From positions 1 to 64,000 of the forward strand of contig NZ_JBGNYA010000002.1 of NCBI RefSeq assembly GCF_041477585.1: 64,000 nucleotides of DNA, given 5' to 3'. The translations under genes were made by a program, and so were the position numbers. Shown here in pieces: positions 1-64,000 of this stretch. Position 1 is the first letter of the stretch; the number at the start of each line of letters is the position of its first letter. The DNA comes from Halobellus sp. MBLA0158 (GTDB taxonomy: Archaea; Halobacteriota; Halobacteria; Halobacteriales; Haloferacaceae). The notes under the pieces are model-generated. The model made no database searches. It saw only the letters and a list, made by a program, of their open reading frames with translations, and had not been told where the DNA came from.

Positions 1-423
1 ATGCCCGAGAAACCAGACGACGATCCATTCCACGATTGCGAGTTAGATCCCGACGCGGTCCTCGGGACCCGAACCTTCCACGATGTCCTGTTCACCGACG
101 ATACCGAGACGCCGGTAAACCTGCTCACCGGCGAGACACCGGCACATTCGCAGGCCACCGTCGAAGAAGCGAAGGCGTTCGCTGCGAGTATCGATACGGA
201 CACACCACAAATCGCGCTCCCGGCCTCTGTCGAGACGCAGATCGAAACCCAGAGCAAACCCTACACCTCGGCTGCGTTCTTCCACTTCAAGGCGACCGGG
301 TCGCTCGAACTGCACCGTGCCTACCACGCCGCCTACGAATCCGACGCGTTTAGCGTCGACTTCGAGGCCGACTACGAGTCGGGCGACCTGACGATCACCG
401 TCGAGCAGACAGGCGATTCCTGA
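1..423 (+). CDS. Hypothetical acidic haloarchaeal protein (140 aa)
   Basis: The reading frame opens with ATG on the first base of the window, so a longer upstream start cannot be excluded. The 140-aa product is very rich in Asp, Glu and Thr, has no signal peptide or membrane segment, and contains no catalytic motif I recognise. It lies on the same strand as the next four small genes and in the same GC-rich codon style, which fits a conserved block of mobile-element backbone genes. The stop is followed within 25 nt by a T-run that could terminate it. Function unknown. Confidence 0.7.
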   Translation: MPEKPDDDPFHDCELDPDAVLGTRTFHDVLFTDDTETPVNLLTGETPAHSQATVEEAKAFAASIDTDTPQIALPASVETQIETQSKPYTSAAFFHFKATGSLELHRAYHAAYESDAFSVDFEADYESGDLTITVEQTGDS

Positions 424-440
424 ACGCGATCTCGCGAAGC

Positions 441-480
441 GAGTTTTTCGAGCGCCGGCGATGGGTGCCGGCGCACCGAG
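441..480 (+). promoter_or_regulatory. T-run plus GC hairpin leader
   Basis: TTTTT at 444-448 is followed by a perfect 8-bp inverted repeat, GCGCCGGC (452-459) and GCCGGCGC (467-474), with spacer gatgggt. The same arms and spacer recur before the gene at 1954. It lies between the stop of the first gene and the start at 531. The T-run may end upstream transcription and the hairpin would be in the 5' leader of the next gene. Confidence 0.55.
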
Positions 481-530
481 CAGACAAAGCCGAGCAGCGC
501 CCGGTGAGTCGGCGTTCCGAGGTGAACCAG

Positions 531-1031
531 ATGCATATGGTCATCTACGCGCTGGTTGAAGCACCGACACAGCACGACGCATTAGTCGAGGGGAAAGCGG
601 TCTTCGACCGTCTCGTCGGGGCGAACCCCCACGGCTGCGCCGTGTTCGACTACTACTGTACCTTCGACGAAGAGGATACCACGGTAGCTGGGAAGGCTCG
701 CTGGGGAGACCTACCGACGGCAGCACCCATCAATTCAGAGGAGGGCGGTGAACTACTCGATCGAGCCTGGAACGCCACAAAGGAAGAGTTCCAGCGGAAT
801 CTCGACCGCGTGAAGGAGGCGCTCGACGAGCTCAGCGACGAAGCGATCATGCGCGACGAGGACCTCGCCCGACACGCCTTCCATCAGGTCGGCGCCTACG
901 AGGGGCCATCAGTCCCGATGTACGACCAGCACGCGATGGGGATTCGCCACCGCGATCAGCTCGATCGTGTCCTCGAGGAAGAGGAAGACAGCCAGACACT
1001 CTGGATTGTCCCCGCAGACGTCCACTTCTGA
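531..1031 (+). CDS. Hypothetical protein (166 aa)
   Basis: An upstream in-frame ATG exists at 465, but it lies inside the leader hairpin. The start at 531 (MHMVIYALVE) follows a GAGGTGA ribosome site at good spacing and begins the compositionally normal part of the protein. The product is acidic, without signal peptide or transmembrane helix. Its middle (about residues 70-110) looks helical and charged. It is separated by only 6 nt from the downstream zinc-ribbon gene, so the two are probably co-transcribed. I recognise it only as the sort of hypothetical found on haloarchaeal plasmids. Confidence 0.7.
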   Translation: MHMVIYALVEAPTQHDALVEGKAVFDRLVGANPHGCAVFDYYCTFDEEDTTVAGKARWGDLPTAAPINSEEGGELLDRAWNATKEEFQRNLDRVKEALDELSDEAIMRDEDLARHAFHQVGAYEGPSVPMYDQHAMGIRHRDQLDRVLEEEEDSQTLWIVPADVHF

Positions 1032-1037
1032 CTGACA

Positions 1038-1403
1038 ATGCCCAGAATCACAAACTGGTCCCGGGAAAGTCGTACACCAACACTCGCGTATCGAAACACC
1101 GAGACTGGAGCGCGAGCCGTTCTACACCGGGCGCCGGACTCATACCGGTACAAGTGGCGCGGGGCGATTCTCGTCGACGGCTACCCGATCTGGTCGCGAG
1201 GCTTCGAGACGAAGGAGGCGACGACGTTCCGAGATGCACTTCGGGAGCGGCCAGCGCCCGAACTGAGCTGTCCGGAGTGTCCGAACGACGACATCCTCGT
1301 CGGTGAGAAGACAGCTGATGGAGCAAAGGTACAGCGCTGGTACGACTGTCCGGACTGTGGGTACGAAGCCCCCTCGCGCATCGTCTACGGCCCTGAACGC
1401 TGA
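1038..1403 (+). CDS. Small zinc-ribbon protein (121 aa)
   Basis: The C-terminal third contains CPEC (about residues 77-80) and CPDC (about 105-108), the spacing expected of a four-cysteine zinc ribbon. The N-terminal part is basic and aromatic (WSRESRTPTLAYRN, YRYKWRGAI) and may contact nucleic acid. No catalytic residues are apparent. Zinc-ribbon proteins of this size are common in haloarchaeal plasmid and integrative-element backbones, usually unannotated. It follows the previous gene by 6 nt and is followed by a T-run/hairpin leader, so it probably ends a two-gene transcript. A DNA- or RNA-binding accessory role is inference. Confidence 0.7.
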   Translation: MPRITNWSRESRTPTLAYRNTETGARAVLHRAPDSYRYKWRGAILVDGYPIWSRGFETKEATTFRDALRERPAPELSCPECPNDDILVGEKTADGAKVQRWYDCPDCGYEAPSRIVYGPER

Positions 1404-1420
1404 GAACGTACACACGCAGG

Positions 1421-1466
1421 GTGTTTTTCGGCCGGGGCGGAGAGAGTGACCCGGTCGAACCGGGTC
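1421..1466 (+). promoter_or_regulatory. T-run plus hairpin leader before 1476
   Basis: TTTTT (1424-1428) is followed by GGCCGGGGCGG and then by the inverted repeat GACCCGG/CCGGGTC at 1448-1466. It begins 18 nt after the previous stop and ends about 10 nt before the next start, the same arrangement as the leaders at 441, 1901, 25291 and 28166. Confidence 0.45.
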
Positions 1467-1475
1467 GGTCCAACA

Positions 1476-1871
1476 ATGAGTCTCGAAGTACTCGACCGAC
1501 ACAGCGAGGCACTGTTCGAGTTCCTCTGGTGCCCCGTCTGCGGGCAGGAAGTGTTCACCCACATTCCCTTCGAGGGAGTGTTCTGCAAGAACTGTAACAC
1601 GCAGGTCGTCCTCCAAGAGTCCCGAGAAGACCGTGGCTACGAGGAGGCTGTGCTCGCGTGCTTCGACACCGACTCAACGTGGAACCTTCACGTCGACGAG
1701 AAGCTCCGCCGCGACCTGCCTGACGGCTCGGCACGGGCAAAAATCCTCGGTGCACCGGGTGCCTATGAGATCGACTGGTGGAGTCCAGCACCTGGGGAGG
1801 ATTGGGAGCCGGTCGAGCGTGGTGAATTCGACGGCGAGGAGGAGCCAGACGAGGTGTCACATCTCGCGTAG
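1476..1871 (+). CDS. Small zinc-ribbon protein (131 aa)
   Basis: A frame is open from 1446, but the hairpin leader covers that part. The ATG at 1476 (MSLEVLDRHSEALFEF) is the sensible start. Cysteine pairs CPVC (about residues 19-22) and CKNC (about 38-41) form a compact zinc ribbon near the N terminus. The C-terminal half is acidic and ends in a Glu/Asp run. There is no signal peptide or membrane segment. It is the second zinc-ribbon gene in a row, in a block of small same-strand genes typical of haloarchaeal mobile elements. Function unknown. Confidence 0.7.
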   Translation: MSLEVLDRHSEALFEFLWCPVCGQEVFTHIPFEGVFCKNCNTQVVLQESREDRGYEEAVLACFDTDSTWNLHVDEKLRRDLPDGSARAKILGAPGAYEIDWWSPAPGEDWEPVERGEFDGEEEPDEVSHLA

Positions 1872-1900
1872 CGGATAGCAATCCCGCTACGACTGCGTAG

Positions 1901-1945
1901 TGTTGTTCCTGCGCCGGCGATGGGTGCCGGCGCACACGCGCCGGC
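1901..1945 (+). promoter_or_regulatory. GC hairpin leader, near-copy of 441-480
   Basis: GCGCCGGC (1911-1918), the identical spacer gatgggt, then GCCGGCGC (1926-1933) reproduce the hairpin at 452-474. A third GCGCCGGC arm at 1938-1945 offers an alternative pairing with 1926-1933. The start codon of the next gene is 8 nt further on, so the hairpin lies in or very near its ribosome-binding region. Confidence 0.5.
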
Positions 1946-1953
1946 GAGTACCG

Positions 1954-2538
1954 ATGTCGACACGGAGTCAACTCCGATTCGTCCAACGAGTCGAACAGAC
2001 CGGTGAGACAGATGGCAGCGCCGACCGCGTCGCGCAGGTGTACCGGCATTCGGACGGCTACCCGGGGAGCGTCCTCCGGGATCTCACAAAGCTGAAGGAG
2101 CTGCTCGATGCGACCCGTGCAGAGCGGGGACCGGGCTACACGGCGGCGACCTTCGTGTTCCTCGACAAGCTCTCGACAGTCGACCTCTATCTGGATGGTG
2201 ACCCAGAGCGAACGATCGACGCGGCTCAGCCAGCGGATCTCCTTGAGCCGTCCAATATGGAGCATCTCGACCAGCCGCTGTTCCTGCTGGGCCACGGCGT
2301 CGAGAATCCGGCCGATGGCATCCACGGCGACGAAGAATACCTTTACGTGGTGGAACTCCCGACGGAGAACCCGCTCGACGAGCCGACCGAGTGGACAGTC
2401 AAAGTAAGCGGTCACTCCGCGTTCCCCCGCTGGGACGGCCCGACCGACGAAGCCTTCGAGCGGGCGAGCTGGCAGTTCCACGGGTCGCTCGAGGACGCGC
2501 TCGCAGAGCTGGTCCGGGACGAAGCAGTCGTCAAGTAA
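1954..2538 (+). CDS. Hypothetical protein (194 aa)
   Basis: Reading is open from 1900, but the first 54 nt are the leader hairpin. The ATG at 1954 (MSTRSQLRFVQRVEQTG) is the likely start. The product is soluble and acidic, with a basic N terminus and a repeating LxxLxxLL pattern around residues 35-45. I recognise no domain and see no signal peptide. The gene closes the run of backbone genes that starts at 1. A TATA-like stretch just after it belongs to the next gene. Confidence 0.65.
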   Translation: MSTRSQLRFVQRVEQTGETDGSADRVAQVYRHSDGYPGSVLRDLTKLKELLDATRAERGPGYTAATFVFLDKLSTVDLYLDGDPERTIDAAQPADLLEPSNMEHLDQPLFLLGHGVENPADGIHGDEEYLYVVELPTENPLDEPTEWTVKVSGHSAFPRWDGPTDEAFERASWQFHGSLEDALAELVRDEAVVK

Positions 2539-2550
2539 AATCCCAAATCA

Positions 2551-2566
2551 TATTTATATATTTAGG
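2551..2566 (+). promoter_or_regulatory. TATA box for the wHTH gene at 2583
   Basis: An AT-rich stretch reading TTTATATATTTAGG lies about 25 nt before the ATG at 2583, in otherwise GC-rich DNA. That is the distance expected for a leaderless haloarchaeal transcript. Confidence 0.55.
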
Positions 2567-2582
2567 ATTTAGATAGACACAG

Positions 2583-3533
2583 ATGATTTCGAAGGCCGGA
2601 CTCGCCGTGGTTGACGCGCTGAGTACCGGCCGTGAAGCAACACCGGAGGAACTCACGACGGAAACCGGTTATTCACGAGACCATCTGTACGACGTACTCG
2701 ACGAATTGCTCGCAGCGGGATTGCTCACAGAAACCCGTGGGTCCAGCAATCAGCGTCGTGTCCGCATCGCGGAACATCCAGTTACCGAAGCGTATCGAAC
2801 GCTGCTGTCGGAGTTCAGCCACGTGGACTGGACGGAACTGCTCTCCCCAGCCACACTCCGCGTGTGTTGGTATCTCGATAGACCACGACACATCGCTGAT
2901 ATCGCAGACCGACTCGGAATCACCCGACAAGGTGTCCATAGCGCGTTATCGCCGCTCAAGCACCGAGCGTTACTCTCCCAATCCGATTCGAAGTACGCCC
3001 TCCGGGACGAGGTCTCGCCGCTGTTGGCGTTCATCCGGGCTACTGTAGAACACGAACATCGAGCTCGAGTCCGGGAAATCGCTCCCAGTGCCACGATCGC
3101 GTGGTGCGATCCGAAGCGAGCACTCGTTCGCCTACAGACCGACGAGGATACGGACGCACTCCAAGCAGCTCCGGACTGAGAGATGACCGGACTGGGTCGG
3201 TTTGCAGCGTATGGTTTACAGTTTTTCCTCGCCGGCGAGCCTCCGTTCTGGTATGCTCCGGACGAAGACCTAACGCCTGCTGAAGTCGTATGCCATACGC
3301 TCCTTCTGGATAGCGGATCTCGGCGGGTCAGCTATTCGATGCTGCTGATCGAGGCGGAGGATATCGATCAGGAGACACTCGTCGAGGCCGCACGGTGGTA
3401 CGACCTGAAACCCACTGTGAAAGCGTTGTATCGGCCACTTCAGGGCGACTTCGACAGGACAGATGATCTGCCAGTCATCCTCCCAAAAAAGGACGAATAT
3501 ATGGCACTCAAAGACCAGTACGGAGTCGCGTAA
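2583..3533 (+). pseudogene. wHTH transcriptional regulator interrupted by one in-frame TGA
   Basis: Two open segments, 2583-3179 (198 aa) and 3183-3533 (116 aa), lie in the same frame and are separated only by TGA GAG at 3177-3182. Read through, they match the whole length of the intact 308-aa regulator at 48132-49058. The N-terminal part holds two winged helices (residues about 1-60 and 95-150); the C-terminal part matches the paralogue's C-terminal domain (FDLQFLLTG versus YGLQFFLAG; AELCCHTLLIDDGSR versus AEVVCHTLLLDSGSR). The simplest reading is a nonsense mutation. The ATG right after the stop could still restart translation, giving two half-proteins. A clear TATA box precedes it, so it may still be transcribed. 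Confidence 0.75.
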
Positions 3534-3569
3534 CACCAACCCCGCAGTCTGGCGGAAAATTGCGACGGG

Positions 3570-4934
3570 TTAGATGATGCCGCCGATCACGAGTAGTCCG
3601 ACAACGAGCAGCAGCGTCGCAACCACGCTCCCGCCAGCCAGCAGCTTGTTCTCCATCGCCTTCTCGTGGATCGGCATCTCGGCGTACTCCTCGCGGAACG
3701 CCTCGAGGTTCTCCTCGTCGTAGAAGTACTTCCTCTTCAGCGCGAACCGGTCGGTCACTGCACAGCCGGTACAGACCGGGTCCCCTTCGAGCCGTTCGGT
3801 CTTGATGTGGGTGTCGCAGGCGATCGCCCCGCAGTTTGGACAGTAGGTGTACGTCTCGTCGACGCCGCTCGTCTCGCAGTGGACGCACCGATGGATGCCG
3901 TCCTCTTCGGTCACTCTGGACGGCCCTGCCGCGTAGTACTCGTAGGGATAGGTGTACTCTCCGAGGTCGGTCGTCTGCCGAACCTCAGGTAGATACACCG
4001 GCTCAATCGATTGCACTGAGATGTCCGAGAGGTTCGGCTCACACGTCTTGTTGTACGTGACGTTATTGTCGCCGGTGTAGGTTACCGTCGTCGTGTGGTA
4101 ATCCTGGAGGCGGTCAACAGCCCACTCCTTGTACTCCGTTTGGGTCTGGCCGAACCGTCGTTCGTCGACGTCGTCGAATACCTCGGTAAACTGCCCGCTA
4201 TCGAGGGGAACCGTCGCGTGGAAGTTCTCGGTGACCAGCGTCGCGACATCGTCGTCGGCCACCTTCGGATGGCCGCGCTCAGCGTGGACAACGAACTGTG
4301 TGCGGTCGTTGATCCGGTGGATGACACCGACGGAGGTCTCGAAGACAGCGTTCGTGTCGGCGGTGATCGCAACCACCGGTCGGAACGTCACTTGCGAGTG
4401 CGGCACCGACAGATCCGCGGCCTCGATGTTCTCGATGTCGCGGAACGCTTCCTGAACCGGCGCGTCGACGTCTGCCGCCGGGTCGTACGGTCGAAGCGTC
4501 TCGTCACAGAGGATCTCGATGCGCCCGTTGTAGAGATCGAGCCCAATCTCGTCGGCGATCTCCCGGAGGTCCTCGCCGTCGATCAGCTCGATGGGAAAGG
4601 GATCATCGTTCCGCTGGAGCCGATCTGCGTACTCCTCGGCAGGGTTCGTAAACCGGCCGGTCGTGACGACCATCCCGCGCTTTGGACCGTCGAAGTCGAA
4701 CGTCGCGATGGCCGAGTGCAGCTTCTGGACGACCGGTCGGCCGACCGTTCCAGTGTGCTTGCACTCGACGATGATCGCCCGTCGCGTGCCGTCGACGACC
4801 TCCTCCATAATGACGTCCCGCCCCTCGTCGGCCGTCCGCTCGGCCTGGCGGACGTTTTCGTAGCCGAGGTTGCGGAAGACGTCCTCCATCAAGTCCTCGA
4901 ACTCGAATCCAGAGAGGTCGTCCAGTACAGCCAT
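3570..4934 (-). CDS. Mrr-like restriction endonuclease with zinc fingers and a C-terminal membrane helix (454 aa)
   Basis: The N-terminal 130 residues carry a PD-(D/E)xK nuclease core of the Mrr_cat type: Asp40 in DEGRDVI, then Glu57 and Lys59 in IIVECKH, followed by a conserved VVQKL helix. Mrr-family enzymes cut modified or foreign DNA. The middle 200 residues are unassigned. Residues about 355-400 hold several CxxC pairs (CVHC, CPNC, CTGC), and the last 25 residues form a hydrophobic helix, suggesting membrane tethering, which is unusual for a restriction enzyme. I chose ATG at 4934; a TTG two codons upstream is also open. It is convergent with the regulator before it. No methyltransferase is adjacent, which fits a type IV-like role. 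Confidence 0.75.
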   Translation of the reverse strand: MAVLDDLSGFEFEDLMEDVFRNLGYENVRQAERTADEGRDVIMEEVVDGTRRAIIVECKHTGTVGRPVVQKLHSAIATFDFDGPKRGMVVTTGRFTNPAEEYADRLQRNDDPFPIELIDGEDLREIADEIGLDLYNGRIEILCDETLRPYDPAADVDAPVQEAFRDIENIEAADLSVPHSQVTFRPVVAITADTNAVFETSVGVIHRINDRTQFVVHAERGHPKVADDDVATLVTENFHATVPLDSGQFTEVFDDVDERRFGQTQTEYKEWAVDRLQDYHTTTVTYTGDNNVTYNKTCEPNLSDISVQSIEPVYLPEVRQTTDLGEYTYPYEYYAAGPSRVTEEDGIHRCVHCETSGVDETYTYCPNCGAIACDTHIKTERLEGDPVCTGCAVTDRFALKRKYFYDEENLEAFREEYAEMPIHEKAMENKLLAGGSVVATLLLVVGLLVIGGII

Positions 4935-4995
4935 CCTCAATTATGTGGACAGTACGTTGCAACTGCCAAATACGTTGCCGAACGCTGCGCCGTCC

Positions 4996-5040
4996 TGTTT
5001 GTTGAATCCCTGAGAGGGGTGCGGGGGTCACCGAACCGCC
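4996..5040 (+). promoter_or_regulatory. Leader hairpin before truncated DUF6166 gene
   Basis: TGTTTGTTGAATCCC is followed by GAGAGGGGTGCGGGGG, another version of the T-rich plus CCC/GGG hairpin leader. It ends about 11 nt before the ATG at 5052. The promoter region survives although the gene behind it is truncated. Confidence 0.4.
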
Positions 5041-5051
5041 CGCGAGCAACG

Positions 5052-5261
5052 ATGAACGGGAATGTACCTATGGCCAGTTCGGAATCGGTTCCAGTCGCAT
5101 CGCCTGTACAGTCTCACCGAGACGCAGTCGAGTACGTCGGCTTCCGCGTCGACGGCCAAGCCGTCGTGCTGAATATCTCGGAGCATCGGCGACTCTCCCT
5201 CAAGCGGAGTCTGGACCTCGTCAACCACAGTTCGCGTATCCAACCGAAGCTACTTACGTGA
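5052..5261 (+). pseudogene. Truncated DUF6166-like gene (69 aa)
   Basis: The product starts with a YVGFRVDGQAVVLN strand and reaches RSLDLVNHS, the same block that in the intact gene at 6425 reads RSLDLVNHSPSGFEVGY. After NHS the similarity stops and the frame ends with unrelated residues (SRIQPKLLT). It therefore looks like the 5' third of a DUF6166-type gene cut off by the toxin-antitoxin module that follows. Its stop codon lies inside the operator palindrome of that module. It may still be translated as a short protein. Confidence 0.6.
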
Positions 5262-5275
5262 TACAAGCGTATCAC
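5258..5275 (+). promoter_or_regulatory. Palindromic operator of the RHH/RelE module
   Basis: Perfect 7-bp inverted repeat GTGATAC AAGC GTATCAC, ending 5 nt before the antitoxin ATG. Ribbon-helix-helix antitoxins of this family repress their own promoter by binding such repeats, so this is the probable autoregulatory operator. That role is inferred. Confidence 0.6.
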
Positions 5276-5280
5276 AGCAT

Positions 5281-5559
5281 ATGAGCACTGACAGCGACGC
5301 CGGTGGCGACGGTGAAATGGAGAAAATCAACGTCCGAGTGCCACAGTCGCTGCTGGCACAGGTCGACGACGTCTGGGAAGAGCGTGGCTACGCGAACAAA
5401 TCCGAGTTCATCCGCGACGCGCTTCGAGACGCCGTCAATCCGCCAACGCAGCTGTCCGAGGAAGCACTGGCGCATCTGGCCGAGAGCCGCAAGCAGCGGG
5501 AGCAGGGCGAGACGGTATCGCAGGACGACGTGAAGGACCGGCTAGGCATCGATGACTGA
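5281..5559 (+). CDS. Ribbon-helix-helix antitoxin (92 aa)
   Basis: After a short acidic tail, residues 14-50 (EKINVRVPQSLLAQVDDVWEE, then YANKSEFIRDALRDAV) have the strand-helix-helix pattern of a CopG/ParD-type DNA-binding domain. The C-terminal 40 residues are charged and would wrap the toxin. It overlaps the downstream RelE-like gene by 8 nt, the usual arrangement of a type II toxin-antitoxin pair. A perfect palindrome lies directly upstream. Expected role: neutralise the toxin and repress the operon. Confidence 0.85.
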   Translation: MSTDSDAGGDGEMEKINVRVPQSLLAQVDDVWEERGYANKSEFIRDALRDAVNPPTQLSEEALAHLAESRKQREQGETVSQDDVKDRLGIDD

Positions 5560-5815
5560 GGTCGAGTGGACACCGAAAGCACTCGATTTGCTGGAGGGAC
5601 TCGAATCGGAAGCGCAAGAGCGGTTGGTGAAGAAACTCGACGAGGCGAAAGACTGGACCTCCCACCGACTCGAAAAGCTCACCGGCTACCCGTACTACAA
5701 GCTTCGTGCCGGTGACTACCGTGCGATCATCACGTGGGACCGAGACGAGGATGTCCTCATCGTCGAGGCGGTCGGGCATCGGCGGAATATCTACGACCGT
5801 CACCTCCCACCGTAA
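5552..5815 (+). CDS. RelE/ParE-family toxin (87 aa)
   Basis: The 87-aa length and the order of motifs fit the RelE/ParE fold: an N-terminal helical hairpin (LEGLESEAQERLVKKLDEAKDW), then YYKLRAGDYRAIITWDRDEDVLIVEAVGHRRNIY. Family members cleave mRNA on the ribosome or poison gyrase; which applies here cannot be told from sequence alone. The conserved basic residues in KLRAGDYR and GHRRNIY are present, so it is probably active. It starts 8 nt inside the antitoxin gene, so translation is coupled. It is complete and marks the region as mobile-element cargo. Confidence 0.85.
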   Translation: MTEVEWTPKALDLLEGLESEAQERLVKKLDEAKDWTSHRLEKLTGYPYYKLRAGDYRAIITWDRDEDVLIVEAVGHRRNIYDRHLPP

Positions 5816-5888
5816 CTCACGCTGTCTGCAGACCTGCTCGGGTCGGTGACGAACTGGATCTGAGATTCAAGTACGATTCCGCTCGGTA

Positions 5889-5930
5889 GTGTTTATTGCC
5901 CCCGAGAGGGACGCGGGGGAAGCCAGTCCC
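5889..5930 (+). promoter_or_regulatory. Leader hairpin before the HNH-Mom operon
   Basis: GTTTATT is followed by GCCCCCGAGAGGGACGCGGGGG, able to pair CCCCCG with CGGGGG, about 25 nt before the ATG at 5943. This matches the T-rich plus C/G hairpin pattern of the other leaders. It sits at the head of a four-gene overlapping operon. Confidence 0.45.
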
Positions 5931-5942
5931 CGTTACCGAGCC

Positions 5943-6428
5943 ATGACCGATTCAGAGTACCCCTGGCGAGACGAATCGCTCCTCTACGAACTCTACTGGG
6001 AACAGGAGCTGAGTACGAACGAGATCGCAGATAAGCTCGACTGTACGCAACCGACGGTGCATAAGTGGATGCAGAAGTTCGACATTCCTCGTCGAGACGC
6101 ACGTGAGGCGGCCCCGAACCGTCGACGGCATCCCGCCGTGTTCACCGACCGTGGCTACGTCATCTGTGCCTCGAACTATCGTGGAACCACAGACTCCGTC
6201 GGGATTCACCGGCTCGTAATGGTGGCAGAGCGCGGGTTCGACGCCGTCGCGGACAAGCACGTTCATCATAAAAATGGCGTCCGCTTTGACAACAGACCGG
6301 AGAATCTCGAACTCCTCAGTCGGACCGAACACGCCGAACGACACGGCTTCGGGTCCGAGATTAAACCAACAGACCACGAGTGGGACGTGTCCGATCGCGA
6401 GCGGGACGAACGGGGGCGATTCAAATGA
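5943..6428 (+). CDS. HTH-HNH endonuclease (161 aa)
   Basis: The frame is open from 5889, but that part is the leader; ATG 5943 (MTDSEYPWRDESLL) is preferred. Residues about 5-50 form a homeodomain-like HTH (ELSTNEIADKLDCTQPTVHKWMQKF). Residues about 85-140 carry an HNH nuclease of the homing-endonuclease type: IHRLVM, then HVHHKNGVRFDNRPENLELLS and a final TEHAERHG histidine. It therefore pairs sequence recognition with double-strand or nicking activity. Its stop overlaps the next start (ATGA), making it the first gene of a tightly coupled operon with a Mom-like enzyme. It could be a stand-alone mobile nuclease or a restriction partner; the coupling favours the latter. Confidence 0.75.
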   Translation: MTDSEYPWRDESLLYELYWEQELSTNEIADKLDCTQPTVHKWMQKFDIPRRDAREAAPNRRRHPAVFTDRGYVICASNYRGTTDSVGIHRLVMVAERGFDAVADKHVHHKNGVRFDNRPENLELLSRTEHAERHGFGSEIKPTDHEWDVSDRERDERGRFK

Positions 6429-7042
6429 CGACGGCATACGTCGGCCGACATCGACGAGGAGAGCTCGTTGTCACTCGCCGTCCCGAGGACACAGAACTCA
6501 CCCCCGACCGCAGTCTCGACCTCGTCAATCACAGTCCGAGCGGCTTCGAGGTCGGGTATCGAGGCAGCGGGCCCGCCCAGCTCGCGTGCGCGCTCCTCCT
6601 CGACTACTACGACGATGAGCAGTTCGCCCGTGAGCACTACATCGCGTTCCGGAATCAGGTGGTTTCGCAGCTGGAGTGCGATGGTGCCGCGGCGTGCTGG
6701 CACCTCCCCGGGGAGGAGATCGACGCCGCGATGGCGACCCTTACCGACGACGTCGTCGCGCTCGCCGACGGTGGACGGCCGTCACCGACGCTCCCCGAGA
6801 ACTGGAGAGCTGTCTCCCGCCCGGACCGGCGGGTCTTCCAGCGCGCTGATCGCGACCACTACATCGTGCTCGGGGATGGAAGCGACGAGTGGCTGGTCGT
6901 GCTCTGTAGCCAGGGTGACCGGGCATATCCTGCCCCGCTCGCACATCGGACAGTTGTCGAGGAGGCTGACGTGGAACGGGTAATCCAAGAACTCGCCGAA
7001 GAGAGCAACGACCTCATCGAACCCCCGGAGGGGGAGCACTGA
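6425..7042 (+). CDS. DUF6166-like protein (205 aa)
   Basis: The start overlaps the stop of the HNH gene (ATGA at 6425-6428). The N terminus reads YVGRHRRGELVVTR and is followed by RSLDLVNHSPSGFEVGYRGSGPAQLACALLLDYY, the conserved core I associate with the DUF6166 family of haloarchaeal and bacterial mobile elements, whose function is not known. About 110 further residues form a second, unrecognised acidic region. There is no signal peptide or membrane helix. The next gene starts inside its stop (TGATG). A truncated relative lies 1.2 kb upstream at 5052. Confidence 0.65.
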   Translation: MTTAYVGRHRRGELVVTRRPEDTELTPDRSLDLVNHSPSGFEVGYRGSGPAQLACALLLDYYDDEQFAREHYIAFRNQVVSQLECDGAAACWHLPGEEIDAAMATLTDDVVALADGGRPSPTLPENWRAVSRPDRRVFQRADRDHYIVLGDGSDEWLVVLCSQGDRAYPAPLAHRTVVEEADVERVIQELAEESNDLIEPPEGEH

Positions 7043-7173
7043 TGGAGACGCTTCGACTGGCGCGAGCCACCCATCAGCTCCTCGAACGTAGTGTCGAGGT
7101 GCTCGAGAAAATCGAGCGTGAACTGGAGCGATACAACGACCGACAGGAGCGCACCGACGACACCGACTCGTGA
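7042..7173 (+). CDS. Small coiled-coil protein (43 aa)
   Basis: A 43-codon frame bridges exactly between its neighbours: its ATG shares one base with the preceding TGA, and its stop overlaps the following GTG start (GTGA). The product reads METLRLARATHQLLERSVEVL and continues as heptad-like Leu/Ile/Val positions with a charged tail ending DDTDS, so it should form a short amphipathic helix or coiled coil. The double overlap is the main evidence that it is real. A role as adaptor or small subunit between the flanking proteins is inference. Confidence 0.6.
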   Translation: METLRLARATHQLLERSVEVLEKIERELERYNDRQERTDDTDS

Positions 7174-7835
7174 CCCAAACTCACTCTCTGGACGGAATAC
7201 GGAGTACCGGCTTCCAGTATACGCCTACCCCCGAGGGGTGCTCGTGTCCCATCCATCGGGAAGGCCAGCCGGTCACGGCGCCGCTCGGTTTGCGGTTCGC
7301 AGAGCGCGTCCATATCGAATCGATCCCACGCCACGTCGCTGGCGCGATCTACGAAGCACATCATTCCTATATGGACGATGTCCCCCGGACGAATCTCGTC
7401 CATCACGGACTCTGTTATCAGAACCAGCTACTAGGTGCGATTACGTGGCGCTATCCGCTGATTCGCTCGCTGGAGTACGACGGGGCGCGATTCGAGGGCG
7501 ACGAAATCGTCGAGGCAGCACGGATTTGCATCGGCGTCGATTTCCCCAATCTCGCCTCTGCCGCCCTCGCCCGGTCGATGGAACAGTTCGTGCGTCGGCA
7601 CGGCCGGCGACGAGGCGTTCGACTCCTGCTGACGTTCGTGCGAGCCGACTTCGACGGCTCGATGATCAAAGCGCTCAGAGACAAGGGCTGGCACTATGCC
7701 GGGAAAACCGAGCCCGGACAGGCAGGTAACCGGCCCGACAAGCAAATCCGAGAGCGGCCGAAGTGGCGGGTTCTCTGTGAAGTCCCAGCTGAGTCGGAAC
7801 GGGAACAGACCTCACTCGCCCGGTGGTTTGGTTAA
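7170..7835 (+). CDS. Mom-like DNA base-modification enzyme, GNAT fold (221 aa)
   Basis: It starts with GTG overlapping the previous stop. The body (residues about 50-190) resembles Mom of phage Mu and its haloviral relatives: AGAIYEAHHSYMDDVPRTNLVHHGLCYQNQLLGAITWRYPL, then an IGVDFPNLASAALARSMEQF helix and a DGSMIKALRDKGWHYAGKT segment, in the order expected of GNAT-fold enzymes. Mu Mom converts adenine to N6-methylcarbamoyladenine, protecting DNA from restriction. The N terminus has a CSCPIH cysteine/histidine cluster. Coupling to an HNH nuclease suggests either self-protection of a mobile element or a restriction-modification-like pair. Family assignment by eye; a generic acetyltransferase is the alternative. 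Confidence 0.6.
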   Translation: MTQTHSLDGIRSTGFQYTPTPEGCSCPIHREGQPVTAPLGLRFAERVHIESIPRHVAGAIYEAHHSYMDDVPRTNLVHHGLCYQNQLLGAITWRYPLIRSLEYDGARFEGDEIVEAARICIGVDFPNLASAALARSMEQFVRRHGRRRGVRLLLTFVRADFDGSMIKALRDKGWHYAGKTEPGQAGNRPDKQIRERPKWRVLCEVPAESEREQTSLARWFG

Positions 7836-7875
7836 CCAACAGATTACCCCTATTCTTGAATCAGTGTTGGTTAAC
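7831..7875. repeat. TTAACCAAC/GTTGGTTAA inverted site, copy a
   Basis: GTTAACCAACA (7831-7841) and TGTTGGTTAAC (7865-7875) are perfect 11-bp arms. Between the 9-bp cores (7832-7840, 7866-7874) lie 25 nt, two more than in the other five copies. The left arm contains the stop codon of the Mom-like gene. Confidence 0.7.
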
Positions 7876-8077
7876 CTCGAAGCAGGGCTTGGAACAGGCC
7901 GCTCACACCTTCGGCATCATTCGATCACTCAACCCATCTGGAGAATCCGTTGAGAAAACCATTGAATGTCTCGTTATTGGGGCTTTCCGCAATTCTACAT
8001 AAGAGCGCCCTTAACCCTGCAGATCTGAACGGGCAAAAGGTATTACCAGCCGGCCAAGGTTATCGCTACCACGCAAC

Positions 8078-9310
8078 ATGGTATACGAACCCGAGTCAGT
8101 CTGGGAGTTCAGCACGACGGGAAACGTTACGTTCGGTCTGGGTGCCGCCGAGGAACTGAAAGCCGTGATCCGAGAGCACGGGGCGACGAACGTTCTCGTC
8201 GTAACGGACGAAGGCGTGGCCGAGGCAGGGATCGTTGACGAGGTGATCGGTCCCATCGAATCCGGTTCGTACACGGTATACGACGGCGTGGAACCGGATC
8301 CGGCGCTTTCGACGTTCGAGAAAGCCCGAGAGGTAGCGGCGGAGGTAGATCCGGACTTCGTGGTCGGTCTCGGCGGCGGAAGCGCAATGGACGTCGCGAA
8401 GACGACCAGCATCGTCCACGAACACGGCGGCGACATCCTCGATTACGTCGCAGCACCGACGGGCCGCGGCCAAGACGTTCCCGGACCCGGCGTCCCCACG
8501 GCGTGTCTGCCGACGACCGCCGGAACCGGTTCGGAGACGTCTCCCGTAACTGTCATCTCTCTTCCCGACGAGGACACCAAGGTCGGCATCTCCAGCGGAT
8601 ACCAGCGACCGAACGTCGCACTGGTTGACCCGGGACTGACAGTGTCGCTACCGCCAGGCCCGACTGCTTCCTCGGGAATGGACGCCCTTTGCCACGCGAT
8701 CGAGGCCTACGTCACTCGACGGTACGACGCCAAGCCAGCGCCAGCGGGCCGGTCCGAGCGCCCGGATTACAATGGCAGGTCGGTTCTCACCGACCAGTTC
8801 GCTCGTTCGGCGATCAAACACGTCGGGGCGGGACTTCGTGACGCCGTGAACAACGGGCAGGATCTTGAAGCGAGGCGAAATATGGCGCTTGGAAGTCTGA
8901 TGGCGGGGATCGCGTTTACCAACGCAGGCCTCGGTGCGACACACGCCATCGCGATGGCCGCCGGTGCGATTCACCACACCCCCCACGGGGTTACGATCGC
9001 GCTCACGCTGCCTCAGGTGATCAGACACAACGCCACGAGCGCGTTCGGTCGGTACGCAGAGGTGGCCGAGTTGCTCGGCGCGAACACGGATCGGTCGAGC
9101 CCGGTCGACGCGGCCGAAGACGCCGCGGTCGCAGTCGAGCGGCTCGCCAGCGACGTCGGTATCGATGGCGGTCTCTCCACGCTGGGCATCGAAGCGGGCG
9201 ACGCCGTTCACATCGCCGAACGCGCCAGTACGCTCGAACGGCTCCTCGCCGGCAATCCCCGCCGCGTAACAAAGGCCGACCTTGAAGAGATCGTCCGTCG
9301 GTCCATCTGA
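8078..9310 (+). CDS. Iron-containing alcohol dehydrogenase (410 aa)
   Basis: Type III (iron-dependent) alcohol dehydrogenase, expected to interconvert an alcohol and its aldehyde or ketone with NAD(P). GGGSAMDVAK (about 99-108) is the dinucleotide-binding motif. The metal ligands fit Asp202 and His206 in MDALCHAIEAY, His289 in GATHA and His303 in TPHG. At the position of the well-conserved extra histidine four residues after His289, this protein has Met293. Length is normal for the family. The esterase gene starts 6 nt after its stop, so they form an operon; ester hydrolysis followed by oxidation of the released alcohol is a plausible joint role. Substrate unknown. Confidence 0.9.
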   Translation: MVYEPESVWEFSTTGNVTFGLGAAEELKAVIREHGATNVLVVTDEGVAEAGIVDEVIGPIESGSYTVYDGVEPDPALSTFEKAREVAAEVDPDFVVGLGGGSAMDVAKTTSIVHEHGGDILDYVAAPTGRGQDVPGPGVPTACLPTTAGTGSETSPVTVISLPDEDTKVGISSGYQRPNVALVDPGLTVSLPPGPTASSGMDALCHAIEAYVTRRYDAKPAPAGRSERPDYNGRSVLTDQFARSAIKHVGAGLRDAVNNGQDLEARRNMALGSLMAGIAFTNAGLGATHAIAMAAGAIHHTPHGVTIALTLPQVIRHNATSAFGRYAEVAELLGANTDRSSPVDAAEDAAVAVERLASDVGIDGGLSTLGIEAGDAVHIAERASTLERLLAGNPRRVTKADLEEIVRRSI

Positions 9311-9316
9311 TTCACT

Positions 9317-10318
9317 ATGGCACACCTACGCGCGGCGGCGCCGAACCCCGAGCTCGACCCCGCATTGAACCCCACACCACTCGGGCGACTGCTGTGGAAC
9401 GCGACTGCCGTCGACGACGATCGAATGCTTCGATCCAGGATAGGGATCAAAGCGGTGCGAGCGCTGCGGTCGGTGCTGTCCGATTCGCCGGCGGATCTGC
9501 CCGCGGTGGACCACGTCGCCGAGTTCGCCGTCCCTGGACCGGGACGTGACGTCCCGGTCCGCGTGTACGTCCCGGACAGCGGGGAGGAGCCGGCACCGTG
9601 TCTGGTGTACTGCCACGGCGGCGGCTGGGTACTCGGCGGTCTCGACTCCCCGGAGGGGACGCTCCGACACCTCGCCAACGACGTTCCGTGCGTCGTCGTA
9701 TCTGTCGGGTACCGTCTCGCGCCCGAACATCCGTTTCCCGCCGGATTGGAGGATTGTTACGCTGCGACGAAGTACGTCGCTTCCAATCCCGGGATGTTCG
9801 GCGTGGATCCGGACCGGATCGCCGTCGGCGGGCGTTCTGCGGGGGGAAATCTCGCAACGGCGGTCGCGCTGCTGGCGCGAGACCGGGGCGGCCCGTCGCT
9901 CGTCCACCAGGTCCTCGACGTGCCCATCACTGACCGCTCGTTCGACACCGACTCCTATTCCGAGAACGCGACGGGATATCTGCTCACGCGCGAGAAGATG
10001 GTCTGGTTCTGGCGGTGGTACCTGCAGACGGAACTGCACGACACGAATCCCTACGCTGCACCCCTGCAGGCAGACCTGCTCAGTGGACTCCCCCCTGCGA
10101 CGGTGATCACCGCTGGATTCGATCCGTTGCGCGACGAGGGAATCGCCTATGCAAACCGGCTCGAGGACGAGGACGTCGACGTCCGCCTGCACAACTACCC
10201 GGACATGATTCACGGGTTCACTGGGAGGGCCTACGGCGCCGGACTGTCCCGTGGTTTCGAGGCACTGGACGAGATCGGGGACCGCCTCCGGTCGGCGTTC
10301 ACCGCTCCATCTGCGTGA
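9317..10318 (+). CDS. Alpha/beta hydrolase, hormone-sensitive-lipase family (333 aa)
   Basis: Carboxylesterase of the HSL (group IV) family. The oxyanion-hole motif HGGGW is at 100-104, the nucleophile Ser174 sits in GGRSAGG, and Asp269 (GFDPLRDEG) and His299 (DMIHGF) complete the catalytic triad. A 60-residue N-terminal cap region is present and length is typical. No signal peptide, so intracellular. It follows the iron alcohol dehydrogenase by 6 nt and precedes a convergent DJ-1-like gene. Probably hydrolyses small acyl esters. Confidence 0.9.
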   Translation: MAHLRAAAPNPELDPALNPTPLGRLLWNATAVDDDRMLRSRIGIKAVRALRSVLSDSPADLPAVDHVAEFAVPGPGRDVPVRVYVPDSGEEPAPCLVYCHGGGWVLGGLDSPEGTLRHLANDVPCVVVSVGYRLAPEHPFPAGLEDCYAATKYVASNPGMFGVDPDRIAVGGRSAGGNLATAVALLARDRGGPSLVHQVLDVPITDRSFDTDSYSENATGYLLTREKMVWFWRWYLQTELHDTNPYAAPLQADLLSGLPPATVITAGFDPLRDEGIAYANRLEDEDVDVRLHNYPDMIHGFTGRAYGAGLSRGFEALDEIGDRLRSAFTAPSA

Positions 10319-10332
10319 GGGGACTGACGCGA

Positions 10333-10929
10333 TCAGTCGTCTGCCGGTGCGACCTCTCCGTCGTGTCGGACCTCGGTGCCGAGCATCTCGAGGAAGATCG
10401 ACAGGATCTCCGGATGGTCGTCCCACCCCTGGGCCGTCACGAGGTTGCCGTCCCGGGTGACCTCGTCCACCCACGCGGCACACCCTGCGGCCTCACACTC
10501 GGGGCGCAGTGCGGGATACGACGTCATCTCGAATCCCTCCACGACGTCGGCGGCGTTGAGGATATGCTGGCCGTGACACAGCGCCCCTACCGGCTTGTTC
10601 GCGTCGAAGAAGTGCCGAACAGTCTCGAGGACTTCGTCGTACGTTTGGAGGTACTCGGGCGCCCGCCCACCCGGTAAGTATAACGCGTCATACTCGGCGG
10701 GGTCGACATCGGCGAGCGTCGCGTTCAACTCGAAGTCGTGTCCGCGATCCTCCATATACGTCTGGTCCCCGCGGAAGTCGTGGATCGAAGTCTTGATCCG
10801 ATCGCCCGCTTCCTTGTCTGGACAGACCACGTCGACGTTGTGGCCGACCATCTCCAGCCCCTGGTACGGTATCATAACGTCGTAGTCCTCGCCGAAGTCC
10901 CCGGTGATGAGCAGTATGTCCTTGGGCAT
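10333..10929 (-). CDS. DJ-1/PfpI family protein (198 aa)
   Basis: The class-I glutamine-amidotransferase-like fold is recognisable from the N-terminal strand KDILLITGDFGEDYDV with Glu14, the YLPGGRAPEYL segment, and the nucleophile elbow GALCHGQ with Cys118 and His119. Family members act as glyoxalase III/deglycases, stress chaperones or peptidases. I chose ATG at 10929, which follows an AGGTGA ribosome site; a GTG three codons earlier is less likely. It is convergent with the esterase gene. Detoxifying reactive aldehydes made by the neighbouring alcohol dehydrogenase would make sense, but that is inference. Confidence 0.85.
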   Translation of the reverse strand: MPKDILLITGDFGEDYDVMIPYQGLEMVGHNVDVVCPDKEAGDRIKTSIHDFRGDQTYMEDRGHDFELNATLADVDPAEYDALYLPGGRAPEYLQTYDEVLETVRHFFDANKPVGALCHGQHILNAADVVEGFEMTSYPALRPECEAAGCAAWVDEVTRDGNLVTAQGWDDHPEILSIFLEMLGTEVRHDGEVAPADD

Positions 10930-10992
10930 TGGGTTCACCTACCACACACCACGTGGCGAATGCTTAAGAAACCTGTCGATTGATCAATCGGA

Positions 10993-11160
10993 TCAGTCGG
11001 TGTGAGAGCGACGAAAGCGGGTAGATGTTCTCACCCAACCGAATACGACGGGAACCGGTGACGTCCACGGAGAATCCTGACAGCCCTCAGCTGCGAATTT
11101 GCGTGCAAGCGATTCACCGAGTCCCGGACCGACACCTGCGATGACTGCTGTGTGTGCCAT
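10993..11160 (-). pseudogene. N-terminal fragment of a short-chain dehydrogenase
   Basis: From ATG at 11160 the product begins MAHTAVIAGVGPGLGESLARKFAAEGC, a clear Rossmann beta-alpha-beta start with GxGPGxG. After about 28 residues the sequence turns into unrelated residues and stops. The missing 220 or so residues mean it is a remnant. It lies just upstream of the DJ-1-like gene in the same direction and at the border of the IS-rich region, which may have removed the rest. Confidence 0.65.
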
Positions 11161-11299
11161 AGGTCGGTCTATGAACTGGACTGGCAAAGCCGTGGTGACA
11201 CGTTCCACATTACAGTTGTCAGATAATCAGCGAAGCAAATGCCCGGAATGGTTTTTATTTGGATTCGTGACTCAAACAGATACCCGTGCGTCAAGTGGA

Positions 11300-11400
11300 G
11301 TTCGGTATTCAAACATTTGCTTATCGAGTATATTCGTGGCTGAAATCGGGTCTAAGGGAGACTATCTAGAATATCCTGATCTTAATGAAATATAAAGTAG
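11300..11400 (-). pseudogene. 5' remnant of a second copy of the gene at 21794-22627
   Basis: On the minus strand the segment reads LDKQMFE as in the 277-aa protein (MSVTTTLDKQMFEDIVDAM), followed upstream by the same spacer features (ggactatc.agaatat, then a GATCAGATAAGC-like border). The match continues directly into the adjacent IS6 remnant, just as at 22590-22905, so gene start, promoter region and IS were duplicated together. Confidence 0.55.
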
Positions 11401-11895
11401 TGATCAGATAAGCAGATTCTATGCGAAGGCGAACGCTTGCAGCCAATTTTCGGGGGTGCTTGCTTTGGCGTGACTGAAACAGTATGTGAACTAATCTTTT
11501 CATACATATATTTTTAAAATGAAACGTTTAGCGCTGCTCCGACTACCAGATTTCTCGTATTTGTAATTGAGGGCGTTCCGGTGAAGTCCTGCCTGCAGCC
11601 ACGGTATAGAATCGACGAAGAACACTGAATTATCGACGAGAGGTTTGTCGCGGGGTTCCGCAAGGAAGATTTCGGTAATCGCTTGATTTCCCCACGGAGA
11701 GAGCCATATATGCGGCAAAGGGGTTGTGTCGGGATCGACTACGCCGTATAGCTAGAACCGTTCGTCTTTCAGTTGGATCACAGCCTCATCAACCGCGACA
11801 TAATCTGGATCAGCGCACCGAGCGGTTGTTGATCGGGCTTCTGCACCCAGTTGTGAACGGTCGCTGGACAGCATTTGACACCTTACTTATCTAGA
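11401..11895 (-). mobile_element. Decayed IS6-family (IS240-type) element
   Basis: Conceptual minus-strand translation shows pieces of a haloarchaeal IS6 transposase: a VQKPDQQPLGA-like segment near 11830, VAVDEAVIQL near 11790, FFVDSIPWLQAGLHRNALNYKYEKSGSR near 11560-11640. The pieces are in order but broken by stops and frameshifts. The border at 11401 is the GATCAGATAAGC sequence shared with 22688. Nothing else is seen in 11896-12060. Confidence 0.7.
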
Positions 11896-12060
11896 TTCAA
11901 TATGGTATCAGAAAATTATAATATAGCCAAATGAGGCCGGATACTGAGCTTCATCGCGGACTCAGGTCTCACTTCTCCCTCCAGAAAATCCAACTCGGAG
12001 CAGTCACTATCTCCGCTGAGGGGGGCGGTTTCGAACATAAACACTCACAATCGTTCCGCC

Positions 12061-13281
12061 TCATTCTTCATCTTGATCTGAAAACTGCCGCGGTAAGTTA
12101 ATCGTGAGGATCACTACGACAACGAGGATACCGGCCAATATCAAGTAGCCTTCGTCAAAGTACCCGGCATCACCAATATAGCCGAAAACTATTGGTCCTG
12201 TTGCACCAACTGCTGAAACGCTGGTTCGAATTATTCCGAGACCAGTGCCGCGTACTCTTCTAGGGAATGTGTCTGCGAGGAAGGACTGGGTAATTGCTCC
12301 TGATCCAAGCATTGTACTTACAAGTGCGGTGGCGGTTGCAAGTGCCCAAAATTCAGTAAGAAGTGGAAGCAATCCGAGCCCGATAATCGGTCCAAGAAGA
12401 ACGAAAATTAGCGATTTCCGCATTCCTAGTCGGTCGTATGCCGCTCCGGAGAGGGGTTTCACGATGATCCCGAACGCGAAAAAAGCGCTGAACAGAATAC
12501 TGGCTGAAGAGGAAGACATCCCTTTCTCTTGAACTAAGTAGGTCGGAAAGAACCCAGTGAACGAGTGCCAAGTGAGGATGTACAGGAATAAAATAAGAAT
12601 CATATACGCCATATTTGGCTGTCGCAGACTCGAAAGTAGAGTGGTTGTCGACGCAGAAGAGAGGGTTACTGAACTACCGGCGGAAGTTTTGGCGGGGAGT
12701 ACCGCCCAAAGGCAAACTGCGGCAAGGAGAAGTAGAGGAACGAGAAAGGTCATCCCGGCCTGCCACGTGAGAGCCACCGCAAGTACTCCGGCAATCGGTG
12801 GTAGAATTGTCTGTCCCAGATCTCCAGTTGCCATTGTTACACCGAGAGCGCTTCCCAGATGATCTGGATAGATATCCGAAAGAATGGTGATCCGAGCAAT
12901 CGGATACAAGGACTGGCCGACTCCAACAGCACCTGTCGCAATAAACAACAACAGTGGACTCGGGACGATACTAACGAATCCAAGCGCGATCGCTACGATT
13001 ACAGCGCTTGCAATCATAACGAGTCGTTCGCTGTAGCGATCGGCGAGAATTCCACCCGGTAGTTGCCCCAATGCGCTTCCGAGAAGAAGAATCGTGATCA
13101 AGAATCCGGCCACTGTGAGGCTGAGGTTAAATGACTCGCGAAGATGCGGAAGAAGCACCGGGTAAATCATCCGTGATCCGACGAGTGTTCCCCACGCGCC
13201 GGCGATCGCTACAAGTGATTTTCCCTTTTGGCCGTTTAACAATTCTCTTACTATCCGATTAACGAATAAAGTGATATTCAT
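12061..13281 (-). CDS. MFS transporter (406 aa)
   Basis: Twelve hydrophobic segments are visible. The loop between segments 2 and 3 holds the MFS motif as GSALGQLPGGILADRYSERLV, and a second version, GAAYDRLGMRK, follows segment 8. Length is typical for a single-substrate proton symporter or organic-anion carrier. It is the outermost gene of the CoA-transferase/TRAP cluster and is divergent from the CoA-transferase at 13569, so both promoters lie in 13282-13568. It probably imports or exports the organic acid handled by the cluster; the substrate cannot be read from sequence. Confidence 0.85.
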   Translation of the reverse strand: MNITLFVNRIVRELLNGQKGKSLVAIAGAWGTLVGSRMIYPVLLPHLRESFNLSLTVAGFLITILLLGSALGQLPGGILADRYSERLVMIASAVIVAIALGFVSIVPSPLLLFIATGAVGVGQSLYPIARITILSDIYPDHLGSALGVTMATGDLGQTILPPIAGVLAVALTWQAGMTFLVPLLLLAAVCLWAVLPAKTSAGSSVTLSSASTTTLLSSLRQPNMAYMILILFLYILTWHSFTGFFPTYLVQEKGMSSSSASILFSAFFAFGIIVKPLSGAAYDRLGMRKSLIFVLLGPIIGLGLLPLLTEFWALATATALVSTMLGSGAITQSFLADTFPRRVRGTGLGIIRTSVSAVGATGPIVFGYIGDAGYFDEGYLILAGILVVVVILTINLPRQFSDQDEE

Positions 13282-13568
13282 TCAAGGTTATTGGGAGGGT
13301 ATTGTGCCAGTATGTAAACTATCTCTTCTTCACTAAGTCAACGGACTGTTAATTGGGTACTTCGTGATGACGAACTGTGGCTTTTCACTACTGTTAATTT
13401 CCATCTTTTTATCAATATTGAATGATCTTAGGCGTCGAGTCAGTCAGTAGTATGTACTGCCTATTACTCAATTACTGGTCTCGTCAATAGTTCAGTCCGT
13501 TCGGGGAATCTAACGATCAGACAGGGTCAACCCAAAGATTAAGAAGTATCGATTTAATTGGTCGATTG

Positions 13569-14747
13569 ATGGTAAGACAACCCCTTGAAGAGTATTCGGT
13601 CCTGGATCTGTCACAGGGTGTGGCTGGACCGACTGCAGGAGCTATGCTCGGTGATTTCGGAGCTGATGTAGTTTCTATTGAACCGCCCAATGGAGCGAGT
13701 CAGCGGTACCTCGCTGACGGTTCAGCGTTCCCGAACGTGAGTCGAAATAAAGATGCTATCGTCGTTGACCTGAAAACAGAGAAAGGAACTGAAATCGTCC
13801 ATAAACTGGTTGCCGAGGCTGATGCTCTTATCGAAAGTAACCGTCCGGGGAAGATGGCCGATTTTAATTGCGATTACGACACCTTAGCCGAGATTAATCC
13901 AGAGCTTGTTTACTGTTCGATCACTGGTTACGGTGAGGAGGGACAGTACCGAAACCGGCCCGGGATTGACCCGCTTGCACAGGCGGTTTCGGGCCTAATG
14001 TGGATGACGGGCGAGCCTGATCGAAAACCGTCTAGAATTGGCGGCCCAACGATTGACGTTGCGACTGGAATCAACGCTGCCTTCGCGACGTTGACAGCGA
14101 TGGTTCACGCCGAAAAGACTGGTGAGGGACAGAAAATCGAGAGTACCCTGTTTGATACAGCCGCGATGATTATGTCAAACTGGTACACGAAGTACAGTAA
14201 AGACGGGTCTGTACCGGAGCGACAGGGTCATTCGTGGGAAGTATATGCCCCATCGGGCGTATTCAATACGGGGACACGGCCGGTGTATATTGCCGTACCA
14301 GCCCAGCCATACTGGAAACGGCTATGTCGCGCTGTTGACCGTATGGACTGGTTCGACGACGATCGATTCGCTTCCAATGAGGATCGGCTTGCAAATCGAG
14401 ATCAGTTGTTCGACGAGATCGAGGCAGAGTTCGAAAAGTACGACCGCGACGACTTACTTGCGGAACTAATTACTGCAGGTGTTCCTGCATCGGAGCTACA
14501 GACTGTGCAGGAGGCAGCTGAAGACGAGCATCTTCGGCAGCGAGGCACGGTTCGAGAAATCGAGGGTGCGGAGAACGAAGAAACTCTCGTGGTCCAAACA
14601 CCTGTTCAATTCTCTAAGACTCCGGGAAGATTTGAGCACGTAGCCCCTGAGCTTGGCGCAGACACTCGGGAAGTTCTACGCGACTCCGGATTCAGTGAAG
14701 AGGAAATTGATGACTTCGTCTCCGCGAATGTCGTTGAGGAAGCCTGA
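13569..14747 (+). CDS. Class III CoA-transferase, CaiB/BaiF family (392 aa)
   Basis: Transfers CoA between a donor acyl-CoA and a carboxylic acid. N-terminal VLDLSQGVAGPTAGAMLGDFGADVVSIEPP is the family start; NRPGK at about 91-95 and the catalytic Asp163 in TIDVATG are present. Length is the normal 390-400 aa. A TTG lies one codon before the ATG I chose. It is divergent from the MFS gene. Two further paralogues, at 17975 and 19235, share the same blocks but are on the other strand, beyond the TRAP transporter. Formyl-CoA-, succinyl-CoA- or mesaconyl-CoA-type substrates are all possible. Confidence 0.9.
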   Translation: MVRQPLEEYSVLDLSQGVAGPTAGAMLGDFGADVVSIEPPNGASQRYLADGSAFPNVSRNKDAIVVDLKTEKGTEIVHKLVAEADALIESNRPGKMADFNCDYDTLAEINPELVYCSITGYGEEGQYRNRPGIDPLAQAVSGLMWMTGEPDRKPSRIGGPTIDVATGINAAFATLTAMVHAEKTGEGQKIESTLFDTAAMIMSNWYTKYSKDGSVPERQGHSWEVYAPSGVFNTGTRPVYIAVPAQPYWKRLCRAVDRMDWFDDDRFASNEDRLANRDQLFDEIEAEFEKYDRDDLLAELITAGVPASELQTVQEAAEDEHLRQRGTVREIEGAENEETLVVQTPVQFSKTPGRFEHVAPELGADTREVLRDSGFSEEEIDDFVSANVVEEA

Positions 14748-14798
14748 ATAGCCGTAAATCGGGTTTCTATTTCCGCGATTTCAGAGCAGGCGGAGCGG

Positions 14799-16745
14799 TT
14801 ACTTTGGTACCACCATAATTACGATACCGACGAGTACCACAGCGATCTGAGCCAGACGTCCTATTGCGGGCGTTACGTCTTCTGGAAGTCGCGCACTGAA
14901 CCCTCGTGAGTTGAGCCCGATCGAGAGAATTGTTGTCCCAATGATGACAACAATAGCAGTCACGATCATATTCAGAGAGACTTCTGATGAGACCAGTTGT
15001 GGACTGTAGATAAACGCAAATGGAAGTACAAAGACTGGAATAGCGATCTTCATCGCTTCAGCACTACTCTTCCAAAAGTCAGCATCGGCAATGCCACTAG
15101 CGATGACGATTCCGGGAGCGATGGGTGGAGTGATCGCGGCTAAGATCGCGAAGTAGAGAACGAAGAAATGTGCTGGTAGTTCGGGAATGCCGAAGTCAAT
15201 TAGGTTGGGTGCGATGAGGAGTGCAACGACGAGATATGACGCACTCGTCGGCATTCCCATCCCGAGAACGATGCAGAGGATCATCGTTATAACCAACAAA
15301 AAGAGTAACACACCCCCGGAGATATCGATGAGAGCAAATGCGAGAGTGGCAGGTAACCCGGTAGTGAACAGTGTATCAACCATCAGCCCAATGGCGGCGA
15401 CGACGATGGTAAGTGGGGCGAGAGATTCGAGGCCGTCACGAATCCCGGAACCCAACTGAGAGAGTGTTGTCTGAGGTACGGCTACGAAATCTTCTGTGTG
15501 GTCAAGGAAGTTACTCGCGATTAAGAACCCAACGCCGGTGAGAACCATTGTTCCTGCGGCAAACATTCCAGCGCGCATTACCGTGGTTCGGACGACGCCC
15601 AGTTGATAGAAGAGGACACCGATCGGAATAAGAAACTGAAGTACCTCCAAGAGTCGGTAGCTGAGGGAGTGTTGCTTGGGATGGTCTTTTTCCAGCCAGT
15701 CTCGCATCTCGGGGATTTCTTCGATGACTCGTGACTTCGAGAGCGACTGGGAGTCTGTTTCTCGTTTGTTGATCTGGTACACGGAAACCGAGATGGTGAG
15801 ATAGAAGATCAATGCTGGAATGGCGGCGGCCACGAAGATATCGACTAAGGGTCGAGCAAGGATGTCTGCCATCAGGAACGCTGCAACCCCCATTACCGGT
15901 GGCATAATCTGTCCGCCGGAAGACGACACGGCTTCGATTGCAGCTGCTTGTTCCTTTTTGATTCCTGTACTTTTCAGGACTGGAATCGTGAACGACCCTG
16001 TAATTGTTGTATTTGCGAGGGCGCTACCGTTGATAGAACCGATGAGCAGACTGCTGATAACAGCCATTTGGCCGATTCCGGTTTTGACCCGGGTAGAAAA
16101 CCAGAATGCGCCACGAACGATCAATCCGAACCCGCCGAAACTGCGGAGTAACCCGGCTAGCAGTAGAAATGGAGCAACCATCGTGCCCATTATCTGAGTT
16201 AACGTTCCGTATACCCCTTGGAAGTCCAACATACCCACTTGAAGGCCGCGTTCAACACTCAAACCGCCGTGGTAGAGCCAAGAGGGGAATAAATACCCGA
16301 ACTGACTATAGAGAAGCACCGCTATGATCATTCCCGCGAAAGCTGCACCGTACGCGTCATACGTCAAGTAGAGAATAGTGGCTATGAATACAGCCGCAAG
16401 AACGTAGTCCGCCTGGGTAGCATAGCCAACGCGGACTGTCTGGAGCACGCTAAAGTTGAGAACTACATACGATGAGACGAGAATGTTGACAACCAACGAG
16501 ACAGCCAACGCAGCAGTCCGGCCTGCATTCCCTTGAGATCTCGCTTGAGAGATGTTTTTCACGGCGTACGCCGTTACGGCTCCACCGAGTACGATGACGC
16601 CGAATAACGGTCTAGCGAGTTCCTGTCTGACCGTTTGCCAAGAGATGAACAACCAGAAAGCGACTGCAAGTGCGTACAAGATCATCTCAAAGCGAGGCAA
16701 CGAACGGATTGAGAGGGGTTTTGATGCCGGGTTCTTAGAGGACAT
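14799..16745 (-). CDS. TRAP transporter permease, fused DctQ-DctM type (648 aa)
   Basis: A 648-aa protein with many transmembrane helices: the first four match the small DctQ-like part, the rest the large DctM-like permease, with the characteristic GSINGSALANTTITGSFTIPVLKSTGI and SSGGQIMPPVMGVAAFLMADI segments. Fused permeases of this kind work with TAXI-type binding proteins, and a TAXI receptor gene lies immediately upstream in the same direction. Uptake is driven by the sodium gradient, fitting a halophile. With CoA-transferases on both sides, the cargo is probably a carboxylic acid. Substrate unknown. Confidence 0.9.
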   Translation of the reverse strand: MSSKNPASKPLSIRSLPRFEMILYALAVAFWLFISWQTVRQELARPLFGVIVLGGAVTAYAVKNISQARSQGNAGRTAALAVSLVVNILVSSYVVLNFSVLQTVRVGYATQADYVLAAVFIATILYLTYDAYGAAFAGMIIAVLLYSQFGYLFPSWLYHGGLSVERGLQVGMLDFQGVYGTLTQIMGTMVAPFLLLAGLLRSFGGFGLIVRGAFWFSTRVKTGIGQMAVISSLLIGSINGSALANTTITGSFTIPVLKSTGIKKEQAAAIEAVSSSGGQIMPPVMGVAAFLMADILARPLVDIFVAAAIPALIFYLTISVSVYQINKRETDSQSLSKSRVIEEIPEMRDWLEKDHPKQHSLSYRLLEVLQFLIPIGVLFYQLGVVRTTVMRAGMFAAGTMVLTGVGFLIASNFLDHTEDFVAVPQTTLSQLGSGIRDGLESLAPLTIVVAAIGLMVDTLFTTGLPATLAFALIDISGGVLLFLLVITMILCIVLGMGMPTSASYLVVALLIAPNLIDFGIPELPAHFFVLYFAILAAITPPIAPGIVIASGIADADFWKSSAEAMKIAIPVFVLPFAFIYSPQLVSSEVSLNMIVTAIVVIIGTTILSIGLNSRGFSARLPEDVTPAIGRLAQIAVVLVGIVIMVVPK

Positions 16746-16826
16746 AGCGCGTATGGTAGTCAGTTTGGAATTAGGATCTGGAGTTTCTTTCTATCGGCAG
16801 TTATCGCTGTGTGGGGTTACCGGATT

Positions 16827-17891
16827 TCACTGTGACCCAACTGCCCATTCGTCAAGGGAGATTCCACGGCTTTCGAGGTATGCCGCTGCTCCGGGGTGGA
16901 GGGTGAAGCTGGGGAGTAAGCCACTCACAAGGGCCTCATCGGTTGCATCCAAGACGCCGCCATATGTGTCCTTAACCTGATCCCAGTTCTCAATCCACGT
17001 TCGAGTCGTATGCTCAACAAGCTCTTCGGGAAGGTGGTCGCCATAAATTACGTTCGCGGTATCAGTCCACGCTGTGACCTGATCGATGTTTTCGAACGGT
17101 TCTGGCTGGATGGTTTCGATAGGCGGAGATGTGATATCTGAAACTTGCTCGCGTTGTTCGTCAGTCATTTTCACCGCCTTCAGGTCAACACGATTCATTA
17201 GCTCTTGCATTCCTCCAGACGCAGACGTCCCACGGAGCGTAGTATACCCACCACAAGCCTCGATCCTCCCGTTTTCCAGCGCAGATCCGAATTCGTTCAA
17301 CGGAATCTCACGGTGCTCATATTCTCCTTTAATTCCGAGTTCCTCAAACACGGTCATAGTCAACTGATAGAGTGCAGAACCGGTCCCGAAGGTTGTAATT
17401 GTCCGGCCTTGAAGATCATCGAATGTCTCGATATCGCTGTCGGCTTTGGTCAACATAAAACATTCTGCGCCCGTAACTGAGAAACCAGCCCAGAGCGGGT
17501 TGCTCGGGGGCTGCTCAGCAAAAGGCCCAGTCTCTTGGAGGGCATCGTAGTGAAGATTGTTCGAGATGATCGCCAGATCATAGTCACTTCCAAGCGATCG
17601 GGCGTTTGCTACCTGACCTCCTGACGATTGTGCTGAGAGGTTGACCCGATCGCTCTGTTCCCGAATAACACTTTGGAGAGCCTGTCCTATCGAGAACGTG
17701 GAAGTTCCCTGTTCACTTGTTCCCATAACCCAGTTTGCGGATTCGCCGCTGGAGGTGCCTTCGTCTCCGGAACTGTTTTCGCCTCCGGAGCTGCAACCCG
17801 CCAAAGAAGCAGCGCTTGCGACACCTACTGATTGAAGAACTTTCCGTCGGCTTACCAGTGAATTGTTGTCATCGATCATCCGTGAATCCAT
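16827..17891 (-). CDS. TAXI-family TRAP solute receptor lipoprotein (354 aa)
   Basis: The N terminus has a twin-arginine signal (SRRKVLQSVGVASAASLAGC) ending in a lipobox Cys, then a Gly/Ser linker. The mature part resembles TAXI receptors: WVMGTSEQGTSTFSIGQAL at the start and ITTFGTGSALYQLTMTVFEELGI in the middle, both typical of the family. It would be exported by Tat and anchored outside the membrane to deliver substrate to the fused permease 80 nt downstream. Starts at TTG 17900, ATG 17891 and ATG 17879 are all in frame; the signal is intact from any. Confidence 0.88.
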   Translation of the reverse strand: MDSRMIDDNNSLVSRRKVLQSVGVASAASLAGCSSGGENSSGDEGTSSGESANWVMGTSEQGTSTFSIGQALQSVIREQSDRVNLSAQSSGGQVANARSLGSDYDLAIISNNLHYDALQETGPFAEQPPSNPLWAGFSVTGAECFMLTKADSDIETFDDLQGRTITTFGTGSALYQLTMTVFEELGIKGEYEHREIPLNEFGSALENGRIEACGGYTTLRGTSASGGMQELMNRVDLKAVKMTDEQREQVSDITSPPIETIQPEPFENIDQVTAWTDTANVIYGDHLPEELVEHTTRTWIENWDQVKDTYGGVLDATDEALVSGLLPSFTLHPGAAAYLESRGISLDEWAVGSQ

Positions 17892-17974
17892 CCGTATCAA
17901 TCTAACACACTCTAATAAATATTTTGGTTACCCGTAGTCGCTAACGGGGAGTTGTTCTATCGACCAGAGAACGG

Positions 17975-19153
17975 CTACTCAACGATAACGACGTCCTCGT
18001 CAATGAGATTGTCAATAACCTCGGGGTCAAATCCAACTTCCTGCAGGATTTCTTTAGAGTGTTCACCGAGTCGTGGAGGGCGCTGATTGATTTGCGGTGG
18101 CTCACCAGACATCATCACCGGAGTCGAGAGAGCGAGAACGTCATCTCCCTCGTGATCTTCGGTTTGCTGAATTGTTCCACGCTGGTGGAGGTGTTCATCT
18201 TCGGTTGCTTCGGGAACTGTGTGTACTTCTGAGGCTGGCACACCTGCCTCGAGAAGCCGGTCTAATAGCTCCTCACGGTTGTACTTCGAGAATTCTTCGT
18301 CCATAACCGCAATGAGTTCTTCTCGGTTTTCTCGTCTTGCGTCTTCAGATTTAAATCGTGGATCACTGAGCCAGTCTTCACGCTCTACAGCTTCACAGAC
18401 TCGTTCCCAGAGATATTGGAACGGAGTCGCCAGATAGATCTGCCCCGTCGAGGTCTCAAATATTCCAGCAGGCGCGTACGGCTCCCAGGAATGCCCTTGC
18501 CGATGTGGGACTTCCCCAAATTTGCTATAATGACTGTACCAGACGCCCATAAAAGCAGCAGCAGTATCGAAAAGCGAAGTTTCAATTTTTTGTCCCTCTC
18601 CAGTCTGTTCCGCCGTCCGAAGTCCCGTGAGAACGCCGAAGGCAGCATATACCGCGGTCCCCATATCACTCACCGAGACCCCGACACGCGAGGGCTTCCG
18701 ATCCGGTTCACCAGTCATCTCCATAATTCCCGACATCGCTTGGGCTAGCGGATCAACCGTAGGTCGATCTTTGTACGGACCTGTTTCTCCATATCCTGTT
18801 ATCGAACAGTAAACGAGCTCGGGATTGATCTCGCTCAACTTGTCATACCCACACCCTAGGCTTTCCGAAACTCCTGGGCGGTTATTATGGAGGAACACGT
18901 CAGCATCGGCGACCAACTCTTCTAACACAGCCTGTCCCTCTTCGGTTTTAAGATCCACGGCGATAGACTGCTTGTTCCGCGAGATGTTCGCGAGGGCGGC
19001 CCCACCAGCGTAGCCACGGGCGGTTTTCCCCTTAGGTGGTTCCAACGAAATCACCTTTGCCCCGAAGTCTGCAAGCATCGCTCCTGCTGCTGGTCCGGCA
19101 ATTCCTTGTGATGCATCGATCACGAAAACATCTGACAGGGGTTTGTGTGACAT
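17975..19153 (-). CDS. Class III CoA-transferase (392 aa)
   Basis: Second paralogue. It keeps the DASQGIAGPAAGAMLADFGAKVISLEPP opening, NRPG at about 91-94, DPLAQAMSGIM and the catalytic Asp163 in SVSDMGT. Full length. It lies upstream of the TAXI/TRAP genes in the same orientation, 74 nt from the receptor. Its similarity to the copies at 13569 and 19235 is visible across the whole protein, including the C-terminal HQRGTI block. Three near-family copies in 7 kb suggest local duplication followed by divergence toward different acyl donors or acceptors. Confidence 0.9.
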   Translation of the reverse strand: MSHKPLSDVFVIDASQGIAGPAAGAMLADFGAKVISLEPPKGKTARGYAGGAALANISRNKQSIAVDLKTEEGQAVLEELVADADVFLHNNRPGVSESLGCGYDKLSEINPELVYCSITGYGETGPYKDRPTVDPLAQAMSGIMEMTGEPDRKPSRVGVSVSDMGTAVYAAFGVLTGLRTAEQTGEGQKIETSLFDTAAAFMGVWYSHYSKFGEVPHRQGHSWEPYAPAGIFETSTGQIYLATPFQYLWERVCEAVEREDWLSDPRFKSEDARRENREELIAVMDEEFSKYNREELLDRLLEAGVPASEVHTVPEATEDEHLHQRGTIQQTEDHEGDDVLALSTPVMMSGEPPQINQRPPRLGEHSKEILQEVGFDPEVIDNLIDEDVVIVE

Positions 19154-19234
19154 ATTAGGGTTCTAGCTCGGTAGTGTTGGGTGAACTGTTGCGGATCTTC
19201 TGTCTACGGATTCGGGTGGGTAAATCGGTTCGGA

Positions 19235-20422
19235 TCATTGGGGGATTTGAATCACTCCTTCTGCCAAGAGAGATTCAATATCGTCTTCATTGTATCCGCA
19301 CTCTCGAAGGACTTCCCGTGAATTCTCTCCCAATTGCGGCGGCGCCGAAGACTGGGTTGCTGGAGCCTCAGAAAGTCGAATCGGCGGTGAAACCGCCTTT
19401 ACCTCATCTCCATTTGGATTCTCTATTGTTTGTATTGTTCCCCGCTCCTGGAGATGTTGATCGTGGAGTGCTTGCTCCACCGTATTCACTTCTGCAATAG
19501 GGACATTGGCATCGAGGAGAAGATCCATCAGTTCAGATCGAGAATAGGATTTGAACTCTTCGTCTAATTCAGAATGGAGAGCTTCGCGATTCCGGAGGCG
19601 GCTTTCCTTCGTCTCAAACCGAGGGTCTGCTACCCAATCTGGCCGGTCAACGGCTTTACAGAGCCGTTCCCAGAGATGTTGGAATGGAACGGACATATAG
19701 ATCGGATCAGTATGCGTTTCAAACACGCCGGCAGGAGCGTACGCATCCCAGGTATGGCCTTGTCTCTGAGGGGGCTGTTCGCCCATACTGACATACGTAT
19801 ACCACTGTGACATAAACATCGCCGCCGTATCAATCAGTGATGTTTCGATTCTCTGTCCGCGTCCGGTTTCTTTCCGTTTATAAAGGCACATCATTATCGC
19901 ATACGCAGCATAGATTCCTGTGCCGATGTCGATTGTGGAGGCACCGATTCGGGAAGGTTTCCTGTCTGGTTCACCAGTCATCGACATTAATCCAGAAACT
20001 GCCTGTGCAAGCGGATCAAAACCGGGGCGATCTTTATACGGTCCAGACTCCCCGTAACCTGTAAGCGAACAGTAGATCAGCCTAGGATTGATCTCGGAAA
20101 GGGTGTCGTAATCACACCCCAACTCCTGCATTTTACCAGGTCGGTTGTTATGAATGACGACATCAGCCGCCTCTACTAACCGGTAGAGAGCTTCGGTCCC
20201 TCGTTCGGTCTTGAGATCCAGCGCGATCGACCGCTTATTTCGATCGAAGTTAGGTAGTGGCGAGCCTTTCGCAAACTCTCGCTGCGAACTACCGCCAGGG
20301 GGTTCGACGCTCACTACGTCTGCACCAAAATCTGCTAGTAGTCCCGCCGCACTTGGTGCTGCAATGGCTTGACCGAGGTCAAGCACTGTGACATCAGTTA
20401 AGAGACTATCATCGGTCCTCAT
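19235..20422 (-). CDS. Class III CoA-transferase (395 aa)
   Basis: Third paralogue: VTVLDLGQAIAAPSAAGLLADFGADVVSVEPP opening, NNRPGKM block at about 92-98, DPLAQAVSGLMSMTGEP and catalytic Asp165 in STIDIGTG. It matches the 13569 copy closely around NRPGKM and DPLAQAVSGL. It is the first gene behind the long intergenic region that faces the IclR gene, so it is the likeliest direct target of that regulator. Full length, no sign of decay. Confidence 0.9.
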   Translation of the reverse strand: MRTDDSLLTDVTVLDLGQAIAAPSAAGLLADFGADVVSVEPPGGSSQREFAKGSPLPNFDRNKRSIALDLKTERGTEALYRLVEAADVVIHNNRPGKMQELGCDYDTLSEINPRLIYCSLTGYGESGPYKDRPGFDPLAQAVSGLMSMTGEPDRKPSRIGASTIDIGTGIYAAYAIMMCLYKRKETGRGQRIETSLIDTAAMFMSQWYTYVSMGEQPPQRQGHTWDAYAPAGVFETHTDPIYMSVPFQHLWERLCKAVDRPDWVADPRFETKESRLRNREALHSELDEEFKSYSRSELMDLLLDANVPIAEVNTVEQALHDQHLQERGTIQTIENPNGDEVKAVSPPIRLSEAPATQSSAPPQLGENSREVLRECGYNEDDIESLLAEGVIQIPQ

Positions 20423-20827
20423 TTTTCACGCTATACTGGATTTAGAGTTCTGGTTAATATATATGTCGGTGAGAGTGAGCAGAGCTACATTAGAAAGTCT
20501 TCTTATGAGCCATACCTTGACTTTCCGTTTCCGTTTTTGTAGTCTCATAGATCTCTTTTTCTTTGTTGGGTGAGTGGTGTATTCTTTAACATCATTTTGT
20601 CCCCCCTGTGAGAAACCGGTCAGCATAGTCGGGAACGATATGGAGCCTCCTCTGCTTGCTTCTATGAGAAATTTAGTATGGCTAAATTATACTCTCGAGA
20701 GTTTCGGTCATTTTTGATTGATAATGAGGGTCCGAGATATAACAGAAGTACATATGTGATTTTAGAAAGCTGTGGACGACGCTCAGCACAATCAAAGGGC
20801 AGAAGAGAAATCTGACATTTGGCGATG
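20423..20827. promoter_or_regulatory. Intergenic control region between IclR and CoA-transferase genes
   Basis: This 405-bp AT-rich stretch contains no credible gene. It ends at a GCGATGCTAAAAGAAAGTGT sequence (about 20821-20841) that overlaps the IclR stop; a near copy, GCGATGCTAAAAGTTAGTGT (about 21653-21673), lies about 35 nt before the IclR start. An additional TTTAGTATGGCTAAA inverted repeat is near 20674. These are candidate IclR binding sites. Confidence 0.4.
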
Positions 20828-21619
20828 CTAAAAGAAAGTGTCACCTGTCTGTAAATTAACTTCACTAATATTTGCTACCTGCTTCACCTTCAGAGGTAAT
20901 TCCTCCTCAAAAAATTCGTCTTGGAGTCTGGTTGTTGGCCCGCTTAAACTAATAGAGCCCGCAATTGATCCATCATCGTGTTTAACAATGGTACCCACAG
21001 AACGGATACCGGTAATGTGTTCCTCCCGGTCATAGGCGTACCCCCGTTCTCGGATCTTTTCCAGTTCTCTTAACAACTCGTCTGGATTTGTAATTGTATT
21101 TTCAGTTTGCTCTGTAAGTGACGATTGTTGAATGAGTTCTTCAGCCCGGCTTTCATCCATCTCAGCTAAAATTGATTTACCACTTGCCGTGCAGTGTAAC
21201 CAGTCATGCGCCTTTTCTCTGCGTTTGATATGATAGTTTTGGCTAACTGCATTCTCCCCGAAGATCTCGTGAAGGATAAACAATCGACCATTTTCTTCAA
21301 TGTATATGTGTCCTATTTCCCCAGTTTCCATCGCCAGTGAATCGATCTCTCCTTTTGCAGCTTGAAGGACCGGAGCGTGATTCCGTACGTGAGCTCCAAA
21401 TAAAAGACATTCAGGCCCAATAACATACTTTTTACCGCGCTTTTTTACCATATTAACCGATTCTAGTGTCGATAGATGATTGTGAATTGCCCCTGGGGAG
21501 AGTTCAACTATCTCAGCAAGTTCAGTAATAGTAGCTCCTTCTTCATCCCTTAGAGCCCTTAGAATGGTGTACGTGTTAATAACACTGTTAACCCCGTTCT
21601 TCGGTGGGTTTTTGTTCAT
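20828..21619 (-). CDS. IclR-family transcriptional regulator (263 aa)
   Basis: An N-terminal winged helix (TYTILRALRDEEGATITELAEIVELSPGAIHNHLSTLESVNMV, about 16-58) is followed by an IclR effector domain with HCTASGKSILAEM near 140 and RERGYAYDREEHITGIRSVGTIV near 190. Length 263 is typical. IclR proteins usually control small-molecule catabolic operons. It faces in the same direction as the CoA-transferase, TAXI and TRAP genes downstream, so it likely regulates them and itself. A second IclR gene sits at 40574. Confidence 0.9.
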   Translation of the reverse strand: MNKNPPKNGVNSVINTYTILRALRDEEGATITELAEIVELSPGAIHNHLSTLESVNMVKKRGKKYVIGPECLLFGAHVRNHAPVLQAAKGEIDSLAMETGEIGHIYIEENGRLFILHEIFGENAVSQNYHIKRREKAHDWLHCTASGKSILAEMDESRAEELIQQSSLTEQTENTITNPDELLRELEKIRERGYAYDREEHITGIRSVGTIVKHDDGSIAGSISLSGPTTRLQDEFFEEELPLKVKQVANISEVNLQTGDTFF

Positions 21620-21793
21620 ACACTATCCTGTACATTAGAAGACTAATATTTTGCGATGCTAAAAGTTAGTGTATATACCTAATAAACGGCTAGTAGAGTA
21701 GATCTGCAAGCCATTAGCCGAGGGGGTATTCGAGATAACTGTGGGTTAAGACTAGCAAGGTCCTCATAACTAACACAATATAGCGGAAGAGCA

Positions 21794-22627
21794 TTATTCG
21801 AGAGTTTCGGTCATCGCATCCTCAACCTGTTTGCGGATTTCCTGAAGCTCTGTACTCACTGTGCTACACAAATACAGCATAGGATAATCATATGCAAGAT
21901 CTGCGTACAGATACTGCGGAAGGTCACCTTCGTTGGGAGATATTTCAAACTCTGTTCGGTAACGGTCGATATCGACTTGTCGTTCCTTCGTAACTTCCTC
22001 ACACACATCTTCAAGCCTTCGCAAATAGTTCCTGTGAGCCTCTAAATTACCGAAATCTTGTTGATTAATGGCAATCTGATCGTATGAACAGAGGGAATGG
22101 TGTATTGATTTCAGATCGGCAGTCACATTTTCCACCGAACGTCGCTCGCGCTTACATCCTTGGAGAAACTCTTCACGCTGCTGTGATGCTTCGTTGATAC
22201 GCGTCAATAATGTGTCTTGGGCTATTGGGGTCAGACACTCCGCAGTGAGAAGAAGCGTAGCGATTTCCGGACCGAACTCTTCTCGAATGGATTCGGAATA
22301 CGTTTCCCCATACTCTTCATCAAAGTATGAAAGTGACATCACAGTAGATTCGTACGCCTCTCTAATCTCTGCAGTAATATTTGGGCGACTTCGAGTCGTT
22401 TGCGGTTGCGGTTGAATAATGGTCGCATCTTTTGAGTCAAGTGGCGCCGAGCACACTCCAGCACCTGATTGGCTAACTTGATCACATATCTCGTCCACGC
22501 GGGAACCGAAATTATCGAAGGCTGTTTTTTCCGCGCGTGTACGATCTATTTCCTCCTGTATCGCGTTTAACATAGCATCTACAATATCCTCAAACATTTG
22601 CTTATCGAGTGTAGTCGTTACTGACAT
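21794..22627 (-). CDS. Hypothetical helical protein, DUF7260-like (277 aa)
   Basis: The protein is mostly charged helix, with a long heptad-like stretch at about 140-230 (LLTRINEASQQREEFLQGCKRE and onward) and a conserved-looking block REAYESTVMSLSYFDEEYGETYSESIREEFGPE near 90-120. I associate this arrangement with a haloarchaeal family of unknown function (DUF7260). No signal peptide or membrane segment. The remnant of a second copy, with the same upstream sequence and the same adjoining IS, is at 11300-11400. A structural or DNA-associated coiled-coil role is possible. Confidence 0.55.
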   Translation of the reverse strand: MSVTTTLDKQMFEDIVDAMLNAIQEEIDRTRAEKTAFDNFGSRVDEICDQVSQSGAGVCSAPLDSKDATIIQPQPQTTRSRPNITAEIREAYESTVMSLSYFDEEYGETYSESIREEFGPEIATLLLTAECLTPIAQDTLLTRINEASQQREEFLQGCKRERRSVENVTADLKSIHHSLCSYDQIAINQQDFGNLEAHRNYLRRLEDVCEEVTKERQVDIDRYRTEFEISPNEGDLPQYLYADLAYDYPMLYLCSTVSTELQEIRKQVEDAMTETLE

Positions 22628-22687
22628 CAGGTGTAATAGGGACTATCCAGAATATTATAATTTTAATGGTAGATGGGGTAGGGTTCA

Positions 22688-22905
22688 GATAAGCTGCTTC
22701 TATGCGAAGGCGAACACTTGCGCCCAATTTGCAGTAGTGATTGCTTCAGCGTGACTGAAACAGTTTGAGGACTGTTTTATTCGTCATTATATTTATAGAA
22801 ACATATGTTTGACGTTGTTCCGAGTACCAGATTTCTCGTATTTGGAACCAAGGCCACGCAGGTGGAGTGATGTTTGCCGCCACGGCGCAGAATCGACGAA
22901 GAAGG
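22688..22905 (-). mobile_element. IS6-family remnant (3' half)
   Basis: The border GTTCAGATAAGC and the following sequence match 11401 onward; minus-strand translation near 22820-22880 gives an LHRGLGSKYEKSGTR-like piece of the IS6 transposase. It stops at 22905, where another transposase remnant on the opposite strand takes over. Confidence 0.65.
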
Positions 22906-23500
22906 CACTGTATATTCAAAAATTCCTGGGAGCGTGAGCGGACGGCGGCAACCGTCAGGGCGTTCGCTGTCCGACTCTACGCGACTAGCTGTTCACTCAG
23001 AGAGACAGCTGCGATTCTTAGCTCGATCGGTGTGGAACGGTCTCATCAGACAATTTAGCAGTGGATACATCGGCTGGCTGACAGCGTTCCCGACCCGGTG
23101 ACGGCGCAGCCGACGCGGGTCGCCGTCGACGAGACCGCTGTCCGAATCAACGGCAATCTGTCTTGGGTATATGCTGCAATAGACCTTGACTCAAAGTTAC
23201 TCTTCGAGGGTGCTCTCTTCGACCGACAGGGTACCGATCCAGCAATAGAGTTTTTTGAGCAACTCACCGAGAAACACGATCTCTTGAACACTGAATTTCT
23301 GGTTGATGGCTATGGATACCTGACTGCCCTCTTTCGATTAGACTTGAACGGTCACCTTGACTACGTTGACTGAAACCTCATCGAAAAGTGGTGCCACACC
23401 CTCCAAATGAGAATCGACTATTTCCATAATTCGTGGGTCGGCAGTCGGGCTTCCATCGCCCAATGACTTGCACAGTTCGTGTATTATTATTAATTTCCAA
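22905..23500 (+). mobile_element. Decayed COG3316-type DDE transposase gene
   Basis: Conceptual translation shows ERERTAATVRAFAVRLYATSCSLRETAAIL, a stop at about 23056, then VTAQPTRVAVDETAVRINGNLSWVYAAIDLDSKLLFE, EFLVDGYGYLTALFRLDLNG, another stop near 23371, and LIEKWCHTLQMRIDYFHNSWVGSRASIAQ. The DDE order (VDET, FLVD, IEKW) is intact but two nonsense codons break the frame. It differs in sequence from the IS6 remnants elsewhere. Nothing is seen in 23501-23674. Confidence 0.7.
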
Positions 23501-23674
23501 CGACCAAATCAAGCGGTAGATAATCGAACGCCAGCTGGGGTCGTTAACTAGACCGTGTCACACAAAATCAATTATAATATATTTTAGTTTGTCAAAAAAT
23601 AATCAACAAAATAATATTAATCGTTTGCCTTGGCGTAGAACCAGCTAATCTGAACACTACTCGTAGCACCGGTC

Positions 23675-23712
23675 TGTTTTTCGTACCCCCGAGAGAGCGA
23701 GGGCTCCATCGA
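23675..23712 (+). promoter_or_regulatory. T-run plus hairpin leader before 23735
   Basis: TGTTTTTCG then TACCCCCGAGAGAGCGAGGGCTCC, another member of the T-run plus CCCC/GGGG leader set. It lies just inside the return to GC-rich DNA after the IS remnants. Confidence 0.45.
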
Positions 23713-23734
23713 GAATCCTCAGAGTTGACATCTT

Positions 23735-24082
23735 GTGAGTCTACAACAGAATGTCGACAACGTCTCAATTGACGATATCCCCGTCGATATCGACAACACG
23801 CAATCGGCGGAGGTCGATCCCGCCGACGTCCCCGACGAAATCGAGTCCATCACCCGTGGGCTCGCCGGTGAGCAGCCACCGACGAGTCCCATAGTAGTTC
23901 TCAAAGCGGCCCGGTGGTGGTATCTACACGGCAAGGGCGGCACAGATCCTGCCTTCCAGTGGGCTATCGAGTGGGTACGTCACCTGGCGATCGACACGCC
24001 CAGTGACGTCGAACGGTTCGACGCGTTCCTCAAGTACCTCGTCACGGTAGGCTTCGCGGACGAACGTCACGAGCTCCGCTGA
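23735..24082 (+). CDS. Hypothetical acidic protein (115 aa)
   Basis: Start is GTG at 23735, since no in-frame ATG follows. The first 45 residues are very acidic (Asp-rich, DIPVDIDNTQSAEVDPADVPDE); the rest is a compact helical domain (VVLKAARWWYLHGKGGTDPAFQWAIEWVRHLA). No membrane segment. The leader hairpin upstream and GC-rich codon use place it with the mobile-element backbone genes rather than the preceding AT-rich block. No recognised family. Confidence 0.6.
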   Translation: MSLQQNVDNVSIDDIPVDIDNTQSAEVDPADVPDEIESITRGLAGEQPPTSPIVVLKAARWWYLHGKGGTDPAFQWAIEWVRHLAIDTPSDVERFDAFLKYLVTVGFADERHELR

Positions 24083-24124
24083 CCGAAGCCCGCGGTTTCG
24101 TTTGTAGGATCGAAGGGAGCTCAG

Positions 24125-25126
24125 TCACCTTGTAACATCAAGATCAAGGAGCTGATTGGGAGCTTCCGGCACTAACCACGCCGGGACGACTCGCGTGAGG
24201 ACGACCATCCCCGTTAGTTCGACGAGCGTCTGGGTGACCACGACCGCTGGTGCGAGCGCATAGCCCGACGGCAACGCGAGTGCCAGCGGAAGAATGACCA
24301 GCGAGTTCCGGGTGATGGAGGTGAACACGAGCGCCCGGCTCTCGCCAGCTTCCATCCCGAGCACTCCCGCCACGAATCGACCGAGGAGCGGCATAATGAC
24401 CAAGAACGCGACGTAGACGGGGACAACCGACGCGATCTGTCCGATCGAGTCCTGCACGCGCGGCAGCTGGGAGGCGATGACGACGAACAGCGTCGCCCCC
24501 ATCATCGGGACCGGCAACCACCCCATCGTGGCCTGCCACTGTGCGCCGCGGCTGGAGTGCTCCGCCCAGTATTCGGTCGCCCACGCGAGCGTCAGTGGCA
24601 GCGCGATGATGACGATGAACGCCTCGATGAACGGCCCGGCCTCGATAAACTCGGCCACCTGCTGACCCATAAACAGCCAGAGGTACAGGGGGAGCAACAA
24701 CAGCTGGATGAGCATCAGCGCCGGCGTCGCGGCCGTGATCTGTTCGGCGTCACCGCCCGCGAGTTCGGTGAACGTGATGACGTAGTCGATACACGGCGTC
24801 AACAACATCATAAACGCGCCGACGAGAATTACCGGCTCCTGCGGAAGGAACCGCGTGAGGCCGAACACGACGACCGGCACGACCACGAAGTTCATACCCA
24901 GCGCAGCCGCCATAAACCGTCCGTTTCGGAATGCTCTCCGGATCCGGACGAACGGTATCTCAAGGAACGTGACGTACAGCAAGACAGCCAACACCGGATT
25001 GATGAGCGGTTCCAGCATCGAACTCGCACCGGGGAGCCCGAGCCCGACCCCAATCGCGAGGAGAACGGCGACAGCGTAGATGGCGACCTGATTGTGCTGA
25101 ATCCACTGTTTCGAGAGTGTGGTCAT
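24125..25126 (-). CDS. ACR3/bile-acid-symporter-like permease, possible arsenite efflux (333 aa)
   Basis: About ten transmembrane helices in the BASS fold. FMMLLTPCIDYVITFTELAGGDAEQ is in the place where ACR3 carriers have their conserved Cys-containing helix, and FTSITRNSLVILPLALALP matches the later conserved block (typically TarnSLaiaPlalal). Family members export arsenite or antimonite, or import organic anions. The frame is open to 25213, but ATG 25126 (MTTLSKQWIQHN) begins the normal cytoplasmic N terminus. No ArsR or arsenate reductase gene is adjacent, so the metal role is uncertain. Confidence 0.7.
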   Translation of the reverse strand: MTTLSKQWIQHNQVAIYAVAVLLAIGVGLGLPGASSMLEPLINPVLAVLLYVTFLEIPFVRIRRAFRNGRFMAAALGMNFVVVPVVVFGLTRFLPQEPVILVGAFMMLLTPCIDYVITFTELAGGDAEQITAATPALMLIQLLLLPLYLWLFMGQQVAEFIEAGPFIEAFIVIIALPLTLAWATEYWAEHSSRGAQWQATMGWLPVPMMGATLFVVIASQLPRVQDSIGQIASVVPVYVAFLVIMPLLGRFVAGVLGMEAGESRALVFTSITRNSLVILPLALALPSGYALAPAVVVTQTLVELTGMVVLTRVVPAWLVPEAPNQLLDLDVTR

Positions 25127-25290
25127 AGATGAGCGGAGAGAGGGGCCAGTACCTACGTCGATCAATCCGGCCCTCGTTTTGTAGAGATAGTAGGAGCAGT
25201 CGTAAGTCCCCATCGGTGACCGAGCGGTCGTTATTATTCTTCGAGTGTTCTCCCGCAGAGTCGCTAAAACCAGTCAGTTGCGCTGTGGAG

Positions 25291-25330
25291 ATGTGTTTTT
25301 TGAACGCCCCTGAGGGGTGCGGCGCGGTCT
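25291..25330 (+). promoter_or_regulatory. T-run plus hairpin leader before 25371
   Basis: TTTTTT (about 25296-25301) is followed by GAACGCCCCTGAGGGGTGCGGC, in which CCCC and GGGG pair around TGA. About 45 nt further on, a strong GGTGATC ribosome site precedes ATG 25371. Confidence 0.5.
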
Positions 25331-25370
25331 GAACAGACGCAGTCGCCGTGAACTCGATTCGGTGATCATA

Positions 25371-26303
25371 ATGTCTACGACCAGAGACTCGTCGGTCTCC
25401 TTCGACCAGACCGACACGCGATCAGACGAGATGAACAGTACGATCGAACAGTGGATCGACGACCTCGTCGCCGGCGTCGACAACGCGCAGACTAGTGAGG
25501 AGTTCCAGGAGTGGCTAGACGTCCAGAGCCGCTTCCACGACTACTCGTATCGGAACACGCTCCTCATCAAGCGCCAGTACCCGGAGGCAACCCGGGTGGC
25601 GGGCTACCGGACGTGGCAGGAGGAGTTCGACCGGCACGTCCAGGAGGGGGAGTCGGCCATCTGGATCTGGGCGCCGATCATCACCAAGCAATGTCCAGAG
25701 TGCGAGAACTCGCCAAGCTACCACGAGGACAGCGACTGTGAGTACGACGAGACACCGCCCGAAGAGTGGTCCGAGGGCCTCGTCGGGTTCAAGCCCGCGC
25801 CGGTGTTCGACGTCTCTCAGACCGAAGGCGAACCGCTTCCTGACCTCGACACGGAAGCCACCGGGGACGCCGGCGACCTCGTCGGTCGGCTGACTGGAGC
25901 CGCCGACGAACTTGGCGTGACGGTTCGGATCGTTCCGGAAGCGGAGTGGACGCACGGCGAGGCGAAAGGCATCTGCGAGCAGCTGAGCCTCGTCGATATG
26001 CAACCGCGTGTCGAGGTACGTGATCGGGAGAACGAGGCCGACCTTGCGCGGACGTTGATCCACGAGTACGCCCACGCCCTGCTTCACTTCGACGTCGACG
26101 ACGACACCGAGCGGTCGAAACGCGAAGTCGAGGCCGAAGCCGTCGCGTACGTCGTCGGGCGGTACTGTGGGTTAGATACCAGCGGGTCGGCGTTCTACTT
26201 GGCTGCGTGGGAGTCGGACGATCCCGAGATCGTTCGCGACCGTCTCGACCGGATCAGTTCCACAGCAGAAGAACTCATCGACGTGCTCGAAGACGGCGCT
26301 TGA
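25371..26303 (+). CDS. ArdC-like antirestriction domain fused to an ImmA/IrrE-type metalloprotease (310 aa)
   Basis: Residues about 25-105 match the ssDNA-binding N domain of ArdC (FHDYSYRNTLLIKRQYPEATRVAGYRTWQ, then ESAIWIWAPI). A CPEC...C insertion follows at 108-123. The C-terminal half is a zinc metalloprotease with HEYAH at 231-235 and a probable third ligand in REVEAEAVAYVV (about 252-262), as in ImmA/IrrE peptidases. ArdC-type proteins protect incoming single-stranded DNA from host restriction during conjugation. A GGTGATC ribosome site 4 nt before ATG 25371 fixes the start. It precedes the AbiE pair and inverted site b. Confidence 0.8.
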   Translation: MSTTRDSSVSFDQTDTRSDEMNSTIEQWIDDLVAGVDNAQTSEEFQEWLDVQSRFHDYSYRNTLLIKRQYPEATRVAGYRTWQEEFDRHVQEGESAIWIWAPIITKQCPECENSPSYHEDSDCEYDETPPEEWSEGLVGFKPAPVFDVSQTEGEPLPDLDTEATGDAGDLVGRLTGAADELGVTVRIVPEAEWTHGEAKGICEQLSLVDMQPRVEVRDRENEADLARTLIHEYAHALLHFDVDDDTERSKREVEAEAVAYVVGRYCGLDTSGSAFYLAAWESDDPEIVRDRLDRISSTAEELIDVLEDGA

Positions 26304-26306
26304 ATC

Positions 26307-26349
26307 CTTAACCAACGCACGGTTCCACACCCCGATTCTGTTGGTTAAG
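26307..26349. repeat. TTAACCAAC/GTTGGTTAA inverted site, copy b
   Basis: CTTAACCAAC (26307-26316) and GTTGGTTAAG (26340-26349), 23-nt spacer between cores. The outermost base pair is C-G here but G-C in copy a, so complementarity is kept. It lies between the ArdC-like gene and the AbiE operon. Confidence 0.7.
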
Positions 26350-26427
26350 TCTGCTCGTCTCCGCTGTCCGCGGCAGTCACAAGGCTAAAGCAAGCCCGTG
26401 TTTATACTCTATGTAAGAAACGCAGGT

Positions 26428-27258
26428 ATGAGTGCCATAGAACAAACGCAAAATATACGCCAGGGGCTCTCGACTCGAGAAAGTCGACTCCTTGCACGAC
26501 TCGCTGGCGCGGGTCACCAGATCATCTCCGTCGACGACATCGAGACGACGCTGGAGGTCCCCCCAAACACCGCCCGCGAGATCGCCTCCCGGCTCACCGA
26601 GAAGGGCTGGCTCGACCGGCTCTTCCCGGGCACGTATCTCATCATTCCACTCACTGCCGGCGAGGAAGGCATGTACACGACCCACGAGTACCTCATCGCC
26701 GCCCACGTCGCCGAGCCGATGTACATCGGCTACTACAGCGCTCTCAGCCACCACGGACTGACCGAACAGGTCCCACGGACGGTGTACGTCGTCACGCCGA
26801 GCCGAGCGCAAAGCCGAGAGATCCACGGCGTCCCATACCGCGTCACGACAGTCACCGAGCGGAAATTCTTCGGCGTTGAGCCGACATCGATCGAGGGCAC
26901 GACCGTGCAGGTCAGTGACCTGGAGAAGACGCTGGTCGACTGTGCGGACCACCCCGAGTTCAGCGGTGGCCTTCCGGAACTCGCAACCGCGATGCGTACT
27001 GCCGACGAACGGGGTTGTGACTGGCTCACTGTCGGCGAGTACCTCGAACGCCTCGACAACGGCGCTGCGACTAAGCGGATCGTCTACCTCGCCGACCAGC
27101 TCGGAATCGACCTCCCCGCTCGCGAGGAGCTCGTCGCGTCGTTCACGAGTGGCTATTCCCCACTGGACCCGACCCGGCCCGACACCGGATCGACCGACAG
27201 CACATATCGCCTCCGGATCAACGTCGAGCCAGCCACGCTGGAGCCGACGGAGTCCTGA
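26428..27258 (+). CDS. abiEi: AbiEi antitoxin, type IV toxin-antitoxin (276 aa)
   Basis: An N-terminal winged helix (LSTRESRLLARLAGAGHQIISVDDIETTLEVPPNTAREIASRLTEKGWL, about 12-60) is followed by the AbiEi C-terminal domain: GTYLIIPL, HEYLIAAHVAEPMYIGYYSALSHHGLTEQ, VSDLEKTLVDCADHPEFSGG. AbiEi represses the operon and counters the AbiEii toxin without direct protein binding. I chose ATG 26428 after CGCAGGT; a start at 26398 is also open. The toxin gene begins 5 nt after its stop. The last 71 residues are duplicated as a fragment at 56396-56609. Confidence 0.9.
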   Translation: MSAIEQTQNIRQGLSTRESRLLARLAGAGHQIISVDDIETTLEVPPNTAREIASRLTEKGWLDRLFPGTYLIIPLTAGEEGMYTTHEYLIAAHVAEPMYIGYYSALSHHGLTEQVPRTVYVVTPSRAQSREIHGVPYRVTTVTERKFFGVEPTSIEGTTVQVSDLEKTLVDCADHPEFSGGLPELATAMRTADERGCDWLTVGEYLERLDNGAATKRIVYLADQLGIDLPAREELVASFTSGYSPLDPTRPDTGSTDSTYRLRINVEPATLEPTES

Positions 27259-27263
27259 TCGCG

Positions 27264-28067
27264 ATGATCAGCCAGGACCGGCTCCGGATTCTCGCTCGCG
27301 AACTGGGCGTTCGGCAAGGGTACGCCGAAAAGAACTACGTCAACTCGTGGCTCCTCTGGTGCATCTTTACGAGCGACTACGGCGACAACCTCCTGTTCAA
27401 AGGCGGGACCGCGCTGTCCAAGCTGTATTTTCCGCAGTCGTGGCGGTTCTCGGAAGACCTTGATTTTGGCGTCGGAGGGGAGTACCAGGGGTCCCAACAG
27501 GAGCTCCGAGCGGTCCTCGATACGATTGCCGACCGCTCTGGCATCGAATTCGAGATTCGAGAGCATCACGAATCTCAGCAAGACCACTACCCGACCCACT
27601 ACGTCGACATCAGCATTCAGTATCGCGCCGTCCTTAACCACCCCAACACGACCAGCATCGACGTGATGGTCGACGAGCACGTCGCCTTCGACCCTGTTCA
27701 GCACACGCACGCGTACGAAGACGTGCCCGAGTTCGACCTCCAGGCGTACAGCGTCGAGGAGATCTTCGCCGAAAAACTCCGAGCGATCTACCAGCGCGGG
27801 GCCGCCCGTGACTACTACGACCTCTATCAGCTGCTCGAAACCGATTCGGTCGCGATCAACTTTGCAGACGTGGGGCCCGCCTTCGACGCGAAGTGCAAAC
27901 ACGATGGGCTCACCGTTGATCTGAACGACGGACTCCCGGACGAACAACAAGAAACGATCCGCCACCAGTGGGAGACCACGCTGCCGGATCTAACCGGTGA
28001 TCCGCCGGCGTTCGAGATGGTCTGGGAGCAGTTGGACACGGCGATCTCCCGACAGGGATCGTCGTAG
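27264..28067 (+). CDS. abiEii: AbiEii nucleotidyltransferase toxin (267 aa)
   Basis: Nucleotidyltransferase of the AbiEii/AbiGii family. Visible motifs: FKGGTALSK (45-53), the metal-binding SEDLDF with Asp65 and Asp67, a third acidic residue at Asp133 (SIDVMVDE), AEKLRAI with Lys171, and ARDYYDLY with Arg182-Asp183. These match the four motifs reported for the family, so the enzyme should be active. AbiE systems block phage by arresting growth. The 5-nt gap from abiEi implies translational coupling. The pair stands between inverted sites b and c, which might mark it as a movable cassette. Confidence 0.9.
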   Translation: MISQDRLRILARELGVRQGYAEKNYVNSWLLWCIFTSDYGDNLLFKGGTALSKLYFPQSWRFSEDLDFGVGGEYQGSQQELRAVLDTIADRSGIEFEIREHHESQQDHYPTHYVDISIQYRAVLNHPNTTSIDVMVDEHVAFDPVQHTHAYEDVPEFDLQAYSVEEIFAEKLRAIYQRGAARDYYDLYQLLETDSVAINFADVGPAFDAKCKHDGLTVDLNDGLPDEQQETIRHQWETTLPDLTGDPPAFEMVWEQLDTAISRQGSS

Positions 28068-28124
28068 GCAACGGCCGATGTCGGTGTTGATGCCCGATGG
28101 GTGTCCCATCCGGAGCTCTGGTGA

Positions 28125-28165
28125 TTAACCAACAGTTCGGGATCTCTGGCTGGTGCGTTGGTTAC
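28125..28165. repeat. TTAACCAAC/GTTGGTTAA inverted site, copy c
   Basis: TTAACCAAC (28125-28133) and GTTGGTTAC (28157-28165), 23-nt spacer. The last base of the right core differs. Directly followed by the T-run leader of the SWIM gene. Confidence 0.65.
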
Positions 28166-28205
28166 GTTTTTGGAGCGCCCGCCGAGGGGCGGAGGCGCAT
28201 TCCAG
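28166..28205 (+). promoter_or_regulatory. T-run plus hairpin leader before SWIM gene
   Basis: GTTTTTGGAGCGCCCGCC then GAGGGGCGGAGGCGC, a strong hairpin pairing GCGCC(C)GCC with GGCGG(A)GGCGC. It ends about 20 nt before ATG 28218. The clearest member of the leader set. Confidence 0.55.
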
Positions 28206-28217
28206 CCTCACCGAATC

Positions 28218-29036
28218 ATGACAGAGCGACATCTCAGAGCCGTTCTAACGGAAGCGGAGCGAGTCGCAGAGCAGTACGACCAAGTCGCCCAAACCACGAA
28301 CTCCCCTGTACACGAGTATCTCCGGTACGCGGTACTCCGACTCCTCGAAGGCGATGCCAACTCGATCCCCGAGGAGGTCCCGCAGGTCGACGGCGTGACG
28401 GTCGGATACGGTCGGGATCAAGCGATGTACGACAGCTGGGGGTCCGACGTCGAGTGGTGGGACACAGTACCGCCACAGGACGACTGTACGCGCTTTCGAG
28501 TGTTCTATCCTGAGGAACGGACAACAGTTCCCCGGGGCATCCTCACCGTGATGGCCGCGCTGGGGGCCTGGCGAGTCTGGGAAGGGAGTGCCGCTGCCTG
28601 TGGCTCCTACGATCATCGAGAGCGTCGAGAAGTCCACTTCCTCTGGCCGGAGGGGAACCTTGCGGAAGCACTCTTGGAAAGCCGGATTCAGGAGACGGGC
28701 GGCGCTGTCGCTCCAGACGGCGGACAGGCGGGAGACGTTCGCGACCGAATGCTCGTATCGGATGGCTCCACCTCAGCTGAAGATCTCGAGCCACGAACGA
28801 AACGCGCTGTCGAGGAAGCGATGACCGTCTCTCTACTCGCCAAGGGTGGTCGCTACGAAGTCGAAGCGGCGTCCGGAAATCGATACGAAGTCAATATCAT
28901 CGGGCAATCCTGTACCTGTCCCGATTGGCAGCAGCGCACTCCAGACGGTGGCTGCAAACATATGCGTCGCGTCGACCACGAAATCAAACAGGGGAAGGTC
29001 CCACGTCCAGATGGTCAGCTTCCACCACAGGCGTAG
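28218..29036 (+). CDS. SWIM zinc-finger protein (272 aa)
   Basis: The C-terminal 60 residues form a SWIM domain: YEVNIIGQSCTCPDWQQ, then GGCKHMRRVDHEI, giving CxCx(n)CxH, a zinc-binding fold that contacts DNA or proteins. The remaining 200 residues are acidic and unrecognised, with a WGSDVEWWDTVPPQDDCTRFRVF block near 75-95. ATG 28218 follows the hairpin leader; an upstream start at 28158 would run through it. It follows the AbiE pair and is followed by a palindromic operator. Haloarchaeal SWIM proteins often occur in mobile elements; exact role unknown. Confidence 0.7.
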   Translation: MTERHLRAVLTEAERVAEQYDQVAQTTNSPVHEYLRYAVLRLLEGDANSIPEEVPQVDGVTVGYGRDQAMYDSWGSDVEWWDTVPPQDDCTRFRVFYPEERTTVPRGILTVMAALGAWRVWEGSAAACGSYDHRERREVHFLWPEGNLAEALLESRIQETGGAVAPDGGQAGDVRDRMLVSDGSTSAEDLEPRTKRAVEEAMTVSLLAKGGRYEVEAASGNRYEVNIIGQSCTCPDWQQRTPDGGCKHMRRVDHEIKQGKVPRPDGQLPPQA

Positions 29037-29067
29037 GTCCTATCTTGCTCCTCAGTTTTTCCTGCTC

Positions 29068-29093
29068 AGTAGTTTACTCTGGGGTAAACTACT
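29068..29093. promoter_or_regulatory. Palindromic operator before decayed wHTH gene
   Basis: Perfect 10-bp arms AGTAGTTTAC (29068-29077) and GTAAACTACT (29084-29093) around TCTGGG, 26 nt before the ATG at 29120. Near-identical to 58126-58149, which precedes the intact paralogue. Probably autoregulatory. Confidence 0.65.
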
Positions 29094-29119
29094 TTGGCTA
29101 CTCGATTGAACACACGAAT

Positions 29120-29533
29120 ATGGACGATGGCCTTGGGAACGGTGAGAGCACGACACCACGGGAACTCATTCATTTTGTCACCCAACAGACGCAGTTCGCG
29201 CTGATCAACAACATCCTCCAGCACCCCGACCAGCTCCCCTCGATGTACGAGCTCGAGGAGCTCAACCCCAGCGTGAGCGATGCCACCGTCTACAAGCACA
29301 TCCAAAAGCTCATCGACGCCGGCATCGTCAAGGAGGTCGTCCTGGGTGACGATCAGCGCCGGCAGGGCTACCCCTGGAAGTTCTATGGACTCACGGAGGA
29401 GGGACGGTAATTCCTGGAGGAACACAACCTGCTCGCTGCGGAGGAGACGCTCCAGCAGATCTACGACAGCATCTCCGACAAGCCCGAGAAGATGGTCAAG
29501 TACGAGAACGCGCCCCGTCCGGAAGAAGCGTAA
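29120..29533 (+). pseudogene. wHTH regulator cut by a TAA codon; paralogue of 58178
   Basis: Translation from ATG 29120 matches the 137-aa protein at 58178-58591 throughout: ELEELNPSVSDATVYKHIQKLIDAGIV is shared. At 29408-29410 a TAA occupies the position of Glu in EDGREFLE; beyond it the frame continues as FLEEHNLLAAEETLQQIYDSISDKPEKMVKYENAPRPEEA and ends at 29533. The 96-aa product would keep the winged helix and lose the C-terminal helix. Operator and start are intact, so a truncated DNA-binding protein could still be made. Confidence 0.8.
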
Positions 29534-29567
29534 CTCCCGAAATTCGTTCCAAATTAGCACTCGATCA

Positions 29568-29893
29568 TTATTCGATTTTGTAATCAGCCGCCAGCTCCTG
29601 GAACTCGTCCCACTCCGGGAGCCGAGCATCGTCGATCTCGCCGCGCGTCTCGAGGTCGACGTTGAACTCGTAGTGGCCGTCGTCCCTCCCGACGAACCTA
29701 CTGTCGCGAAACCGCTTGAGGACGCGGTTGATCGTGTTGCGGTAGTTGTCGCTCCGGGTGGCGATCTCGGAGACAGTTCGCGGCTGGTCGAATTAGTACA
29801 GCACCTCGAGTGCCTTCCCGGTCGGCAGCTCGGGAAAGTCGATGTGGGCGTGCTGGCGAACGAGGTCCCGATAGAGTACGAAACTAACGTCGA
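29568..29893 (-). pseudogene. Internally deleted copy of the 308-aa wHTH regulator
   Basis: Minus-strand translation gives DLVRQHAHIDFPELPTGKALEVLY, then a TAA where the paralogue at 48132 has Tyr, then FDQPRTVSEIATRSDNYRNTINRVLKRFRD, and jumps from YEFNVD to LETRGEIDDARLPEWDEFQELAADYKIE. Compared with 48132-49058, some 145 residues between those points and the first 75 residues are missing. So it carries at least one stop and a large deletion. Confidence 0.8.
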
Positions 29894-30067
29894 TAGATGG
29901 TCCTTGTGGCAATCTGTTAGTAACGTCTCGGTCAACGCCTTGTTTCTGACAATAGAATTAATAGATTACATCTACCTATCATTTCGTTTTGTCGAGACAG
30001 CGTTTAAACCAGTAATAATACACAAATTTCAATCGTAATAATTTAAATATAACAAATAATAATGAGA

Positions 30068-30847
30068 TCAAGCCCAATTAAGAATTTTGGAACGAGCGAG
30101 TACAAGGCACCGATCGAATACAAATCCAATTATCATCATCACGATTAGACTTGCGTAGGTTTGAGTGGAGTTAAAATCTCTGACCCCCGATATTTCAAGG
30201 AAGCCAAGACCACCTCCGCCTGCCGTCATCTCGAAGACAAATGTAATAATAAGCGATAATGGAAGTGCAATCTGAACTCCGGAAATAATTCCAGGTGCTG
30301 CCGCTGGAATCACAACCCTACGGATTAGTTCCCGATCTGACGTACCCATCATTTTTGCCGACCAGATGATATTTTTGTCTATATCTCGGGTTGCGTTACG
30401 GGCGTTGATTGCTACAGGCCAGAAACAGCCAACAATAACAAGAATAACCTTTGAAACATCCCCAGAGCCAAACCAGAAGAGAAATACTGGGATCAATGCG
30501 ATAATCGGAACGGGATAGCCAATTTCAATAACAGGATTCCAAAACCACTCCATAACCCGAATTCGGGCGGTCAATACTCCAACAACAATACCTAGTATAC
30601 AGGCAATTATCAAACCGATAATTGCTCTCTTAACTGTTAGGTAGGCATGATGCACCATAACCCCGGAGACTGTAAGTTCATACAATTCGAGAAGAATATC
30701 AGAAATCGGGGGGAGGAAATAATAATGAATCAATCCAAACTGTCCGATGATTTCCCAGAGAACAATAAAGAGTGCAATTGAATAGATGGATGTTAGGAAA
30801 TCAACCACATCGCCATAACTAATAGAATAGTTATTGACTAAATCCAT
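30068..30847 (-). CDS. ABC transporter permease, SsuC/TauC-like (259 aa)
   Basis: Six hydrophobic helices and the cytoplasmic coupling (EAA-like) loop NIIWSAKMMGTSDRELIRRVVIPAAAPGIISG identify a BPD_transp_1 permease of the sulfonate/taurine/nitrate group. Its start overlaps the end of the other permease gene by 10 nt, so the two form a heterodimer-coding pair. Codons are AT-rich (many ATA, AAT) unlike the GC-rich backbone genes. Last gene of the interrupted transporter operon. Confidence 0.88.
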   Translation of the reverse strand: MDLVNNYSISYGDVVDFLTSIYSIALFIVLWEIIGQFGLIHYYFLPPISDILLELYELTVSGVMVHHAYLTVKRAIIGLIIACILGIVVGVLTARIRVMEWFWNPVIEIGYPVPIIALIPVFLFWFGSGDVSKVILVIVGCFWPVAINARNATRDIDKNIIWSAKMMGTSDRELIRRVVIPAAAPGIISGVQIALPLSLIITFVFEMTAGGGGLGFLEISGVRDFNSTQTYASLIVMMIIGFVFDRCLVLARSKILNWA

Positions 30848-31638
30848 TGTACTAACCTCCGTTCACCCAATTCGTACAAACGTACCGAGAAGAATGCGAT
30901 AAGTGAGATCACGACAATTACGGCGAACATAGAGGTGTAATTACCAATTTGTCCGTGTCGAAGAATCTCGAAACCAACGCCTCTGTTTGATGCTACAAGC
31001 TCTGCACCAACAAGTGAGATGAACGCGATTGGGATAGCCTGACGTATACCAGTTAGAATACTTGGAATTGTGGCCGGAACTACAACTTTCAGAGGTATTT
31101 TCCAAGATTCCATTCCCATCATTTGTGCCGACCAAATCAAATTCTGATCTACGTTTTGGGCAGCATTGTATGTATTTAGCACAATTGGTAGTAGACAGGC
31201 TAAGAACACAATCACTACTGATGTTGCTGTTCCAACTCCAAGCCATAGAATCGCTAAGGGAACTAGCGCTATTTTTGGGAGAGGATAGATTAGTGCTAGA
31301 GGGATCTCAAAGAAGTTCTCAATAGCCTGTACCCTAGCCATACCGATCCCGAGTAATACAGCTACTGTAACACTTAGGGCTAGGCCAGAAGCGACTCGGA
31401 AAAGAGAAACCTGGATATGTGGTACTATCTGTCCCGTAATGGTAATATCCCAGGTAGCCAGAACCACATCTGAAAAAGGTGGTAGAATTTCACTTGAGAC
31501 AACAGACCCACTTATTATCTCCCAAAATCCGGCGACAATTGCTATTGGTATCCACTTAAAAATGAACCAGCAAAGATTCCGAATCGGATCCGGGAGTGCT
31601 CTTTTTAACTGGTTAAGTTGAGGATTCTCGTATGACAT
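30838..31638 (-). CDS. ABC transporter permease, SsuC/TauC-like (266 aa)
   Basis: Same family as the next gene: multiple transmembrane segments and the coupling loop NLIWSAQMMGMESWKIPLKVVVPATIPSILTG. I chose ATG 31638 (MSYENPQLNQLK), which starts just after the ATPase stop; GTG 31650 would overlap it. Divergence between the two permeases is large, suggesting a true heterodimer rather than a recent duplication. AT-rich codons. Both would sit in the membrane with the ATPase at 31640. Confidence 0.88.
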   Translation of the reverse strand: MSYENPQLNQLKRALPDPIRNLCWFIFKWIPIAIVAGFWEIISGSVVSSEILPPFSDVVLATWDITITGQIVPHIQVSLFRVASGLALSVTVAVLLGIGMARVQAIENFFEIPLALIYPLPKIALVPLAILWLGVGTATSVVIVFLACLLPIVLNTYNAAQNVDQNLIWSAQMMGMESWKIPLKVVVPATIPSILTGIRQAIPIAFISLVGAELVASNRGVGFEILRHGQIGNYTSMFAVIVVISLIAFFSVRLYELGERRLVQWI

Positions 31639-31639
31639 A

Positions 31640-32425
31640 TTAGATCTCACGATTGTGATTAGTTTCTTCGCGAAGTGATTTCCATACCTTATTTTTCATA
31701 TCTGTATATTCATCGGATATAATAACGTCTTCACGGCTTTTGGATCGATCAAGGTCGATCTCAAAACTCTCTTTCTTAGTTCCGGGGTGGCGAGTCATAA
31801 CCATAACCCGTTCAGAGAGGTAAACAGCCTCCTCGACGTCATGTGTGATGAATATTACTGTCTTGTTGAGATCCCGCCATATATCAAGTAGTTGTTCCTG
31901 TAGCAACTCTCGAAGTGGTTGATCAAGCGCTCCGAATGGTTCATCCATCAGGAGAATTTTCGGATCGTATGCTAGCGTTCTAGCAAGCGAGACACGTTGT
32001 TTCATCCCTCCTGAGAGTTCTTTTGGGTATTTATCCTCAAACCCATCGAGATCCATCATATCTATGAACCGTTGGGCTCTCGTCTGCTGTTCTTCTTTAT
32101 TCATCCCTTTTTGCTCGAGCCCATAGGTGACATTACCCATAACTGTTCGCCACGGAAACAATGCATAGTCCTGAAAGACAACTCCACGGTCGGTTCCAGG
32201 CCCGCTAATTGGATCACCATCGACTGTGATTGTACCCTCACTCTCGTCAAGGAACCCTGCGATAAGATATAATAATGTACTCTTCCCGCAACCACTCGGT
32301 CCCACAACGCTTAGAAATTCACCGCTAGGGACCTCGTGAGAAAGATTGTCAATTGCTTTCGTTCGTTCAGCACCTGTGCCATACACTTTATCGAGATCTG
32401 AAATTGTGACTTTTCCTTCTACCAT
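31640..32425 (-). CDS. ABC transporter ATPase, SsuB/TauB-like (261 aa)
   Basis: Complete nucleotide-binding subunit: Walker A GPSGCGKST (about 42-50), Q-loop region VVFQDYALFPWRTV, signature LSGGMKQRVSLARTLA, Walker B ILLMDEPFGALD and switch HDVEEA. All catalytic residues are present. It belongs to the nitrate/sulfonate/taurine group, as do the two permeases downstream. Its natural upstream partner, the binding protein at 33862, is now 1.4 kb away because an IS1595 element sits between them. Confidence 0.92.
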   Translation of the reverse strand: MVEGKVTISDLDKVYGTGAERTKAIDNLSHEVPSGEFLSVVGPSGCGKSTLLYLIAGFLDESEGTITVDGDPISGPGTDRGVVFQDYALFPWRTVMGNVTYGLEQKGMNKEEQQTRAQRFIDMMDLDGFEDKYPKELSGGMKQRVSLARTLAYDPKILLMDEPFGALDQPLRELLQEQLLDIWRDLNKTVIFITHDVEEAVYLSERVMVMTRHPGTKKESFEIDLDRSKSREDVIISDEYTDMKNKVWKSLREETNHNREI

Positions 32426-32777
32426 ATTTTATGTAAATTAGTTTTGAATATTAGGGACACTACACGGATTTCGTTTCTGTCTGACACATTCATTGTTGGT
32501 AATATTAGTCTATATTTGTTTCTTAGCTGCTCCACGGAAACCTCCTGTCAAATGGCATCATAAATCACACTCAATTAAGCGAATATAAAAATACCGGTAT
32601 TTTTTCTACTTAAAGTCACTCAATAAGCACAGTTTGGAGTTGATAAAGCGGTTAAGGGCTTGGTATAAAAATGCGCAAAGATTGCTCATCAAGGATTTAG
32701 ACGATGAATTAACTAACGCTCTTCGGAAGCAGGTTGTTGGTTGAGTAGAGCTGGCGCTGTAGAAGCGTAGCGGGCAA

Positions 32778-32799
32778 GGGTGACGCGGCAGCGTCACCC
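32778..32799 (+). promoter_or_regulatory. Perfect hairpin just before the IS1595 transposase start
   Basis: GGGTGACGC GGCA GCGTCACCC, 9-bp stem and 4-nt loop, 7 nt before ATG 32807. The degenerate IS1595 copy at 37859 has a hairpin in the same place with three compensated base-pair changes (38741-38762). A role in limiting transposase translation or read-through from outside is inferred. Confidence 0.7.
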
Positions 32800-32806
32800 G
32801 AATGCA

Positions 32807-33691
32807 ATGTTCCCGTTTGAGTTGCTGAACTCAGAGGCGAGCGCCGCGAACCTGCTCCAGCAGGTTCGCTGGCGCGACGGCCTCTACTGCCCGCGCTGCC
32901 GGTCTGCGTCAGTGATCAAACACGGCAGCTATCGAGAGTATCAACGGTATCTCTGTAAGGATTGCGACCGCACGTTCAACCCCAAGACCGGCACGATCTT
33001 CGCGCACGCGAAGATCGGCCTTGACAAACTCTTGTTCGCGTTCTACGCGTTACTCCGATTCAACACGAGTATCCGCCAGCTAGACGCTGAAATCGACGTC
33101 TCCTATCGGTCGCTCCGGCGGCGCGTCGAGCAGTTCGCCAGAACGCTCGACGCGCCAGCCATCGATCTTGTTGGCCCGGTCGAAATCGACGAAGTCTACG
33201 TAACTGCGGGACTGAAAGGCCGCGAGCGCGACCAGGAGTCGCGCTCGCGTGGTCTCTCGAAGCGTGGTCGTGGAAGCTACGTTGAGGACAAACCACCGGT
33301 GTTCACACTCGTTGATCGTGGCAGCGGTCAGCGATACGTCGTGCCAGCGAAATCCGCTGACGAATCGACCGTGCGACTCCTGCTGGCCGACCGCCAGCAG
33401 GAGTCGCTCACCGTCTACACTGACGGATTTCGAGCGTACGATCCGCTCGAAGATGACGAGAATTACCAGCGAAAAGCAGTGATTCACAGCGATGGTGAAT
33501 ACGTCGACGGAGACGCGCACGTGAATACCTGCGAGAGCCACGCGTCGCTGATGCGACGGTGGCTCTCGCCGCACCGAGGCGTCTCAAAAGATAAGCTCAC
33601 GCCATATCTCAGAGCTTTCCGACTGCGCTGCCGAATCTTACGTAAACCTGGTCGAGAAGCTCTCAAAGAAATCGTCCGAACCATTCTCTGA
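32807..33691 (+). CDS. IS1595-family transposase (294 aa)
   Basis: Starts MFPFELLNSEASAANLLQQVRWRDG. The N-terminal zinc ribbon CPRCRSASVIKHGSYREYQRYLCKDC is followed by a helical linker and a DDE/N-type core: EIDEVYV, LTVYTDGFRAYDPLE and VNTCESHASLMRRWLSPHRGVS, the last two giving the Asp and the Asn/Glu positions typical of ISXO2-like transposases. No stops or frameshifts, so probably active. The hairpin directly upstream may control its translation. Confidence 0.88.
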   Translation: MFPFELLNSEASAANLLQQVRWRDGLYCPRCRSASVIKHGSYREYQRYLCKDCDRTFNPKTGTIFAHAKIGLDKLLFAFYALLRFNTSIRQLDAEIDVSYRSLRRRVEQFARTLDAPAIDLVGPVEIDEVYVTAGLKGRERDQESRSRGLSKRGRGSYVEDKPPVFTLVDRGSGQRYVVPAKSADESTVRLLLADRQQESLTVYTDGFRAYDPLEDDENYQRKAVIHSDGEYVDGDAHVNTCESHASLMRRWLSPHRGVSKDKLTPYLRAFRLRCRILRKPGREALKEIVRTIL

Positions 33692-33861
33692 CTCACCAAC
33701 AACGTGCTTCACATGAGCGATTAACTAATATTGATCGAACGCCAGCTGAGGCAGGTTGGCTATATGGGGCTAAGCAAGCACTCCGAATGAAATAAAAGCG
33801 GAGATCGGCTGTTGGACTCTGGAAACCTAGGATTTGTTTGTTACACGATCGTCCCAAGTGG

Positions 33862-34875
33862 TTACGGGAGGTATTCGTTTGTGGCGTATTCAGTCACATC
33901 AAATGATTCTTCGATAACATTAACTTCGTTAACTAGGTCAACCGCATACTGAAGTCCTTCCATATCAAGCTCAGCAGATCCACGGTAGTAATCATTCTCT
34001 GTAAGATAGAATGCATCGACAGTCTCTTCAGGAATCTCGAAGTGCTCGCTAGCAAGCGACACTATTTGGTCCCGATTATTAAATGCATAGTCAATCAGTG
34101 CTTGATAATCTTCAAGGAAGGCACGCACGCTATCTTCCTTTTCGTCTAGCACATTATTCCCAGATGCGAGGAACGCATGCGGGTATGGATCAAGGATATC
34201 TTGGCTACTAAATACCTCTGTGAACCCTTCAGAGCGTGGCTCTGGGGCAAACAGCGCGGGGAATATTGCTGCGTCAAATATTCCGTCTCGTAGGCCCGCG
34301 GTAAACGTCGGGAACCCTTGCTCGACGAATTCAACGTCTTCCTGACTAAGTCCGACCTCCCGTAGTTGGTGCATCCAAACAGCGAATATTCCGCCCCCAA
34401 GAGTGTTGACAGCGAGGGTAGCACCTTCAAGATCTTCTGGGTCAGTTATGTCAGAGTCCGGAAGAGAATATACGGTAAACCCATATTGGTCCTCATAAGC
34501 GTCTCCGAACCCGCTCGCAATTGCTGTTAATCCACCAGGGACTGCTTCACCGAGGACAGTATTTGAATAGCTGACATTTGCCACCAACACTACATCTGTT
34601 TCTCCGGCAGCTAACGCATTTACCGAATCTGTTGTGGCGCCATCCCGTGAGACGGTGAGTTCATATTCCTCACCCACATTCGGTAGTTCATCCTGAACCT
34701 CAGGGATATCAAACAGCGAACCCGTATTCTCAATTGGTACCGTGAAGTTAAATCGGAGCTCCTGAGTTCCCCCGCCACCAAGGATACTACTACAACCTGC
34801 TAACCCCGACAGACCGATTGTCGTCCCCAGAGCTGTACCTCGCTTTAGTGCTCCCCGCCGAGTATAATCTGGCAT
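33862..34875 (-). CDS. ABC transporter substrate-binding lipoprotein, SsuA/TauA/NMT1-like (337 aa)
   Basis: Twin-arginine signal YTRRGALKRGTALGTTIGLSGLAGC ends in a lipobox Cys, followed by a Gly-rich linker. The mature part has the periplasmic-binding fold of nitrate/sulfonate/thiamine-precursor receptors, with DPEDLEGATLAVNTLGGGIFAVWM and VEFVEQGFPTFTAGLRDGIFDAAIF. ATG 34875 sits at the right distance from a TATA box near 34901-34910; ATG 34890 is also in frame. It should deliver substrate to the permeases at 30068-31638, from which it is now separated by IS1595. Substrate unknown. Confidence 0.85.
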   Translation of the reverse strand: MPDYTRRGALKRGTALGTTIGLSGLAGCSSILGGGGTQELRFNFTVPIENTGSLFDIPEVQDELPNVGEEYELTVSRDGATTDSVNALAAGETDVVLVANVSYSNTVLGEAVPGGLTAIASGFGDAYEDQYGFTVYSLPDSDITDPEDLEGATLAVNTLGGGIFAVWMHQLREVGLSQEDVEFVEQGFPTFTAGLRDGIFDAAIFPALFAPEPRSEGFTEVFSSQDILDPYPHAFLASGNNVLDEKEDSVRAFLEDYQALIDYAFNNRDQIVSLASEHFEIPEETVDAFYLTENDYYRGSAELDMEGLQYAVDLVNEVNVIEESFDVTEYATNEYLP

Positions 34876-34927
34876 ACTACGGTTTATCATTACATTTCCG
34901 CTATAAATATCTTTTCTTTTGGAGTCT

Positions 34928-34960
34928 GGTTGTATTTAGTTACGGATGAAGAGTGAGGAC
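34928..34960 (+). mobile_element. Left-end fragment of an IS6 element
   Basis: GGTTGTATTTAGTTA then CGGATGAAGAGTGAGG matches the IS6 terminal sequence at 46333 (GGTCGTGTTTAGTTA, same continuation) with two changes in the terminal 15 bp. No transposase sequence follows directly. Confidence 0.6.
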
Positions 34961-35399
34961 ACGTACAACTATTGTGTCGGGAAAGAGGGGTGGTAAGTGG
35001 TGCAAAGATTGGGTTCTGTGAAGTGGATGAGAAAAGTGATCCGGAAAGGATCAACATCCCCTCAGTGGCTGTTGAGAATTTAGAGAAGACGGTCACTCAA
35101 ACGTCAAATGAATGGGAAAGTACCGTTGAAAAAGAGCCGTTGGCATTGACGATGAGAGGAGAGCAGTTTTCCTCACTGACCCACGAGGTGTATGATGTAG
35201 AGTTGATCTAAGAGCAGCGATAACTACCAGGCGAAATTACTGTTCGGTGATACCGAACTATATCGGGGAGGTTGTCATATTATATTAACATACCTAAAAT
35301 AAATAACAGGCGTACGCTTGTGATTTCAATCTATATTTCAGTTTTTAGCACGGTAACTGCCTCTAAACAGGATCCGTGAGAGAGATTTGTTCGCAATCA
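34961..35399. other. Gene-poor stretch
   Basis: AT-rich sequence between two IS6 scraps. A 79-codon plus-strand frame exists at 34972-35211 but has no recognisable motif, ribosome site or promoter, so I do not call it. Probably further decayed insertion DNA. Confidence 0.4.
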
Positions 35400-35600
35400 G
35401 CGAACAATGAACTGCTCAGATGAACTGATTGAAACAGACGGCAAATACTTCGACCCACGTTTCCGCAGTTTCTGGACGAACGAAGTGTTCATAAAGGCAT
35501 CCATCCGGCGTTTGAGCGCCTTGAAGACACGTTCGACAACATTCCGATTCCGGAGGACGTATTGGAATCGGAGCAAATGGCGGCAGGCGGCCGGCAACCA
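35400..35600 (-). mobile_element. IS6-family transposase fragment
   Basis: Minus-strand translation gives PAACRHLLRFQYVLRNRNVVERVFKALKRRMDAF, the region around the catalytic Glu (ERVF) of haloarchaeal IS6 transposases. Only the C-terminal third is present. Confidence 0.6.
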
Positions 35601-35688
35601 CGGCGCTCTATCGGTCAGAAAGATCGCGTTAAAAACGAGATATTTCTCGCGGAGTTCTATTCAACCAGTTGGTTGAAAAGCATATCTG

Positions 35689-36462
35689 CTATACGTCGTC
35701 TTCTTTCTTCGAGTGAAGTTGGCTCCCACCATCGACTTCAAGAACAGTTCCTGTAATGTATTGGGCTTCGTCAGAGGCCAGAAACGCCGTTGCTTCAGCT
35801 TGATCTTTCGGATATGCCCATCGGTTCAGAGGTACATCCTCGGCAAATGCATCTCGTTCTGCCTGTGTTGTTGTCCGTTCAGCTAACGGGGTAAGAGTCA
35901 AAGAGGGACAAACCGCGTTTGCCCGGATACCGTAACCTCCTAAATCGAACGCTGTGTGCTTGGTAAGTCCGATCATTCCCCACTTTGAGGCCGTGTAGTT
36001 TGCTGCACCGTTATAACTGATACCCCGGCCCGCCATTGAAGAGATATTCACAATACGCCCATCTTCTTGTTGGATCATCGCGGGGATTGCTTCCTTCGTA
36101 CAGATGAACGCTCCTGTCAGGTTAATATTGATAATACGCCGCCACTCAGATAGAGATAAATCCTTAATGGACCCCGTCGTGGCGACGCCGGCGTTGTTGA
36201 CCAAAACATCTACACTCCCGAAACGGTCAAGCGCGCGGTCAACCATCATCGCCACGTCGTCTTGGTCCGTCACGTCGCAATCCACGGTCTCAACGTCACA
36301 TCCGGTGGCTTTTAATTCGCTTGCAGTTGATTCAAGTTTATCAACATCAACGTCAGCAAGAACGAGGTCAGCACTGTACCCACTGAGCGTCTCCGCGATT
36401 CCACGTCCTATACCCCTCGCGGCACCTGTCACCAATGCTGTCTGACCGCTAAAATCCGGCAT
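35689..36462 (-). CDS. Short-chain dehydrogenase/reductase, FabG-like (257 aa)
   Basis: Classical SDR: TGAARGIGRGI cofactor motif at 12-22, NNAG at 89-92, Ser141/142 in NISSM, and the catalytic YTASK pair Tyr156/Lys160. The C-terminal FLASDEAQYITGTVLEVDGG block is also typical. Length is standard. It oxidises or reduces a hydroxy/keto group with NAD(P). It stands alone between IS remnants in the AT-rich metabolic region, near a VOC-family gene and a glucose-dehydrogenase-like enzyme, so it may belong to a dispersed catabolic pathway. Confidence 0.9.
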   Translation of the reverse strand: MPDFSGQTALVTGAARGIGRGIAETLSGYSADLVLADVDVDKLESTASELKATGCDVETVDCDVTDQDDVAMMVDRALDRFGSVDVLVNNAGVATTGSIKDLSLSEWRRIININLTGAFICTKEAIPAMIQQEDGRIVNISSMAGRGISYNGAANYTASKWGMIGLTKHTAFDLGGYGIRANAVCPSLTLTPLAERTTTQAERDAFAEDVPLNRWAYPKDQAEATAFLASDEAQYITGTVLEVDGGSQLHSKKEDDV

Positions 36463-36520
36463 AGATTATCGTACTTCATACCCTATCTTTTGTACATTTA
36501 AATTTTGTGGTGATATTGGC

Positions 36521-37217
36521 GGTAGTGTTTAGTTAGGAACATTGAGCCAGGTGGCAAATGCTTGGAGCCAATTTTCAGCAGTTTCAGGCTGTACGTGGCT
36601 GAAGCAGTTGGAGAACGACGAAGTTCGACGCTTAAGTTCTCAAAAGATTCGCTCGATCCCATTCCGATTTCCATTGCGTTCAGTTTGAAATCGGAGCCCA
36701 ACTCCGGCCAGCGCAGTTTGGAGGTATTGAGCGACATCGACCAGAAATACGGCGGATTCGACGCCATATTTTTGCCGAAGTTCTCGGAGAAAGATCTCAG
36801 TTAATGCGGTCGTCGTAGTTGAAAATAACCGCAAATAAAGCAGATCGTTTGTGTCGAGATCAGCTCCAGTATACAGCCAGAATTGCTGATCGTTGATTCG
36901 AATCACAGTTTCGTCGACCGCAACGTGATTCGGGCTTCGACCCTCGATCGGCTGTAGATCGGCCTTTTGCACCCAATCGCGGATTGCTTTGCGAGATCGC
37001 TCGACACCCAACCCTTCGAGAACAGAGACGGTATTCGACAGCGACAGCCCCGCTAACTGCCATTGAATACCGAGCTTCATCGCACGCTCGGGTGTCCGCT
37101 ACCGCTCCACAAAACCCAAATCAATCCAGTCCGTACATCCACTGAGGCGGTTGATTTTTGCCATAGACCGGCAGAAAATCACGCCGCCTCACTCTTCATC
37201 CGTAACTAAACACGACC
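36521..37217 (-). mobile_element. IS6-family element with broken transposase
   Basis: Terminal repeats GGTAGTGTTTAGTTA (36521-36535) and TAACTAAACACGACC (37203-37217) match at 14 of 15 positions when inverted. The minus-strand transposase reads MKLGIQWQLAGLSLSNTVSVLEGLGVERSRKAIRDWVQKADLQ, VAVDETVIRIND, AVFLVD, RNGNRNGIERIF. Just before MKLG a TAG replaces the Gln codon found in other copies (VER-stop-RTPE), and the C terminus shifts frame after ERIF. About 697 bp, outline complete but inactive. Confidence 0.85.
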
Positions 37218-37264
37218 CGATCTACCGAGGAAAGATTTATACACATACAATTTATTTTATTGGT

Positions 37265-37783
37265 ATGGTTGGAGTAGAATACTCCCACGTGACGATAGTG
37301 GTCGAAAATCTCGACGAAACCGCCGAGTTCTATGAAGAGGTCTTCGATGTCGAGGAGTTACCGACACCTAACTGGGACGTTCCCGTCAGATGGTACCGAA
37401 TTGGTGAAGCCCAATTGCACCTCCTCAACGATCCCTCTGCTCCAGCGGCAGTCAGCCACTACGGACTCCACGTCGACGAGTTCGAACCCGTCTATGAGAG
37501 CGTCCTAAACCACGAATCTGCAACCTTCGAACCGTTCACAGACCGAACAGGCCACGGGATTGTCGACGGTCATCCGCCGGTGTATTACCTTCCTACCGGT
37601 ACCGTACAGTGGTATATCCGCGATCCTGCGGGGAATATGATTGAGATCAACTATCCCAATGTAGAAGATATCGATGAATCAATAGTTCCCAACATCGTTG
37701 AGCGGACTGACGTGGAGCCAGGTAACGGTCCTCACCCAGGCGATATTTACGGGAAGTTCGGTATCCAGCCCGCAGACGGCTAA
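37265..37783 (+). CDS. VOC-superfamily protein, glyoxalase/ring-cleavage dioxygenase type (172 aa)
   Basis: ATG 37265 follows a TATA-rich stretch (GATTTATAC near 37230) at leaderless distance; the upstream part of the frame lies in the IS6 end. VGVEYSHVTIVVENLDETAEFYEEVFDVEELP is the first beta-alpha-beta module, and YGLHVDEF and DPAGNMIEINYP are the later metal-ligand strands, so His, His and Glu ligands are in place. Substrates of this superfamily range from methylglyoxal adducts to catechols. Position beside SDR and dehydrogenase genes suggests a catabolic role. Confidence 0.8.
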   Translation: MVGVEYSHVTIVVENLDETAEFYEEVFDVEELPTPNWDVPVRWYRIGEAQLHLLNDPSAPAAVSHYGLHVDEFEPVYESVLNHESATFEPFTDRTGHGIVDGHPPVYYLPTGTVQWYIRDPAGNMIEINYPNVEDIDESIVPNIVERTDVEPGNGPHPGDIYGKFGIQPADG

Positions 37784-37858
37784 GGAAACGAATAGGTACG
37801 TAGTCAATACCGTGGTAGACGCCACAATGGAAACGCTTCCCCCTGTGATGTTTTTGCA

Positions 37859-38822
37859 CGCTCTTATGAAGCACGTTGTTGATTTTCAGAGGGCAGCATC
37901 GAGAGCATATTTGAGCGCTTCGTCACCTGATTTTCTGTAGAGTTCGCGGTGGAGTTGGAAGGCTCTGAGATACGGTGTTAGATTGTCTTCTGATACTCCT
38001 CGGTGAGGCCAGAGCCACCGTCGCGTCAGCGACGCGTGGCTCTCGCAGGTGTAGACATACACCTCGCCGTCGGCGTATTCTCCTTGGCCGTGGACGACGT
38101 ATTCGCGGGCGAATGCGTCATCTTCTTCGAGCGGTTCGTAGGCCCGAAATCCGTCCGTATAGACGGTCAAAGACTCCTAATCGTGATTTTCGAACAGGAG
38201 TCGAATGGTCGATTCGTCGGCGGATTTCGCTGGCACGACGTACCGATCGTTCGAGCCACGATCGACCAGCGTGAACACTGGCGGTTTGTCGCCGTCATAC
38301 GATCCTCGTCCACGCGTGGATAGGCCACGCGAGCGCGACTCCTGGTTGCACTCACGGCCTTTCTTCCCGGCAGAGACGGATACTTCGTCGATTTCGACCG
38401 GCCCGGACAGCGTGATCGACGCGCCGTCTCACCGTCCGGTACGAGAGATCGAGTTCCGCCTCGATCTGGCGAAGGCTGGTGTTGAACCGTAAGAATACGT
38501 AAATCGTGAAGTACCATTCTTTGAGTTTGAGCTTCGAGTGAGCGAAAATCGTGTCGGTTTTGTCGTTAACGTGCGACCGCAATTCTTACACAAATACCGC
38601 TGATACACCCGATAGCTGCCGTTTCTGACCGTCAGGTCAGAACGGCGGCGGGGGCACTCAACGCCATCACGCCAGCGAACCTGTTGGAGCAGGTCCGCTG
38701 CAGCCGATTCCGACACGAACCGGCTTATTGGGAACATATCGGGCACCGCTGGCGCGGTGCCCTTGCCCTCTTCGACTTTCAGCCGTAGCTCTCGCTATCA
38801 ACAATCTCCTTCGCAAGAGCGT
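37859..38822 (-). mobile_element. Degenerate IS1595-family element
   Basis: About 964 bp with ends CGCTCTTATGAAGCACG (left) and, inverted, CGCTCTTGCGAAGGAG (right), flanked by the direct repeat TTTTTGCA at 37851-37858 and 38823-38830. The transposase is recognisable (MFPISRFVSESAAADLLQQVRWRDGVECP; LTVYTDGFRAYEPLEEDD) but is broken by several frameshifts, and one zinc-ribbon cysteine is Arg (CPRR). A 9-bp hairpin at 38741-38762 precedes the start. Sequence is clearly diverged from the copy at 32717. Confidence 0.85.
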
Positions 38823-39059
38823 TTTTTGCAACACTCTCAGACAAGGGGTAGTGTTCGAATTGAGGCGCGAGGAAGGGCAAATACTCGCCCACAATCTCCT
38901 TGACGTGATATAGCTACACTCTTGCATCTGCCTACAGCTGAACAGTAGTTGCCGGTCGACTGAGAGGTCTGTTGACAAGGGATCGTGTTATCAGCTCAGC
39001 CTATATTGACGCGTCTGACGGGCAAAGCGACTGGTATCTGCCAGCTAAGGACCTCCAAC

Positions 39060-39350
39060 GAGGACTGTTCTGGCAACAGTTTCTGCACGAACTTCGCCGG
39101 AAATACGATGTCGAATCCGCTGTGTTTCTGGCCGATGGGGCCCAACACCTTCAAACTGCGTTAGCCAGTCTTCACTCCGATTTCAAATTGAACGCAATGG
39201 AAATCGGAATGCCATCGAGCGAATCTTTCGAGAAGTCAAACGTCGAAAGCCCTCGTTCTCAAACTGTTTTAGCCACGTTGAGCCTATGACCGCTGAAAAT
39301 TGGCTCCAAGCATTTGCCGCCTGGCTCAATGCTCCCAACTAAACACTACC
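39060..39350 (+). mobile_element. IS6-family remnant, right end
   Basis: FLHELRRKYDVESAVFLADGAQHLQTALASLHSDF, a frameshift, then a stretch matching the transposase C terminus, ending in AACTAAACACTACC at 39337-39350, the IS6 right end. The left half is missing. Confidence 0.75.
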
Positions 39351-39447
39351 GAAGGCTATAATTATGCAATAGTGACTTTAAAATTTTATCAGCTCTACCA
39401 GAACAGTGGCGATGCAATATGGACGCGATAACTAGTACTGTGGACTA

Positions 39448-40503
39448 CTACGGGTTCAGCACTATCTTGATGCCCTCACGGTCGGCTTCGGCCGTAAACC
39501 CAGATTCGTAGTCGGTCAACTCAAAAGCTGGACCTACAACCGGAGTCAGATCGACCGATTGCGCCAACGCCAGTGTCCGCCGCCAATCTGCCTCTCGACG
39601 GCCATTAATCGTCTGAATCGATACTTCCTCATTTAGTAGGCCGGTGAGATCTACAGGTACCCGGTCATCGTGGTAGACACCGATCTGCACGATTTCGCCA
39701 CCCGGTCGCGTACTTTGTTCCGCAATTTTTAATGCAGATTCGTGTCCTGAGGCCTCAATGAACACGTCTACAGGGTTAGTGAGTGGTCCCGCCGAGACGT
39801 TTCGAGTCTCTGTTGCACCCATTTTCTCTGCAGTTGGGAGACGCATTTCCTCGTCGACGTCAGTACCAATCATAATTACTTCGCTTGCGCCCGCTTCGTT
39901 GGCGGCGATAAGGGCACTCAGCCCAGCCGATCCCGGTCCGGTAACTGCAACACGGTCACCAACTCCGAAGGTGGACGCCTCGATCGCGTGGACGCCTATG
40001 GCCAACAATTCGAGGAAGACACCTTCGTCAAAGGAAATACCATCAGGAAGTCTGTAGAGGTTCCGTGCTGGGACGATAACGTATTCAGCGAGTGCACCTG
40101 GAGTATCTTTGTCGATACCAATGGCCTTCCGACCATGGGGAGAGAAACCCGATACTTCAGTGCAGAGATTCTGTCGACCCTCGCGGCAATTCTGACAGTG
40201 GCCACAAGAGAAGCGTGGTTCAACGGCAACCCGTTCGCCACCTTCCCAGTTTGGCACATCCGGTCCGACCGCGTCAACTACTCCAGAAAATTCGTGGCCG
40301 AATATTTGAGGCAGATGCGGTTCATACCGGTGGAATGATTTTTCCCAGCGGTAGAACGGCCCTTCAACACCACCATCAATACCAACTGAACGTACCGCGA
40401 TGCGAACTTCTCCCTCTCTTGGCTTTGGTACAGGACGTTCGGCTAGTTCCATACCTGGCTCGGCGTTACTCTTTTCTAATACGGCCATCTTCTTGTCACT
40501 CAT
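39448..40503 (-). CDS. Zinc-dependent MDR dehydrogenase, glucose-dehydrogenase-like (351 aa)
   Basis: Medium-chain dehydrogenase with the structural zinc loop C100GHC103QNC106REGRQNLC114 and catalytic-zinc residues His70-Glu71 (FGHEF). Where alcohol dehydrogenases have the first catalytic Cys, this protein has Asp in VGIDGGVEG, as in archaeal glucose dehydrogenases. VAVTGPGSAGLSAL is the cofactor motif. ATG 40503 chosen over an upstream TTG. A close paralogue in AT-rich codons is at 45228. An IclR gene lies immediately upstream in the same orientation. Likely a sugar or polyol dehydrogenase, exact substrate unknown. Confidence 0.85.
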   Translation of the reverse strand: MSDKKMAVLEKSNAEPGMELAERPVPKPREGEVRIAVRSVGIDGGVEGPFYRWEKSFHRYEPHLPQIFGHEFSGVVDAVGPDVPNWEGGERVAVEPRFSCGHCQNCREGRQNLCTEVSGFSPHGRKAIGIDKDTPGALAEYVIVPARNLYRLPDGISFDEGVFLELLAIGVHAIEASTFGVGDRVAVTGPGSAGLSALIAANEAGASEVIMIGTDVDEEMRLPTAEKMGATETRNVSAGPLTNPVDVFIEASGHESALKIAEQSTRPGGEIVQIGVYHDDRVPVDLTGLLNEEVSIQTINGRREADWRRTLALAQSVDLTPVVGPAFELTDYESGFTAEADREGIKIVLNP

Positions 40504-40573
40504 TGACAACCATAACGTCCTGAATCTATAGTAATGAACTTTTCGAATTTATGGAATTACTGTAGAGGATGAG

Positions 40574-41350
40574 TCAGTGGAGACCAAGACGCTGAGGATC
40601 AGATAGATTAATCTCGATATCGTCAGCTGTCTCCATAATCTGAGATGCGAGAGTGTCCTCACAGTATTCACGGGTAATGCGGCTGGCTGCTCCGCCAATT
40701 GTGATAGCCCCCACCACTTCACCGTTGGCCGCCGTGATCGCAACCCCAATAGAATTGTAGCTCTTCCGTTCCTCGCCAATATTAAGCGCATACCCACGAT
40801 CACGAATTTGATCAAGTGAGCGATACAATTCACTAGAATTTGTGATTGTTTGTTCAGTGAGTGGGTTGAGCCCATACGTATTGATGATTGAATCGACCTC
40901 TTCACGGGACAATTTTGCCATAATAGCCTTTCCCGACGCGGTACTGTGGATGGGTTTGACTGTCCCGGTTGCGATGTCGGCGTTCAGAGAGCTATCTTGA
41001 GCATACCCGTCAATCGAAATCGTATCCCCATTTTCGTATTTCACGCAACAGGTGATTTCTCCAGTTTCGCGGGAGAGAGTTTTGAGTTCGGTTCGGGATG
41101 CCTCATAGAGCGGATAATGGCTGCGGATTCGGTTACCGGTAACAAAGAAGCGTAATCCAGCTTGATACTTCCCATCACGCTTAACAACATATCCATATTC
41201 TCGCATCGTATTCAAGTGACTGTGGATGGTGCTCTTCGCAAGCCCAAGTTCCTCTGCGAGTTCTGTTACTCCTGTGATGTGTTTATCGCACAGTAACTCA
41301 ATAATTTCGAACATCGTTTTCGTTGACTTGACGGATCGTTCAGAATCCAT
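40574..41350 (-). CDS. IclR-family transcriptional regulator (258 aa)
   Basis: The N-terminal winged helix STKTMFEIIELLCDKHITGVTELAEELGLAKSTIHSHLNTMREYGYV (about 8-54) and effector domain with IHSTASGKAIMAKL and IRDRGYALNIGEERKSYNSIGVAI are typical. It is 70 nt upstream of the dehydrogenase gene at 39448 and codes in the same direction, so it probably controls it. It shares domain order with the IclR at 20828 but differs clearly in sequence, so the two are not a recent duplication. Confidence 0.9.
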   Translation of the reverse strand: MDSERSVKSTKTMFEIIELLCDKHITGVTELAEELGLAKSTIHSHLNTMREYGYVVKRDGKYQAGLRFFVTGNRIRSHYPLYEASRTELKTLSRETGEITCCVKYENGDTISIDGYAQDSSLNADIATGTVKPIHSTASGKAIMAKLSREEVDSIINTYGLNPLTEQTITNSSELYRSLDQIRDRGYALNIGEERKSYNSIGVAITAANGEVVGAITIGGAASRITREYCEDTLASQIMETADDIEINLSDPQRLGLH

Positions 41351-41399
41351 ACTGTGTGGCTCACGTGCGCGACTAATATAAGCCTAAGGAGGGATAGAG

Positions 41400-42085
41400 A
41401 GTCGTGTTCAGTTGAAGTGATGGAAAGAGGTAGCTGATTTTGTGGTTCTCTATGCCAAAAGTTAGTTGCCTCAGCAGATGCACTAACTGGATTAATTTGG
41501 ATTCTGTGCAGCGACAGCGGACACCCGAGCGTGCGTTGAAGCTCGGTGTCCAACTCCTGTTAGCTGGGCTGTCGCCCCGGAGTACTGTCTCGATTCTCGA
41601 AGAACTGGGTATTGAGCAATCCCGTAAAACAATCCACGATTGGGTGCAGAAGGCCGAGCTACAGCCCGCAGACGGTTGAGCCCGAATCACGTTGCACTCG
41701 ACGAAACCGTGATTCGAATCAATAACGAGCCATTCTGGCTGTATGCTACCAACGATCCCGAGTCAAACGAGCTGCCGCATCTGGGATTGTTTTCAACGGC
41801 GATGACTGAACTCACCGATATATTTATGATCATTATTTTACAATTCTGCGTCGGATTTATGCTGTTTCTGGTCGATATCTCTCAACACCTCCAAACTGTG
41901 CTAACCAGCCCCCCAATTTCAAACTATACGGACTGGAAATTGGGAGGCCATCGAACGGATTTTTCGAGAGTTCAAGCGCAGAGCATCATTGTTCTCAAAC
42001 TGTTTTAGCCACGTTGAGCCCTAACCGCCGTTAATTGGCTCGAAGAATTTGCTGCCTGATTCAATGCTCCAAACTAAACCCTACC
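41400..42085 (+). mobile_element. Decayed IS6-family element
   Basis: Left end AGTCGTGTTCAGTTG at 41400 and right end AAACTAAACCCTACC at 42071-42085. Transposase pieces: VQRQRTPERALKLGVQLLLAGLSPRSTVSILEELGIEQSRKTIHDWVQKAELQPADG then a frameshift, LSPNHVALDETVIRINNEPFWLYA, FLVDISQHLQTVL. Nearly full length but frameshifted at about 41678 and eroded after the second Asp. Confidence 0.8.
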
Positions 42086-42357
42086 CGTAGTTCGCCAAAC
42101 GACTTTACAGCTGTATTCTATCGATCAATCTTGTCTCGTGTCAGTTCAATCGAATGACTTACTTCTGTTATCGAGGTCACAAAAATCGCAGTTCCTATTT
42201 TCAATGGTGACTATTGAGCGGAGAAATGTCACGTACGCAGCTTCAATTCACCATATACGACTTAGTAGGGAGGTCTGCAATAATTCGGTATTTTGATTTG
42301 AGCAGTTTTACGAAATAAGCAATTAGTATAAGTGTGTGCTACTTGTGGGATCAAAAT

Positions 42358-43329
42358 ATGCGCGCGATACGTTATCACAAACCTGGTGGTTCAGGGAAAC
42401 TTCAAATTGATGAAATCAACCAACCAGAACCAGGCCCAAATGAAGTTTTAGTCAAAACACGTGCAGTTAGCGTCAATCCTGTTGATCTCGTTATTCGTAA
42501 TTCCAGCCATACGAATCATCCGAAGACAATAGGATCAGATATCGCTGGGGAAGTAGAGTCGATTGGAGATGATGTCACGACATTCCAAGTTGGGGATCGC
42601 GTATTCGCGACAGGCCTACACGCTGGACATTTCTCGAGGGGTTCATTCGCTGACTACGTACTTATTCCCATTGATTTGCTTTCATCACTTCCAAAAGATG
42701 TGAGTTTTGAACATGGGGCTGCGATCGCCCTCGTCGGGGTTACTGCTTGGCGTGCGTTCATCCATCATACTAATATAAATCCCGGAGATACAGTTCTTAT
42801 TCACGGAGGAAATGGTGGCGTTGGCCATATCGCGATCCAGATTGCAAGTCTAATAGGTGCCACAGTAATAGCAACTTCACGACGGAAGCACCATTCTATT
42901 TTAAGTGATCTTGGCGCCGATTACGTGTTTGACTATACCTCTAACGATCTCGGACAGGAAATTAAATCTAATTGTAATGGTGTAGATGTCATATTAGATA
43001 GCCATCCACAACAATATATATGTCTGAATACAGAACTACTGAATTTAAATGGGGATATTGTTATAATAAATGGAGCTGAAACAATTATTCCAGATATCAC
43101 ATCAATGCGTCAAAAAGAAATTGATCTACATATGATGAGTATGACGAATCTTGTCATACACCAAAATTTACCGGATATTGGATCAGTACTTAAAGAAATA
43201 GGGCAACTTATGTCGAACTCTCAACTCACTGTAAGAATACACCGGGAGTATAGTTTGGAATCCGCAGACGAAGCATACTCATTTCTGCAAGAGAATAGTG
43301 TCCTCGGCAAGGTTGTTGTTAAACCCTAA
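42358..43329 (+). CDS. Zinc-free MDR, quinone-oxidoreductase-like (323 aa)
   Basis: MRAIRYHKPGGSGKLQIDEINQPEPGPNEVLV is the start of the QOR branch; SVNPVDLVIR, GSDIAGEVESIG and VLIHGGNGGVGHIAIQIASLIGATVIAT are its usual blocks. No structural-zinc cysteines, as expected. The gene uses many ATA, AAA and TTA codons and is far more AT-rich than the homologous enzyme at 51497, suggesting separate transfer from an AT-rich haloarchaeon. It probably reduces enones or quinones with NADPH. Confidence 0.85.
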   Translation: MRAIRYHKPGGSGKLQIDEINQPEPGPNEVLVKTRAVSVNPVDLVIRNSSHTNHPKTIGSDIAGEVESIGDDVTTFQVGDRVFATGLHAGHFSRGSFADYVLIPIDLLSSLPKDVSFEHGAAIALVGVTAWRAFIHHTNINPGDTVLIHGGNGGVGHIAIQIASLIGATVIATSRRKHHSILSDLGADYVFDYTSNDLGQEIKSNCNGVDVILDSHPQQYICLNTELLNLNGDIVIINGAETIIPDITSMRQKEIDLHMMSMTNLVIHQNLPDIGSVLKEIGQLMSNSQLTVRIHREYSLESADEAYSFLQENSVLGKVVVKP

Positions 43330-43382
43330 TTCGTTGTCTGGTTAAGGATGAAGAATGATACAGTGAGATTCTTGATGATCTA

Positions 43383-44445
43383 GAGCCTGTCATAGAAAGC
43401 GTCACGTACGAAGCAGCAGGGTGCGGAAAGTGTGTCCAGCACAACCGCAACCCTGCAAGATGTGGATTCGGTAGACGACTTCTTGAATGTCGCGGCTACC
43501 GAGACAGTACCGCTGTTCGAGCACCTTGAGTTCGAGTTTCTGCTGGAGTACGACGTGTTCGCCCCCACTTCGAGGGGGCGAACACGAGTTCACGAGCCAC
43601 CAGATCTCTTTCGCGGTTTCCTCCACTGCTACTACGAGGATGTCTACGGTACGCGTCCGGTTACACGAGAACTCCAGCACGGCCTCGTCTGGTACCACTG
43701 CGGGCTCGATAAACCACCATCCAGAGACACGGTTGATCGCTTTCTCACCGATCTCGAACACGTTATCGACGATATCTTCGACAGACTCGTCGAGCAGGCC
43801 GCCGCCCGCGGCCTGCTCGACTCCACATACTCTATCGATTCGACCCACGTTGAAGCGATCCAACACAACGACGCTGCCTCGTGGAATTACGATCCAACTG
43901 CTGAGGAGTACTACTACGGCTTCGGCTGTACGATCGTCTCAACTGGTGCAAAGATCCCGATAGCAGCGGAGTTCACACAAACCAAGCAAGCGGATCAGGA
44001 GGCGGCGATGCGCGTCACGCGTGACGCGCTCGCCGTCGATACACCGGTCTGGATGCTCGGAGACAGCGCCTACGACATCCTCGATTGGCACGACCACCTG
44101 CTGGCCGCAGGGGTCGTGCCAATCGCTCCATACAATCCGCGAAACACTGACGACCCGAAAGACATAGAGTACAGGGTCGAAGACCGAATCGAGGAATACA
44201 GTGAGGACGTGCAGCTGAAACGATCCATCTTGGAGGAGACGTACAACAACCGGACAGGAGTCGAACGAACCAACGACGCAGTCAAGGACTGCGGCCTCGG
44301 GCACATCCGCGCCCGAGGCCGCGTCCACGCACGAACACAAGTGCTCCTTGCGCTGTGTCTCCGACTCGTCGTGGCCATCACCAACTACGAGCGAGGAAAC
44401 AATCCGGGCTGTGAGAAGCTATGAGATGGATTCTATGACAGGCTC
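43383..44445 (+). mobile_element. Intact DDE insertion sequence, IS4/IS5-superfamily
   Basis: 1063 bp bounded by perfect 15-bp inverted repeats: GAGCCTGTCATAGAA (43383-43397) and TTCTATGACAGGCTC (44431-44445). One complete transposase gene fills it. GC-rich inside AT-rich surroundings. I could not identify a convincing target duplication. Confidence 0.85.
43432..44424 (+). CDS. Transposase, DDE_Tnp_1 type (330 aa)
   Basis: GTG start (MSSTTATLQDV). The N-terminal half has the helical region PPDLFRGFLHCYYEDVYGTRPVTRELQHGLVWYHCGLDKPPSRDTVDRFL; then TYSIDSTHVEA gives the first catalytic Asp, WMLGDSAYDILDWHDHL the second, and a Glu in RTGVERTNDAVKD the third. All three are present and the frame is uninterrupted, so it is probably active. 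I place it in the IS4/IS5 superfamily without naming the exact group. Confidence 0.82.
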   Translation: MSSTTATLQDVDSVDDFLNVAATETVPLFEHLEFEFLLEYDVFAPTSRGRTRVHEPPDLFRGFLHCYYEDVYGTRPVTRELQHGLVWYHCGLDKPPSRDTVDRFLTDLEHVIDDIFDRLVEQAAARGLLDSTYSIDSTHVEAIQHNDAASWNYDPTAEEYYYGFGCTIVSTGAKIPIAAEFTQTKQADQEAAMRVTRDALAVDTPVWMLGDSAYDILDWHDHLLAAGVVPIAPYNPRNTDDPKDIEYRVEDRIEEYSEDVQLKRSILEETYNNRTGVERTNDAVKDCGLGHIRARGRVHARTQVLLALCLRLVVAITNYERGNNPGCEKL

Positions 44446-44471
44446 GATATATATTGGTTCCGAGCATATGC

Positions 44472-45155
44472 ATTGTTCAGATTAGCTGATTGAAGTAGGT
44501 GGCGAATGCTTACGACCAGTTTTGGATATTGTCTGGTTAAGGATTCTGAAGTGGTTGGCAAACGTTTCAGATCGGTGTGTTTCAGTTCTTTGAAAAAAAC
44601 GTTCGACGGCATTACGAATCCCGTGGGTGACGTGGTGGAACCGGAGTGAATGACGATGCCAAGCCGCCTACAGCTACGGTGGATTATCGACCAGAAAGAT
44701 CGCGTCAGAAGCGATGTGTCTTGTGAATTACCGTGAGGAACATCTCAGTCAGCGCGGAGGTCTTGGTCGAGAGCAATCACACGTGCAGAAGGCGATTCGA
44801 GTCGGGGTCAACTGAAGCAAACAACCAGTAGCGGTAGTTATTCACGCGGATTACGGTCTCACTGACCGTGACGTAATCCGGATCGTGATCCTCCACAGTC
44901 AGTAGATTTGCCTTCTGAATCCAGTCATAAACGGTGGATCGACAGCGCTCGACACCGAATCCATCAAAGACAGAGACGAAAGATCCACCTACTGAAGTTG
45001 AATACCCACTTATCGCCGGAGGGTGTCGCTTCTTGCTGCATAAACTCTAACTCTGGAAAGTCGCTACACTCGGTGAGGCGGTGTGGTTCTTGCATAGCAC
45101 CGACGAACTACGACCGCCTCATTTTTCGATCTTATTTGAATAGTCTCGCTTAACC
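44472..45155 (-). mobile_element. Decayed IS6-type element
   Basis: The border GTTCAGATTAGCTG resembles 22688 and 11401. Minus-strand pieces correspond to IIRKADLLTVEDHDPDYVTVSETVIRVNNYRYWLFASVDPDSNRL, with stops and shifts throughout; SETV replaces the DET motif. Covers nearly a full element length but is heavily eroded. Confidence 0.65.
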
Positions 45156-45227
45156 AACACTTAGTACAAAACACTATTTAAAAAATACCCCCATAAATTT
45201 AAAACTCTGTATTCCAATCTTCATTTG

Positions 45228-46292
45228 ATGGAACAGAAAACCCAGAGTATGCGAGTTCTAGCAAAAACGGAACCTCAATCCGGGATGACCCTTCAGGAAA
45301 AACCAGTCCCAGAACCGGATCCCGATGAAGTTCGGCTACGTGTTAAATCAGTTGGAATTGATGGTGGTGTAGAGGCGCCGCTTTATCAGTGGGAGCCTAG
45401 CTACCAGCATTACGAAGAGCATCTACCACAAGTATTTGGCCATGAATTTGCTGGTGAGATAGACACGATCGGTGCTAATGTATCTAATTACAACATAGGA
45501 GACAGAGTAGCTGTCGAACCAAGTATATTCTGTGGGAACTGCCGTAATTGTAGAACAGGCGATTGGAATGTTTGCACCGAAATATCAGGATATGGGCCGT
45601 CTGGACAGAAGTCCATTGGAATAGATATCGATAGTGATGGCGCCCTTGCAGATTACGTAACTGTCCCGGCAAGTAATTTATACTCAATCCCGGATACAAT
45701 AACATATGATGAAGGAACTTTCTTAGAATTACTAGCAATCGGGGTACATGCAATTGAAAAATCCGAATTTAAGCTTGGAGACCGGGTTGCAATAACTGGC
45801 CCTGGCTCAGTTGGGCTAAGTGCGTTAATTGCTGCGTCTGTTGGAGGGGCAAATAGTATCACAATGATTGGTGCTAGTTCTGATAAGAAACACCGTCTCC
45901 CGATTGCTGAACAGATGGGTGCATCACAAACGATAAATATTGAACAAGAGTCCATTGATGAGCCAGTGGATGTATTCATTGAAGCATCAGGACATACATC
46001 AGCGCTGAAAGCTGCAGAAGAAAATACAAAGAAAGGAGGAGAGATTATCCAAATAGGAGTCTACCATAACAAAGACACTGTACCGATAAATGTTAATTAC
46101 CTGCTCAACAACGGTATTTCCATTAAAACTGTTTTTGGAAGAAAAGAATCTAGTTGGCATCGGGCAATCTCAATTGCAGAACAAACGGATCTATCGCCAG
46201 TTGTAGGTCCAAGCTTTGATTTGGAAGAGTATGAAAAAGCATTCGCTGCAGAGAATAATAGGGAAGGAGTCAAAGTCACTCTAAATCCATAG
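45228..46292 (+). CDS. Zinc-dependent MDR dehydrogenase, glucose-dehydrogenase-like (354 aa)
   Basis: Paralogue of the protein at 39448 across its full length: VKSVGIDGGVEAPLYQWEPSY, FGHEFAGEI, the structural zinc loop CGNCRNCRTGDWNVC, and VAITGPGSVGLSALIAAS. The Asp in GIDGG again replaces the usual first catalytic Cys. Codon use is strikingly AT-rich (ATA, AAA, TTA) compared with the relative at 39448. ATG 45228 chosen; a TTG lies one codon before. Flanked on both sides by IS6 remnants. Probably a sugar or polyol dehydrogenase. Confidence 0.85.
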   Translation: MEQKTQSMRVLAKTEPQSGMTLQEKPVPEPDPDEVRLRVKSVGIDGGVEAPLYQWEPSYQHYEEHLPQVFGHEFAGEIDTIGANVSNYNIGDRVAVEPSIFCGNCRNCRTGDWNVCTEISGYGPSGQKSIGIDIDSDGALADYVTVPASNLYSIPDTITYDEGTFLELLAIGVHAIEKSEFKLGDRVAITGPGSVGLSALIAASVGGANSITMIGASSDKKHRLPIAEQMGASQTINIEQESIDEPVDVFIEASGHTSALKAAEENTKKGGEIIQIGVYHNKDTVPINVNYLLNNGISIKTVFGRKESSWHRAISIAEQTDLSPVVGPSFDLEEYEKAFAAENNREGVKVTLNP

Positions 46293-46332
46293 GCCCGATC
46301 GATTTTATTTAAAAATCTCCTCTACTAAGAGC

Positions 46333-46610
46333 GGTCGTGTTTAGTTACGGATGAAGAGTGAGGCGAGACGATTTCTTTATACTCTATGCCAGAAATTGTC
46401 CGCCTCAACGGATGTGCGGACTGTACTGATTTAGGTTTTGTAGAACGACAGCGGACACCCGAACGTGCGATGAAGCTCGATAATCAGCTGAAGTTGGCGG
46501 GATTGCCCCTGGTGGCTACCGTCTCTATCCTTGATAGGTTCGGTGTTGAACGATATCGCAAAGCAGTCCACGTTTGGACTCAAAAAGCCGACCATCACCC
46601 CGAACCGAAG
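46333..46610 (+). mobile_element. Truncated IS6 element, left end and transposase N terminus
   Basis: The left terminal repeat GGTCGTGTTTAGTTA (46333-46347) is followed by transposase codons (LGFVERQRTPERAMKLDNQLKLAGLPLVATVSILDRFGVERYRKAVHVWTQKADHHPE). At about 46610 similarity ends, and the frame runs on for some 25 unrelated residues (PPGVSMPIEEILDILNNAW) to a stop at 46682. Confidence 0.78.
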
Positions 46611-46717
46611 CTCGCGCCAAAACCTCCTGGCGTGTCGATGCCGATCGAAGAGATCCTCGACATCCTGAATAACGCTTGGTAACCCTTGAGACAGCGTCCA
46701 ACCTAGCGTGAAGTGAA

Positions 46718-47674
46718 CTACGGTAGCACCTGATTTTCCAAGTCGGTCCACGAGCCAGATTCCTGAACGCGCTCAAGATTCCGGGACAGAATGTCAGCAC
46801 GGCGCGACCAGTACTCAGGAGTATAGCCTGCAACGTGTGGCGTGATATAGACATTCTGGAAGTTCCAGAGTGGGTGATCCTGGGGAAGAGGCTCTGGATC
46901 CGTCACGTCAAGCGCAGCACCACCAAGTTGACCACGACGGATTACCCGCACCAAAGCGTCGGTGTCGACTACCTCTCCGCGGCTGACATTTACTAACATA
47001 CTCTCAGCTGAAAGAGCATTGAGCGCGTCTGTGTCGATCAATCCCCGCGTCATTTCGGTCAGTGGGCACGCCAGTACGAGATAATCCGTTCGAACAAGTG
47101 CAGATTCGATCTCTTCGAATCCACAGACCTCGTCTGTTGGACCCCCCTTTTCGGGGGTGTAACGGACGCCAATCGTCTCAACCCCGAACGGGTCTAATCG
47201 GTTGGTGATCGCAGTTCCAACGGCCCCGAGACCCACAATAGTGACTGTTGAACCCCGTAATTCACCGTCTGTTTGAAAATGGTGCCACTCTGATCGCTCC
47301 TGTCGTCGTAGTCCTTCGTCAAGCCCCCGGACGGACATAAGCAACCAGCCAATGACGTGTTCGGCAATGTTTGGACCGTGAACTCCAGATGCGTTCGTCA
47401 CGGTGATTTCCATCTCATTGAGGCGCCCCAGTGGAAGGTGATCGTATCCAGCCGAGACTGCAGCGAAGAGCCGGAGCTCCGTCGCTGCCGAGAGTACTTC
47501 TTCTGGGAGGAAAAGCCCTGTAATGACCTCGGCATCGGACGCAGCCTGTATTGTGTCCGCCGTTGTTCGTGGGTGAACAACGGTTGCCTCAGGCAGGCCT
47601 TCGGACAGTGCGTCGACGTACTCACTCACGGGGAGCCCGTGTACAGCATCATCGAGTACGAGAATTCGTACCAT
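46718..47674 (-). CDS. D-2-hydroxyacid dehydrogenase (318 aa)
   Basis: NAD(P)-dependent reduction of 2-oxoacids to D-2-hydroxyacids. The catalytic domain has SAGYDHLPL and NASGVHGPNIAEHVIGWLL; the cofactor motif is VGLGAVGTAI (147-156); the catalytic trio is Arg232 (VSRGEVV), Glu261 (DPEPLP) and His280 (ITPHVAG). Full length. It stands at the edge between the IS6 debris and the wHTH gene region. A role in glyoxylate/hydroxypyruvate or sugar-acid metabolism fits the neighbouring glucose-dehydrogenase-like genes. Confidence 0.9.
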   Translation of the reverse strand: MVRILVLDDAVHGLPVSEYVDALSEGLPEATVVHPRTTADTIQAASDAEVITGLFLPEEVLSAATELRLFAAVSAGYDHLPLGRLNEMEITVTNASGVHGPNIAEHVIGWLLMSVRGLDEGLRRQERSEWHHFQTDGELRGSTVTIVGLGAVGTAITNRLDPFGVETIGVRYTPEKGGPTDEVCGFEEIESALVRTDYLVLACPLTEMTRGLIDTDALNALSAESMLVNVSRGEVVDTDALVRVIRRGQLGGAALDVTDPEPLPQDHPLWNFQNVYITPHVAGYTPEYWSRRADILSRNLERVQESGSWTDLENQVLP

Positions 47675-47760
47675 TTGTCGTCCAGTTAGTATTCAAATAG
47701 AGTAATCAAAATATTTCCCCTTCATTAGCGGGCGCTATTCAGATAATAATCACGAATGAG

Positions 47761-48110
47761 GCGGTGCAATTCTCTGAGTGGGCATTCCGTCGCCTGTACG
47801 ATTACGTCTCCTACAAAGCCGAGGTACGCTGGGTTCAGGTTGAGCAGGTAAACCCGAAGAACACATCGAGGCAGTGTTCATCTTGTGGGTTCACACACGA
47901 GAACCGTCCGTCACAATACAAGTTCTGCTGTCAGCCTGCGAGTAGGAAAACCGCCCAGACTACAACGCCGCAAAGAACGTCGACTATCGACTCCTTCGCA
48001 ACCATATTCTGGGCGATGGAGACGCATCCGTAGGCGTACGCTTGAACCCCGAAATGCTGAACGGAAACGGATCCAAGCACCTCTTCGGCCAGAGAGGGAG
48101 TCCACGGTGA
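47761..48110 (+). pseudogene. C-terminal TnpB (IS200/IS605 OrfB) remnant
   Basis: VRWVQVEQVNPKNTSRQCSSCGFTHENR is the RuvC-III-adjacent zinc-finger region of TnpB. The frame then shifts, and in another frame ENRPDYNAAKNVDYRLLRNHILGDGDAS continues the family sequence. The first two thirds of the gene are missing. The related intact element is at 60319. Confidence 0.7.
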
Positions 48111-48131
48111 ACGCTACAGCCCATAGTGGAC

Positions 48132-49058
48132 CTACTGTGGTAGTGTCTCCTCGTGGTCAGCCGCCAGCTCCTGGAACTCGTCCCACTCCGGGAGTCGGTC
48201 GTCGTCGACCTCGCCGTGCGTCTCGAGGTAGCGGAGCAAGGCGTCGATATCGTCTTCGAGGCCATACTTCGCCGCCTGCTCTCGGAGGTCCGCCTCGTCG
48301 ACGTCGACGTGGCTGAGCAGGAGGAGACAGTACGAACGGTGGCGGCTGCCGTCGTCGATTAACAGTGTGTGACAGCAGAGCTCCGCCGGCGAGACTGCGT
48401 CGAGATCCTCGGAGTAGAAGTAGTAGCGATGGCCGGTGAGCAGGAACTGGAGGTCGAAGCCCGCGAATCGAGCGAGGCCGGTTTCGTGGAACGCCTCCGC
48501 ATCGATCTCCGTCTCGGTCTGGGCGAGGAATTCGTCGTAGTCCTCCCAGAGAATCGTGCCCTTCGGGGCGACGGCTTCGAGGCGTTGGCGATGCAGATGG
48601 TGTGCAAGTTCACGTGCGAACTCGTGGAGGCGGTCGAAGTCGGCGTTGAACTCGTAGCGGCCGTCGGCCGTCCCGACGAGACCACGGTCGCGAAACCGCT
48701 TGAGGACCCGGTTGACCGTGTTGCGGTAGTTGTCGCTCCGGTCGGCGATCTCGGAGACGGTTCGCGGCTGGTCGAGGTAGTACAGCACCTCGAGTGCCTT
48801 GCCGGTCAGTAGCTCGGGGAAGTCAATGTGGGAGTGCTGACGAACGAGGTCCTGATAGAGCTCGACGGCGCGAGCATCCGACGGGATGACTCGTTTTCGC
48901 CGGCCATCGCGTTCCGTGTAGACGAGTCCCTTCTCGACGAGGTCGCCGACGGCACGAGAGAGATAGCTCTCGCTGTGGTCGAGCTTCGTCGCGAGTTCGG
49001 AGACCGTGTCGCCGCGGTCGACCGTGGCGAGGACCTCGAGTTCGATGCGCCGGAGCAC
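48132..49058 (-). CDS. wHTH transcriptional regulator (308 aa), intact member of the family
   Basis: Starts with GTG (MLRRIELEVLATVDRG); a strong TATA box (TTTATATATAAG near 49075-49086) about 25 nt upstream supports a leaderless transcript. The first winged helix (TVSELATKLDHSESYLSRAVGDLVEKGLV) and the second (RTVSEIADRSDNYRNTVNRVLKRFRDRGLV) are followed by a C-terminal domain with FDLQFLLTGHRYYFYSEDL and AELCCHTLLIDDGSRHRSY. It is the only intact one of three copies; those at 2583 and 29568 are broken. Such two-wing regulators are common in haloarchaeal mobile elements, target unknown. Confidence 0.85.
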   Translation of the reverse strand: MLRRIELEVLATVDRGDTVSELATKLDHSESYLSRAVGDLVEKGLVYTERDGRRKRVIPSDARAVELYQDLVRQHSHIDFPELLTGKALEVLYYLDQPRTVSEIADRSDNYRNTVNRVLKRFRDRGLVGTADGRYEFNADFDRLHEFARELAHHLHRQRLEAVAPKGTILWEDYDEFLAQTETEIDAEAFHETGLARFAGFDLQFLLTGHRYYFYSEDLDAVSPAELCCHTLLIDDGSRHRSYCLLLLSHVDVDEADLREQAAKYGLEDDIDALLRYLETHGEVDDDRLPEWDEFQELAADHEETLPQ

Positions 49059-49141
49059 GGTGTAACATAGGACGAAACTTATATATAAAGAATTTTCGAG
49101 TAGTGTTACAGTCAGCAGGCACGAGAGTCGTCTCCATCGTC

Positions 49142-49182
49142 TTAACCAACAAACCTATGGATTCGTGGGGAGTGTTGGTTAA
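49142..49182. repeat. TTAACCAAC/GTTGGTTAA inverted site, copy d
   Basis: TTAACCAAC (49142-49150) and GTTGGTTAA (49174-49182), 23-nt spacer, followed by CACGAG as in copies e and f. It lies behind the TATA box of the wHTH gene and 19 nt after the stop of the membrane-protein gene. Confidence 0.7.
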
Positions 49183-49201
49183 CACGAGAGTAGCCGATAT
49201 C

Positions 49202-49582
49202 CTACGAACCCTGAACTGAGAGCCAAGCCGCCCCGACCAAGAGAAGGTCGCCCGCAGTCGTCAGAACTGCCGTGACCTTGAACGGCGTTTGATGGTTCAC
49301 CACGTGTGCAACGTGGTCGGGATTGCCGACTAGGAAGTGAAGCGTGCCTTCGAAAGCGAGGCTGACGACGCCGGCACCGAACAGGACCGCGGCTCCGACT
49401 CGGTGATGACTACGGGCGACGAGTCCCGCACCTACGACGGGGAGAACGTATAGCGCGACCACAGCGACAACCGCGGTCCGTCCATTCGGGAAGACCGGGA
49501 TTGCGACGTGAACGAATCCGTGGAGGGCTGTCAGCAGCAGATGGCCGGCCACCGCGGTGAAAACGAGTGTCCGTCGCTCCAT
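49202..49582 (-). CDS. Small four-helix membrane protein (126 aa)
   Basis: ATG 49582 is 4 nt after the stop of the NmrA-like gene; the upstream open frame overlaps that gene and is rejected. Four hydrophobic helices: TLVFTAVAGHLLLTALHGFVHVAIPV, VAVVALYVLPVVGAGLVA, VGAAVLFGAGVVSLAFEGTLHFLV and VLTTAGDLLLVGAAWL. Several membrane-facing His residues (HGFVH, HFL, HVAHVVNH) could bind metal or haem, but no family is recognised. Tight spacing implies co-translation with the oxidoreductase. Confidence 0.75.
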   Translation of the reverse strand: MERRTLVFTAVAGHLLLTALHGFVHVAIPVFPNGRTAVVAVVALYVLPVVGAGLVARSHHRVGAAVLFGAGVVSLAFEGTLHFLVGNPDHVAHVVNHQTPFKVTAVLTTAGDLLLVGAAWLSVQGS

Positions 49583-49586
49583 CGAA

Positions 49587-50393
49587 TTACACTGCCGACT
49601 CCGTACGAGAGTCGGGTCCGCTCGCGCCCGGCTCCGTGAGCCACTCTTCCCACGTGACAGTTCCAGTACGGTGGTCGGGACAGGTCGCGTGGCCGGCCCG
49701 GAACGCTGCCACCGTTTCACCGGGAACTGGTAACCGGATTATCGGCCGCCAGAGGCCGCGCACGTCGCGGTAGGCCCGCGCGATGTCTCCGACGGAGCAG
49801 ATTTCGGGGCCACCGACGGGCTCGACCCGGCCGCTCGCTAAGTGCGTCGCATGATCCGCGATGACATCCGCAACCTCGCCGACGTCAACGGGCTGGAGTT
49901 GCATATCCGTGGGGAACGGCCACACCGGTAGTTTCGCCACAGAGTCCAGTATGTCCGCGATAAACGAGTGGAACTGTGTCGCGCGGACGATTGTCGTCGG
50001 AACGTCGCTCTCCTCGACTGCCGTCTCGGCGGCGCGCTTGTGTTCGTAGTAGGAATAGGGGATGTCGTCGATACCGACGATTGAGGGATAGAGGACGTGC
50101 TCGACGCCGGCCGACTCGGCCGCTTCGAGAAGCCGTTTCGTCCCCTGCACGTCGACCGCGGCCGTGTCGCCCTGCGGGGCCGTCGCCGCGTGAACGACGA
50201 CATCGATATCTTCGAGTGCCGCTTCGAGGCCCGCCTCTTCGCGCACGTCGAGCTCCACCCAGTCGAGGTCTCCCCGGGATTCTTCGGGGGGCGAGCGGCT
50301 TGCCGGCCGGACGGTGTGTCCGGCCGCCGCGAGCCGTGGGCGGAGTGCCGTTCCGAGCGTTCCCGTCGCACCGGTCACCAGCGTTCTGACCAT
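49587..50393 (-). CDS. NmrA-like/atypical SDR NAD(P)-binding protein (268 aa)
   Basis: VTGATGTLGTALRPRLAAAGHTVRPASRSP is the atypical-SDR start (GATGxxG); YEHKRAAETAVEES keeps the Tyr-x-x-x-Lys-like helix, and TIVRATQFHSFI follows. Members act as redox sensors, isomerases or reductases (NmrA, complex I assembly, quinone reductases). Length is typical. Divergent from the Bat-like regulator at 50477, with only 83 nt between starts, so that regulator may control it. Confidence 0.85.
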   Translation of the reverse strand: MVRTLVTGATGTLGTALRPRLAAAGHTVRPASRSPPEESRGDLDWVELDVREEAGLEAALEDIDVVVHAATAPQGDTAAVDVQGTKRLLEAAESAGVEHVLYPSIVGIDDIPYSYYEHKRAAETAVEESDVPTTIVRATQFHSFIADILDSVAKLPVWPFPTDMQLQPVDVGEVADVIADHATHLASGRVEPVGGPEICSVGDIARAYRDVRGLWRPIIRLPVPGETVAAFRAGHATCPDHRTGTVTWEEWLTEPGASGPDSRTESAV

Positions 50394-50476
50394 ACACGAG
50401 AGTCGTGCTCTCGTGTCGAGTCGTTACTGCCGCGTGTGCTCGGCGGGTTTAAGTTCCGCATCGCGTATCGTCGCGT

Positions 50477-51133
50477 ATGAAACACGTCCGGGTGCGCCTC
50501 GCGGCCCGCGGACGGGCGGGGGACATCCACCCGATGTACGGCGTGATGGCCGAATCGGCGTTCGTCGAACGGGCGACGGCCATTCAGTGGAACTACACCG
50601 GTGACGCGCTGGGCATCCTCCACTACGTCGTGGGCGATCCCGACGCGCTCGAACGCGCGATGCAGGAGATTCCGGAGGTACTCGGCTACGACATGGAACG
50701 CCTCGACGAGCGGTCCTGCTACGTGTACGTCCGGGACGCGACGACCGACTCGCTCCAGGAGATGTTCGACCCGATTTCGTCGGGCGGGCTGGTCGTCGTC
50801 CCGCCCATCGAATACGCCGCCGACGGGACGGTGGCCTTCTCTATGTTCGGGCCCGACAACGAGATTCAAACCGCAATCGAGAACGTCTCGGTTCCGGTCG
50901 ACGTGACCATCGAATCGGTAGGCGGTCTCGCGGGTACAGCGGCCGCCGTCGAAACCCGCTTGACCGACCGCCAGCGCGAGGTCGTCGAAACGGCAATTGA
51001 GGTAGGCTACTACGACGTCCCGCGAACCGCTAGCCAAGAGGATGTCGCCGCCGAGTTGGGCTGTGCGCCGAGCACCGCCGCCGAACACCTGCGCAAAGCC
51101 GAATCGCGGATGCTTCGGGCGCAGTTCGCCTGA
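50477..51133 (+). CDS. Bat-like HTH_10 transcriptional regulator (218 aa)
   Basis: The C-terminal 60 residues (LTDRQREVVETAIEVGYYDVPRTASQEDVAAELGCAPSTAAEHLRKAESRML) are the HTH_10 domain of bacterio-opsin activator (Bat)-type regulators, specific to Halobacteria. The N-terminal 150 residues form the unlabelled sensor part found in small Bat relatives (MKHVRVRLAARG, DALGILHYVVGD). It is divergent from the NmrA-like gene. A paralogue with the same outline is at 52731, also next to a divergent oxidoreductase gene. Confidence 0.88.
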   Translation: MKHVRVRLAARGRAGDIHPMYGVMAESAFVERATAIQWNYTGDALGILHYVVGDPDALERAMQEIPEVLGYDMERLDERSCYVYVRDATTDSLQEMFDPISSGGLVVVPPIEYAADGTVAFSMFGPDNEIQTAIENVSVPVDVTIESVGGLAGTAAAVETRLTDRQREVVETAIEVGYYDVPRTASQEDVAAELGCAPSTAAEHLRKAESRMLRAQFA

Positions 51134-51202
51134 GGATGCTCGTACCGAAGCGACGGCTGCGACGTCTCACGTCCCACTCACACGTATACTGCAGACAGAG
51201 GT

Positions 51203-51637
51203 ATGCCCGTTGGCCGCGTAGCACTCTCACTCACCGTGCCCTCCCATCAGCCAACTGCTGCCGATCTATCCTCTTCGCGCCGGAAGGCGGTCCTCTTCTG
51301 TCCGAACTGCGGCCACGAAAGCGACGTCACGGGCGACTGGCACGTCCGCACCGAGGGCAAGCACCGAATCTACGACTGCCCGGACTGCGGCACGCCGATT
51401 ACGAGACGGACCCGCGACGAGCCGCTCCTCGCGCCCTGTGCGTATCTCTACCGCCCGGTTTCGGGGTGTACGGAGGCAGAATTGCTTATCCGGCAGTTAC
51501 GGGGTAACGACGAGTTTTCCCACGTAACCACCTGTGAGTATCTCTTGGTGCGCCCGAGCAGCGTCGTCGAACGCGTAGGTGTCGGCGACGACAGGAGCCA
51601 GTACGTCCTGCTCCATCAGACGGGCGAGTCGTTTTAA
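51203..51637 (+). CDS. Small zinc-ribbon protein, C terminus uncertain (144 aa as read)
   Basis: FCPNCGHESDVTGDWHVRT and YDCPDCGTPITRR form a tidy two-pair zinc ribbon like that of short haloarchaeal proteins. Downstream of about 51440 the frame overlaps the 3' end of the convergent oxidoreductase gene by 141 nt, which is unusual. A one-base shift near 51440 would end the protein at 51507 with little overlap. The N terminus before residue 25 is also of low confidence. Confidence 0.5.
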   Translation: MPVGRVALSLTVPSHQPTAADLSSSRRKAVLFCPNCGHESDVTGDWHVRTEGKHRIYDCPDCGTPITRRTRDEPLLAPCAYLYRPVSGCTEAELLIRQLRGNDEFSHVTTCEYLLVRPSSVVERVGVGDDRSQYVLLHQTGESF

Positions 51638-52456
51638 CACCGGCCGTCGGGACGGGTGATTATCCATCTTCAGCGGCTGAATGGTCACTTCCTTGTTGTA
51701 GAAGGGACGCCCGTTCGTCTCGGGGATGTGCCCCATCGTACTGATAATCGTCCCTCCCTCGGTGACGACTTCGAGATCGAGGTCGAGATACTCCTCGAGT
51801 TGGTGGTCGAGAATCGTGTCGACTCCAGCACCGTCGGCCGCGGCCAAAATGTCTTCTGCGAGGGAGTCGCTCTCGTAGTCGAACACGACGGACGCTCCGA
51901 GATCCGTGAGCCGGGCCCGAACGGCCTCCGACCCGGCCGTCGTAATGACCTCCGCCCCGCTGTGTGCTGCAATCTGGACTGCGGCGTGGCCCACACCACC
52001 AGAACCGCCGTGGATGAGGACGCGATCGCCGGCCTGGACGCCAGCAAGGTCTTCCAAGGCAGTCCAAGCAGTAGCGCCGACGTTGCCGATGGCACCCCCG
52101 TCAGCCCAGGACACACCGTCGGGAAGCAGCGCCAGTTTCTCCGCCGGGATTATAGCGTACTCGGCGAAAGTGCCGCCCTCGGCACGGTCCATGCCTGACG
52201 CGAAGACTCGGTCACCGGGTTCGAAGGCAGCGACGTCCTCGCCGACCGCTGCAACGAGTCCTGCACCGTCACCGCCGGGAATCGATGGCAGCGGGAGGTC
52301 GCCGTACTGGCCGGAACGGAACATCACGTCGACGCGGTTGACGCTGGCGGCCCGCATTTCGACGAGGACTTCGTCGCGGTCGGGCGTTGGGCGGTCGACC
52401 TCGTCGATTTGGAGCACGTCTGCGCTCCCGTAATCGTGGTAGCGAACCGCTCTCAT
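51497..52456 (-). CDS. Zinc-free MDR, quinone-oxidoreductase-like (319 aa)
   Basis: MRAVRYHDYGSADVLQIDEVDRPTPDRDEVLV, SVNRVDVMFRSGQYG, GDGAGLVAAVGEDV and VLIHGGSGGVGHAAVQIAAHSGAEVITT are the QOR-type blocks; no structural-zinc loop. GC-rich, unlike its homologue at 42358. Divergent from the Bat-like gene at 52731, repeating the oxidoreductase-Bat pairing at 49587/50477. Probably an NADPH-dependent quinone or enone reductase under control of that regulator. Confidence 0.88.
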   Translation of the reverse strand: MRAVRYHDYGSADVLQIDEVDRPTPDRDEVLVEMRAASVNRVDVMFRSGQYGDLPLPSIPGGDGAGLVAAVGEDVAAFEPGDRVFASGMDRAEGGTFAEYAIIPAEKLALLPDGVSWADGGAIGNVGATAWTALEDLAGVQAGDRVLIHGGSGGVGHAAVQIAAHSGAEVITTAGSEAVRARLTDLGASVVFDYESDSLAEDILAAADGAGVDTILDHQLEEYLDLDLEVVTEGGTIISTMGHIPETNGRPFYNKEVTIQPLKMDNHPSRRPVLKRLARLMEQDVLAPVVADTYAFDDAARAHQEILTGGYVGKLVVTP

Positions 52457-52730
52457 CTCTCAGTCACCTCAGACTGGTAGGTTGCCGGGGTGCTAATCGC
52501 TAGCGCGCTGCGCCATCGCATATCGTTCGTGGTCGGAATCGGCGACATCACATCCAACACAAAGGGGACAGTCCGAGTAGCGGTTGTGTGGACGATACTC
52601 CACGGGTTTATGTTGGGGGTGGACAGCGTGGATGGCCCCGAAGACAGTGGAATCGAATCTACAGAAACGCCCAGTCGAGGAGGTGAATTTTAGCCGTGGT
52701 GACGCGTCATACAAGATGTCGTCAGTCGCT

Positions 52731-53405
52731 ATGAAACACATCCGGATCACAGTCCGTCCCGATCTCGACCGGGCACCCCCGTTTCTACGGTACTTACTGG
52801 ATGCAGAGGCGCATGAGGAAGCACGGGCTATCGACTGGAACCGCGGCGATTCGGAGCGTTCGACGCACCTCTACGCGATCGCCGGCGACGGCAACACCTT
52901 CGCCGAACTGGCACGGGAGACGGACGGCGTCGAATCAGTCGAACTCTCGGCCCCCGACGCTCGCGTGTCGTACGCGCTCATCGAACTACAGGACGCGGCA
53001 GTCCCGATATTCGGCGGGTCCGCAACGGCGATCGACCGCGCCGGACTGGTGGTTCGGCGACCACTCGTCTACCGCGATGGCCGCATCCACGGCCACATCG
53101 TCGGCGATCCGAACACACTACAATCGACGATTGATGACCTCCCGGGGAGTGTTTCCGTACAGATCGAGACGATTCGACAGTTCCCGAGCGCCGACGTGAA
53201 TCCGGCCACGACGCTGAGCGACCGGCAACGAGAAGCGCTTCAAGCAGCTGTCGCGTTGGGATACTACGATACGCCGCGCGAGGCTACACACGCCGACATC
53301 GCCGACGAGTTAGACTGCGCGCCGAACACAGCGAGCGAACATCTTCAAAAAGGCGAGGCGAAACTCGTCAGGGCCGGGCTAGCAGCGTTCACGTCGTCAC
53401 TGTGA
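52731..53405 (+). CDS. Bat-like HTH_10 transcriptional regulator (224 aa)
   Basis: MKHIRITVRPDLDRAPPFLRYLLDAEAHEEARAIDWNRGDSER opens as in the paralogue at 50477, and LSDRQREALQAAVALGYYDTPREATHADIADELDCAPNTASEHLQKGEAKLV is the HTH_10 domain. An ATG at 52716 (MSSVAMKH) is possible; 52731 aligns with the paralogue's start. The regulator is divergent from the quinone-reductase-like gene and separated by 274 nt, giving room for its operator. Confidence 0.85.
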   Translation: MKHIRITVRPDLDRAPPFLRYLLDAEAHEEARAIDWNRGDSERSTHLYAIAGDGNTFAELARETDGVESVELSAPDARVSYALIELQDAAVPIFGGSATAIDRAGLVVRRPLVYRDGRIHGHIVGDPNTLQSTIDDLPGSVSVQIETIRQFPSADVNPATTLSDRQREALQAAVALGYYDTPREATHADIADELDCAPNTASEHLQKGEAKLVRAGLAAFTSSL

Positions 53406-53716
53406 TGAATCATCCAACTCCCTGACCGCTCGACTTGCGTTGCTTCAAGTACTATTGTCCACTGTATGAGACGTTGTAGTATTGCTTCGACTTGATGTGG
53501 CGTTCGGCTTCAGCATCCCGGTTCTCCTCGTTCATACCCGTATTCCGTGAGTTGCGTCCTTGTCTTTTGGTCCCCGCTCCCAAGGAGACCTACCGAGATG
53601 GAACGATTCAGACGAGGGGCCCCGCACGGCCTCCCGACCTGTGGACTAGGTAATAAACCTGCCCGCGTTACTGGGAGCAAGGGTGAGCGGGCGCCACCCC
53701 ATGTATTTCAGATGTG
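53406..53716. other. Intergenic stretch without recognised features
   Basis: About 310 bp between the Bat-like gene and merB. A TAATAAA sequence near 53651-53657 may be the merB TATA box. I see no repeat, RNA or open frame of note. Confidence 0.4.
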
Positions 53717-54370
53717 ATGTGCAACACAGACGGCGATACCGCGACCGGCGGCTGTTGTGGCGCAGGCGAACAGAAACCCGAAGACGGGGCCGGCCACTGG
53801 CTGGGCGATGTCACCCTCGACCAGCAACTCCCCGCAGACCTGCAAGCGGCGCTCGGTCGGTTCCTCGGCGTCGGGTCAGTCGATACACTAAACGAGTGGA
53901 GCGCACTGATTCGGGGGCAAACCGGTGGGGCCATCAGTGCTGACCACCTCTGTCACACCGACGAGGAAACCGGCCACTGGGGCGAGGTGGACGGCGAGCG
54001 CCACCACTTCCAGTGTTTCTACGACGCAGTCGTCCTCGCCGCGCTCACGGACCGGCCGGTCGACATCCACACCGTCAGCCCCGGTGGAACTGCCATCGAA
54101 GCGCGTGCCGTCAGCGGGGAGGACCTATCGGTTACGCCCGAGTCGGCCGTCTTCTCGCTTGGCATCGCGTCGGACGCCCACGAGCGGTCCGGGGGCGCCC
54201 CAACGCTGCAGGATAGCTACGCCGCCATCTGCCCGTACGTCAAAGCCTTCCCGAACCGCGACGCGTACGAGCAGTGGGCCGACGAGGTTCCGGCCGCGAC
54301 GGTAGCCACACCCCTCTCGGGCGCGACGGCGTTCGCCCGGGCGCTGACCACGGAGGGAGACGATGACTGA
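53717..54370 (+). CDS. merB: MerB-type organomercurial lyase (217 aa)
   Basis: Cleaves carbon-mercury bonds. The catalytic trio known for MerB fits Cys100 and Asp103 in FQCFYDAVVLAAL and Cys172 in AAICPYVKAF; the helical N-terminal part (LPADLQAALGRFLG) also matches. The extreme N terminus adds a GGCCG motif that could pre-bind mercury. ATG 53717 follows a GTG at 53714. No mercuric reductase, MerR or Mer transporter is seen in the window, so released Hg(II) must be dealt with elsewhere. Confidence 0.82.
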   Translation: MCNTDGDTATGGCCGAGEQKPEDGAGHWLGDVTLDQQLPADLQAALGRFLGVGSVDTLNEWSALIRGQTGGAISADHLCHTDEETGHWGEVDGERHHFQCFYDAVVLAALTDRPVDIHTVSPGGTAIEARAVSGEDLSVTPESAVFSLGIASDAHERSGGAPTLQDSYAAICPYVKAFPNRDAYEQWADEVPAATVATPLSGATAFARALTTEGDDD

Positions 54371-54421
54371 TGCGGATAACTGCCAAGGAGAGGAGAAAGG
54401 TGGTGAAGTCGCCGAAGGCAG

Positions 54422-55711
54422 TCAGTCGCCGGGGACGGGAATGGACGCAGTGTCAGTGACTGTTTCTCCGACTTGGGTGTACACAAGCACGAGCCCGATG
54501 AAACCACCGAAGGTTGCGACGACGAACGGGACAGCGAAGGAAAATCCGACGAGAATCCCCGAGAACAGCGAGCCAAACGCAACCCCCAAGCCGAATCCCA
54601 TCGTCAGGATAGACAACGTCGACCCCGACTGACCCTCCTTGGCGAGATCGCCAGCCAACGCCAGTGACGGAGCGAATACGGCTGCCACCGCCACGCCTTG
54701 AAGCAACCGAGCAAGGGTCATCAGCATCGAAGACTGGACGAACCCCTGTACGAACGTCGTCGGTAACAACAGAACGAATCCAGCCAGGAGAAACGGGCGG
54801 CGACCGTAGCGGTCACTGAGTCGCCCAAGCGGAATCTGAAACAGGACGTTCGCCAATACGGCGGCGCCGAACTGGACTGAAAAGAGGAATGCTCCCTGGT
54901 CTAGGCGTGCATTGATCGTGTTGGCCAGCGGGGCGAATATCGTGAGACTCACTGCCATTACGATAGTGGCAACGCCGAGAGCAAAGACGGGATCCAACCC
55001 TGATCCATCGGGATTCCGAACGTTGATCGAAATCTCATCTGCGGCCTTATCGCGGGTCTGCTCCGGATCATGGATGAGCAACGCGATCAGTCCGAACCCC
55101 AAAACGGCTCCGGCAACGGAGACCAGAAACGCCGCATTGAATCCCGAGAGTGCGACGTCGGCGATTTCGTATGGGCCGGAAGCGACGACGACACCCGCCA
55201 CGAGCGGCCCGGTCCCGAACCCGAGCATACGGAACGCGTTGAAGATGCCGAAATTTCTCCCGCGTTCATCCGTATCCGAGAGCTCGTTGACCAGCGCGAC
55301 GGCTACCGGAATCGTAAACGCTGCTCCGATACCCTGTAATGCCCGCATTAGGACGATAGCAACATAATCGGTGAAGAAAATATAGCCCGCACTACCGACA
55401 GCGACGAGCGCGAGGCCGACGAGCAGAAAGATCCGGCGCCGACCCGTGCGGTCCGAGAGCGCGCCGGTGAACGGCTGCCCGAAACTGTTGAGAAACCCGA
55501 ATAGTGAGAGGACGATCCCGATCAGTAATTCGGTCGTCAGGGTGAACCCGACGGGGCCGATCTGGAATGCAGTCCCAACAAATGAGGGGAGTGCGACCAC
55601 CTGACTTCCGATATATAGCGGAAGGACGACCACGAGAAAGGAATTAGCAATACCATCAACCATCCGGGCAGACCCTAAAGCCAGAATTCGGGGGTCGAAA
55701 TCGAAATCCAT
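54422..55711 (-). CDS. MFS transporter (429 aa)
   Basis: Twelve hydrophobic segments. MFS motif GFLNSFGQPFTGALSDRTGRRRIFL after segment 2 and its repeat LFQIPLGRLSDRYGRRPFLLAG after segment 8. NELSDTDERGRNFGIFNAFRMLGFGTGPLVAG resembles drug/proton antiporters. Its ATG is 3 nt after the stop of the GcvT-like pseudogene, so it was once the downstream gene of that operon and may have carried the methyl-donor substrate. It is convergent with merB. Confidence 0.85.
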   Translation of the reverse strand: MDFDFDPRILALGSARMVDGIANSFLVVVLPLYIGSQVVALPSFVGTAFQIGPVGFTLTTELLIGIVLSLFGFLNSFGQPFTGALSDRTGRRRIFLLVGLALVAVGSAGYIFFTDYVAIVLMRALQGIGAAFTIPVAVALVNELSDTDERGRNFGIFNAFRMLGFGTGPLVAGVVVASGPYEIADVALSGFNAAFLVSVAGAVLGFGLIALLIHDPEQTRDKAADEISINVRNPDGSGLDPVFALGVATIVMAVSLTIFAPLANTINARLDQGAFLFSVQFGAAVLANVLFQIPLGRLSDRYGRRPFLLAGFVLLLPTTFVQGFVQSSMLMTLARLLQGVAVAAVFAPSLALAGDLAKEGQSGSTLSILTMGFGLGVAFGSLFSGILVGFSFAVPFVVATFGGFIGLVLVYTQVGETVTDTASIPVPGD

Positions 55712-55714
55712 CGA

Positions 55715-56395
55715 TTACCCTCGGTTTTTGTGGAGCGGTGACGGTTGAACCGTTGCGCGGACCTCCGTGTTGACGTGTCGTTCGACACTGGGCCTTGGGG
55801 ACTGTTCCTGGCCGTGAATAATGGTGACTTCGGTCCCTGGCTCGGCAAGTTCTACATCGATAACGCCGACACCGATCATCGCCCGCTCAGGATAGAGGTA
55901 TCCGAATTCTTTCAGTATCCCGACAGGATCGCCATCTTTCTCTATTTGATCATAATGAGCTACCGGTCCTGCGACAGTCGGGTTCGGTAACTCCAAATAC
56001 TTATGTGACTCACCGGGTTCAAATAGTGAGGCGTAGATGTCGATTACATCCTCGTCGTTCCAGATGAATGAGACGCGTGTCCGATCGGGGTTCTCGACTT
56101 TGTCCCGCAGTGCGTCCTTACCGATGAAGTCGTGATCGAAGTCGATGATATGCTCGTAGCCGAGTGCCACCGGATCGAGATAATACTCGCTGATGTCATT
56201 GGCATCGAAACTTCCAGCGATACCGTAGTTTGCCTCGAGGCTCTCGACGGTCAACCAATCGCGATACGCTTCGAGTTCATCGCGCTCGTAAATCGCGGGA
56301 TGGTATCCCGCTATCCATCCGATTTCGAGATCGGATGTCAGATAGCTTTTCGAGCCGAGTTGCCGGACCCCATACTCCTCCCCGGCGGTGAGAAT
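55715..56395 (-). pseudogene. Truncated GcvT/DmdA-like methyltransferase (C-terminal half)
   Basis: AGEEYGVRQLGSKSYLTSDLEIGWIAGYHPAIYERDELEAYRDWL, FIGKDALRDKVENPDRTRVSFIW and GYLYPERAMIGVGVIDVELAEPGTEVTIIHG are the second half of the folate-dependent aminomethyltransferase fold (GcvT, DMSP demethylase DmdA, aromatic O-demethylases). About 200 N-terminal residues are missing. The break falls near 56396, exactly where an AbiEi fragment begins on the other strand. It lies 3 nt upstream of the MFS gene, so the demethylase-carrier operon was beheaded. Confidence 0.75.
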
Positions 56396-56609
56396 CGAAC
56401 GCCTCGACAACGGCGCTGCGACCAAGCGGATCGTCTACCTTGCCGACCAGCTCGGCATCGACCTCCCCGCCCGCGAGGAACTCGTCGCGTCGTTCACGAG
56501 TGGGTATTCCTCACTGGACCCGACGCGACCCGACACCGGGTCGACCGACAGTACGTATCGCCTCCGAGTCAACGTCGAGCCAGCCATACTGGAGCCCACG
56601 GAGTCCTGA
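56396..56609 (+). pseudogene. AbiEi C-terminal fragment (about 70 codons)
   Basis: The residues ERLDNGAATKRIVYLADQLGIDLPAREELVASFTSGY...VEPAILEPTES match the last 71 residues of AbiEi at 26428-27258 with only three visible substitutions (S for P, V for I, I for T). The nucleotides are almost the same too, so the duplication or recombination is recent. No AbiEii gene follows. The left edge coincides with the truncation of the GcvT-like gene. Confidence 0.85.
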
Positions 56610-56671
56610 CCTAGGTACGACGTCGGCGTACCTTCTCTGCAGCGTCGAGAACGGTGCTGTTCGACGACGAA

Positions 56672-57160
56672 CTATCGGGGTGTACCACCATCGACGGCGT
56701 CGAGATCGGGCTCGTCGAACTCGAGTGCGTTCGCGACAGCGTCGGGAAGCTCCGGACGGGGTGCCGATTCGTGGCGCTCGATTTTCTCGGTCTTGCGCGT
56801 GTTTTCGTAGAGGGCACGTGCGACCGGAAGCCCACGGAGATACTTGTAGTCGTGGAGGACCTCGACCCCCCGCTCTGTGAATCCGTAGAACTGGGCGGGG
56901 AGATCACGTTTCCCCTCGCTTGGATCGTACGTGTAGCGTGCGAGGAGCCCGGCGTCGATCAACGTCTCCAACTGGTCTTTGATGGCCGCCTGGCTCTTCC
57001 CGGTCATATACTCGAGTTCGGCGAGCGACATTAGATGGGCGGGATGGCCCAGCAGCTCCTGGATGATGAGATGGCGCGTATCCTGGGACAGCAGCTTGAA
57101 CAGCCGCTGCTGTTCCGCGAACGGCCCTGCATCGGCCGCACCAGTGTCGGTTTCGCTCAT
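56672..57160 (-). CDS. Winged-helix regulator (162 aa)
   Basis: FKLLSQDTRHLIIQELLGHPAHLMSLAELEYMTGKSQAAIKDQLETLIDAGLLARYTYDPSEGKRDLPAQFYGFTERGVEVL is an ArsR/MarR-like winged helix (about 20-100). It shares the layout and the phrases LLGHPAHLMSLAELEYMTGKS / ILAHPQQLPSMYELEELNPSVS with the gene at 58178, so they are distant paralogues. The C-terminal 50 residues are charged. It is divergent from the gene at 57276, with 115 nt between starts, and may regulate it. Confidence 0.8.
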   Translation of the reverse strand: MSETDTGAADAGPFAEQQRLFKLLSQDTRHLIIQELLGHPAHLMSLAELEYMTGKSQAAIKDQLETLIDAGLLARYTYDPSEGKRDLPAQFYGFTERGVEVLHDYKYLRGLPVARALYENTRKTEKIERHESAPRPELPDAVANALEFDEPDLDAVDGGTPR

Positions 57161-57275
57161 ACGTGCTGGTACGAGGGAGGGCGCTATAACAGTTAGGGTT
57201 ATCCAAGTTGGTGAATATAGAAAAAGCCAAAGTGGTTCAGAAGGGATAAGATGGTATGGTTTGAATCGGCAGCTA

Positions 57276-58073
57276 ATGACCGACCCAAGCCCGCCGCCGG
57301 ACGCTGGAGAAATTATGACCGTTGTTCACGAGGCCGTCGGGGGCATCGAACTTGAGCCTGCAGAGAAACGGGAAATCTGGCGGTTCACCCAGCGTGAATT
57401 GCCGTATCTCTGGAGTCAGCGGACATCGTATTTCATCTTGGGGAGCTATCGCGACCCCTATATCCGCCGGCTTCGCGCCGTCCAGAACGAACTCACGAAG
57501 CAGCTCGGTGCCTATCCGATCATGGGTGACCTCCTTGAACTCCCGACTGACCGGCTCAATACGTTCGATATTATGTTTTCGTTGCTCGCGACGTACAGCG
57601 ACTACATCGTCGGGGTCTTCGAGAAGGAGAGTGGTGGGGAGGCGCCTGAATTGGGCGAGATTGATGACCCACCGTATTTCGACAAATCGTACGTGTTCCC
57701 ACGTGATTACGCGTGGGCGACTGACGAGAACTTTGATTCGACACAGCACGTCGTTCAGGCCGCCCTTGAGATTGCGTTCGCAGACGATTTGTCGGAGGAT
57801 GACGTCCAAGCAAAAATCGAGTCGCTCGTTGATCGCGCCCAAGAAAGCGGTCTCGACATCGACGAACAAGAGGTGTGGGATGTGATCGACGACCGGACAA
57901 ATGAGGACGAAGAGCCGGCAACGTACAGTTGGGTCCATCTCAACAAATTCCGTAAATTCGAACTCCACGAACGGTGCTTCCCGTGGACGACAGAGGACGA
58001 ACTTCGAACTAAGGTTGACGAACTCCCGTCCCCGACACCACGTCCGGAGTGGGAAGAGCGTGAGGACCAGTGA
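57276..58073 (+). CDS. Unrecognised protein with a possible TIR-like domain (265 aa)
   Basis: ATG 57276 is chosen because an upstream frame to 56979 would run antisense through the wHTH gene. Residues 50-130 show an alternating strand-helix order: YFILGSYRDPYIRRLRAVQ, LGAYPIMGDLLELP, LNTFDIMFSLLATYSDYIVGVFEKESGG, APELGEI. This resembles TIR- or nucleotide-hydrolase-like domains, where a Glu in the last helix is catalytic; here Glu125 in PELGEI is the candidate. The N-terminal 45 residues are helical and the C-terminal 120 are acidic without a known fold. Location between wHTH genes, TA pairs and TnpB fits a defence function. Family unproven. Confidence 0.5.
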   Translation: MTDPSPPPDAGEIMTVVHEAVGGIELEPAEKREIWRFTQRELPYLWSQRTSYFILGSYRDPYIRRLRAVQNELTKQLGAYPIMGDLLELPTDRLNTFDIMFSLLATYSDYIVGVFEKESGGEAPELGEIDDPPYFDKSYVFPRDYAWATDENFDSTQHVVQAALEIAFADDLSEDDVQAKIESLVDRAQESGLDIDEQEVWDVIDDRTNEDEEPATYSWVHLNKFRKFELHERCFPWTTEDELRTKVDELPSPTPRPEWEEREDQ

Positions 58074-58125
58074 ATTATCCTGTCCTACTCGCTTGGCGGT
58101 ACACTCATCATAGTGAGTCGGCTCG

Positions 58126-58149
58126 GTAGTTTACTCTCGGGTAAACTAC
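58126..58149. promoter_or_regulatory. Palindromic operator before 58178
   Basis: GTAGTTTAC (58126-58134) TCTCGG GTAAACTAC (58141-58149), perfect 9-bp arms, 28 nt before ATG 58178. Same core and spacing as 29068-29093, which precedes the broken paralogue. Confidence 0.65.
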
Positions 58150-58177
58150 TTTACTACGCCCGGTCGAATACATCGTT

Positions 58178-58591
58178 ATGGAGGCTGGTTCGGGTGTCGG
58201 TGACGACACGACACCACGGGAAGTCATCCACTTCATTACACAGCAGACACGGTTTTCGCTTATCAGCGATATTCTCGCTCACCCCCAACAGCTCCCATCG
58301 ATGTACGAACTCGAGGAGCTCAATCCCAGTGTGAGCGATGCGACCGTCTACAAGCACATCCAGAAGCTGATCGACGCCGGCATCGTCACGGAGGTCGCCC
58401 TGGACGACGACCAGCACCGGCAGGGGTATCCCTGGAAGTTCTACGGCCTCACCGAAGACGGCCGCGAGTTCTTGGAGACGCACAATCTGCTCGCCGCTGA
58501 AGAGACGCTTCAGCAGATCTACGACACCATCGCCGATAAGCCCGAGAAGATAGTCAAGTACGAGAACGCGCCCCGTCCGGACGCCGTCTAA
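58178..58591 (+). CDS. Winged-helix regulator, intact paralogue of 29120 (137 aa)
   Basis: PREVIHFITQQTRFSLISDILAHPQQLPSMYELEELNPSVSDATVYKHIQKLIDAGIVTEV (about 14-72) is a winged helix whose recognition helix is SDATVYKHIQKLI; DDDQHRQGYPWKFYGLTEDGREFLE is the wing. The C-terminal helix LLAAEETLQQIYDTIADKPEKIVKYENAPRP may dimerise. The palindrome directly upstream is a probable autoregulatory site. Paralogues: broken at 29120, diverged at 56672. The gene follows the TIR-like gene by 104 nt on the same strand. Confidence 0.85.
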   Translation: MEAGSGVGDDTTPREVIHFITQQTRFSLISDILAHPQQLPSMYELEELNPSVSDATVYKHIQKLIDAGIVTEVALDDDQHRQGYPWKFYGLTEDGREFLETHNLLAAEETLQQIYDTIADKPEKIVKYENAPRPDAV

Positions 58592-58700
58592 CGGCACCTG
58601 ACTCTGTTGAAACCCTCAGAACTTGATAAGAATGGCGTGCTGAATAGAACGCGCATGTCCAGCACGTAGGCATGCGGAGACGTCGGTTCCGAACAGGATT

Positions 58701-59168
58701 ATGTATGCTGCTCTCGACCCACTGAGTATGATCGCCGGTGTTCCTGCGCAGTTCGAAGACAAATTCTGGGCCCGTCACTCGAATCCATGGAGCGGTTGGA
58801 CACGTGTCCCGTCGGGCGCTATCATCGTCTACTCAATATATCGCCGTAACTGGCGGCTTTTCGCTGCCGCACTCGTGTGGACGGCAATCAATCCGTTCCT
58901 GTTCTCGCCACCCGACACCGAGGACGCGTGGATGACCCGCGCGATCCTCGCCGAGCGGTGGTGGGTCAGAGAGCGGACCAACCGGACCGTCGGCCTCGGG
59001 TACCCGAACGTCTGTAACACTGCTGGCGCGCTCGGGTTCATCTACGCACTATACGCCGCGTGGCGACAGTCACCCACGGGAGCGTCACTCGGCGTTGTGG
59101 CCAGCATCAGCCTGAAACTCTGGTGGCTCCGGGTGCTGGTCAGACAGTACGATCAACGAACAGACTGA
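58701..59168 (+). CDS. DUF6653-like membrane protein (155 aa)
   Basis: FEDKFWARHSNPWSGWTRVPSGAIIVYSIYRRNWRLFAAALVWTAINPFLFSPPDTEDAWMTRAILAERWW, then two further hydrophobic segments (LGFIYALYAAW, LGVVASISLKLWWLRVLV). I recognise this as the DUF6653 type of small membrane protein, with HSNPWSGWTR and WTxxNPxLF as its signature; function unknown. Start at 58701 or 58728 (MIAGVPAQFED). It sits between regulators and the HicBA pair without obvious link. Confidence 0.7.
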   Translation: MYAALDPLSMIAGVPAQFEDKFWARHSNPWSGWTRVPSGAIIVYSIYRRNWRLFAAALVWTAINPFLFSPPDTEDAWMTRAILAERWWVRERTNRTVGLGYPNVCNTAGALGFIYALYAAWRQSPTGASLGVVASISLKLWWLRVLVRQYDQRTD

Positions 59169-59345
59169 TGGTACTCCCTCCTGTTCGAGCTGACTCTAGC
59201 CTCTGTATCGGTCACGCCGGTTCTGACAGCGATTGAGTAGGTGTTGAAGGGACTGCTGTATAGAGGATGCGTATCAATCAGTCATTTCCGTCGGAACGGT
59301 CGATGCGCCCGAAGCGTTTTCCACCTTGGCGGGCTACCAAGCTGT

Positions 59346-59621
59346 ATGGCACGAGCGGACCCGGCTGATTCGGAGGGGCCTGACCGAGAGATCCGGTTGC
59401 TCAAGAACCCGGACGGGCAGTGGACCGCTCGTGATCTCCGTGCGAACGTGACTGCCCAGGGCGAGAGTCGCAGTGCCGCGCTCGAAAACCTCGACGCCGT
59501 CGTCGAGGCAGTGGAAGGGGAAGGTGGTCACCCGCCGACCGACGAGGAGATTCGGGACCTCGGCGTCGATCCCGACGTAGCCCGATCGCAGGACGACGAC
59601 CTCCCCGATGCGTTGCAGTAG
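59346..59621 (+). CDS. hicB: HicB-like antitoxin (91 aa)
   Basis: ATG 59346 chosen (an open extension to 59241 looks non-coding). DREIRLLKNPDGQWTARDLRANVTAQGESRSAALENLDAVVEAVEGEGG shows the degenerate RNase-H-like fold of HicB, here with TAQGESRSAALENLDAVV as the conserved helix. The tail DEEIRDLGVDPDVARSQDDDLPDAL is acidic. It precedes the HicA-like toxin gene by 2 nt. It would bind and block HicA and may repress the operon. Confidence 0.82.
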   Translation: MARADPADSEGPDREIRLLKNPDGQWTARDLRANVTAQGESRSAALENLDAVVEAVEGEGGHPPTDEEIRDLGVDPDVARSQDDDLPDALQ

Positions 59622-59623
59622 CG

Positions 59624-59881
59624 ATGGTGACGCGGGATTTCTCCGGTCAAGACATATACAAAGTCCTCGTGAACGTCGGTGGCTTTCGGCACGTCCGAAC
59701 GACAGGCGACCATCTGATTCTTCGGTGGGACCCACCGGAAAGCCACGACACTACTGATCCACGGATTGTGACTGTCCCGGCCCACGACTCGATCAGTATC
59801 GGTACCCTCCATAATATCGCCGAAGACGCCGGGGCATCCGATTTCGAGGCGTTCTGCGAGTGGGTCGACGAGCACCGCTAA
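59624..59881 (+). CDS. hicA: HicA-like toxin (85 aa)
   Basis: SGQDIYKVLVNVGGFRHVRTTGDHLILRWDPP has the HicA dsRNA-binding-like layout with the catalytic His30 in TGDHLIL (typically GSHH). IVTVPAHDSISIGTLHNIAEDAGAS completes the fold. HicA enzymes cleave mRNA. The 2-nt gap after hicB means the two are co-translated. The antitoxin-first order is the reverse of the classic hicAB order and common in archaea. Confidence 0.85.
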   Translation: MVTRDFSGQDIYKVLVNVGGFRHVRTTGDHLILRWDPPESHDTTDPRIVTVPAHDSISIGTLHNIAEDAGASDFEAFCEWVDEHR

Positions 59882-59996
59882 CGTACTTCCATCAGACTCA
59901 GTTCTCGCTGTCGAGCGATCAATTCACGCTCTATATTCAGCACGACCGCTAAAACATATCACTACCTGAGGGTTTCAACAATACCCGGCACGTCTA

Positions 59997-60112
59997 TTTC
60001 TGAATAGTTTGCTATTCGTACTCTTCCGCCCGTGACGGGATGGTACTCGATTAACCAACAAATCTATGCCGATACGGGCTCTGTTGGTTAACACGAGGCG
60101 ACCGCTGATAGA
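59997..60112. repeat. Orphan copy of the promoter/leader at 63479, with inverted site e
   Basis: This segment closely matches 63479-63590: GAATAG TTTG CTATTC (60002-60017), GTACTCTTC.GCCCG, TTAACCAAC (60051-60059), 23-nt spacer, GTTGGTTAA (60083-60091), then CACGAGGCGACCGCT. In the other copy the next bases are the ATG of a gene. Here GATAGAGATT follows and no gene does, so the gene was lost or the leader was duplicated alone. Apart from this block I see nothing in 59882-60318. Confidence 0.75.
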
Positions 60113-60318
60113 GATTCCAAGCTTCTTCTCCTCTTCCCGTGAGTGACAAGAGATCTACACCCTGTCAGAGCCGGAGAGCGGACAAGCGGGGATCAAGGGG
60201 ACAGCAGAATCTGACAATCGGCCGTTTTACTCCGTAGCCGAATTTTCTCACCTTTTACTTTCACTCTGTATGGCTAGAAGGTATATCTCTCAAGGCCAAC
60301 GTCTCTACTACGGCGACG

Positions 60319-61575
60319 ATGGGTGACGTGACGAAAACACTAGAGCTGAAGCTTGTCGATCCAAACGCACACAAGGAGCACAAGCTTCGGGAAACCCGAG
60401 ACACCTATCAGAGGGCACTTCAGGCCGCCTTCGCCGCTGGCTGTGACACACAGGCAGCTGCCAACGACGTGGTTGTCGAGTACGACCTGAGCGGCTACGC
60501 GAAAAACGCCCTCAAGCAGTACGTCCCACAACTTCACAACAGCTACGACGCCGACGAGCTTCACGACGACCACCCGGTACGCTTCACCAACGAGGGACTG
60601 CAACTTGACCATCAGCCACAGAACGCTATCGAGTGGTACGTCAAAATCCCGCATCACGAGGATTACCACCTCTGGATTCCGGCACGAGCCAATCCCGAAC
60701 AGCGGGAGTGGCTCGAAGCATTGTACGCAGACGACGCCGAGACGGGTGAAAGCCGGCTGTTCGAGCGGGACGGAACGTGGTATCTCCACATCACCGCGAC
60801 CCGCGATGTGGAGGACGAATCCGAGGCATCCGCTGACGAGCGGACGCCGATAGGCGTGGACATTGGAGAAGCGAGTCTTGTCACGGTGTGTCACCGCGAC
60901 GACTCTGGTTCTCCTGTTCGCCCCCGCCTGTGGGCCGACGACGGCAAGGCCGTTCGTCGGCTCCGCAAAACCTACTTCACCGCCAAGCGACGGCTTCAGC
61001 AGCGCGGCAGTGAGCGAATCGCAGCGTCCTACGGTGACGCACTATGGGACCGGATCGACGACATATTCCACCGTGTGACGCGCGAGGTAGTTGAGTACGC
61101 CAAGTCCGTCGAGAACCCGGTGCTGGTGCTAGAAGACTTGACGGACATCCGCGAGAACATAGATTACGGCGAGTATATGAATCGACGGTTGCACGGGTGG
61201 GGCTTTGCCAAGCTTCACGCACAGATTCGCTACAAAGCCGCCGAATCGGGGATTCCCGTCGCAACGGTGAATCCCCGAAACACGTCGAAGACGTGCCACG
61301 CCTGCGGTGAACATGGCTTCCGGCCACGACAGGCGACGTTCAGATGCTCGAACGACGGCTGTTGGGTTGGTGAGTACCAAGCCGATGTGAACGGGGCAAT
61401 AAACATTGCAGACCGCTACCGTAGTGGAGAGAGTCACCGCCGAAGCGATCGGAATTCCGGGCAGAAGGCCGGTGACGATGACTCGGCTACGGATGGGGCC
61501 TCTTTGACCGGGCCACAAGACAGCCACGCAGATGCTGAAACCCAGCAGGAGACGCGTGGACCGTATGCGTCTTGA
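60319..61575 (+). CDS. tnpB: TnpB RNA-guided nuclease, IS1341-type element without TnpA (418 aa)
   Basis: RuvC-like nuclease of the IS200/IS605 superfamily, ancestor-type relative of Cas12. Catalytic residues: Asp181 (PIGVDIGEASL), Glu272 (VLVLEDL) and Asp356 (YQADVNGAINIA). The zinc finger is C326-C329 and C343-C348. All are present, so it should be active with a guide RNA from the element's right end. The C terminus has a 50-residue Ser/Asp/Gln-rich tail. No tnpA transposase is adjacent. A decayed TnpB lies at 47761. Confidence 0.9.
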   Translation: MGDVTKTLELKLVDPNAHKEHKLRETRDTYQRALQAAFAAGCDTQAAANDVVVEYDLSGYAKNALKQYVPQLHNSYDADELHDDHPVRFTNEGLQLDHQPQNAIEWYVKIPHHEDYHLWIPARANPEQREWLEALYADDAETGESRLFERDGTWYLHITATRDVEDESEASADERTPIGVDIGEASLVTVCHRDDSGSPVRPRLWADDGKAVRRLRKTYFTAKRRLQQRGSERIAASYGDALWDRIDDIFHRVTREVVEYAKSVENPVLVLEDLTDIRENIDYGEYMNRRLHGWGFAKLHAQIRYKAAESGIPVATVNPRNTSKTCHACGEHGFRPRQATFRCSNDGCWVGEYQADVNGAINIADRYRSGESHRRSDRNSGQKAGDDDSATDGASLTGPQDSHADAETQQETRGPYAS

Positions 61576-61582
61576 AACCAAC

Positions 61583-61640
61583 AGGCCGCTACACTCGGCC
61601 TGAAATCCCGTGGTGGGATTCCTCCGCGTAAACGCGGAGG
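61583..61640 (+). ncRNA. Candidate omega-RNA scaffold/right end of TnpB element
   Basis: Three consecutive hairpins follow the stop within 65 nt: AGGCCG/CGGCCT (61583-61601), AATCCC/GGGATT (61604-61620) and CCTCCGCG TAAA CGCGGAGG (61621-61640). Known TnpB guide RNAs end in such structures at the element's right end, with the guide being the flanking sequence after about 61645. Inference from position and structure only. Confidence 0.55.
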
Positions 61641-61646
61641 AGGAGG

Positions 61647-63296
61647 TCAATCAGCTCGCTGGTACGTATTGAGCCGACCGCTACGATCGACGGTGATCTG
61701 TCCTTCCTCTTCGAGCTTCCGGAGTTTGTTGTAGATCTGGTGATCGGGGAAATCCAGCTCTTCTCGGAGGTCTTCGATTGTTTTCGGGGCGTCCAACGAG
61801 ACGAGTAGCGCGTTCTCGAGACAGTACGAGACGAGCCGGTCCGTGATTGGCGTGACAATATTGTGTCGCTCGTCGAGGACATCGAGCGTATCGAGCACAG
61901 CAAACGAGAAGAATTGGCCAGTGCGATCTTCCTGGGTCTTGATCTCTCGGAAGATGCTCTCCCAGTCGAGGTCGGCTTGTCTGGCGATCAGTGCGGCATC
62001 TTCGAGATCGCCTTCGCGTTCCGTAATCGATTTGAACACGAAGATATCGGTCAGCGAGAGCAGATGTACGTGAAGATCGCCGTACTCGAATGATTGGTCG
62101 CACCGCTCGATCATCGCCGGCGTCAACTGGAGCTGGCCGGCGACCGCCTCCACGAAAATATCCCAGCGCGGAAACCCTTCCTTCTCCAGCACAATACTGG
62201 GATCAAGCTGGTTGTATGCCGCTTCCAAGTCACTACGCTCCTCGTATCCCAGGTCCTGAAGCGCTTCGGCGATTGCAAAGAACGTCTGTCCGTCCTCAAC
62301 GACGATGTCGACGTCTTTCGTCGAATCTTTCAACCCACGCAGAATGAGGTTGCCGCCTCCGAGAAGATACACGTCGACAGGCGTCTCCAGGTGGTCGCCA
62401 AGCTCTTCGAGCCCCCGTCGAAGGCTATCTTCCGGATGTTGGCCGCGCGGATAGACCCCATAATCGTTCGCGAGATCGATGAATTCCTCCCACGGGAGAA
62501 AGAGCTCATCGTGGTGGACCTCCCGCTGGTCGATGTATGCAAAGAGATCTGCCCATTTCTCGACGCACTCCCACCTGTTTGCGAGCCGCCACAGGTCGCT
62601 GGCGTCGAGGCTCGCGCGGTGGGTCAGATAGAATACGCCAGCCATCGCCATCTGTTTCTTGTTCTCAGCGACGGTCACCGCATGGATCAGAACCTCCTCG
62701 AGTCCCAGCGACCGATCACCTTGATAGACGTAAGTCTTCGCTGGGTGATAGTCAACACCGTAGCGAGTGAACGCCGAGAACGCAGTCGGCGTCCCATCGA
62801 CGGTGTCCTTGCTCGTTGCGACCAGTCGGTCGCCGTTCGCGCGATATTCGGTTTCGAACGGTGTCGTTCGGGTTCTCGCTTCGAGGAACGACCGAAGCGT
62901 GTCATCGGTGATAGCATACCCGTCGTCCGTGTGTGCGATCGCACCCGTCTCCTGGATCTCGTTCAAATGCTTGTAGAGCGTGGACTTGGCGAACCCCTGT
63001 GTTTGTAACTCCGAAATCGTCTTCGGACCGTCGAGCAGCGCACCCAAGATGTCCTCTTTCGTCCCTATCAGCACGTTCTCGAGTGCGTAGCGGTCGAGGA
63101 GCTCGGCAAGCAGTGATGCTTCGTATGTTGGGGCCAGTTGGACGCCGTCAGTTCGGTCTACAAGATGGGCGTTTTCGAGGTCGCCAACGACCTCCGACGT
63201 CCAGCTCTGACTTTTATCGATGGCATCGGCTAATTCGCCAACAGAGTAGGACTGATCCCGCAAACAGTCGATTACCCGTAGCTCCGCTTCTCTCAT
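61647..63296 (-). CDS. Multi-wHTH protein fused to a nucleotidyltransferase domain (549 aa)
   Basis: ATG 63296 (MREAELRVIDCL) is chosen over an open extension to 63350. Two N-terminal winged helices (about 5-55: YSVGELADAIDKSQSWTSEVVGDL; about 80-130: TISELQTQGFAKSTLYKHLNEI) precede a helical linker. Residues 305-340 (VDVYLLGGGNLILRGLKDSTKDVDIVVED) carry a pol-beta-type GG...R..KDVDIV motif with Asp328 and Asp330. Another winged helix ends the protein (about 485-545: TIEDLREELDFPDHQIYNKLRKLEEEGQI). It is antisense to and just beyond the TnpB element. It resembles an antitoxin and an AbiEii-like NTase in one chain. Function unknown. Confidence 0.7.
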   Translation of the reverse strand: MREAELRVIDCLRDQSYSVGELADAIDKSQSWTSEVVGDLENAHLVDRTDGVQLAPTYEASLLAELLDRYALENVLIGTKEDILGALLDGPKTISELQTQGFAKSTLYKHLNEIQETGAIAHTDDGYAITDDTLRSFLEARTRTTPFETEYRANGDRLVATSKDTVDGTPTAFSAFTRYGVDYHPAKTYVYQGDRSLGLEEVLIHAVTVAENKKQMAMAGVFYLTHRASLDASDLWRLANRWECVEKWADLFAYIDQREVHHDELFLPWEEFIDLANDYGVYPRGQHPEDSLRRGLEELGDHLETPVDVYLLGGGNLILRGLKDSTKDVDIVVEDGQTFFAIAEALQDLGYEERSDLEAAYNQLDPSIVLEKEGFPRWDIFVEAVAGQLQLTPAMIERCDQSFEYGDLHVHLLSLTDIFVFKSITEREGDLEDAALIARQADLDWESIFREIKTQEDRTGQFFSFAVLDTLDVLDERHNIVTPITDRLVSYCLENALLVSLDAPKTIEDLREELDFPDHQIYNKLRKLEEEGQITVDRSGRLNTYQRAD

Positions 63297-63478
63297 ATAT
63301 TCCAATTCCACCGATGTGTTTATAACTATATCGGTGAGGATGGAATACAAACACCGGACGCTCAGTGTGGGTCGTCAAATGGTGAGTTTCACAGCACCAA
63401 TTGAATTATCGACCCCCTCTATTGTGAGGCTTCTTTGATTGCCGTTGGTTTGACATCGGCAGCGTTCCCGGGTTGCTA

Positions 63479-63590
63479 TTTTTTGAATAGTTTGCTATTC
63501 ATACTCTTCAGCCCGCGAAGGGACGAAATCCGATTAACCAACAAATCTATGTCGGTACGCACTTTGTTGGTTAACACGAGGCGACCGCTA
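63479..63590 (+). promoter_or_regulatory. Promoter/leader with inverted site f before 63591
   Basis: Contains GAATAG TTTG CTATTC (63485-63500), then TTAACCAAC (63534-63542), a 23-nt spacer and GTTGGTTAA (63566-63574), ending 16 nt before ATG 63591. Almost the same block stands without a gene at 59997-60112. Confidence 0.7.
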
Positions 63591-63914
63591 ATGTCCTACG
63601 AGCCACCGACGCCGCCAGCCGAACTCCCGACAGAGATCGTCGACACGCTCAACGGCTACTCGCCAGACCAGCTCCAGCATGTCGCACGCTATGCCGAGGA
63701 GCTGGCAGAGCACAAAGCTCGCGAGGCCCGCCTCGAGGAGGAGTCGGAGGACGACGAGGTCGACGAGCGGCCGGACGATCTGCCGGACGACGTCCCGTCG
63801 AAGGCCACGATCACGATCAAGGAGATCAACGACAACCGCTACTACTACTGGCAGTGGAGGGAAGGAGAAACGGTGACATCTAAATATAAAGGTCCGGTCA
63901 ACCCCGACGAATAG
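63591..63914 (+). CDS. Small acidic protein, mobile-element backbone type (107 aa)
   Basis: Begins MSYEPPTPPAELPTEIVDTL. A helical first half (LPTEIVDTLNGYSPDQLQHVARYAEELAEHKAREARLEEE) is followed by a very acidic linker and a C-terminal beta-like segment, TITIKEINDNRYYYWQWREGETVTSKYKGPVNPDE, rich in aromatic residues as in proteins that contact nucleic acid. I associate this type with haloarchaeal plasmid backbones (DUF6788-like), role unknown. The last base of its stop codon is the first base of an IS6 terminal repeat. Confidence 0.65.
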   Translation: MSYEPPTPPAELPTEIVDTLNGYSPDQLQHVARYAEELAEHKAREARLEEESEDDEVDERPDDLPDDVPSKATITIKEINDNRYYYWQWREGETVTSKYKGPVNPDE

Positions 63915-64000
63915 GTCGTGTTTAGTTAAGCGCCAGAGTAATATCCAATGTAGAAGAGCTGCAATGTCGATAATTACCGGAGAAACTGAGTTTCCGGTTA
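63914..64000. mobile_element. IS6 terminal repeat at the window edge
   Basis: GGTCGTGTTTAGTTA at 63914-63928 equals the end at 46333 and the inverted right end at 37203-37217. The following sequence does not show the usual CGGATGAAGAG continuation, so this is either the other type of IS6 end or a fragment. The element runs out of the window. Confidence 0.6.

Follow-up and report, generated by a model that had tools for sequence, protein, structure and literature searches.

The window, a 64,000-nt stretch of Halobellus sp. MBLA0158 DNA, carries one intact and one degenerate insertion sequence of the IS1595 family, each with a short hairpin just upstream of its transposase start. Their main features are as follows.

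32708-32716: left copy of the target-site duplication ATTAACTAA (8-9 bp) of the intact element, read from the sequence
32717-33719, plus strand: intact ISH4-group IS1595 element, 1003 bp, delimited by an inverted-repeat search and by the termini and lengths of 37 relatives flanked by target-site duplications
32717-32741 and 33695-33719: its 25-nt terminal inverted repeats, 84% complementary
32764-32777, plus strand: conserved box ending in GGGCAA, directly 5' of the stem, with few changes in the family
32778-32799, plus strand: start-proximal hairpin GGGTGACGC-GGCA-GCGTCACCC, 9 bp, loop GGCA
32807-33691, plus strand: transposase gene, 294 aa, DDE_Tnp_IS1595 domain and zinc ribbon
33720-33728: right copy of ATTAACTAA, likewise read from the sequence
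37859-38821, minus strand: degenerate IS1595 element of another subfamily, with target-site duplication TTTTTGCA and internal stops
38741-38762, minus strand: its start-proximal hairpin GGGCACCGC-GCCA-GCGGTGCCC, 9 bp, loop GCCA

The transposase of the intact element combines a DDE_Tnp_IS1595 catalytic domain (PF12762, E 1.7e-19) with an N-terminal zinc ribbon (PF12760, E 3.6e-8), and scores 137 bits against NCBIfam NF033547, compared to a cut-off of 75. It shares 69.7% identity over 294 aa with the transposase of Halobacterium salinarum ISH4, an insertion of which was caught in the laboratory (PMC7193027), whereas the closest named element is ISNph2, with a transposase 86.7% identical. Both named elements resemble the intact copy in transposase family, size, ends and start-proximal hairpin (GGGTGACGC-GGCC-GCGTCACCC in ISH4 and GGGTGACGC-GAAC-GCGTCACCC in ISNph2), with no essential difference. 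Exact 8-bp target duplications were found in 35 relatives, and that of the intact window copy reads as 8-9 bp. The site preference is symmetric, which fits a choice by the transposase instead of a target-site TATA or promoter capture, an idea we rejected. The passages on ISH4 consulted in the literature make no mention of the hairpins, and a search of Rfam 15 returned chance-level matches only, none above the gathering score, which points to no known RNA family.

The ATG of the intact transposase (32807) lies 7 nt past the hairpin, and that of the degenerate copy (38737) 3 nt past it. The two stems differ on both sides at pairs 4, 5 and 6 (T-A/C-G, G-C/A-T and A-T/C-G), and the pairing is still perfect. 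No match with three or fewer mismatches to either hairpin appeared in 100 shuffles of the window, and a stem of at least 9 bp is seldom found in random 48-nt pieces of it (31 of 4000). The first-pass annotation had described both hairpins and the three compensated differences, and the sequence, the shuffles and the random pieces bear it out. Both copies belong to the ISH4 group, with proteins about 61% identical and of different subfamilies; the three pair changes thus represent a difference between subfamilies, not between sister copies. A third copy on the chromosome (G000:C1:2876593), 90% identical, shares its stem with the intact element.

The annotation had read these differences as covariation, implying that the structure itself matters, and alignment of the ISH4-like relatives supports this. 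Far from being missing in most of them, the stem is kept in effectively all intact, full-ended ISH4-group (IS1595) relatives found, with one partly decayed. The 22-nt form occurs in 123 relatives, and in 107 of these the stem is perfectly paired, with seven different Watson-Crick versions. On the transposase tree, both members of a pair change on 10 branches, always from one Watson-Crick pair to another, compared to 2.1 for permuted partners. The number of changes per site is 1.9 for the stem, compared to 12.9 for third codon positions and about 20 for the middle of the loop. The four loop positions changed 8, 19, 21 and 6 times, so that the first and last bases are conserved and the loops read GNNA or GNNC on the sense strand. 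The flanks are also conserved, with GGCAA before the stem and GA after it; a kink-turn was rejected for the AA/GA flanks, as the second A-A pair misfits. The stem stands 44-46 nt from the inner terminal repeat, a nearly fixed spacing, and 3-9 nt from the ATG, a more variable one. A search for further conserved stems 5' of the main stem gave nothing convincing, only a 3-bp stem.

Decayed copies indicate what keeps the stem intact. Their one-sided stem changes occur at about the flank rate (0.028 vs 0.021, and 0.044 vs 0.055), whereas in live copies of the 3-8% divergence bin the stem rate is 0.010 against 0.049 for the flank. Perfect stems are also fewer in decayed than in intact copies (34/57 vs 107/123, p 7e-5; rows L291 and L273 of the decayed-copy table are spurious). 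Since stem and flank decay about equally fast once a copy is dead, the stem is maintained by selection; judging from these substitution patterns, it is the pairing of the stem, and not its letters, that is maintained while the element is alive. An alternative is that template switching between the arms repairs or rewrites the stem, so that compensated changes would arise without function or selection. Hairpins are known to arise and to be maintained through such switching (PMC8794818), and some loops do occur as reverse complements of those of relatives (GTCA became TGAC in a single step along a short branch; TAAC vs GTTA). Nevertheless, it would account neither for the drift of dead stems at flank rate nor for their excess of imperfect pairing, and it would not limit hairpins to haloarchaeal transposases; we consider it very improbable.

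Further inverted repeats lie within the coding sequence of the intact element, and two of them have remnants in the degenerate copy.

32846-32869, plus strand: GCGAACCTGCT-CC-AGCAGGTTCGC, at the same place in 46/123 relatives
32994-33017, plus strand: CGATCTTCGCG-CA-CGCGAAGATCG, in 32/123 relatives
33120-33156, plus strand: 12 bp, 13-nt loop, in 112/123 relatives with 50 distinct sequences
33221-33249, plus strand: CGCGAGCGCGAC-CAGGA-GTCGCGCTCGCG, in about 112/123 relatives
33373-33407, plus strand: 15 bp, 5-nt loop, in about 89/123 relatives with 54 distinct sequences
33531-33569, plus strand: 11 bp, 17-nt loop, in about 112/123 relatives
38008-38046, minus strand: remnant in the degenerate copy of the hairpin homologous to 33531-33569, 91% paired
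38172-38202, minus strand: remnant in the degenerate copy of the hairpin homologous to 33373-33407, 83% paired

Family members mostly have four to seven perfect coding hairpins of at least 9 bp at fixed positions, compared to 0.2-0.6 in synonymous shuffles. The start-proximal hairpin is, by its sequence and position, the first in a series of perfect inverted repeats at fixed places in the element. Silent sites changed 2.3 times within the coding stems and 12.3 times outside (p 6.5e-13), about five times fewer, and compensated pair events number 17, against 0-3 for slid partners. Relative to the rate outside, silent changes that make a G-U pair occur at 15% and those that make an A-C mismatch at 11%, with neither strand favoured alone. 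A separate event count gives 48 for G-U and 58 for A-C, and the 5' stem has 7 and 6, respectively. Since G-U is rejected about as strongly as A-C, mRNA folding alone is insufficient, and these counts indicate that selection must act on both strands, or on DNA. We accordingly abandoned the conserved loop ends as proof of an RNA structure.

Coding hairpins were also present in most of the unrelated haloarchaeal IS families sampled, which have no stem before the start codon, whereas ten bacterial transposases examined were without them, and such repeats are rare in haloarchaeal host genes. With salt examined as a possible common cause, Methanohalobium evestigatum yielded one IS with 4 hairpins and others with 0-1, and Salinibacter 0 hairpins in IS1, a single frame-broken copy. 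We tentatively suggest, at somewhat below even odds, that most unrelated haloarchaeal IS families may have independently acquired selected, strictly Watson-Crick series of coding inverted repeats, a shared and so far undescribed way of life via antisense RNA, two-way termination or DNA structure.

The start-proximal hairpin has a free energy of about -18 kcal/mol and occupies the predicted ribosome-loading zone. Opening the region from -18 to +13 costs a median of 23 kcal/mol, compared to 11 for other ORFs and 15 with the right arm shuffled. The earlier proposal that the hairpin hides the start-codon region is in part sustained by this cost and position; against it, the ATG lies 3-9 nt outside the stem, the same type of hairpin recurs far from the start codon, and the rejection of G-U is unexplained by mRNA folding. 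The other role it put forward, a block on read-through transcription into the transposase, is still a candidate. Shine-Dalgarno sequestration was rejected, with no motif conserved across subfamilies and no match longer than 4 nt. Moreover, an IS10-type block of read-through needs a native transcript that begins within the hairpin or past it, and the scan found no promoter for one; its only hits were weak TTGATA-like matches in or near the terminal repeat, and a transcript from there would keep the whole stem. The hairpins might still act as a brake in the sense mRNA only, hiding the start region chiefly on read-through transcripts, as in IS10, IS50 and IS200, with the coding hairpins strengthening the fold. 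The stable, costly stem next to the AUG, the conserved loop ends and a lineage in which pair 3 passed from G-C through G-U to A-U all agree with this, but the near-equal rejection of G-U and A-C, together with the lack of a conserved Shine-Dalgarno motif and of any promoter found for transcript escape, makes a sense-only brake unlikely.

We favour, with a probability of about 0.4, a brake in RNA from both strands, in which stem-loops needed in both the transposase mRNA and an antisense RNA, or bidirectional terminators, would hold transposase expression down. In the mRNA, loading of the ribosome would be made costly by the first hairpin, 3-9 nt ahead of the AUG, and the later ones would keep the message folded. 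In the antisense RNA, the same repeats would form matching stem-loops, and the two RNAs might meet loop to loop; alternatively, transcription entering from either side would be slowed or ended by the hairpins. The element would thereby limit itself, making very little transposase. The near-universal stem with its compensated changes, the number of coding hairpins compared to shuffles, the silent-site constraint, the symmetry of G-U and A-C and the costly start-region opening count for this reading. In Haloferax volcanii, 23 antisense RNAs are directed against transposases, all at the target 5' UTR, and the mRNA goes down (PMC5892119), and 59% of transcripts were terminated at a hairpin located within a coding region (PMC7237163). 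The mobilome of H. salinarum has mostly abundant mRNAs but undetected proteins (PMC10134880). On the other side, other haloarchaeal IS families lack a stem ahead of the start codon, the strict Watson-Crick rule would follow just as well from a role at the DNA level, and the constant distance to the terminal repeat, with a variable one to the ATG, fits a DNA architecture somewhat better.

Such a DNA-level function would have the repeats work as duplex palindromes or extruded hairpins, for example with structure-specific host or transposase proteins, in replication or in DNA transfer. The loop inversions, which show that self-templating of the repeat in DNA is possible, also suit it. However, the inverted-repeat search found no matching palindrome at the right end of the element, the conserved loop ends and flanks (GGCAA and GA) are not palindromic, the repeats are rare in host genes, and the hairpins differ in sequence among themselves, so that no common binding site is visible; we regard this function as unlikely. 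Two non-autonomous, internally deleted copies (L279 and L335) retain the beginning of the gene along with the hairpin, and therefore cannot separate a cis function from expression. A terminator or roadblock in one or both directions, shielding or insulating the element from outside transcription with no antisense control, could draw on the hairpin-dependent termination in H. volcanii (PMC7237163), and a terminator working both ways would account for why G-U and A-C are both avoided. Yet there is no T-run 3' of the stem, on which ground the 5' stem alone was rejected as an intrinsic terminator, and the mobilome mRNAs of H. salinarum are abundant rather than absent (PMC10134880), leaving termination only as quite improbable.

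Haloarchaeal transposases are transcribed, hardly ever seen as protein and commonly accompanied by antisense RNAs, and the hairpin series offers a concrete, testable object for asking why; such a series may serve the elements as a means of self-silencing. The hairpins are among the most constrained parts of the genes, yet annotation and codon models count them as neutral.

A study of ISPpu9, whose transposase mRNA has a structured 5' UTR and depends for translation on the antisense RNA Asr9, also cites antisense RNAs of IS10, IS30 and IS200 (PMC8450116). ISPpu9 differs from the elements described here in being bacterial and of the IS110 family, in that Asr9 activates, and in that no coding hairpin series is described there (PMC8450116). 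The structured transposase 5' UTR is the feature shared by both. In IS10, IS50 and IS200, inverted repeats near the transposase start control translation, and the ISH4 group likewise has a stem by the transposase start that would hinder translation. Unlike in those elements, the start codon and ribosome site here lie outside the stem, no internal promoter was found that would free a native transcript from the stem, further hairpins follow along the gene, and G-U pairs are rejected. CopA/CopT is an example of antisense stem-loop control. The ISH4 group differs from it in having many hairpins over the whole gene and an antisense RNA that is putative. Matching stem-loops on both RNA strands, as in CopA/CopT, would explain the strict Watson-Crick stems.

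Both IS1595-family elements in the window, one intact and one degenerate, carry a start-proximal hairpin, a 9-bp stem before the transposase ATG (the 5' stem). The sequence matches what the first-pass annotation had described, with both hairpins in place and their stems three compensated pairs apart. An inverted-repeat search revealed six more perfect hairpins within the coding sequence of the intact element.

Features of the two elements; coding hairpins are from the inverted-repeat search
32717-33719, + strand: intact IS1595 element, 25-nt terminal inverted repeats
32778-32799, + strand: start-proximal hairpin, intact copy
32846-32869: coding hairpin 1
32994-33017: coding hairpin 2
33120-33156: coding hairpin 3
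33221-33249: coding hairpin 4
33373-33407: coding hairpin 5
33531-33569: coding hairpin 6
37859-38821, - strand: degenerate IS1595 element, internal stops
38741-38762, - strand: start-proximal hairpin, degenerate copy

The intact element has a target duplication of 8-9 bp (ATTAACTAA) and encodes a 294-residue transposase with DDE_Tnp_IS1595 and zinc-ribbon domains, sharing 69.7% identity with that of ISH4 (Halobacterium salinarum) and 86.7% with that of ISNph2. The degenerate element belongs to a different subfamily (61% identity), and is flanked at 36498-37200 and 38972-39290 by remnants, with frameshifted transposase pieces, from one or more other IS families.

Relatives were collected from public genomes (80 loci), 391 Halobacteria genomes (a match in 177) and plasmids, giving 167 readable distinct copies with an N-terminus. 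The outcome named by the first-pass annotation as refuting its claim, most relatives lacking a stem, did not arise: the stem lies directly 5' of the start codon in all mobile-looking intact copies, that of locus L211 being partly decayed. ISH4 and ISNph2 likewise carry it, 123 intact copies have its exact form of 9 bp and a 4-nt loop (perfectly paired in 107), and the Watson-Crick stems come in seven versions (GGGTGACGC, GGGCACCGC, GGACACCGC, GGGTGGCGC, GGGTGACAC, GGGTGATGC and GGCCACCGC). The stem lies 3-9 nt from the ATG, at near constant spacing from the inner terminal repeat. In the L148/L097 lineage, which is represented by several identical copies, the loop measures 3 nt and the stem is weaker, and two intact reading frames without a stem (L219 and L233) have both lost the left end. 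Because other transposases and host genes of pNRC100 have pre-start stems of at most 5 bp, and no start-proximal stem was found in distant IS1595 groups, we assign the stem to the ISH4 group, of which it is evidently a feature. Two internally deleted elements, L335 (~300 bp) and L279 (~330 bp), retain both ends and the hairpin. At seven loci from several draft genomes (L018, L042, L048, L053, L096, L179 and L192), the hairpin-region end and the element start are linked by a single N; these junctions are contig joins within the element, an assembly artefact.

The alignment and covariation check suggested by the first-pass annotation (32 sequences) gave 98.3% pairing cells, against at most 51% for slid partners, and covariation above all 500 shuffles. 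In a 130-gene transposase tree with parsimony ancestral states, both members of a pair changed on 10 branches, always from Watson-Crick to Watson-Crick, compared to a mean of 2.1 for permuted partners (P 0.00025). Nine of these 10 two-sided changes fall on internal branches, whereas 21 of 26 one-sided changes are terminal. Stem sites changed 1.9 times each versus 12.9 at third codon positions, and the loop bases changed 19 and 21 times in the middle and 8 and 6 times at the outer positions. Perfect stems are kept in 107 of 123 intact copies, compared to 34 of 57 dead ones (two rows spurious; p 7e-5). Since dead stems drift at about the flank rate and live ones hardly at all, pairing is evidently kept by selection on working elements. 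The compensated branches and the loss of perfect stems in dead copies bear out the earlier claim that the structure itself matters.

The start-proximal hairpin is the first in a series. Counting coding hairpins of at least 9 bp with loops of 3-20 nt, the intact gene has six, compared to a mean of 0.41 and a maximum of 3 in 300 synonymous shuffles preserving protein and codon usage. The family mean is 4.9, with 4-7 in 119 of 123 members; 13 members tested individually have 4-7, versus 0.2-0.6 in shuffles. Their centres are fixed at 50, 105, 198, 331, 428, 583 and 743 nt from the ATG, the best-kept position being occupied in 112 of 123 copies; each position is represented by 7-54 distinct sequences. 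Among 113 colinear genes, third codon positions changed 2.3 times within coding stems versus 12.3 outside (p 6.5e-13), and coding stems hold 17 compensated pair events, versus 0-3 for slid partners.

Compensated changes via template switching are known from other hairpins (PMC8794818). Here, loops occur as exact reverse complements of relatives' loops, GTCA becoming TGAC (L074, L209, L231 and L336) and GTTA becoming TAAC (L349), a trace left by template switching or by inversion of the loop. Because loops are found inverted, template switching clearly acts on these hairpins and may supply compensated changes; alone, it is not what maintains the stem.

Were folding required of the mRNA alone, silent changes making G-U pairs should be better tolerated than those making A-C mismatches. 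Measured against silent-site rates outside stems, G-U-making changes in coding stems reach 15% of expectation (29 events) and A-C-making ones 11% (17 events), a difference that is not significant; intact 5' stems show 7 and 6, respectively. An uncorrected cell count pointing to G-U tolerance (120 versus 41) was rejected, as it counts inherited cells (distinct types 13 versus 17). Since both kinds of change are similarly suppressed, the target of selection is strict Watson-Crick complementarity, in RNA of both strands or in DNA.

Several perfect 9-16 bp coding hairpins per gene, far exceeding synonymous shuffles, also occur in the mutually unrelated haloarchaeal families ISH3, ISH8, ISH11, ISH28, ISH6 and IS630 (L352 and L353 on pNRC100, L287, L282, L288, L361-L370 and L407-L410); families beyond ISH4 are represented by small samples, and any generality is tentative. 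On H. salinarum pNRC100, transposases of ISH3 have 9-10, ISH8 5, ISH11 5 and ISH28 3; ISH7A has none, and the count in ten host genes is 0-1. Five occur in another haloarchaeal IS1595 group and 3-5 in copies of ISH6 and IS630; none was found in five bacterial IS1595, two bacterial IS4, and E. coli IS30, IS5 and IS1. Full-length DDE_Tnp_1 genes of Halobacteria mostly have 3-5, versus nearly always 0-2 in other classes of the phylum, and IS of most other non-Halobacteria genomes there have none. The exception is found in the extremely halophilic methanogen Methanohalobium evestigatum: a chromosomal DDE_Tnp_1 gene (L387/L398, genome G410) has 4 (null 0.2). The remaining IS of this species have 0-1. 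This gives a hint of salt adaptation as a possible factor. In the window, a PF01609 transposase piece at 43400-44400 (match 43822-44364) holds perfect 14-bp and 12-bp hairpins (null 0.23).

Altogether, as judged by sequence comparison, the pairing is shown to be selected, strictly Watson-Crick and arranged in series at fixed places. The hairpins would most likely lower transposase output; opening the message start region is very costly, at 23 kcal/mol versus 11 for other ORFs. In H. salinarum, mobilome messages are mostly abundant and their proteins not seen (PMC10134880). Transposase antisense RNAs of H. volcanii lie at the target 5' UTR and rise as messages fall (PMC5892119). Matching stem-loops carried by message and antisense RNA, of the kind that meet through their loops in antisense control, would require pairing on both strands, exactly as found. 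The nearest alternative is bidirectional hairpin-dependent termination, a mode of termination with one report in H. volcanii (PMC7237163), followed by a DNA-level role of the repeats.
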